Shown piece after piece: positions 1 to 25,539 of a DNA stretch of 25,539 nucleotides. Position 1 is the first letter of the stretch, and each line of letters begins with the position of its first letter. The stretch is from positions 1-25,539 of the IMG/VR virus record IMGVR_UViG_3300035698_035401. One strand, given 5' to 3'. The stretch is from a virus. The notes under the pieces were generated by a model. That model did no database searches. It was not told the origin of the DNA and worked only from the letters and a program-made list of their open reading frames with translations. A program made the position numbers and the translations under genes.

Positions 1-108
1 ATTTTCTACGATTCTGTTGTGTCAGTTAAAGAATCACGATCAATGACCGTCGACATCTCTGTTCCATCCAATAATACATATATTGCCAATGGATTTGTTT
101 CGCACAAT
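1..108 (+). mobile_element. C-terminal end of an intein in the terminase
   Basis: The segment VDISV...NTYIANGF ends in VSHN followed by Thr. This matches intein blocks F and G, with the penultimate His, terminal Asn and a Thr +1 nucleophile. Splicing would join the unseen N-extein to TLNTGGSVVVVSTPSG, the conserved stretch before the coupling motif of the ATPase. The body of the intein, including any endonuclease, is upstream of the window. Confidence 0.88.
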
Positions 109-1443
109 ACCCTAAACACTGGCGGTTCAGTTGTCGTTGTTTCGACTCCATCAGGAATAGGTAACTGGTACTGGAGAACGGTAACCGAGGCGATCGACGG
201 CGAAAACCAATTTAATATGATTCGTGTCAACTGGTATGACATGAACTGGGCCCTGCGCTACTACGACCGCAATGCGACGAAGTGGCGCGAAATAGCTCCT
301 ACCAAGGACATGCGAAAATGCGTGACCAAAGAGGAGCTGATGAAATATGGCAAATATTGGAGCCCATGGCTAGAAGAGCAATATACAGCACTCGTGTCGA
401 AGGGCGAGGAACGCCTCTTCAGGCAAGAGGTCTTGGCGGAGTTCCTAGGCACCGGCAACACGGTCATACCATACCAGACTCTGCTCCAAATACGTTCGAC
501 CATCCGTGAACCCAAAATCAAGGTCGGCAACCAACAATATGTCAACCCGCAGACAGGCATGCGGACGATCCTCGAGTTCGACAATAAGCTGTGGATTTGG
601 AAAGAACCAGTCGATGGCCACGTTTATACGATCGGTATTGATATCTCCAGCGGCGAAGCCACTGACTACTCGGGCATTGTGGTTTGGGATGTAACGACCA
701 AAGAGCAGGTGGCAGAACTCAAAATCAAGGCCCTGCCTAAGGTCCTCGCCTTGATGGCTGACTACGTCGGTCGCTTGTATAACAATGCTTTGTTGGTTCC
801 TGAGCGCACCGGCATTGGCAAAACGGTCTGCCAAGAGCTCGATGAGGACCTCAGTTATCCATCATTGTACCGTCAAGTTAAGCAAGCCAGGTCGTTAAAG
901 AAGTCATATGGGCTGATTGGTTTCCCAACCGGGATGACCACGAAACCAGACCTGAACGCAGCTCTCATCAACATGCTCGGAGAGGACGGATATACGGTAT
1001 ATTCTCACCGACTGGTGAAAGAGGCTGAAATCTACGTTTACTTGACTGGCTCGAAGACTGGCGCGGAGCCCGGCCCAGGAAACAATGACGATATAATCAT
1101 CTCAGCAGCGCTTGGCTTACATGGAATTAACCAAGCGATCCAACTCGGTGGTTCGATCCTAATTCCGGTTCACAACACAGATGCTAAGGGCAAGTTGGTG
1201 GTTGGTGGAACCAAGAAACAGATTAGCGATACCCTCTTCCAAGAATACGCCCCCAAGGCCGGCAAGAACTTTCTGATGCCGATTTATGTAAGCGCTGAAG
1301 ATAAAATAGACAGGCCCAACCCAGCAGAAGATATTGCGGCGTTCGCTCAGCAAATCAGCGGTGGGATCACGATAGAAGAGAAGAAAGTTAAGTGGCTAGC
1401 GGCCAATCAGGGTATCGTCAAGAAGAAGCCGAAGCTAAAATGA
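1..1443 (+). CDS. Terminase large subunit (gp17-like), C-terminal part, intein-interrupted, 5' partial
   Basis: The reading frame is open from base 1, so the gene enters from upstream. Codons 1-36 are the end of an intein; the terminase resumes at Thr (109-111). The segment VVVVSTPSG with a following aromatic cluster matches the ATPase coupling motif of T4 gp17 (ITTTPNG...FY). The C-terminal half has the RNase H-like nuclease layout: Asp in IGIDISSG (640-642), Glu in PERTG (802-804) and Asp pair in GNNDD (1087-1092), the three acidic positions that bind metal in gp17. It is the motor and nuclease that translocates and cuts DNA at the portal. The N-terminal Walker A/B part is outside the window. 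Its stop lies one base from the end of the convergent gene on the other strand. Family assignment is strong; only the upstream extent is unknown. Confidence 0.93.
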   Translation: MFYDSVVSVKESRSMTVDISVPSNNTYIANGFVSHNTLNTGGSVVVVSTPSGIGNWYWRTVTEAIDGENQFNMIRVNWYDMNWALRYYDRNATKWREIAPTKDMRKCVTKEELMKYGKYWSPWLEEQYTALVSKGEERLFRQEVLAEFLGTGNTVIPYQTLLQIRSTIREPKIKVGNQQYVNPQTGMRTILEFDNKLWIWKEPVDGHVYTIGIDISSGEATDYSGIVVWDVTTKEQVAELKIKALPKVLALMADYVGRLYNNALLVPERTGIGKTVCQELDEDLSYPSLYRQVKQARSLKKSYGLIGFPTGMTTKPDLNAALINMLGEDGYTVYSHRLVKEAEIYVYLTGSKTGAEPGPGNNDDIIISAALGLHGINQAIQLGGSILIPVHNTDAKGKLVVGGTKKQISDTLFQEYAPKAGKNFLMPIYVSAEDKIDRPNPAEDIAAFAQQISGGITIEEKKVKWLAANQGIVKKKPKLK

Positions 1444-1444
1444 A

Positions 1445-1843
1445 TCAGTAAAAACGTGCCGGAAGGTCTCTATGCATCGCAGTGATTTTGGCTATTATTT
1501 TATCAAATAGATCGGGGTCACCGGGGTCAAATTCGTGGAAATAGTGACCACTGTACCTCCAGCGGTTATAAATCTGGATTGTGAATTCGCCATTGTCGGT
1601 TGCTACGAAATCAACAATTATTTCGTCGAATGTATCCGACGGTGAAGCCCGACGGATAGGGATGTGTGTGTGGGCGGTGCTTCCCCATCCATCGAATCCA
1701 GGCGCAAGCGGTGGGGTCGATGATACACTGGCCAAGCCGCTGTCGAACCGCAGACACAGTCTACGCCAGAACCCTCCGTTCCATAGCCTCGCAACTTCTT
1801 TTGCGGCCTCAACGACCAGTTGATTTGTATCATCACTTATCAT
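1445..1843 (-). CDS. Small protein of the DP-box family (copy A)
   Basis: A 132-residue protein of unknown function. I chose ATG at 1843 over an in-frame TTG at 1855 because the TTG lies inside the GTATTTGA promoter-like motif. The C-terminal third (EFTIQIYNRW..., then DPGDPDLFDKIIAKI) has the 'DPDxxxxK' box seen in at least six other proteins of this window, after predicted beta strands and before a helix. No signal peptide, membrane segment or catalytic motif is visible. It converges with the terminase gene (one base between stop codons) and diverges from the gene at 1870 across 26 bases that carry elements for both directions. Confidence 0.75.
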   Translation of the reverse strand: MISDDTNQLVVEAAKEVARLWNGGFWRRLCLRFDSGLASVSSTPPLAPGFDGWGSTAHTHIPIRRASPSDTFDEIIVDFVATDNGEFTIQIYNRWRYSGHYFHEFDPGDPDLFDKIIAKITAMHRDLPARFY

Positions 1844-1851
1844 GAGAATCT

Positions 1852-1859
1852 TCAAATAC
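1852..1859 (-). promoter_or_regulatory. GTATTTGA promoter-like motif upstream of copy A
   Basis: On the minus strand GTATTTGA is followed by 8 nt and then ATG (1843). It is one of ten copies of GTATTTRA at gene boundaries in this window. It overlaps the plus-strand ACTAAATA of the divergent gene at 1870. Confidence 0.6.
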
Positions 1860-1865
1860 TAAATA
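1858..1865 (+). promoter_or_regulatory. Possible late-type -10 element (ACTAAATA)
   Basis: ACTAAATA resembles the T4 late consensus TATAAATA (6 of 8) and lies 4 nt before ATG 1870, so any transcript would have almost no leader. No Shine-Dalgarno sequence is present. Confidence 0.35.
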
Positions 1866-1869
1866 GGGT

Positions 1870-2082
1870 ATGGATAAAAAAGATTGGCCGGCAAGCGATA
1901 TGCTCGAGGCCGCGATGGGAATCATCTCAAACGCGACCGATTGGGACCGTGACGATCGGGATGAGTGGAAGACAGCCGCCCGAAAATGGCTTGATGCGTA
2001 TCAAGATGTTATTAGAGAACAAAGTGGCGTACTAGAAAGCAGCGTTGTGAAGAACCGGGACGATCCGCTTCTTCCAAAATAA
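1870..2082 (+). CDS. Small acidic hypothetical protein
   Basis: A 70-residue acidic protein rich in Asp and Trp (DWDRDDRDEW then a helix KTAARKWLDAYQDVI). I do not recognise the family. There is no ribosome binding site before ATG 1870, only the late-promoter-like ACTAAATA, so it may be read from a leaderless message. Its last 51 bases overlap the end of the convergent minus-strand ORF. Composition and helix periodicity make it look like a real protein, but one of the two overlapping ORFs may be spurious at its C-terminus. Confidence 0.55.
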   Translation: MDKKDWPASDMLEAAMGIISNATDWDRDDRDEWKTAARKWLDAYQDVIREQSGVLESSVVKNRDDPLLPK

Positions 2083-2310
2083 TGGCTGCTTACGCCAGAT
2101 TTCAATTACCTTGGCATATTTGGGGCCAAGCCATTCTGGGGCCTCCCCAGTCTTAAGGAGCAGCTCGATCTCTTCTTGCGTTTCCGCCGGCCGCACCTTC
2201 AATCGGCGCCTAATAAAGCTGGCGATTTCAGATGTCCAGGCTGTTACTTCTTCTGGTGAATGAATATATGAGTTATAGTTTGATATACTCAATGTAGTGT
2301 TGATAAACAT
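2032..2310 (-). CDS. Hypothetical protein (92 residues), possibly the second half of a frame-broken gene
   Basis: It contains Trp- and Arg/Lys-rich helices (SPEEVTAWTSEIASFIRRRLKV, then EEIELLLKTGEAPEWLG). I do not recognise the family. ATG 2310 is the only internal start near the N-terminus and has no clear ribosome binding site. Its first 38 bases overlap the end of the 42-residue ORF at 2273-2401 in another frame. Joined by a +1 shift, the two would give a continuous helical protein, so this may be one gene with a frameshift. The 3' end overlaps the plus-strand gene at 1870-2082 by 51 bases. Confidence 0.5.
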   Translation of the reverse strand: MFINTTLSISNYNSYIHSPEEVTAWTSEIASFIRRRLKVRPAETQEEIELLLKTGEAPEWLGPKYAKVIEIWRKQPLFWKKRIVPVLHNAAF

Positions 2311-2401
2311 CCACTATTTTCTGCGCCATATCGCGGGCGAATGCATCCATCTCGTCGGGAAGCTTAATGCCCTTCCCTTCATGCAGCGATGTTAACCTCA
2401 T
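2273..2401 (-). CDS. Short ORF, 42 residues, upstream of and overlapping the 92-residue ORF
   Basis: It starts MRLTSLHEGKGIKLPDEMDA and ends YIEYIKL. It is amphipathic and Glu/Asp/Lys-rich, like a genuine coding segment. It overlaps the next ORF by 38 bases and ends at TAA. Either it is a separate small gene translationally coupled to 2032-2310, or it is the N-terminus of the same protein before a frameshift. No homologue is recognised. Confidence 0.4.
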   Translation of the reverse strand: MRLTSLHEGKGIKLPDEMDAFARDMAQKIVDVYQHYIEYIKL

Positions 2402-2418
2402 GCCGTATATTTGAGGGC

Positions 2419-3765
2419 CTATTTAAGCAATTTAATAAATCGTAGCTTCCCTTTGTCGGCAATTTTCTTCAGGCCGTACTTCTCGGCATAATCATTTTCT
2501 GACATCGACATCTTTTTGGCATGATCCCAAATCGTTTTTTTGTGGTACGTGTTGCTCTCTGAATCAACATACCAATAACTTGGTTTGGATTGGCCGTCTT
2601 GCGTCCAGTTTGATGCTTTATAGATCGTGCCGACATGGCCCGCTGCGATATCGGCATATGAAATTAGGCCAGTCGCGTCGGTACTATTGTTCACAAAAGA
2701 TTCGGCCCTGCTTAAAAACCAACTGCCAAGGTTTTTATTAACGAAACCAGGGTGCAAGCAAAACCTTGTCAATTCCAAATATTTCGGATACTTTTGGCTG
2801 ATTTGTTGCCTAAGTGGGTGCCCAAAAGCAGCCACCCCAATCAATTTATCTTGGTGGTAAGCTCCAAAATGAATTGCAGACCTGTTGACGAACCCAAGAT
2901 AGTGATATGCACGCAAAAAAGTGGTGGCTTGGGGTCTCGTGATAGACCTGCACTCGACATTGGCGAGCTCAACGTTGACCGGTTCAGCAATACTGTCGAA
3001 CATTTCAATAATGCGGGATCTAATCCTTGTTGGTGATAAAAATTCGTGTTCCCAAATCACCTCGAGCTCGTATTTGTCAGACAGATATCGGTCGAAATAT
3101 GTCCGTTTTTGTTTATCCCTGGTTTTCCGATCCTTGAGAGAATGCCAGTAGTCGCCATTATTCTCGATTAAGATCTTTCCTTCGACCAGAAAATCAAACG
3201 ACCACGGCCCGCTGGCCCATTCTTTTTCGTAATTTAGACCAGCTTCGGTTAGAATATATGCAATTGTGTCGTCTAGGACGCTTCGCCCAGTATTGCCAGT
3301 TGGTCGAGGGTTGGTTTTATATGACGCCAATAATCCGCTTTTTTGGCGGGCCTTCACGGCTGGATCTGACAATATCTGTCGCGATTTGTTTGATGCGTCT
3401 AACTGCTTTTGCGGCAATAACCATGCGCTCGAATTATTCTTCAAACGCGCCAGCCGGGATTTGCTCTTTATGGCATCTGAGAATGTTTGAGATTCCTTTG
3501 CTTTGCGTTTTAACTGAGCAGAGCGATACTTCTTATTGCCCCACAGCTGCTTTGTTGACTTGCTGAGCTTTTGAACTACAGCCGGCCTTGACGCCACGCA
3601 TTGTTGGCATTCCCAGCCAATATCCCCATTTACTACTGATTTTTTCACCCTTATTGTAATGGCGCCATATTTTCCACATTTGCATATGCACCACACCTTG
3701 GGTCGATAGCCGCATAAATCCTTGGTTGTACCAAATTCAGACGTTGTTTTCTGCCAGTCGATCAT
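2419..3765 (-). CDS. Free-standing homing endonuclease: Zn ribbon, Vsr-like nuclease, Mom/GNAT-like C-terminal domain
   Basis: 448 residues. Residues 18-56 carry a Cys cluster (C-x-C-x-C at 26-30 and C-x2-C at 53-56) typical of a small zinc ribbon. Residues 70-150 are basic and NUMOD-like, with repeated W/R/K/S spacing. Residues 188-243 match the Vsr/EDxHD nuclease fold: DFLVEGKILIENNGDYWHS with D191, E201, D205 and H208, then VIWEHEF. Residues 275-400 (AYHYLGFVNRSAIHFGAYH, GVAAFGHPL, ELTRFCLHP) resemble the Mom-like GNAT acyltransferase domain of phage proteins. It lies between terminase and portal on the opposite strand, where free-standing homing genes are common in T4-type phages. A GTATTTAA motif stands 24 nt before ATG 3765. 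The nuclease call is firm; the role of the C-terminal domain is inferred. Confidence 0.8.
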   Translation of the reverse strand: MIDWQKTTSEFGTTKDLCGYRPKVWCICKCGKYGAITIRVKKSVVNGDIGWECQQCVASRPAVVQKLSKSTKQLWGNKKYRSAQLKRKAKESQTFSDAIKSKSRLARLKNNSSAWLLPQKQLDASNKSRQILSDPAVKARQKSGLLASYKTNPRPTGNTGRSVLDDTIAYILTEAGLNYEKEWASGPWSFDFLVEGKILIENNGDYWHSLKDRKTRDKQKRTYFDRYLSDKYELEVIWEHEFLSPTRIRSRIIEMFDSIAEPVNVELANVECRSITRPQATTFLRAYHYLGFVNRSAIHFGAYHQDKLIGVAAFGHPLRQQISQKYPKYLELTRFCLHPGFVNKNLGSWFLSRAESFVNNSTDATGLISYADIAAGHVGTIYKASNWTQDGQSKPSYWYVDSESNTYHKKTIWDHAKKMSMSENDYAEKYGLKKIADKGKLRFIKLLK

Positions 3766-3789
3766 GTTCTATGTTTGACCAAATGGATG

Positions 3790-3797
3790 TTAAATAC
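3790..3797 (-). promoter_or_regulatory. GTATTTAA promoter-like motif upstream of the homing endonuclease
   Basis: It is read on the minus strand, 24 nt before ATG 3765. At the +6 position the sequence reads ATT, not ATG, so a short leader is expected here. Confidence 0.5.
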
Positions 3798-3841
3798 ACT
3801 TCTGAAAAAGAAGCTATTTTACAACGTAGGCTTCCCACAAA

Positions 3842-3849
3842 TATATAAG
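3842..3849 (+). promoter_or_regulatory. Possible late-type promoter of the portal gene
   Basis: ATATATAA in the context AAATATATAAGG resembles the T4 late element TATAAATA. The leader then carries AAGGTGGCAC before ATG 3872, giving a usable ribosome binding site. It is divergent from the minus-strand motif at 3790. Confidence 0.4.
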
Positions 3850-3871
3850 GAAAACTGACCTAAGGTGGCAC

Positions 3872-6800
3872 ATGTCCTGGGCACTATTCGATAAAATCAG
3901 AGCATACTCCAAGTATGCCGAACTGTTCCGCCACGAGAATCTTTTCCAGGACCAAACGAACCTGGCGAGGCTCACGGCCGCTGGCGAATTCGTCAACTTC
4001 CAGCGACAAAATAGTCTCATTGACCAGACCAATCTGCAGATCAACCGCCTAGAGCGGTATAAAGACTTTGACCAAATGGATGAGGTCGGTGAGATTACTA
4101 TGTCTCTCGACTTATACGCCGACGAAGGCGCCCTGATCGATACCGAGACCAAGCATGCGGTAATGGTTAAGTCCCCAGATCGTCACGTCAAAGAAATAAT
4201 TGAGGATTTCCTCTATACGAAGCTGAACATTGACAAAGAATTATGGTCTTGGATTCGGTATCTGGTCAAGTATGGCGATCTACCCTGCGAAATAATTGTA
4301 GACCATAAGCGGACGGGCGTTGCGTCCCTTAAGTTTATGAATGTTTATAATTTCGTACGCTTGGAAACAAAGCACGGCGATCTTATTGGATTCTTCTATC
4401 AGGACCAATTCGCCAATGCCCCCGTTTTCTTCCACCCCTGGCAGATTATGCACTGCCGGCTTCAGTCGCTCGAGAGCATCTATAACCCGTACGGACGCGC
4501 AATATTAGACGGCGCCAGGAAGCATTTCAAACAACTCCGGCTGATGGAAGATGCGGCTCTGATCTACCGACTGTGCGTTAGAGGAGACTCCAAAGTATGG
4601 ACTCCTGCAGGGCATAAAGAGATTAAGGATCTTGTTGTTGGAGATCAAGTCTATAGCTATACGCCGGACGGTCAACTTAAAAAAACCAACATAACGTACC
4701 AGAAGAATAATGGCGTAGATCGTATTTACCGGGTTTTCTCGCAGCATCGTGAAATTTATGCCAATGCTACACACCCCATCTTGGTTGTTGATCCTTATCA
4801 AAAGAATGGCAAATGGCATCATGATAGGTTGAAGTATGTTGATGTTAAAGACCTGAAAACAAGAGAAAATTGTACCTCTGGCTCAAGATATATTCATAAA
4901 TTTGTGTTGCCGCGCATGGCCGAGAATACTGAGTATGTAAACCTGAACTTCCCGCAAATCAAACAGTACGCTCGTTTGCCTGAATTAGTTGGCGTATCTC
5001 TTGGGGCATATGATGCCAAGCAAAATGGTTTGAACACACGTACCGCAAATAGATTTTTAAGTGAAGGAAAATGGACCAAAAAATCGGTCGCGATAAACAT
5101 TTGTGAATCTGCCGAAGTAGAGTCGGAATTGGAGGTTCGAAATTGCTGGGCCTATGATGCCAAACACGATGAAGTGTATGAATATACACTTCCGCAGGCT
5201 GCAGATGAAGATTTTGCGCGTTGGTTTGGGTTTATGCTTGGCGATGGATTCGTGTCAGAACGATCATACAGCGGCGGTACTGTTAGTGAAGTTGGATTTG
5301 CGTGTGGGGATGATGAGGCCACAAACGAAGAATATAGAGAGCTATTTGAACGATATGTTGGTAGTCATTTAAAATTCGGCGGCGACAATGATTATAGGTA
5401 CGGCAGATACTCAGTTTATTCAAAGCCATTTGTTAAATTTATGCAATTAAATGGGTTCATTCCCGGCGCACACAATAAACGAATCCCAGAGTGGGTTTAT
5501 CGTTCGCCTCGTTCGGTGCAAAAAGCTCTTATCGATGGGTATATTAATTCTGACGGTTGGCGCCGAATGTACAAAAATGGTAAAACAGAAGGACAAGAAG
5601 TCGAATGCTGCAATAAGCAACTGCTTGAAGATCTGAAAGAACTCATTCATCAAATCGGTTGGAATGTTGGTTTGATAAGAAAGGTTGAAAAGCCTGGTGG
5701 CCATATAATCGATCAGACTACAGGCCGAGTGATGCCGGCAACAATAAGTTGGGCTCTTTATTTCACGAAGGAGCAAGCGCCACAATCTGAGAATATTGTT
5801 GGCGTAGAGGAAGTTAAAGCCGCTGAGGTCTACGACATCGGAGTGGAATCGGATGAACATAATTTTGTTGTTAATGGCATACCCACTCACAACACTAGGG
5901 CCCCTGAAAAGCGTGTGTTTACTATTCCGGTCGGTAATATCCCCACCCATGAGGTACCCGGATATATTAACCAGATCGCTAGGACTTTCAAGAAGCACCA
6001 ATTCATTGACCCATCCACCGGTGATGTGAACGAACGTTGGTCGCCACTGATTCAGGAAGATGACTTCTGGATGCCCCAGCGCCAGGATGGAACTGGCCCG
6101 TCGGTCGATACCCTCCCCGGCGCCGAGAACCTTGACCAAATTGCCGACATTGAATACTTCAAGAAAAAGATGTGTTCAGCCCTAAAAATTCCGTTCAGTC
6201 GTGTCGGGATTGGTGACCAACAGGAGTCTGACTCGAAGCCTCTTTCGCAGTCGGCCCCGGAATTCGCCAAAGCTATCCAGCGTGTCCAACGCGAAATCGC
6301 AATTGGTCTGAAGAAGGCAATAATTGTCCATCTCATCTTACATGGAATGAACGAGGAACAAATCCGCAATTTCGATATTTATATGACGGCTTCGTCGGCC
6401 ATCGACGACCTCTATAGGATCGAGACTTGGGCCTCAAGAGCGGACGTCATTGACAGCCTCAAGGGCACAGAAATGTTCCCCGACCGCTGGATCCTGCGTC
6501 GTTTCACAGACCTTACCGACGACGAAATTGATGAAATGGAAGAAGAAAAACGGATCGATCTTGAAATGCAGCGCCTGCTCGGTGGCGGGGATATGATGGG
6601 CGGCATGGGCGGCGGCATGGGCGGCACTATGGGCGGCCTTGGCGGGGGTCTTGGTGGCCTTGGTGGTGCCCCCGGCGGCGAAATGCCTATGGGTGGCGGT
6701 ATGCCTGGCGGCGAAATGCCAGGAGGACCCCCTATGGGTGGTATGCCGCCGGTGGAGCATCGAAATCTCTCCGGGATGGTCCTCAAGGAGGACCGATCCG

Positions 6801-7105
6801 AGCTATTGGAACGTGAGAAAATACGCTCCAAAGCCAAGTTGCATAAGCAGCTGAGGGAAAGCAACCAGTACATCTACCTATTGAACAATAATGAGCTCGA
6901 CGGCATCAAGCCCCCACATACACCCCGGATTGATTCGCCCGTTAGCGATACTGATAAAAACGCTGTTATTGTTGAGAATGCAAAAGTATTTTCGGGGACC
7001 GATCAGGTTGATGGATGGCCGGATGAAACCGTTAAGGGCCTAATAGTCCTGACGGAAGACCAAGGCGAAGAAGAAGTAACTGCCGAAGATTTGCCGTCCA
7101 AGTAA
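3872..7105 (+). CDS. Portal vertex protein (gp20-like) with in-frame intein
   Basis: The 1077-residue precursor forms the dodecameric ring through which DNA enters the head and to which terminase and neck attach. After removal of the 440-residue intein it would be 637 residues, against about 520 for T4 gp20. The extein junction is ...ALIYRL | TRAPEKRVFTIPVGNIP..., the highly conserved gp20 segment IYRITRAPERRVF. Downstream EDDFWMPQR, LPGAENLDQIADIEYFKKKM and the helix LKIPFSRV are also typical gp20. Residues 904-960 are a Gly/Met-rich tract absent from T4 gp20, followed by a basic coiled region and an acidic tail. AAGGTGGCAC precedes the chosen ATG. It heads the plus-strand head cassette. The call is very secure; the function of the Gly/Met tract is unknown. 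Confidence 0.95.
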   Translation: MSWALFDKIRAYSKYAELFRHENLFQDQTNLARLTAAGEFVNFQRQNSLIDQTNLQINRLERYKDFDQMDEVGEITMSLDLYADEGALIDTETKHAVMVKSPDRHVKEIIEDFLYTKLNIDKELWSWIRYLVKYGDLPCEIIVDHKRTGVASLKFMNVYNFVRLETKHGDLIGFFYQDQFANAPVFFHPWQIMHCRLQSLESIYNPYGRAILDGARKHFKQLRLMEDAALIYRLCVRGDSKVWTPAGHKEIKDLVVGDQVYSYTPDGQLKKTNITYQKNNGVDRIYRVFSQHREIYANATHPILVVDPYQKNGKWHHDRLKYVDVKDLKTRENCTSGSRYIHKFVLPRMAENTEYVNLNFPQIKQYARLPELVGVSLGAYDAKQNGLNTRTANRFLSEGKWTKKSVAINICESAEVESELEVRNCWAYDAKHDEVYEYTLPQAADEDFARWFGFMLGDGFVSERSYSGGTVSEVGFACGDDEATNEEYRELFERYVGSHLKFGGDNDYRYGRYSVYSKPFVKFMQLNGFIPGAHNKRIPEWVYRSPRSVQKALIDGYINSDGWRRMYKNGKTEGQEVECCNKQLLEDLKELIHQIGWNVGLIRKVEKPGGHIIDQTTGRVMPATISWALYFTKEQAPQSENIVGVEEVKAAEVYDIGVESDEHNFVVNGIPTHNTRAPEKRVFTIPVGNIPTHEVPGYINQIARTFKKHQFIDPSTGDVNERWSPLIQEDDFWMPQRQDGTGPSVDTLPGAENLDQIADIEYFKKKMCSALKIPFSRVGIGDQQESDSKPLSQSAPEFAKAIQRVQREIAIGLKKAIIVHLILHGMNEEQIRNFDIYMTASSAIDDLYRIETWASRADVIDSLKGTEMFPDRWILRRFTDLTDDEIDEMEEEKRIDLEMQRLLGGGDMMGGMGGGMGGTMGGLGGGLGGLGGAPGGEMPMGGGMPGGEMPGGPPMGGMPPVEHRNLSGMVLKEDRSELLEREKIRSKAKLHKQLRESNQYIYLLNNNELDGIKPPHTPRIDSPVSDTDKNAVIVENAKVFSGTDQVDGWPDETVKGLIVLTEDQGEEEVTAEDLPSK
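4574..5893 (+). mobile_element. Full-length intein with LAGLIDADG (DOD) homing endonuclease in the portal
   Basis: 440 residues. Block A begins at Cys1: CVRGDSKVWTPAGHKEIKDL then GDQVYSY. Block B is around ATHPILVV. Two DOD motifs are visible: WFGFMLGDGF (precursor residues 451-460) and ALIDGYINSDGW (552-563), about 100 residues apart, the normal spacing of a two-motif endonuclease. Block F is VYDIGVESDEHNFVVNG and block G is THN followed by Thr. All residues needed for splicing are present (Cys1, B-block His, penultimate His, Asn, +1 Thr). The DNA is more AT-rich than the flanking extein, which supports later acquisition. Confidence 0.95.
6581..6750 (+). repeat. Gly/Met-rich low-complexity tract in the portal gene
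   Basis: Short degenerate repeats of GGC/GGT and ATG encode GGMGG, GGLGG and GGEMP units (portal residues 904-960). A similar Met/Gly tract occurs in the next gene. Confidence 0.85.
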
Positions 7106-7146
7106 AAATACTCTAGTAAGCAATAGCTTCGTATGGGAGACTATCG

Positions 7147-10100
7147 ATGTCAGGTACTGATCAGAATCAGGTTCCGGCACCCGTTCGTATGGATGCCAAG
7201 AATCTTCTGCGTACCATCAATCGTAGTGCACAGTCCAAGATTGCACAGATTGACCGGTTAATTGGCAAACTAGGCGAAAGTGCCGGCGACAAGTATAAGC
7301 TCGTTGCTATTGATGGCAATAACGTCATTTATGAAAATAGAATTAACGATCTGTTTATGGCTGAAATCACCCGTTCATCGGGTGGCGTAAACCGCATTCA
7401 ATTCGACAATATTCGTCAGATTCAAGTATTCGAAGAGTCAAAATCGCACGATTTCGACAAGAATTGCTTGAACCTAGTCAAGGCGATCGCAGAGGACGAG
7501 AATAAGGACGCTGAAAAGGCCTGGCGTTTGGTCGAACTCCAGCGCTTCCGTTCGACTGTTATTCCCGAAAGTGGGATCGTCACAACGCGTGACGGAACGA
7601 CCCGTAAGGTCAAGACGCAGAAGACAATCGTTCCCGTCGATATGATTCCCCACATTATCGAGTCCTTTGCCAAAGCCATCAGTGACGATATTACGGTTAC
7701 TGAAGGCCGGGTTGTTCGCGGCACGTTCGTCGAAGACGACAAGACCTTTACGATTCCGATCAATGAGTTCACGCGCCGCCGCCTAGTAGCGCGTCAGATG
7801 AAGAAAATCGCTGAGAGCGCTCACCAGCGCCAGGGCTTCCGCGAGTTTGTACAGAATTGTGCGGCCCTTGTTTCCGAGCATAAGATCCGGGAAGCCGTTT
7901 CGACCGCTGCTGAGCTCTTCGCCAAGGAACAGGAATTCTGCACCCTTAACCGTGCAGAGATGACCTCACTGGTTGAGAATTCGTTGGCTTCGATGCGCGA
8001 ATTCAACCCGTTCCTTGCTCGCGATACGGGGCTCCTGCTATTCCGCACAAACGTCAATATTAACCGTGACTCGATTATCGAGGCGTGGGAGAAGGTTGCA
8101 GTTAAAGCCAAGGAGCCAACAATTCTTGAAGAGGCTCGCGGCCTGACTGATTCGAAGAGTTTCGAAGAAGATTACCAAAGGTTCCTTGGCTTAGTATTCA
8201 ACGAGGGCAACGACGTTCTCTCGACTCGCGCCCGTGCGTACCTCGTAACGCTGAAGGTCATCCATGGCGTGCTCGATCGTGTTGATGGTGACGAACAGCA
8301 AGCTGAATCTGTACAGCAAATGATTGATGCTCTGGAGTCGAACGACCTCGACTTCAACACCGTGATCGAGGCCGAGTCGCTTCTGGCTGGAATCTCGAAT
8401 CGCGTCATCGATAGCATGCGCACGCTCGACACCTTCGACACAACTGCCGACGGCGAGCTCGGAATGGGTGGCGAGGAACAGGCTCCGATGAGCGAGCCTA
8501 TCGCGCTGCCCGACATGGGCATGGGCGACGAGATGGGCATGGGTCAGGACATGGGCATGGGCGCGGCGCCTGATATGGGTGGTGCAATGGGTGCGCCCCC
8601 GATGGGCGCCCCAATGCCTGGAATGGAATCTGAGAACAAGGGTCCCGCGATCAGTGAAGGCGGCGAAGCTACGGTCGAATTCACGCCGATTGAGAAGATG
8701 TCCCTCAATGAGCTTTCTGACGAACTTGTTGCTTGGTTGTCAAACGGCCTGATTTACCTGGTTGAGGACGGATACCAGGATTGCTCGACTCAAATGAACC
8801 GTTACATTGGCCGTTGTATCGAAATCGGCCCGAAGGCGGAAGATCTCCGCGTCAAATTCGAGTCGGTTCGCGACAACATGCTGAAGAACGACGACGTCAT
8901 CGATGAGTCGGAAAACGACCCTTATGCGACCTCGTTCACTAAGCGTTTCGATGCTATGATCGACCGCGAATACCGTGGGTTCTCAGAATCGAACGCTATG
9001 GATAAAGGCAAGGGCAAGGGTGTTGCCACAAAGGGCACAAAAGAAGCCGACGGCACTGGCTCCAAGACCGGAAACTCGTCCGCAGGTAAGGGTGCAGCAG
9101 CCGAAGGCGATCCAAGGATGGATGAGCTTCAGGGTAAGGGCGGCCTCGCTGATGGCTCCGGGGAAAAGACGCCTGATTTGCCGAACCAGCCCAAACAGAA
9201 GGCCTCTGGTAAGGTGAAACACCCAAGCGAGACGGGTGGCGTTGCCGAATCGACCGGGATGGACACCGATCTGCAGGGCAGTGAGGGTCTCTTCGACAAG
9301 TCTTCGAAGCAGTCAACCGGCCAGGGTGCCGACAATGCGGCAGCTGGTCAAGGCGCGGCTCCGAGTGGCGACCCGAAGATGGACAAGCCTCGTGGAGCGG
9401 GTGTCGCGGGTAAGGGCACAAAGAGCTCGGACGGTCGTGGTGGCGAAGGTACCGCGGCCTCAAGCGGAAGCGCCCCTGAGAATGCAAGCCCCGATGACGG
9501 TATTCAGGATAAGACGTCAGCCAAGCGTGGTGAGAACGTCAACCTGGATGGCGAAAAGGGCAAGGGCGTAGCAGAAGGTCGCCATATGGGCTGCGGCTGC
9601 AACAATGGCGGAGAGTGCAGATGCCCGCCTAGTTGCTCCTGCCGTCAAGATGGTGGCTCTTGCGCTATACAGGATGAGGCCCAATACAAGTGGGGCACGA
9701 AGCGCCAAGGTGGCACCAAAGAGGGTGGACGCCAAAAGGCGAAGCTGGCTGAGGATATCGAGCTAGTAGCTCGTGATTCGGACACAGGCGAAGAGAAGGT
9801 CTTAGCGACCGGACGTGGTTCGATCGAGGATATCGCAGCGGGTATCGAAGACGAACTAGGCGAACCGATGTCGGCAGACCCCACCGCCGAACTTGATTCG
9901 ATGGACCTCGGCCCGGACGAGCGCGATCCAGAGGGCCCGTCGTCGGACATGATCGACAGCATCGCAGCCGGCATCGATGATGAGCTCGGTGGCGGAGAGC
10001 CAGAGCTCGACGGTGTGGGTGAAGAGCCTCCCGTCCCTGGTGCCCCTGACGATCTCGAGGGAGATATGGGTGAACTTGGTGGCGAGGGCGCCGGCCTTGA

Positions 10101-10650
10101 CGATGATATGGGCGAACTTGGTGGCGAGCTCGATGACGAACTTGGTGGCGAAGAGCCCCTAGAAGGCGGCCTCGGTGGCGAAGGGCCGGATCTGGGCGGC
10201 GGGGAGCCGGATCTCGGTGGGAAGCCGGATCTATCCGACGATGAGGTTGGCCTGAGTGACCTTCCGGGTATGGGCGACGAAGAGGATCTCGGTGGGGAGC
10301 CGGATCTTGATGGGGAGCCGGATCTCGGCGCAGACACCGAGCCGGATATGGGTGGTGGTGGGGCCCCGGAACCGGACCTCGGTGGCGAAGAGCTCGGTGA
10401 CGAAGCCGGCCTTGACCTTGGCGGTGAGGGCGGCGAATCTGATCTAGACGCTATTGATGACATCGGAGACGAGGAAGGGATCGATCTCCCAGAACCTCCG
10501 AGCGACGATGATTCAGATGATTCAGATGATTCGGACGATTCGGAATCAGATGATGATGAAGATGAGGATTCGGATGATTCGGATGAAGATTCGGAAGATT
10601 CGGATGATGAAGATTCGGATGATGAAGAGTCCGGAAATCCTTTCGCTTAA
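7147..10650 (+). CDS. Giant low-complexity head-cassette protein (possible prohead core or internal head protein)
   Basis: 1167 residues between portal and protease, where T4 has the small core proteins gp67 and gp68. I do not recognise the sequence. Residues 1-435 look folded and helical. About 437-493 is Met/Gly/Pro-rich (MGMGQDMGMG). About 495-615 is a second folded block. About 615-800 is Gly/Lys/Ser-rich with degenerate repeats (GAAAEGDPRMD, GAAPSGDPKMD). At 9589-9666 there is a Cys cluster (GCGCNNGGECRC...CSC). The C-terminal third is extremely acidic, with two IAAGI[ED]DELG copies, many PDLGGE repeats, an Asp/Ser run and a final GNPFA. GGGAGA precedes ATG 7147. Position and acidity suggest a core or scaffold role, but that is inference. 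Confidence 0.8.
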   Translation: MSGTDQNQVPAPVRMDAKNLLRTINRSAQSKIAQIDRLIGKLGESAGDKYKLVAIDGNNVIYENRINDLFMAEITRSSGGVNRIQFDNIRQIQVFEESKSHDFDKNCLNLVKAIAEDENKDAEKAWRLVELQRFRSTVIPESGIVTTRDGTTRKVKTQKTIVPVDMIPHIIESFAKAISDDITVTEGRVVRGTFVEDDKTFTIPINEFTRRRLVARQMKKIAESAHQRQGFREFVQNCAALVSEHKIREAVSTAAELFAKEQEFCTLNRAEMTSLVENSLASMREFNPFLARDTGLLLFRTNVNINRDSIIEAWEKVAVKAKEPTILEEARGLTDSKSFEEDYQRFLGLVFNEGNDVLSTRARAYLVTLKVIHGVLDRVDGDEQQAESVQQMIDALESNDLDFNTVIEAESLLAGISNRVIDSMRTLDTFDTTADGELGMGGEEQAPMSEPIALPDMGMGDEMGMGQDMGMGAAPDMGGAMGAPPMGAPMPGMESENKGPAISEGGEATVEFTPIEKMSLNELSDELVAWLSNGLIYLVEDGYQDCSTQMNRYIGRCIEIGPKAEDLRVKFESVRDNMLKNDDVIDESENDPYATSFTKRFDAMIDREYRGFSESNAMDKGKGKGVATKGTKEADGTGSKTGNSSAGKGAAAEGDPRMDELQGKGGLADGSGEKTPDLPNQPKQKASGKVKHPSETGGVAESTGMDTDLQGSEGLFDKSSKQSTGQGADNAAAGQGAAPSGDPKMDKPRGAGVAGKGTKSSDGRGGEGTAASSGSAPENASPDDGIQDKTSAKRGENVNLDGEKGKGVAEGRHMGCGCNNGGECRCPPSCSCRQDGGSCAIQDEAQYKWGTKRQGGTKEGGRQKAKLAEDIELVARDSDTGEEKVLATGRGSIEDIAAGIEDELGEPMSADPTAELDSMDLGPDERDPEGPSSDMIDSIAAGIDDELGGGEPELDGVGEEPPVPGAPDDLEGDMGELGGEGAGLDDDMGELGGELDDELGGEEPLEGGLGGEGPDLGGGEPDLGGKPDLSDDEVGLSDLPGMGDEEDLGGEPDLDGEPDLGADTEPDMGGGGAPEPDLGGEELGDEAGLDLGGEGGESDLDAIDDIGDEEGIDLPEPPSDDDSDDSDDSDDSESDDDEDEDSDDSDEDSEDSDDEDSDDEESGNPFA
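10507..10632 (+). repeat. Asp/Ser-encoding simple repeat
   Basis: Near-perfect repetition of GATTCGGATGAT and GATTCAGAT units encodes DSDDSDD stretches near the end of the giant head protein. It is likely to expand and contract by slippage. Confidence 0.85.
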
Positions 10651-10659
10651 GGATCAGTA

Positions 10660-11340
10660 ATGAGAACCCAAATCAATCGTTCCGTGGTGGCTAAGACTGG
10701 GAACCTGGGTGAGCATCGGCTCATCCAGGATACCATCCCACTTATCCTCACCCGTAAACCCACCATGGTCACGGAAAGTATTGACGGCAATAAAAGGCAG
10801 GTTCTCCGCATGGGGGGTCGGTTCCAGTTTGGCGGCAAGCCGAACGCCAACAACCGAATTTATGACACCCCGATCCTACGTACGGCCGTAGGAGAAATCC
10901 AGGAAGACATCGAGGGTCGCCGTGTTCTTGGCGAGCTGGATCACCCAGCTGACGCCAAGATCCACCTGGATAGGGTATCACATCTCGTCACCAAGCTTTA
11001 TATGGAAGGTGACGAGGTTTTTGGTGAGATTGAAATTCTCGGCGGAACCCCCATGGGTGATATCCTCAAGGCCCTCACAAATAACGGTGTGACCATTGGG
11101 ATCTCTTCGCGTGGTGTTGGTGACATGGATACAGTCACAGAGTCAGGCCAGGAGTTCCTTAAGGTTCTACCCGGGTACACATTCGTAACATTTGACGTCG
11201 TGGCCGAGCCATCGGTGGAAGGCTCCTACCTAAACGTGATGGAGAGTAGGGATCGCTTCATGAAGAAGCACTATACAAAAGGTGCTTCTGAGAAGGCCCT
11301 TCTCAAAGAGTTCAAAAACTACCTGGCTAACAGGGTATAG
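10660..11340 (+). CDS. Prohead core protease (gp21-like)
   Basis: 226 residues, close to T4 gp21. It is a serine protease that digests scaffold and trims capsid proteins during prohead maturation. Family signatures are LGELDHPADAKIHLDRVSH with the catalytic His (H95), then a strand GEIEIL, GTPMGDILKALTNNGVTIGISSRG with the catalytic Ser (149/150), and FDVVAEPS. The start ATG 10660 follows AAGGATC, only 9 bases after the preceding stop, so it is probably co-transcribed with portal and scaffold. A candidate substrate site of the (L/I)xE type is seen in the capsid protein (I-L-E at residues 70-72). Confidence 0.93.
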   Translation: MRTQINRSVVAKTGNLGEHRLIQDTIPLILTRKPTMVTESIDGNKRQVLRMGGRFQFGGKPNANNRIYDTPILRTAVGEIQEDIEGRRVLGELDHPADAKIHLDRVSHLVTKLYMEGDEVFGEIEILGGTPMGDILKALTNNGVTIGISSRGVGDMDTVTESGQEFLKVLPGYTFVTFDVVAEPSVEGSYLNVMESRDRFMKKHYTKGASEKALLKEFKNYLANRV

Positions 11341-11378
11341 TCAAGCAAAACTATAATAGTTATAGGGAGTTTTCCCCG

Positions 11379-12257
11379 ATGGAAAAGATTAAGTCGCTGC
11401 TAAGCAAGCTTGGTGGAAGTCAGGACCTCGTTAATTCGATATGCGAGGAAATGGACCGCTATGCTTCAGCACTTAAGCGTAAGTACGACGCAGAGTTCGA
11501 CAGTAAGCTTAAGCGCGCGAAGCACATCTGCTTAGAAGAAGTGGATAATTACCAAGCTGAGCTTGCTCGAAAAGTTGGTATTTTCCTGGAATCGAAGTCA
11601 CGCTCTATCGACGAAGCAGCCGAAAGACAGCGTATTAATGAAGAAGCCGAGAGCGCCACAACATTACGGCGGATTGCAGCCATGGCAACTGGCAGCGATC
11701 CCGATGCCGTAGGCGAAAACGAACGGTCTCTTCAAGCTGCCCTCAAATCAAATAAGAGGTTAGAACGGTTACTCACAACCATGCGTGAAGAGAGGGAGAA
11801 GGCCGTAGTACGTGCCAACAACCTCTCTCGAGTGGCTGAAAATTCACTCGAAAAGAATCGCAAGCTTGAACTCAAGGTTCAGGCGTTTGCTGAGGGCGAA
11901 GTGCCCAAGGCACTCAAAAAGTTTCAGAAGAAGAAGAAGGGCGAAGAAGGCGAAGACTGCGAAGACTGCGAAGACGAGAAGCCCGAAGGCAACCCGTTCG
12001 CTGATTCCGGCTCCGATTCCGATTCCGATTCCGACAAGGATAAGGACGAGGACAAGGACAAGGACAGTGGCAAGCCTTGGGAAGGCAAGCGTCGCTCGCA
12101 GAAGGGCCGCCTAGACGAGAGTCGGGTAGTCGGCAAGTCAAGAACCACGCGCCGGACACTTCGTGAGAACCAAACCCGCAAGCCGGTCAATAAGCCCAAT
12201 CGTAGTGGTGATAAGAACATCAACTCGATTGCGGACATGATCGACGAGCACGTCTAA
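11379..12257 (+). CDS. Prohead core scaffold protein (gp22-like)
   Basis: 292 residues between protease and capsid genes, the gp22 position. It forms the internal scaffold on which the capsid assembles and is later degraded. Residues 1-180 are a highly charged, nearly continuous helix and coiled coil (e.g. KSNKRLERLLTTMREEREKA). Then comes a Lys-run, an acidic Glu/Asp/Cys patch, GNPFA, a Ser/Asp repeat and Lys/Asp repeats, and a basic C-terminus ending SIADMIDEHV. The acidic low-complexity insert is unusual for gp22 and echoes the tail of the giant head protein. AGGGAG before ATG 11379 is the ribosome binding site. Assignment rests on order and coiled-coil character more than on residue identity. 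Confidence 0.85.
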   Translation: MEKIKSLLSKLGGSQDLVNSICEEMDRYASALKRKYDAEFDSKLKRAKHICLEEVDNYQAELARKVGIFLESKSRSIDEAAERQRINEEAESATTLRRIAAMATGSDPDAVGENERSLQAALKSNKRLERLLTTMREEREKAVVRANNLSRVAENSLEKNRKLELKVQAFAEGEVPKALKKFQKKKKGEEGEDCEDCEDEKPEGNPFADSGSDSDSDSDKDKDEDKDKDSGKPWEGKRRSQKGRLDESRVVGKSRTTRRTLRENQTRKPVNKPNRSGDKNINSIADMIDEHV

Positions 12258-12276
12258 CCGAAAGATTTTTTACAAG

Positions 12277-13812
12277 ATGTCACACCTAGGCAGCTCAATC
12301 AATGAGGCCGCTGAAAGTGTTCGCGAGCAGCGGATTCTGACAGAGGCCAAAAAGAACGAGACCATCCGCAAATGGGCACCCGTTCTACGCAAGTGCAAAG
12401 AGGTCGGCGAGAAAAAGCTCGGCCTCATGGCACAGATCCTTGAGAACCAATATAAGGTATACGATCCTGAGGGTCGCAGCCCGATTCTTGAGGACGCAAC
12501 CACGACTGGCGACATCGCGGACTTCACCCGCTTTGCTCTGCCCCTTATCCGCAAGAGCTACCCCAAGCTCATCGCTGATAATCTAGTCGGTGTTCAGCCC
12601 ATGTCGCAGCCGGCGAGCCTGATTTTCTATATTAGGTACCGTTACGCGCTGAACAAGGGCCAGACGTTGGCCGGCACGCAGGTGATGCGTCAGAACACGC
12701 AGCAACAGTTTGCCAAGCAGAACGCTTGGGCGCTCGACCCCTACTACACCAGCCAGGTGGTTAAGGGCGAAGCGGCGACGATCAATGGCACGCTCGACGC
12801 GGTCACGGCAACCCTCGCCTATCGTCCGGTCCTCGCCGGTACGGTGGTGGTCAACGTCTACGAGACTGACGCTGATGATTGTGAGCAGCCTGAGCCGATC
12901 CTGCAGGTCACGTTTGATGCATCTGGTCTTCCGGACCTGATCCTCGTTGGTGATGCTACCGGCCTAACGGTCGATGAGGCAACCACGGGCAACACGGTCT
13001 TCGACCACACCACGGGCCAGGTATCGGTCACCCTATCCGGTGGTAACTTCCCGGCTGGCTCGATCGCTCGCGTTGATTACGAGTACGATCTCGAGAACAA
13101 CCCCTTCCAGCCCGAGGTAACGCTGTCGATCGATAGCGACTCGGTACGCGCGATCACGCGTAAGCTGAAGACCTCGTGGAGCCTCGAGGCCGCGCAGGAC
13201 CTCAAGTCGGTGCACAACATCGACGCCGAGTCCACTCTCACCGACCTGATGGCCGATGAGATGGTCGCGGAGATCGATCGTGAAATTATTAACGATCTGA
13301 TCGTCGCGGCTTCGATTCGCGCCAACCACAACTTCGCAACTGGCGCTGGTGCGGCCGTGAACTTCACGGACCGGAACATCGCCCTGCTCTACAAGAGCCT
13401 AGAGGTTGCGAACATCATCCACAGGACCACATTGCGCGGTCCGGCTAACTGGATGGTGACGTCGGCCGATATCGCCTCGAAGTTCGAGCAGCTGAACGAC
13501 TTCCGTGGTTCAGACGCGCTCGCGCAGGATGGCATCGACGTTGGTATCACCAGTGCCGGTACGATCCAGGGCAAGCTGAAGCTCTATAAGGACCCGCTCT
13601 TCCCCAACTGTAAGATTCTTATGGGATTCAAGGGGAACTCGGTTCTGGATAGTGGCTACTTCTATGCGCCATACATCCCGCTGCTCAGCACCCCAACGGT
13701 GTTGGACCCGCATAGCTTCACGCCTAACAAGGGAATTATGACCCGGTATGGTAAAAAGCTTATCGAAGACGGCGGGCTTTACTACGGCGTTATTACGGTC
13801 AGCAACCTATAA
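12277..13812 (+). CDS. Major capsid protein (gp23-like)
   Basis: 511 residues, near T4 gp23 in length, with the HK97-type fold expected. The N-terminal region IRKWAPVL...MAQILENQ (30-58) matches the gp23 start (LLNKWKPLL...IFENQ). I-L-E at 70-72 fits a gp21 cleavage site, equivalent to processing of gp23 at residue 65. NLVGVQPMSQPASLIFYIRYRYAL (102-125) matches the conserved GVQPM...FALR of gp23. Codons are strongly biased to C or G at the third position, as expected for an abundant protein. It is the last gene of the head cassette and is followed by a strong hairpin. No clear Shine-Dalgarno is visible, only GAAAGA further upstream. Confidence 0.95.
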   Translation: MSHLGSSINEAAESVREQRILTEAKKNETIRKWAPVLRKCKEVGEKKLGLMAQILENQYKVYDPEGRSPILEDATTTGDIADFTRFALPLIRKSYPKLIADNLVGVQPMSQPASLIFYIRYRYALNKGQTLAGTQVMRQNTQQQFAKQNAWALDPYYTSQVVKGEAATINGTLDAVTATLAYRPVLAGTVVVNVYETDADDCEQPEPILQVTFDASGLPDLILVGDATGLTVDEATTGNTVFDHTTGQVSVTLSGGNFPAGSIARVDYEYDLENNPFQPEVTLSIDSDSVRAITRKLKTSWSLEAAQDLKSVHNIDAESTLTDLMADEMVAEIDREIINDLIVAASIRANHNFATGAGAAVNFTDRNIALLYKSLEVANIIHRTTLRGPANWMVTSADIASKFEQLNDFRGSDALAQDGIDVGITSAGTIQGKLKLYKDPLFPNCKILMGFKGNSVLDSGYFYAPYIPLLSTPTVLDPHSFTPNKGIMTRYGKKLIEDGGLYYGVITVSNL

Positions 13813-13830
13813 GGCTGACGATTAAAACAG

Positions 13831-13858
13831 CAAGAGCCGGGGTAACTCCCGGCTCTTG
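13831..13858 (+). terminator. Strong hairpin after the capsid gene
   Basis: An 11-bp perfect stem CAAGAGCCGGG / CCCGGCTCTTG with loop GTAACT lies 19 nt after the capsid stop. It has no long T-run, so it may act as a terminator, a processing site or an mRNA 3'-end stabiliser. Confidence 0.8.
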
Positions 13859-13893
13859 TCGTGTATATAGAATTTGTTCCTACGATGCTATGA

Positions 13894-13901
13894 GTATATA
13901 A
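13894..13901 (+). promoter_or_regulatory. Possible promoter (GTATATAA) of the methyltransferase gene
   Basis: GTATATAA is a relaxed form of the GTATTTRA element, 16 nt before ATG 13918. A second GTATATAG lies at 13863-13870. The leader contains AAAGGGAC as a ribosome binding site. Confidence 0.45.
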
Positions 13902-13917
13902 AAACAAAGGGACAAAC

Positions 13918-14922
13918 ATGAAAACGCAAGAAATTATCAACTGGGAGAACAATAGGCTAATAGTTGCGCTGAAGCCGAAGGAGATCGCGCAGCTACCTCC
14001 AGAAGAACAAGAAGCTATTATATCATCATTTTGTGAAATGGTTTTGTCGAGAGAATGGAAACCGCTGCGGTATTCTAAAGATGAATTGCGCACAGATTGG
14101 CGCATGCTCCAAATCACAGAACATGAATCTCATTATACAGAGAATGGTTTTAAACCAACTGTTGGCGGCAGTATTGAGACACCTGGTAAAAAGATAATAC
14201 TTACATATCAGCCACATTTTATGTCCATTTATGGGCGAAGTGGCAAACCATTAGCGAAAGCATGGGGCGATGAAAAAATTGTACGCAAGGCAGCTCGAGC
14301 CCTGCTTACTTCTGGTGGTGTTATTAGTCTTGAGAGATTTCTGCGTGAATTGCAGTTCGCCGGCGCCACAAAAGCGTCGATGTTTAACCCATCATTTGCT
14401 GCAGCAGTTGTCGAAAAATTAGCGCCAGAGGCTAAAACCTGGTTTGACCCGTGCGGAGGGTGGGGTGGTAGATTGATGGCAGCCCGAATCCTGGGCATGA
14501 CATACGAAGCGTGTGAGCCGCAACCAGATACATATCGTGGCTTATGCGAAATTAATAACATAATTGGTGCTAACGCCATTATTCATAAATCATTAATTGA
14601 GGATTTTGATATTCAAAAGAAATATGATGTGATATTTACATCTCCGCCATTTTTCAACACTGAAAAGTATGGGGTGGCCGTGAAGCAACAAACTTATAAG
14701 GAGTGGTTTGTTGGGTTCCTTGATCCCATGATTTCCCAGCTTTTCCCACATGCCAAGAAACTGATCCTGCATGTCAGCGATAAGATCAAAAATGATATGT
14801 ATGATTTGTATGATATCGACGCATATCCCAGCACGCTTCGAAAGAACCCAAAAGCCGGCATCGGTACTGAGTGGATAGTTGTGATTAAGTCAACATCATC
14901 TCTTATTGAGTTAAACCTGTGA
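13918..14922 (+). CDS. DNA methyltransferase (N4-cytosine / N6-adenine type)
   Basis: 334 residues. The AdoMet-binding motif I is WFDPCGGWGGRL (175-186), followed by an acidic residue ending the next strand (ACEPQPD, E200). The catalytic motif IV is TSPPFF (241-246), the SPP[YF] type used by amino-methyltransferases acting on exocyclic N4 of C or N6 of A. Motif I precedes motif IV, and no restriction subunit is adjacent, so it looks like an orphan enzyme that could protect phage DNA or alter regulation. The N-terminal 170 residues are probably target recognition. It overlaps the HNH gene by GTGA, indicating translational coupling. The target site cannot be read from sequence. Confidence 0.85.
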   Translation: MKTQEIINWENNRLIVALKPKEIAQLPPEEQEAIISSFCEMVLSREWKPLRYSKDELRTDWRMLQITEHESHYTENGFKPTVGGSIETPGKKIILTYQPHFMSIYGRSGKPLAKAWGDEKIVRKAARALLTSGGVISLERFLRELQFAGATKASMFNPSFAAAVVEKLAPEAKTWFDPCGGWGGRLMAARILGMTYEACEPQPDTYRGLCEINNIIGANAIIHKSLIEDFDIQKKYDVIFTSPPFFNTEKYGVAVKQQTYKEWFVGFLDPMISQLFPHAKKLILHVSDKIKNDMYDLYDIDAYPSTLRKNPKAGIGTEWIVVIKSTSSLIELNL

Positions 14923-15665
14923 CGACCGATAATTTGGCAAGAAATCGTGAATACGTTAGACATTGTAGAGCAAAATACTCACAAGAGAAAAAGAAGTATG
15001 CCAACCTTTATTACATTAGATCTTGGACTGCATGGGTTGGGCGTAAAGTTGGGTCCGCAATAAGTGAGGATCGAATTAAATCCAGGGATTGTGACATCTC
15101 TAGGGGATTTGTCTCTAGCCTTTTAGAGCAGCAGAACTTTAAATGTGCAATCACTGGTTTGGGCCTTAGACACGATAAGAGCTTGTTTTCTATGTCCATT
15201 GATCGTATAAACAATAAATACGGGCATACTAAAGACAACGTTCAGCTAATTTGTATGGGTCTAAATCTCGCTAAGAATCGCCATACTGACGGTGACGTGA
15301 AACACTTCCTTAGATGTGTCAAGGATCCGACTCTATTTGTGCCAGAAAGGGTCTCTAGGGATTATGTTTCATCCTGTGTGAGAAATGGCAGGCAGAGCGA
15401 TGCTGGCAAAGGTTTGTTAAACAATATTGACACAGACTTCGTACTGAAACTGTATGACCAAAATGTATACTGCAGCATAAGCGGTGTGCCGCTAGCCGTA
15501 TATTCGCACCCGTGTTTAAGTCTGTCAATAGACCGGATTGATAATTCAATTGGTCATGTTCGTGGGAATGTTGCACTTGTTGCCAAGGCGGTGAACAGGA
15601 TGCGAGGAAGACGCCACGCCAATGAAGTGCTCGAGTGGCTGGGAGCTGCTCGGCAGGCTACCTAA
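14919..15665 (+). CDS. Protein with two tandem HNH-like domains
   Basis: 248 residues. The GTG start at 14919 overlaps the methyltransferase stop (GTGA). Two homologous modules are visible: C76-AITG...SMSIDRINNKYGHTKDNVQLIC and C185-SISG...SLSIDRIDNSIGHVRGNVALVA. Each has the C-x-I-[ST]-G start, the S-I-D-R-I-[DN]-N core and the G-H...N-V helix of phage HNH-type proteins. Most such proteins have a single module. The basic N-terminus may bind DNA. It could be a homing nuclease or a restriction-like partner of the upstream methyltransferase; coupling favours a joint role but does not prove it. Confidence 0.75.
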   Translation: MTTDNLARNREYVRHCRAKYSQEKKKYANLYYIRSWTAWVGRKVGSAISEDRIKSRDCDISRGFVSSLLEQQNFKCAITGLGLRHDKSLFSMSIDRINNKYGHTKDNVQLICMGLNLAKNRHTDGDVKHFLRCVKDPTLFVPERVSRDYVSSCVRNGRQSDAGKGLLNNIDTDFVLKLYDQNVYCSISGVPLAVYSHPCLSLSIDRIDNSIGHVRGNVALVAKAVNRMRGRRHANEVLEWLGAARQAT

Positions 15666-15693
15666 CCCGTTGGATCCCCGGCCATCGTCGTAT

Positions 15694-15701
15694 GTATTTA
15701 A
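15694..15701 (+). promoter_or_regulatory. GTATTTAA promoter-like motif
   Basis: It lies 6 nt before ATG 15708. With T4 late spacing the transcript would start at or one base before the ATG. Confidence 0.6.
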
Positions 15702-15707
15702 TCGCTT

Positions 15708-15971
15708 ATGATTCACGAAATTAAAAAGCTCATCAATGATGAGGGTTTAATTCTTCTCTACTACGTTCCGTTTGATCCGGCGGAAGGGGAATATAGGTTT
15801 CAAGGGGTTGTTCATATGATGGTTGAGGGCGACCTGATTCCGATTGAATTTTTCTTTCCGGATGAGATAAAGACACACGAGCAAGCGTTCGCTGCGTTTA
15901 AGGAAACGGCGCGGGCACATGTGAAGACCCTGGGGGATGATGCTCCTCGGATTATCACTCCCGGCATTTGA
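15708..15971 (+). CDS. Small hypothetical protein (87 residues)
   Basis: Not recognised. An N-terminal helix (MIHEIKKLINDEG) is followed by alternating strands including GVVHMMVEGDLIPIEFFF, then an amphipathic helix. The phrase 'VH[LM]M[IV]EGD' also occurs in the 147-residue DP-box protein at 19262 (VHLMIEGDMAWI), so this may be a distant or truncated relative that lacks the DP box. No Shine-Dalgarno precedes the ATG; the GTATTTAA motif is 6 nt upstream. It ends TGA at 15971, before the next GTATTTGA. Confidence 0.7.
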   Translation: MIHEIKKLINDEGLILLYYVPFDPAEGEYRFQGVVHMMVEGDLIPIEFFFPDEIKTHEQAFAAFKETARAHVKTLGDDAPRIITPGI

Positions 15972-15990
15972 AGACCGGGGCCCCGCCCCA

Positions 15991-15998
15991 GTATTTGA
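15991..15998 (+). promoter_or_regulatory. GTATTTGA promoter-like motif
   Basis: Exactly 5 nt separate it from ATG 16004, the leaderless spacing seen also at 20779, 21663 and 23388. Confidence 0.65.
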
Positions 15999-16003
15999 AT
16001 TAT

Positions 16004-16426
16004 ATGTCAAATAAACTCCTTAGTGATGTCACTAACAAAATTATGCGCTCGGTTGCGGCTCACGAGCTCGAGCGATTGCTCCTTGCATTCGGAGTTAATG
16101 CCACATGCGTCGATTATGAATCTGAGCGCAAGCTTTGGATGTCAATTGCCCTTTGGACCAGCCTTCAGACGATTGTGCCGATTCTGATCTTGCTAGTCTA
16201 TCTGGCGACCGGCTATTTCGCGGAAGGCTGGTTTTTCTTGATCTTAGCCACAATGATCGGCTTTGGAACCATGATTATGATTCTACATGATAGGCCTGAA
16301 AAAGTAACGTCGTTCAGTAAACTCTGGGACGAGGCCATCTTGGTAAAGTTGAAGAACCAGTCTGGGACATTATATTTCGGGTTGTCGGATTATGGGCGAG
16401 GCAATATTTCAGGCCTGGTTGCGTAG
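16004..16426 (+). CDS. Small membrane protein, two predicted transmembrane helices
   Basis: 140 residues of unknown function. ATG 16004 is chosen because it follows GTATTTGA by 5 nt; an in-frame TTG further upstream lies before that motif. Two long hydrophobic segments are visible around residues 46-67 (LWTSLQTIVPILILLVYLATG) and 72-92 (GWFFLILATMIGFGTMIMIL), separated by a short turn. This gives a helical hairpin with both ends on the same side. It is not recognisable as a holin or spanin family member, although size and topology would allow a holin-like role. Confidence 0.75.
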   Translation: MSNKLLSDVTNKIMRSVAAHELERLLLAFGVNATCVDYESERKLWMSIALWTSLQTIVPILILLVYLATGYFAEGWFFLILATMIGFGTMIMILHDRPEKVTSFSKLWDEAILVKLKNQSGTLYFGLSDYGRGNISGLVA

Positions 16427-16430
16427 TACC

Positions 16431-16460
16431 TGTGCGACGACGTGTGCGACGACGTGTGCC
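16431..16460 (+). repeat. 12-bp tandem repeat
   Basis: Two and a half copies of TGTGCGACGACG lie just after the membrane-protein stop. They are non-coding and of unknown role. Confidence 0.85.
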
Positions 16461-16538
16461 ACGGATTTCATCGTAGCGTCAACCACAACTGACAATTATA
16501 TAATTACCGATTCCGTTCTGTAACTTTCTGCACCGCGT

Positions 16539-16546
16539 GTATTTAA
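16539..16546 (+). promoter_or_regulatory. GTATTTAA promoter-like motif with leader
   Basis: It is 39 nt before ATG 16586. Unlike the leaderless cases, the predicted leader carries a strong AGGAGA ribosome binding site. Confidence 0.6.
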
Positions 16547-16585
16547 AGAATCGAGTTTGATTTTTAGTTTCTAGGAGAAACAACG

Positions 16586-17347
16586 ATGGCTGAGCGCCAA
16601 CTGCATGAGCTGCTTGCTGTGGAAAAGGATCTGCAGGGGCAGGCGAACGAGACCCTCGCGGAAACCGCAAAGGTATTCGACCGCAAGGAACTTTTTAAGG
16701 GCGGCGTCCGCTCTTATCGCCCCTTCGACGCGAAGGACGAGCACCTCGCGAAGGATGAATATGAGGAAGTCGGCACGACCGTCGAGAAGCGCCTCGACTA
16801 CACCGGCAAGCGCCTCGCGAAGTACTGGGACGCCGTTCTCCAGAAGGAGAAGACGAACCAGACGGCTAGCGCCGATATCGTAGTCAACGGCGAGACGATT
16901 GCCGAGGCTGTCCCGGCCACGATGCTGCTCGGCCTCGAGACCAAGCTGCGGCAGTTCCGCGAAGCGATCAAGGCCATGCCTACCCTCGACGTGAAGACGA
17001 AGTGGGAAGCGGCTGACGGCCAGATCGATGTCCAGGTCACTTCGCATGACGACGTGCAGTTCAAGACCGAGAAGAAGACGAAGCCCGTAGTCCTTTATGA
17101 GGCCGTAGTCAAGGATGGCGTTGGCATCCCGGCCAACGTGAAGGAAGCGATCGAGAACATCAACATCGGCAAGTACACGACCAAGATCTTCAGCAGCGCC
17201 GTGACTTCCAGTCGCGCCGCCGAGGTCCTTGGTCGCACCGACGAGCTGATACGCGCTGTGAAGAAGGCCCGCCAGCGCGCCAACAAGGCCCCGATCCAGA
17301 AGGGCAACCTTGGTGCCAACATCTTCAAGTACATCTTGAAGCGTTAA
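16586..17347 (+). CDS. Conserved phage protein of unknown function, probably highly expressed
   Basis: 253 residues. The opening LHELLAVEKDLQGQANETLAET, the central VPATMLLGLETKLRQFREAI and the closing RTDELIRAVKKARQRAN recall a family of conserved proteins found in many tailed phages and some bacterial genomes. I know of no assigned function. It is helix-rich with an acidic N-terminal half and a basic C-terminal helix, and no catalytic motif is evident. Third-position C/G bias is as strong as in the capsid gene. It has its own GTATTTAA motif and a good AGGAGA site, so abundant expression is likely. It precedes the structured RNA and tRNA region. Confidence 0.8.
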   Translation: MAERQLHELLAVEKDLQGQANETLAETAKVFDRKELFKGGVRSYRPFDAKDEHLAKDEYEEVGTTVEKRLDYTGKRLAKYWDAVLQKEKTNQTASADIVVNGETIAEAVPATMLLGLETKLRQFREAIKAMPTLDVKTKWEAADGQIDVQVTSHDDVQFKTEKKTKPVVLYEAVVKDGVGIPANVKEAIENINIGKYTTKIFSSAVTSSRAAEVLGRTDELIRAVKKARQRANKAPIQKGNLGANIFKYILKR

Positions 17348-17370
17348 TCATTCGGTGTGGGTCGGGCTGT

Positions 17371-17661
17371 GCTGGGTCGTAAGGTCCAGCCGGCGACGAC
17401 TGCGGCTCGAGCTCAGGGCGCGGGCCGCGGCCGCCAGCTCGGAAGCATTTCCCTTCCGAGCACTTCATAGTAAACTTCCGGCTCGGTTCGCACCACCATT
17501 CTCTGAGCAAACTCATCGTCAGTTGTTGATGTCCCACTCGGGACGCCGCCCAGTTAGGCGGTCCGGCTTATTACCGGTTGTTCCGAGCTCATCGTCCGTA
17601 CTATTGCTCAGTCAGCCTTATCCCCCCGGAGGTAATAGTCCCACCGGTCACTTCCCCTAAC
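17371..17661 (+). ncRNA. Gene-free, highly structured RNA region upstream of the split tRNA
   Basis: No coding potential is convincing between 17348 and 17921. Hairpins read by eye: 17371-17390 (8 bp with a GTAA tetraloop, including G-U pairs); 17437-17461 (9 bp GCTCGGAAG/CTTCCGAGC, 7-nt loop); 17531-17544 (GTCCC/GGGAC); 17545-17562 (GCCGCC/GGCGGT); 17563-17577 (CCGG/CCGG). ACTATT near 17600 can pair with AATAGT near 17635. The density of GC hairpins over about 290 bases suggests a folded RNA. It does not match RNase P RNA, a one-piece tmRNA or a group I intron core that I can recognise. Confidence 0.5.
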
Positions 17662-17746
17662 TGGTCCAGACGCGGGTTCGAGTCCCGCCCGCCCCTCCAT
17701 TACATTCTCAACGCATGGGGCGGTAGTTCAGTGGCAGAACAGGCGA
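17662..17746 (+). tRNA. Split, permuted tRNA-Gly-like element (3' half then 5' half)
   Basis: 17662-17699 is a 3' half: variable loop CAGAC, T-stem GCGGG/CCCGC with loop TTCGAGT, acceptor strand CCGCCCC, U73 and encoded CCA. After 17 nt, 17717-17746 is a 5' half: acceptor strand GGGGCGG, TA, D-arm GTTC/GAAC with loop AGTGGCA, then GGCGA. The two acceptor strands pair perfectly (7 of 7). Tertiary-contact positions T8, A14, G15, G18, G19, C48, T55 and C56 are all present across the halves. U73 is typical of tRNA-Gly. Neither half has its normal partner in the normal order. It could be a circularly permuted tRNA, a two-piece RNA or a rearranged remnant. Confidence 0.6.
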
Positions 17747-17794
17747 ATAAAAATGAGGGAACGATGCGGAACACGACATTACTGACATAAAATT

Positions 17795-17866
17795 TGCACC
17801 GTAGCTCAGTGGTAGAGCAACAGGCTTCTAACCTGTGGGTCACTGGTTCAAATCCAGTCCTTGCAA
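17795..17866 (+). tRNA. tRNA-Arg (anticodon TCT), imperfect acceptor stem
   Basis: Cloverleaf: D-arm GCTC/GAGC, anticodon stem ACAGG/CCTGT with loop CTTCTAA (anticodon TCT, reading AGA), variable GGGTC, T-arm ACTGG/CCAGT with loop TTCAAAT. The acceptor TGCACCG pairs with CCTTGCA except at positions 5-68 (C.T) and 6-67 (C.C). CCA is not encoded. It may be functional or slightly decayed. Confidence 0.8.
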
Positions 17867-17870
17867 AACC

Positions 17871-17901
17871 GGGGGGCGGAGAAGGATACTCTCCGCCCTC
17901 C
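17871..17901 (+). terminator. 12-bp GC-rich hairpin after tRNA-Arg
   Basis: GGGGGGCGGAGA pairs with TCTCCGCCCTCC (one G-U) around a 7-nt loop. No T-run follows. It probably ends or protects the tRNA transcript. Its 12 bp plus 7-nt loop, followed by ACC, also equals the geometry of a tRNA acceptor/T-arm minihelix. Confidence 0.6.
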
Positions 17902-17921
17902 ACCTTACATATCGAGATAAT

Positions 17922-17957
17922 ATGGAATCAATAATCCCGATGGAACCAATAATCCCG
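17922..17957 (+). repeat. Tandem 18-bp duplication at the start of copy B
   Basis: Two adjacent 18-mers differ at one base and encode MESIIP and MEPIIP. The duplication carries two possible ATG starts (17922 and 17940). Confidence 0.9.
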
Positions 17958-18377
17958 GAGCGGATTGAGAAAATGGGCGGATGGATTTGCACCCATTGCC
18001 GTCACATTGTCAAGCATAGATATGATCCAGATTGCGGCTGTGATTTTGGGTCGGGCAATGTTGTGTATGACACCGTGGGGGCTGCTTATATTGAGTTGTT
18101 GAGGCGACTGGTCGAACGAACCATCACTGTATATGGCATACCAGAGTCTGAGGCATACGCAGCTCATGTCGCAACGTTGGCTTTTCATCATGATGAGTGG
18201 CCGCAATTGCAGGCCGGTAGTTGCCAAATTCAGTTCCGCGATATTGACGATGTCCATGTTCTTGCCAGTACAAAAGAACCGTACGGCAACACGCATATGT
18301 ATTTCTATGGTCAATTTAGCCTGATCGACCCAGATTTTTTCGATAATATTATTAAGCATTTGTTTCCGGACGACTAG
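17922..18377 (+). CDS. DP-box family protein (copy B) with zinc-finger-like Cys cluster
   Basis: 151 residues. The first 12 codons are a tandem duplication (MESIIP MEPIIP). Residues 20-40 contain C-T-H-C ... C-G-C, a likely zinc-binding knuckle. A helix (AAYIELLRRLVERTI) and strands follow. The protein ends in FSLIDPDFFDNIIKHLF, the shared 'DPDxxxxK/N' box. Unlike other copies the box is almost at the C-terminus. It lies directly downstream of the tRNA hairpin, with no good Shine-Dalgarno. The TAG stop shares its last base with the next GTATTTGA. Function unknown. Confidence 0.7.
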   Translation: MESIIPMEPIIPERIEKMGGWICTHCRHIVKHRYDPDCGCDFGSGNVVYDTVGAAYIELLRRLVERTITVYGIPESEAYAAHVATLAFHHDEWPQLQAGSCQIQFRDIDDVHVLASTKEPYGNTHMYFYGQFSLIDPDFFDNIIKHLFPDD

Positions 18378-18384
18378 TATTTGA
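18377..18384 (+). promoter_or_regulatory. GTATTTGA promoter-like motif without a matching ATG
   Basis: Five nt downstream, where four other copies have ATG, this one has ATA (18390), in frame with ATG 18417. This may be a decayed leaderless start. Confidence 0.55.
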
Positions 18385-18389
18385 AATTA

Positions 18390-18518
18390 ATACTGAATCG
18401 CCGCACCATTGATCACATGCGAGATATTGTTGAGGCGATTTATCAAGAAAAACTTGACAAAAAAGCAAGAAAGCGATCGATCTGTCGGTCAAACTGCCTG
18501 TGTCAACAAAGATCCTAG
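18390..18518 (+). pseudogene. Probable N-terminal part of a frame-broken gene joined to 18500-18805
   Basis: From ATA 18390 or ATG 18417 the frame encodes MRDIVEAIYQEKLDKK and then loses protein character, ending at TAG 18516-18518. The -1 frame opens immediately before an A6 run (18459-18464) and continues as SKKAIDLSVKLPVSTK into the 18500 ORF. A single -1 shift in the A-run therefore makes one protein of about 134 residues. The lesion may be natural decay, a sequencing indel or programmed slippage on C-AAA-AAA. Confidence 0.45.
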
Positions 18519-18805
18519 CTAGCTACAAAGAGCCCAGGTACGCCGAGATGTACGGTGCATCTTGGATTATCGCGTTCTCGCCGTCTGCCGGCATGCATTT
18601 AATTAAATGTCGGACCCATCTTCCCACCGATCCGATTAGCGAGATGCCAATAGGCGCCGTAAAAGCTACGATCTATCACGCATTTCGGCTGGTTTGGCCC
18701 AGGCGATATATGATCTACGTAATGGGGTTTGATGCCCCGTGGTGGGCACTCGAGAATGCGACTCGCTTCTACACAGACCGCGCTATTCAGTTGCACCATT
18801 TCTGA
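18500..18805 (+). CDS. Small hypothetical protein (101 residues), GTG start, possibly N-truncated
   Basis: The protein has predicted strands (ASWIIAFSPSAGMHLIKC), a helix (VKATIYHAFRLVWPRRY) and a hydrophobic strand MIYVMGF. The layout of a sheet followed by a helix is like the DP-box proteins, but the box itself is absent, so relationship is uncertain. GTG 18500 is the first usable start in this frame and has no ribosome binding site. The open frame extends upstream to the A6 run at 18459, suggesting that the true N-terminus lies in the preceding frame. Its stop TGA shares a base with ATG 18805 (TGATG), so the next gene is probably coupled to it. Confidence 0.6.
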   Translation: MSTKILASYKEPRYAEMYGASWIIAFSPSAGMHLIKCRTHLPTDPISEMPIGAVKATIYHAFRLVWPRRYMIYVMGFDAPWWALENATRFYTDRAIQLHHF

Positions 18806-19275
18806 TGCAATTCAGTTTTAAAAAAGCCAAAATGGGCCTATACGAGACGAAGCTCGTACAGGCCAAACCGATGTCGCAGCCGGCGAGCCATATTTTCTAC
18901 GTCAAATATGATTACAATATGTTGGGCCATAAAGCCGACGACGACGCCCTCATGCAATATTTCACTGAATTTGTTGAGGAACATGGCTTTGTCATCGTGG
19001 ATTCCTCACAAATAGTATCTGGCAAGTGGTGCTTCATTCCATTTGTTTTCCGCATGATGGAATATGAAATAAAAAACGAGACTTATCGAATTCAATACGC
19101 GGACGGAGCTCTATCGCTTTCGCGAGTTTTGCCGATCAGGGATTATGAAAAGTGCCCCACGCTCGACTCGGTTCCACTCGAAGATCCCGAGAGCATATCT
19201 AAGATGGAAAAAGCGGTCTGCGCGCTCCGCGAACGGCTGTGGAATACTGGTGGATTATTTTATGGCTCGAAGTAG
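18805..19275 (+). CDS. DP-box protein (copy C) carrying a capsid-protein segment
   Basis: 156 residues. Residues 17-34 (KLVQAKPMSQPASHIFYV) match capsid residues 103-119 (NLVGVQPMSQPASLIFYI). At DNA level 18871-18899 and 12601-12629 agree at 27 of 29 bases, including 19 in a row, so the segment was copied or exchanged recently. The end, NTGGLFYG, resembles the capsid end DGGLYYG. Between them lie unrelated strands and VPLEDPESISKMEKAV, a variant DP box. The ATG overlaps the previous stop (TGATG), and the 3' end overlaps the next gene by 14 bases. It could be a decoy, an assembly modulator or simply a chimera; function is unknown. Confidence 0.75.
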   Translation: MQFSFKKAKMGLYETKLVQAKPMSQPASHIFYVKYDYNMLGHKADDDALMQYFTEFVEEHGFVIVDSSQIVSGKWCFIPFVFRMMEYEIKNETYRIQYADGALSLSRVLPIRDYEKCPTLDSVPLEDPESISKMEKAVCALRERLWNTGGLFYGSK

Positions 19276-19705
19276 AAAAACAGTCCGAACGGCGATTTGG
19301 GATGATCTTGCCGCAGTTTTTGGCGATGCGATTGAATGTAAGAGGGTCGGTAAGGTATTGAAGATTACTCCGAACCTTGGCTTCGCCCAGACCGCACATG
19401 GCCGGCGCAAACGCCAATGGAGTTATGCGGCTGTTCATCTGATGATTGAAGGCGATATGGCCTGGATCCGTATTGGCGAATATCACACCAGGCTTATTTA
19501 CAGTCCCCCGAAACATCCGAAAAACGAAGAATTCAAACTCTCTGACCCGGACTCTATTGACAAAATACACATCGCAGTGATAAAGTTCTGTTCTTATTTA
19601 ATTGATAGCCGCAAATGTGAGTTGGTGAAGCGGATAAAAGTCTTTACAGATTCAGAATCCAGAATAGAAATGGCCCTGCATGCCTCAGCCGAACATCACA
19701 CCTAA
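19262..19705 (+). CDS. DP-box family protein (copy D)
   Basis: 147 residues from ATG 19262, which overlaps the previous gene by 14 bases. The N-terminus is basic (ARSRKTVRTAIWDDLAAVFG). A strand block contains YAAVHLMIEGDMAWIRIGEY. The box reads FKLSDPDSIDKIHIAVIKF and is followed by a helix and a Lys/Arg-rich tail. The same VH-LM-EGD phrase occurs in the 87-residue protein at 15708. No catalytic residues are obvious. It is part of a run of four overlapping ORFs (18500-19970) that probably form one transcript. Confidence 0.7.
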   Translation: MARSRKTVRTAIWDDLAAVFGDAIECKRVGKVLKITPNLGFAQTAHGRRKRQWSYAAVHLMIEGDMAWIRIGEYHTRLIYSPPKHPKNEEFKLSDPDSIDKIHIAVIKFCSYLIDSRKCELVKRIKVFTDSESRIEMALHASAEHHT

Positions 19706-19970
19706 ACCGTTTAACAACCAAGACATTGACGAAGCCATTTATCAAAACATGGACGCTGCCACAGCACATGAAATTAATTTATATATTGGTCTAAAGTATC
19801 CATGGGATAAAGAGCGAGCCTTGATGGTCCTAGCCAAGGATTACGACAAAATCCCGATTGCAGATATTGGTAGGCCATATAAGGCCCTTGGCAATACCAA
19901 ATGGGCATATAAAATCCGAACTAGGTCTGAAATAATTCCGTCCGATCCCCTAGGGCCCATGAGTATTTAA
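19680..19970 (+). CDS. Small hypothetical protein (96 residues)
   Basis: Not recognised. It contains a helix (DIDEAIYQNMDAATAHEINLYIG), the phrase KYPWDKERALMVLAKDYDKI and a basic C-terminal part. It starts 26 bases inside the previous gene. It ends in -PMSI, where AGT ATT TAA is also the GTATTTAA promoter-like motif, so the stop codon and the regulatory element share bases. Confidence 0.65.
   Translation: MPQPNITPKPFNNQDIDEAIYQNMDAATAHEINLYIGLKYPWDKERALMVLAKDYDKIPIADIGRPYKALGNTKWAYKIRTRSEIIPSDPLGPMSI
19963..19970 (+). promoter_or_regulatory. GTATTTAA motif containing the stop of the upstream gene
   Basis: The TAA at 19968-19970 ends the 96-residue protein. The downstream leader (33 nt) has AGGAG before ATG 20004, so this copy is not leaderless. 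Confidence 0.6.
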
Positions 19971-20003
19971 GTATCGGTTGCGTCGTGCAACAGGAGTGAG
20001 AAG

Positions 20004-20170
20004 ATGACCTATCAGACGCTACTCATTGTTACTGATTCGGGTGCGTGGCAATAGGTCTTCTGTGTCTCCTGACGCGTCTTCAACTCGGTATTCTTAAGGA
20101 AATGCGCGCATTCTCACACGATCTGTGGGAGAGGCGCAATGACGTCGTAGGCGACGAGGACGAGGGCTAG
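20004..20170 (+). pseudogene. Possible small membrane protein split by a -1 frameshift
   Basis: ATG 20004 has a strong AGGAGTGAGAAG ribosome binding site but its frame stops after 16 codons (MTYQTLLIVTDSGAWQ, TAG 20052-20054). The -1 frame, open from about 20037 with GTG 20045, encodes VAIGLLCLLTRLQLGILKEM... and ends TAG 20168-20170, directly before ATG 20171. Joined, they form a plausible protein of about 54 residues with one hydrophobic segment. It may be a frameshifted gene, a sequencing indel, or two tiny ORFs. There is no obvious slippery heptamer. Confidence 0.4.
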
Positions 20171-20554
20171 ATGTACGACGACGACGAAGGTTTCACCACA
20201 GTCAAGATCGCCAAGGCCAAGCTTCTAGACAAGTTGGCAGCCAACCGCGATAAGCACCACGATCTGTTTCAGAAGGCTCTGGATGGCTGGAAAAAGGCGG
20301 TAACCACAGCCCTCGAGAAGGCATACCAAGACGCCAAAGCTGGCGAGACTTGGAAGACCCAGTTTATTGACTTGGTGCGACCCAAAGACCATACGAAGGA
20401 CTACGACGAGATCATCGAACAAATTGAGTGGCATGAGGCCGACAAAATCGACCTTTCGCGCCGCGAATTCACTCGTTTTGTCCGCGACCAATGGGAATGG
20501 CGCGAAGAATTCCTCGCCAACGCTTCGTCCTACGGGGTTCAGGGATGGCGCTGA
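20171..20554 (+). CDS. Conserved phage hypothetical protein (127 residues)
   Basis: The pattern TVKIAKAKLLDKLAANRDKHHDLFQKALDGWKKA, then DYDEIIEQIEW, ELDRREF-type and FVRDQWEWREEF, resembles a conserved family seen in many tailed phages, without known function. It is mainly helical, with a long N-terminal amphipathic helix and a second helical pair. ATG 20171 begins on the base after the TAG of the upstream frame, so translation is probably coupled. Third-position C/G bias is high. Two hairpins downstream (20604 and 20700) probably end the transcript. Confidence 0.75.
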   Translation: MYDDDEGFTTVKIAKAKLLDKLAANRDKHHDLFQKALDGWKKAVTTALEKAYQDAKAGETWKTQFIDLVRPKDHTKDYDEIIEQIEWHEADKIDLSRREFTRFVRDQWEWREEFLANASSYGVQGWR

Positions 20555-20603
20555 GAGCAGCCGTTACAACGAACCTCTGCTCGCCCGTTCTTTAACGACG
20601 AAC

Positions 20604-20621
20604 GCCCGCCACGGGGCGGGC
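20604..20621 (+). terminator. GC-rich hairpin after the 127-residue protein
   Basis: GCCCGCC/GGCGGGC, 7 bp with loop ACGG, followed by AAATATTCTTT. It is a possible terminator. Confidence 0.55.
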
Positions 20622-20699
20622 AAATATTCTTTGATACGCGTTGCGTCTACCACACGGTCGTGTGGATCCCTACAATCCCTCTGGTCCACACACGGGTCG

Positions 20700-20720
20700 A
20701 GTCTAAATATTAGACTTTTT
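20700..20720 (+). terminator. Rho-independent terminator
   Basis: AGTCTAA/TTAGACT, 7 bp with loop ATA, runs directly into TTTTT. Another inverted repeat, CCACACG/CGTGTGG, lies just upstream near 20649-20664. Confidence 0.7.
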
Positions 20721-20778
20721 GTCCCCTCTGAACGGGCACGCGGGATTTGGCCGGCTCAGGATTCACGCGGCCATTTTT

Positions 20779-20786
20779 GTATTTGA
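20779..20786 (+). promoter_or_regulatory. GTATTTGA promoter-like motif
   Basis: Exactly 5 nt before ATG 20792. It stands in clear intergenic DNA after a terminator, which supports a promoter role. Confidence 0.65.
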
Positions 20787-20791
20787 CGCAT

Positions 20792-21670
20792 ATGCGCGCT
20801 GGTGATTCAAAAGAATTCAGCCCCAAACGTCCCGATGCACAGCTCGTGAAATTCATCGAGTCGTGTTTTAAGCGCAAAATCGGACAAGTCCGTGTTGCTG
20901 CGATCCTCGACCGAGCACGGTATCGTCGGCCTTTTGGTGGGCGAGTAGGGGCGTTGGATGTTGGTATTTTTGAAAAAACCATCGGCCTCAGGCGCCACAA
21001 ATTTCGCGAGCGTGGACGATACATTAGACACAACCCACCGTTCACCGATCTTATTCGGCAATACCACAGAAGCGGCTGCTCGGACGAGTCTCTTCGCAAT
21101 CGCGTAATGGCGCGCCTAGATCACCCGATCAAACGCGCCATTGCGCCAATCGCAAAAAAACACGCTTTCGATGCAGACGAACTATTTCAGAATGCATGGA
21201 TTGAGGTCGAGCGAAACCTATACTTATTCAACAATTTGTCAGGCCCCATGTGGTGTGCGTTGACGAAGTCGCAGCAATTCATTAAAAAATGCCGTCGTGA
21301 TGAATTATATCAACATCTACTTGTAAATAGGCGCAGAGATGCTGCGCACGATCTTGGGCTAATCTCGAAAGAGATTAAAGAAATCTGCCAGCCGAACCAC
21401 AGAGCTGCGTATAAATCACCGCAACTGCGGTTTAAGGGTCGATCGCCATGGACCGGCGGTTTCGGCTTGCGCCGGATCAGGCTATTGGCGTCGAACCAGG
21501 CGCGGCTTACCCATGAGTTCGACGATATCGTCGTAATTATTGACCAAATGTTGACTGGATCCCGCAAAACACAACAACATTTGCACTGGTTTAGGAAACA
21601 ATTTGGGCCTGCCAAATTTAACCGGTTTTTACAGCACGTGCGTGAAAACAGAGCATCAGTTAGTATTTGA
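20792..21670 (+). CDS. Possible sigma-factor-like protein
   Basis: 292 residues, basic. Residues 113-175 (RLDHPIKRAIAPIAKKHAFDADELFQNAWIEV... then NLSGPMWCALTKSQQFIKKCRRDE) follow the sigma-70 region 2 pattern: a helix, DxxDLxQ, a helix with aromatic end, a short loop and a W..A...A...-R-R helix. The C-terminal IIDQMLTGSRKTQQHLHWFRKQFGP could be a region 4-like helix-turn-helix. The N-terminal 80 residues are unassigned. T4-type phages encode the late sigma gp55, but I do not see clear gp55 signatures. ATG 20792 is set by the motif 5 nt upstream. The protein ends -SVSI, with TGA inside the next motif. The sigma reading is tentative. Confidence 0.5.
   Translation: MRAGDSKEFSPKRPDAQLVKFIESCFKRKIGQVRVAAILDRARYRRPFGGRVGALDVGIFEKTIGLRRHKFRERGRYIRHNPPFTDLIRQYHRSGCSDESLRNRVMARLDHPIKRAIAPIAKKHAFDADELFQNAWIEVERNLYLFNNLSGPMWCALTKSQQFIKKCRRDELYQHLLVNRRRDAAHDLGLISKEIKEICQPNHRAAYKSPQLRFKGRSPWTGGFGLRRIRLLASNQARLTHEFDDIVVIIDQMLTGSRKTQQHLHWFRKQFGPAKFNRFLQHVRENRASVSI
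21663..21670 (+). promoter_or_regulatory. GTATTTGA motif containing the stop of the upstream gene
   Basis: TGA 21668-21670 ends the sigma-like protein. ATG 21676 follows after exactly 5 nt, so stop, promoter and start are packed into 16 bases. Confidence 0.65.
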
Positions 21671-21675
21671 CATAT

Positions 21676-22023
21676 ATGGATGAAGATCCTAATCTTATCC
21701 TGAATCTTATTGCCAAGGGTGTGCGTGACGCTCTCGAACCGATCACGTGGATCCATGTCAAGGAAGCGTTCTTCTCAGATAGTGTATGGTACGAGTTCAA
21801 AATCACAAGCCCTATTAAACCATCCTGCCAAGTTGCCGCAAGTTGCCTCGGCCCCCACCGCCACGATAACATGCACCACGGATTCGGTATCAAATGCACT
21901 GCTATCGATTCAGCAGACCCAGATAAACCTGGGATCAGGTGTTGGTGGGTCGAACTCAATGATCCAAATATGTTCGAAAAAGTGGCGGTGATTGTGCGAT
22001 ATTATTTCCCCGAGGCCATATGA
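21676..22023 (+). CDS. DP-box family protein (copy E)
   Basis: 115 residues from ATG 21676. The N-terminal helix DEDPNLILNLIAKGVRDAL is followed by strands (IHVKEAFFSDSVWYEFKIT) and a His-rich loop (PHRHDNMHHGF). The box is WWVELNDPNMFEKVAVIVRYYF, close to the C-terminus as in copy B. Spacing from the motif suggests a leaderless mRNA. The stop overlaps ATG 22020 of the next ORF (ATGA). Function unknown. Confidence 0.7.
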   Translation: MDEDPNLILNLIAKGVRDALEPITWIHVKEAFFSDSVWYEFKITSPIKPSCQVAASCLGPHRHDNMHHGFGIKCTAIDSADPDKPGIRCWWVELNDPNMFEKVAVIVRYYFPEAI

Positions 22024-22151
22024 GCATATACGATTATAGAAGAAACAGAAAATATTGGCTTCCATTGGCAACCGAGGACTTCCTAAAAAGGAAGGCCAAA
22101 TTCTATCGGCGGTTTTACGCTGCGATGTTGTGGGCCCATGGGCGAGTGTAA
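22020..22151 (+). CDS. Small basic protein (43 residues)
   Basis: MSIYDYRRNRKYW... is rich in Arg, Tyr, Trp and Phe. It overlaps the preceding stop by ATGA and the next start by 14 bases, consistent with a translationally coupled chain. It has no recognisable homologue; a nucleic-acid-binding role is only suggested by charge. Confidence 0.5.
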   Translation: MSIYDYRRNRKYWLPLATEDFLKRKAKFYRRFYAAMLWAHGRV

Positions 22152-22755
22152 GAATTGTAACTGCGCAGAATGTCGTATGATCAGACAGGTGCATTCCAAT
22201 TATCGGGGTAGGATGGCCAATATTTACAAACGTTCTGATGCCAAAAGCCCATTATTCTATTCTGGTGGTGTCGAGGACGACATTGTTCGCAAGTGGATGC
22301 CTGTTCTGGCCAAATGCCGAGAGTTGAACATGGCTGTGTGGCCTAGCTTTGCTAGGATCTGTGAGAACCAAGTCAGGAACATGTCTCTCGTGCGCGGTAA
22401 AGAATATCGTAATAATGTTGCGGATTTCACTCGGTTTATTCTTCCTCTTCTTCGGGCTATTTGGCGTAGGCTTTACAGACGTGGTATAGAAATTCAGACA
22501 ACGATGTCTATCAAAGACACCAAGATAATGCAAATTGGGCCGCCGGCCGAGACCTTTCTGAATGACATGAACGCGCCGGCTGTTAATAGAATGGACGCCC
22601 AATGTAAGGCGATAAGCCTCTGCGCAGACACCTGCTTCAAGGATATTCTGGGCGTCGTGCAACACGGGCTGTTCAAGCCATATGTTATTATGCCGACTAC
22701 AACTAAGTACCCGGAAAATGGCCAACTGGTCTTGATTTATGAATCTGAAATTTAA
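22138..22755 (+). CDS. Capsid-fragment paralogue with Cys cluster
   Basis: 205 residues. The N-terminus has a CKNCNCAEC cluster that could bind zinc. Residues 49-78 (VRKWMPVLAKCREL...FARICENQ) match capsid 29-58 at about 14 of 30 positions, and ADFTRFILPLLR matches capsid ADFTRFALPLIR at 10 of 12. The match can be carried to the capsid VQPMS region (22138 product: IQTTMS) and then stops. The remaining 80 residues are unrelated, with three more Cys. The I-L-E cleavage site of the capsid is absent. It could bind the scaffold or capsid like a minor head protein, or be a domain copied for another use. It overlaps both neighbours. Confidence 0.75.
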   Translation: MGECKNCNCAECRMIRQVHSNYRGRMANIYKRSDAKSPLFYSGGVEDDIVRKWMPVLAKCRELNMAVWPSFARICENQVRNMSLVRGKEYRNNVADFTRFILPLLRAIWRRLYRRGIEIQTTMSIKDTKIMQIGPPAETFLNDMNAPAVNRMDAQCKAISLCADTCFKDILGVVQHGLFKPYVIMPTTTKYPENGQLVLIYESEI

Positions 22756-23395
22756 ACGAGAAGTGTTGGTTTATCAAATGGGCCGGGTCGCCTCGAGGTC
22801 GGTCTGTGCTGGTTTGCGCATGGCCGGGATCACAGCGCACAATATACACTGGCTTGACGACGGCGAACCGCTTCTGCCGCGTCTCGACCAAAATGTTGTA
22901 TCAATCGGCGGCGGCACAACGAACAAGAGCGAGCAAAATTTATATCAACGGGTTCTGAATGAGCCGTGGGACGTCATCACGCTGGTGCGCGAGCCGATCG
23001 CGAGAAATTGGTCGGCTTTCAAATTCCAGGACCTCGGCGGCGATTTCGTCAAAGATTATGACCACACCCAGTGCAATCGTTGGTTTGACCATAATATTTT
23101 CCGCTATTTCGGCATAGATGCTTTCTGCGGTTGGTTTGATAAGCATAAAGGCTGGCACGTCGTCGAGAATGGCAGATGCAGGTTATTAATCGTAAGAGTC
23201 GAGGATTTGCGCAGCGAGATAATCAGCGATTTCGTCGGTGAAAAGGTCGAAATTCCGGCTGTGAATGCGAGCAGAGACGAAATTGCAGATCTGCCCGAGA
23301 AATTTATCGACGCGATGTATGCTACACGTTATGCTAGACACTTTTACTCCAGCACTGAGCGCAGATATTTTAAGCGCCACTGGCTAAGTATTTAA
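22739..23395 (+). CDS. Sulfotransferase-like protein (capsular polysaccharide / NKWYS-type family)
   Basis: 218 residues. VYQMGRVASRSV (11-22) corresponds to the 5'-phosphosulfate-binding loop of the sulfotransferase fold, and VITLVREPIARNWSAF (79-94) to the 3'-phosphate-binding Arg/Ser segment. This pair is typical of the putative capsular polysaccharide synthesis family. VRVEDLR and the C-terminal basic helix are also usual there. The expected substrate would be a carbohydrate or a virion or host surface molecule, with PAPS as donor; neither is shown by sequence. It overlaps the previous gene by 17 bases. It ends -WLSI, with TAA inside the next GTATTTAA. Confidence 0.7.
   Translation: MNLKFKREVLVYQMGRVASRSVCAGLRMAGITAHNIHWLDDGEPLLPRLDQNVVSIGGGTTNKSEQNLYQRVLNEPWDVITLVREPIARNWSAFKFQDLGGDFVKDYDHTQCNRWFDHNIFRYFGIDAFCGWFDKHKGWHVVENGRCRLLIVRVEDLRSEIISDFVGEKVEIPAVNASRDEIADLPEKFIDAMYATRYARHFYSSTERRYFKRHWLSI
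23388..23395 (+). promoter_or_regulatory. GTATTTAA motif containing the stop of the upstream gene
   Basis: TAA 23393-23395 ends the sulfotransferase-like gene. ATG 23401 follows after 5 nt. Confidence 0.65.
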
Positions 23396-23400
23396 GAACC

Positions 23401-23487
23401 ATGGGAACTGTCGATTTTTGGCTTTTATTTGGAATTGCGTTAATCATTGTTGCATGCGGTATCAAGAATAGATTGGACCGAAAATGA
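23401..23487 (+). CDS. 28-residue single-pass membrane peptide
   Basis: MGTVDFWLLFGIALIIVACG is followed by the basic tail IKNRLDRK. One hydrophobic helix with positive C-terminus predicts N-out, C-in. It starts 5 nt after a GTATTTAA motif, so it would be leaderless. Its stop overlaps ATG 23484 of the next gene (ATGA). Its size, topology and coupling support a real gene despite its shortness. Function unknown. Confidence 0.55.
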   Translation: MGTVDFWLLFGIALIIVACGIKNRLDRK

Positions 23488-24014
23488 TGTACCACAGTAA
23501 TTATGATTTGAGTGTGCCGGATGACAGTTTAGAAATTGGGGTTCTCGGCATGGCGCTTATTGCCAAGCTCGACAACCTGCTGCGCAAGGACAGAAAAATA
23601 ATTAAAAGCGGTTATGCCGAATATATGGACAAGCTTAAGGCCAGATGGGATTGGGACACCACGATATTGACTGTCGAGCACAACGAGCAGGTATTTTGCC
23701 CGAGTCTCACTTATGTCATTCGATATAGCGACCAAGATTTATTTCGCTTTCGGGCGATTGTGCCGAGATCTGGTAATAGCTTTTCCTCGGAAATATCCAC
23801 TACAGGCCGAAATTTCTATGAGGATAAGCCACACAAGCACACATTTTCATTTGATGATCCGGAGGTTCCGGAAAAGTGTTATGAATTATTGTGCCGCCAG
23901 GCGAATGAATTTATGGCGCGGTTTCGTGACGCCTATATAATGCTGACCAAAATCAAGGAAAGTGAATTGCGCGAACTTCTGCGCGAGCCGTCGATTGACG
24001 ATGTTCCGTTCTAA
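23484..24014 (+). CDS. DP-box family protein (copy F)
   Basis: 176 residues; a second ATG at 23487 is equally possible. An N-terminal helix region (GMALIAKLDNLLRKDRKIIKSGYAEYMDKLKARWDWD) precedes strands (TYVIRYSDQDLFRFRAIV). The box is HTFSFDDPEVPEKCYELL and is followed by a long C-terminal helix. The order helix, sheet, box, helix is the same as in copies A, D and G, which supports common origin. The start overlaps the 28-residue membrane peptide by ATGA, so expression is probably coupled to it. Confidence 0.7.
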   Translation: MMYHSNYDLSVPDDSLEIGVLGMALIAKLDNLLRKDRKIIKSGYAEYMDKLKARWDWDTTILTVEHNEQVFCPSLTYVIRYSDQDLFRFRAIVPRSGNSFSSEISTTGRNFYEDKPHKHTFSFDDPEVPEKCYELLCRQANEFMARFRDAYIMLTKIKESELRELLREPSIDDVPF

Positions 24015-24046
24015 ACGCGCTCCATGAATTCAATATTATTTGAAAA

Positions 24047-24118
24047 TCGGGGCGGTGAGGATTGAACTCACGGCCTTCGGCTCCCAAAGCCGACGCTCTA
24101 CCACTGAGCTACGCCCCG
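24047..24118 (-). tRNA. tRNA-Pro (anticodon TGG)
   Basis: Complete cloverleaf on the minus strand: acceptor CGGGGCG/CGCCCCG (7 of 7), D-arm GCTC/GAGC, anticodon stem TCGGC/GCCGA with loop TTTGGGA (anticodon TGG), variable AGGCC, T-arm GTGAG/CTCAC with loop TTCAATC, discriminator A. The C1-G72 pair is a tRNA-Pro hallmark. CCA is not encoded. It lies opposite to the flanking genes. Confidence 0.93.
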
Positions 24119-24188
24119 CTAAATGTCTAAAATATCTACGCGTCCCGTATTTTAATTTTTGAGGCCAAATTTGGCAAAAGATATTATA

Positions 24189-24212
24189 GGAGATAATATG
24201 CCTCATTTGTAG
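24189..24212 (+). promoter_or_regulatory. Strong ribosome binding site on a 4-codon upstream ORF
   Basis: AGGAGATAAT precedes ATG 24198, which encodes only MPHL and stops at TAG 24210-24212, two bases before ATG 24215. It may control translation of the next gene by reinitiation. Confidence 0.45.
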
Positions 24213-24214
24213 GT

Positions 24215-24397
24215 ATGAAAAAATCAACCGTAACGATCAAGCCGGCGTACGTCAAGTATCCATGGGACCGTGTTGGCGGCGATGGGTGTTGGATTTGCAT
24301 TATGGGTTACGACCGCTTAATGCGGCTGAGCAAATATGGCAAGCGAATGGTCAATCGAGCCGAAAGACGAAGGGTAAAAAATATTTTATGCGCCTAG
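24215..24397 (+). CDS. Small basic hypothetical protein (60 residues)
   Basis: MKKSTVTIKPAYVKYPWDRV... ends with a basic helix (KYGKRMVNRAERRRVKNIL) and holds three Cys. It is not recognised. The phrase KYPWD also occurs in the 96-residue protein at 19680, a weak link. The ATG follows the 4-codon ORF by two bases, and the 3' end overlaps the lysozyme fusion by 10 bases, so the three frames form a coupled chain. Confidence 0.6.
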   Translation: MKKSTVTIKPAYVKYPWDRVGGDGCWICIMGYDRLMRLSKYGKRMVNRAERRRVKNILCA

Positions 24398-25539
24398 ACG
24401 AAGGACTCATTCGCGAGCAGCTTATTATGGAATCTGATAGACTAGCAGCCGATCCCGAGACCCTATGCGTCCTGGCTAAGTATATTCGTGATAAAATGTT
24501 CGATTGCTTTTCTGACCCAGGAGCCTCTCGGTCATCGGCCAACGCTTACGACATGGTTGGATATGAATTCGAAATCATGGGTGGTGGCAGAGAGCATCAC
24601 CAGAGCGCCCGGCTCATGCACATTTTTGTCAGTGTGCCCGACCAGCATAACATAGGTAAGATTACCGTTTGCGCCGGCGATGTAATTGGACATCGCGGTG
24701 ATCCGCTCATTGCTCAAGATAATATTTCAGTCTATGCAGTATACGGCCATCATTATCTTGATTGTGGCGGGAAGATGTCATGTAAGCTTAGCGACCCAGA
24801 CATGACCGATAAGATAGACAAGGTATTACTTGCTTTTGCGCACGACTTATCTGCGATATATGGTGGCACCGTGAATGAGGGAAAGAAGATCAAGGCCGCA
24901 GCTCTGACAGCGGCTTTGGGTATCGGCGGCCTTATGGCTCCGGCTGTTGGCAAGGATATTGGACTGCGCCTGAAGCAGCTTACTCACGGCAAGCCGGCTG
25001 TGGTTGCGTCTGCGGAACCAGAACGTGCGCCTGTGGCGCAGGAACCACGCGTGGCACCCCAGGCTGCCCAAACTGTTAGAGATTATGCGCAGTTTATCGA
25101 ACCGTTTGAGGGCCGAGAACAGGACATGTACCGAGACACTGGTGGTGTGCCAACAATAGGCGTTGGGTTTAATCTATTCCGCGATGACGCGGAGCAACAA
25201 CTGCGCCGAGTTGGTAGTTCGTTGACCGACGTAATGGCAGGGCAGCCATTAAACGACGCACAAATAGACGCCCTACTCGACGTTACTACTAATGAGGCCC
25301 TTGGCATTGCCAATCGATTTGTTAGCAATTTCGACAGACTGCCACATGCTGCTCAGCGTGTATTGGTCAGTATGGCATTCAATCTCGGTGGGCCACGTTT
25401 AGGGCAATTCACCCGAATGGGGAATGCCCTCGAGGCCCAAGATTTCAATACCGCCGCCGATGAAATGGTTGATTCCAGATGGTATGGGCAGGTTGGGAAT
25501 CGCGGCCCACACCACGTGAGGATGATGCGGGGCGGGTAG
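24388..25539 (+). CDS. Lysozyme (GH24, T4-type) fused to a DP-box module (copy G)
   Basis: 383 residues from ATG 24388; an in-frame ATG at 24262 would add 42 residues but runs over the 60-residue gene. Residues 1-155 are a DP-box module ending CKLSDPDMTDKIDKVLLAF. Residues about 168-188 are hydrophobic (AAALTAALGIGGLMAPAVG) and could be a membrane or export segment. An Ala/Pro linker follows. Residues 235-383 are a GH24 muramidase: FEG with E241, YRDT with D250 and PTIG with T256, at the same spacing as E11, D20 and T26 of T4 lysozyme, then VSMAFNLGG and SRWYGQVGNRG. It cleaves peptidoglycan, either for lysis or from the virion. The stop is at the last base of the window. Confidence 0.88.
   Translation: MRLDEGLIREQLIMESDRLAADPETLCVLAKYIRDKMFDCFSDPGASRSSANAYDMVGYEFEIMGGGREHHQSARLMHIFVSVPDQHNIGKITVCAGDVIGHRGDPLIAQDNISVYAVYGHHYLDCGGKMSCKLSDPDMTDKIDKVLLAFAHDLSAIYGGTVNEGKKIKAAALTAALGIGGLMAPAVGKDIGLRLKQLTHGKPAVVASAEPERAPVAQEPRVAPQAAQTVRDYAQFIEPFEGREQDMYRDTGGVPTIGVGFNLFRDDAEQQLRRVGSSLTDVMAGQPLNDAQIDALLDVTTNEALGIANRFVSNFDRLPHAAQRVLVSMAFNLGGPRLGQFTRMGNALEAQDFNTAADEMVDSRWYGQVGNRGPHHVRMMRGG

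Follow-up and report, generated by a model that had tools for sequence, protein, structure and literature searches.

The window analysed here is a whole stretch of 25,539 nucleotides, the 25.5-kb record of a T4-like phage with Gp23 capsid and Gp20 portal proteins. At positions 17662-17746, a sequence-only reading had described two halves of a tRNA-Gly in permuted order, and the question raised by this locus is whether a tRNA is encoded there or whether the two halves belong to another RNA. The analyses described below indicate that these positions are one member of a larger conserved RNA element that keeps the same protein-coding gene beside it, and not a lone tRNA-Gly gene.

Layout of the locus

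All features discussed here lie on the plus strand. The 3' half of the tRNA-like domain (17662..17699) does lie upstream of the 5' half (17717..17746), as first described, with every part in place in the sequence; both halves are also supported by a covariance model and by covariation. The 3' half consists of the 3' strand of the anticodon stem (TGGTC, 17662-17666), the variable loop (CAGAC, 17667-17671), the T-arm (GCGGG-TTCGAGT-CCCGC, 17672-17688), the 3' strand of the acceptor stem (CCGCCCC, 17689-17695), U73 (17696) and an encoded CCA (17697-17699). A 17-nt spacer (17700-17716), which forms the loop capping the acceptor stem, separates the CCA from the 5' half, made of the acceptor 5' strand (GGGGCGG, 17717-17723), UA at the U8A9 positions (17724-17725), the D-arm (GTTC-AGTGGCA-GAAC, 17726-17740), A26 and the anticodon-stem 5' strand (GGCGA, 17742-17746). 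The acceptor stem is perfect across the two halves (7/7 pairs) and the candidate anticodon stem GGCGA/TGGTC pairs at 4/5 positions, including one G-U, so that both of the earlier pairing counts hold. Neither ARAGORN nor Rfam called a tRNA at 17662-17746, and Rfam with relaxed limits returned for these halves only sub-threshold matches, to the tRNA-mimic families YrlA and permuted tmRNA. In a constrained fold, the anticodon stem continues through an internal loop into a further helix, formed in the window by UUCCC (17652..17656) and GGGAA (17757..17761).

The gene located upstream (16586..17347) encodes a 253-aa protein matching DUF7873 (PF25283; Pfam 225 bits, E 1.2e-66, gathering score 27), the constant protein-coding neighbour of the RNA element. 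The non-coding interval between this gene and the cassette (17348..17661) makes up the 5' part of the element, in which inspection revealed AAACUC-type motifs and several putative hairpins. Downstream of the cassette, ARAGORN and Rfam (64.6 bits) recognised a tRNA-Arg(UCU)-like unit in canonical order (17794..17867), with two acceptor mismatches, flagged as such, and no CCA. It is followed by a terminal hairpin (17871..17901), GGGGGGCGGAGA-AGGAUAC-UCUCCGCCCUCC, whose loop contains GGA at 17884-17886. Elsewhere in the window (3872-7105 and 19-1443), we noted a portal gene with an intein, and a first open reading frame that seems to encode an intein end and, after it, a terminase-like protein.

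Association of the cassette with DUF7873

A first scan for this layout in 80 capsid-related viral loci detected a tandem pair of cassettes in a single phage lineage (L081/L082), and Vibrio phage D517, chosen for its DUF7873 homologue, carried one cassette. DUF7873 lies directly 5' of the cassette in the window, in L081/L082 and in D517 alike. In reference phages with DUF7873, a few hundred bases on the 3' side of the gene are mostly left unannotated, as a gap resembling 17348..17661 of the window, and 10/12 of these phages carried one or two cassettes. The sample was enlarged with 80 more viral loci and with bacterial loci from Myxococcota and Spirochaetota. The scan placed a cassette at most 900 nt 3' of DUF7873 in 109/119 loci, from phages of Vibrio, Rhizobium, Klebsiella, Arthrobacter, Gordonia, Rhodococcus and cyanobacteria, and from genomes of Myxococcota and Spirochaetota. 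Among the ten loci missed, two are truncated and five were recovered with the covariance model, either inside the 900 nt, where the cassette is also visible by eye (L124 and L143), or further out (L098, L163 and L165). Strict matches, defined by 7/7 acceptor, 5/5 T and 4/4 D pairs with no requirement on the anticodon stem, were obtained in 64/109 loci, compared with 0/1090 dinucleotide shuffles, 0/1902 control windows and 1/113 upstream regions. The capsid-related loci L003-L080 contained neither DUF7873 (0/78) nor, in their windows, any strict cassette, and a DNA similarity search of phage records returned only ordinary tRNAs among the matches listed.

The other neighbouring genes vary among loci, and DUF7873 and the RNA therefore form the constant module. 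From this gene order, we consider it rather probable that the two form a ribonucleoprotein. Homologues of DUF7873 occur in phages and bacteria; a single-protein scan of viral contigs gave no match and an alignment query gave 285. Its structure was predicted with a mean pLDDT of 90, and no clear relative was recovered among solved structures by sequence or by fold: the best Foldseek match against the PDB had E 0.1, BFVD gave nothing at E<=0.001, and the best VIA-align match (Z 9.1 to 3kdq, a protein of unknown function, with an rmsd of 7.4 over 146 residues) is too weak to use. PHROGs and NCBIfam contained no match for DUF7873. A literature search for which subscription journals and preprints were mostly outside reach found nothing on DUF7873 or on such an RNA, and hence is not proof of absence.

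Several loci have further peculiarities. Four Myxococcota genomes (G223, G252, G083 and G284) carry on another contig a second, more divergent DUF7873 gene (~235 bits). In a Microcoleus phage (L098), an IscB-like RRXRR/HNH gene is located between DUF7873 and a permuted cassette (4124-5401, 5770-5837), an arrangement suggestive of its insertion into the element. A tmRNA (Rfam 89 bits) lies near the DUF7873 element of Gordonia phage Phendrix (L093, 1063-1591), and Rhizobium phage RHph_Y65 (W03) encodes a TROVE (Ro60-like) protein (139762-140505) ~6 kb from its DUF7873 element. A tRNA-rich stretch of L033 (19026-19407), with no DUF7873 on the DNA examined, also contains two cassettes that look permuted (43.5 and 39.4 bits); this pair could be unusual tandem tRNAs.

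Covarying stems and the terminal contact

The fold was examined on an alignment of 33 cassettes, from which a covariance model was also built, the window being left out of both. This model recovered the window cassette with 58.4 bits (E=1.9e-16), well outside what chance would produce, the next match in the window being 41 bits lower. Since the model also scores closely spaced ordinary tRNAs or tmRNA/tRNA neighbours (36 bits in L093), it should be used only together with the DUF7873 context. In the 33 aligned cassettes, 97.4% of the base-pair cells were paired, against 58.0% in shuffled alignments, and sliding the register destroyed this signal. Double changes were observed at 20/21 pairs, with a covariation score of 1.038 versus 0.221, and all four stems covary, including the anticodon stem. 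Acceptor pairing alone proves little because this stem was used for selection; the variety of the paired acceptor sequences (64 distinct strands among 79 cassettes) does not follow from that selection. The D-stem pairs are kept in 40-50 of 50 cassettes, and the acceptor pairs vary at every position. T54, T55 and C56 are invariant and A58 is present in 49/50 cassettes; the same holds for C74 (49/50), followed by C75 (42/50) and A76 (39/50), and NCCA is encoded in 59/79 unique cassettes. Acceptor pairs and discriminator change between close relatives (L140 and L149, L118 and L122) while the fold is kept; selection therefore acts on the fold and not on one amino-acid identity. The conservation of both halves, which the sequence-only reading had suggested looking for, was thus recovered in related loci, which keep the permuted layout, and the cassette does not resemble a remnant of two tRNA-Gly genes; on covariation and conservation, we rejected the decay of two tandem tRNA genes.

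On the anticodon side, all five pairs of the stem form in 59/117 cassettes, a count that may be inflated as the relaxed scan gave minor weight to this pairing, compared with 2.9% in a cross-partner null. Among these 59, U33 is present in 21 (36%) and a purine at position 37 in 38. The helix extending the stem reached a score of 6 in 65% of the elements, versus 27% in the cross-partner null. The compared sequences thus describe one or two permuted tRNA-like domains with acceptor, D, T and anticodon stems and the canonical D- and T-loop residues, and with no anticodon loop. On this comparative evidence, it is almost certain that the element exists with the structure described.

The 3' end of the elements is a GC-rich hairpin of ~12 bp, whose loop is of the GGNNA type; in 23/90 elements the hairpin was not found or lacked GG. 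A run of U follows the hairpin in 23/64 cases, against a background of 5.6%, with none in the window, and the hairpin may double as a terminator in some carriers. The base after GG in the loop is Watson-Crick complementary to N73 in 47/67 elements (55/67 with G-U), the last cassette being taken in tandem elements. The expectation was 21.5 and the maximum 36 in 100,000 permutations (p<=1e-5), in a test made on the same loci in which the pairing had been noticed by eye. With one sequence per 50%-identity cluster, 20/26 were Watson-Crick, versus 8.8 expected. Nearest relatives were also compared in pairs: where N73 is different, the loop base changes as well in 13/14 pairs, three of these 14 being near-duplicates of each other, and where N73 is equal, it changes in 3/17. 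Mispairs remain in L147/L151 and L136. This covariation strongly suggests that the NCC following the acceptor stem pairs in cis with the GGN of the hairpin loop, in the window U73-C74-C75 (17696..17698) with GGA (17884-17886). The proposed contact resembles those of the P15 loop of RNase P RNA with RCCA and of the T-box UGGN with NCCA, in which GG(N) also pairs with N73-C74-C75, except that here a single RNA apparently contains both partners, with the tRNA-like end forming an internal loop. In RNase P, GGU pairs with N73-C74-C75 and A76 stacks on that helix (PMC11143913). A similar stacking may explain why A76 is kept in the cassettes; processing to a real CCA end may also occur, because A76 is retained in most phage copies though the GGN pairing needs none.

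The space between the cassette and the terminal hairpin often contains another unit. In 26/66 single-cassette elements, a canonical-order tRNA lies at a fixed place before the hairpin; only three of the 26 end in CCA and two begin with G. As relatives hold tRNAs at that place, mostly without CCA, the unit at 17794-17867 of the window probably belongs to the RNA element instead of serving as a functional tRNA. Some other single elements keep only an anticodon-like hairpin; such stem-loops (with U33 and R37) were counted in 40/90 elements, versus 4.6% in shuffles, some of them being T-arms. Tandem elements, from bacteria, actinophages and Spirochaetota, contain two permuted domains separated by a conserved segment. 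In four of these (L193, L189, L192 and L196), runs of a YUNARR six-base repeat, such as CAAGCUCAGAUCUCAAGCUCAAGCUCAAC in L193, are located 5' of cassette A; the AAACUC strings at 17348-17661 of the window are related to these repeats.

Alternative readings and significance

Several known systems share features with this element. The sequence-only reading had seen in it a circularly permuted tRNA gene, whose anticodon-side ends would be spliced and acceptor ends trimmed to yield a functional tRNA-Gly. The order of the halves and the complete acceptor, D and T arms are indeed those of the permuted tRNA genes of red algae and archaea, with a perfect acceptor, an anticodon stem paired across the halves and canonical D and T loops. 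However, the U33/purine-37 signature of an anticodon loop is present on neither side, so that there is no loop to restore; the stem runs on through the internal loop and the helix into another RNA structure, the carriers are phages and bacteria, and the discriminator follows the hairpin loop. We thus rejected a spliced tRNA, which appears very improbable, and the glycine label, based on U73 and the D-arm only, has no anticodon to back it. The earlier interpretation is thus partly supported, for the order and conservation of the halves, and unsupported for their splicing. The main rival to a self-contained RNA is that RNase P cuts between the halves to give a two-piece RNA, trimmed to CCA and possibly aminoacylated, with DUF7873 as partner in the way SmpB is for tmRNA. 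The conservation of NCCA fits this possibility, RNase P signals are present in the canonical T-arm and the 7-bp acceptor, and Rfam gives a weak match to tmRNA_permuted. Two-piece tmRNAs from permuted genes (RF04321 and RF01850) similarly have the 3' half with CCA upstream of the 5' half and a spacer in between. Nevertheless, we consider such processing unlikely: the discriminator and the acceptor drift between close relatives, so that no amino-acid identity is fixed, the NCC varies together with a hairpin in cis, and most bacterial copies have no CCA. For tmRNA in particular, the window scores were 22.8 bits with RF04321 and 20.9 bits with RF01850 (gathering scores 47 and 84), and cassettes in 20 other loci gave no tmRNA match at the gathering score. 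The reduced D-arm and the alanine identity (G3-U70) of permuted tmRNA are replaced by a full canonical D-arm with an anticodon stem and, in the window, a G-C pair at 3-70, and we noticed no tag reading frame.

The YrlA Y RNAs (RF02553), tRNA-mimicking partners of the bacterial Ro60/Rsr, have the same permuted module, with T-arm, acceptor stem and D-arm on a longer stem, and weak Rfam matches were obtained in the window (35.4 bits) and in L109 (27.7 bits). These scores are far under the gathering score of 69, half of it in the window, and a TROVE protein was encoded in 1/14 carrier records searched (10 complete reference phages and 4 IMG/VR records, possibly fragments); moreover, YrlA differs from the element by the DUF7873 neighbour, the NCC/GGN pairing and the frequent presence of two modules. 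A YrlA-type RNA thus appears as improbable as a spliced tRNA. Both YrlA and permuted tmRNA were rejected on their weak Rfam matches and on the partner and D-arm tests. A bait for tRNA-targeting defence nucleases, with the inner tRNA or the lone anticodon hairpin as substrate and the permuted domain as scaffold, would account for the fixed-place tRNAs, mostly without CCA, and for the anticodon-like stem-loops kept by several other elements. This possibility seems doubtful, less likely than the two-piece RNA, as the inner tRNA or hairpin is absent from most tandem elements of bacteria and actinophages and the anticodons vary widely. The permuted exons, the opened anticodon loop and an S-like string seen by eye upstream (AAUAGUCC) evoke a circularly permuted group I intron in a tRNA gene. 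This reading is the least plausible of all and was rejected: Rfam gave no group I match up to E=10 in the window region or E=5 in one tandem locus, the flanks of compact copies (L081 and L189) look too short, and the guanosine-site pair is missing by eye.

We set the element apart as new because these membership tests failed, for permuted tRNA genes, permuted tmRNA, YrlA and group I introns, and because no Rfam match exceeded the cut-off; the RNA family is apparently undescribed, and common to very different phages and some bacteria. The reading that we favour, with roughly even chances of being correct, is a tRNA-mimicking noncoding RNA, locked on itself by the NCC/GGN contact and acting as a ribonucleoprotein with DUF7873. 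The RNA would be encoded directly 3' of DUF7873, with the permuted domain as its core, and the contact would be a loop-loop (pseudoknot) lock closing the RNA and occupying the end used by RNase P and other tRNA enzymes. It would thus be a self-contained tRNA mimic, not spliced into a decoding tRNA, and DUF7873 would bind it as a dedicated partner. Its likeliest use for a phage would lie in engaging, or drawing away, a host factor able to recognise the elbow and the acceptor end of tRNAs, such as processing, modification or tRNA-targeting defence enzymes, and we propose this mimic or decoy function tentatively. The broader view of a widespread, undescribed class of ribonucleoproteins, in which DUF7873 and an RNA with one or two permuted tRNA mimics, clamping its own NCC end by an RNase P-like GGN loop, would manipulate the tRNA machinery, has in our opinion slightly less than an even chance.

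Permuted tRNA mimicry has precedents in YrlA and two-piece tmRNA; the present combination of parts with this protein neighbour has none within the searches made. If the favoured reading is correct, DUF7873, a domain of unknown function, would gain an RNA partner, and a class of noncoding RNA missed by current annotation tools would be added, both for phages infecting many hosts and for bacterial chromosomes. It would also be a clear case of the tRNA fold being reused without its anticodon, in permuted form, and with a cis version of the contact between RNase P and the tRNA end.
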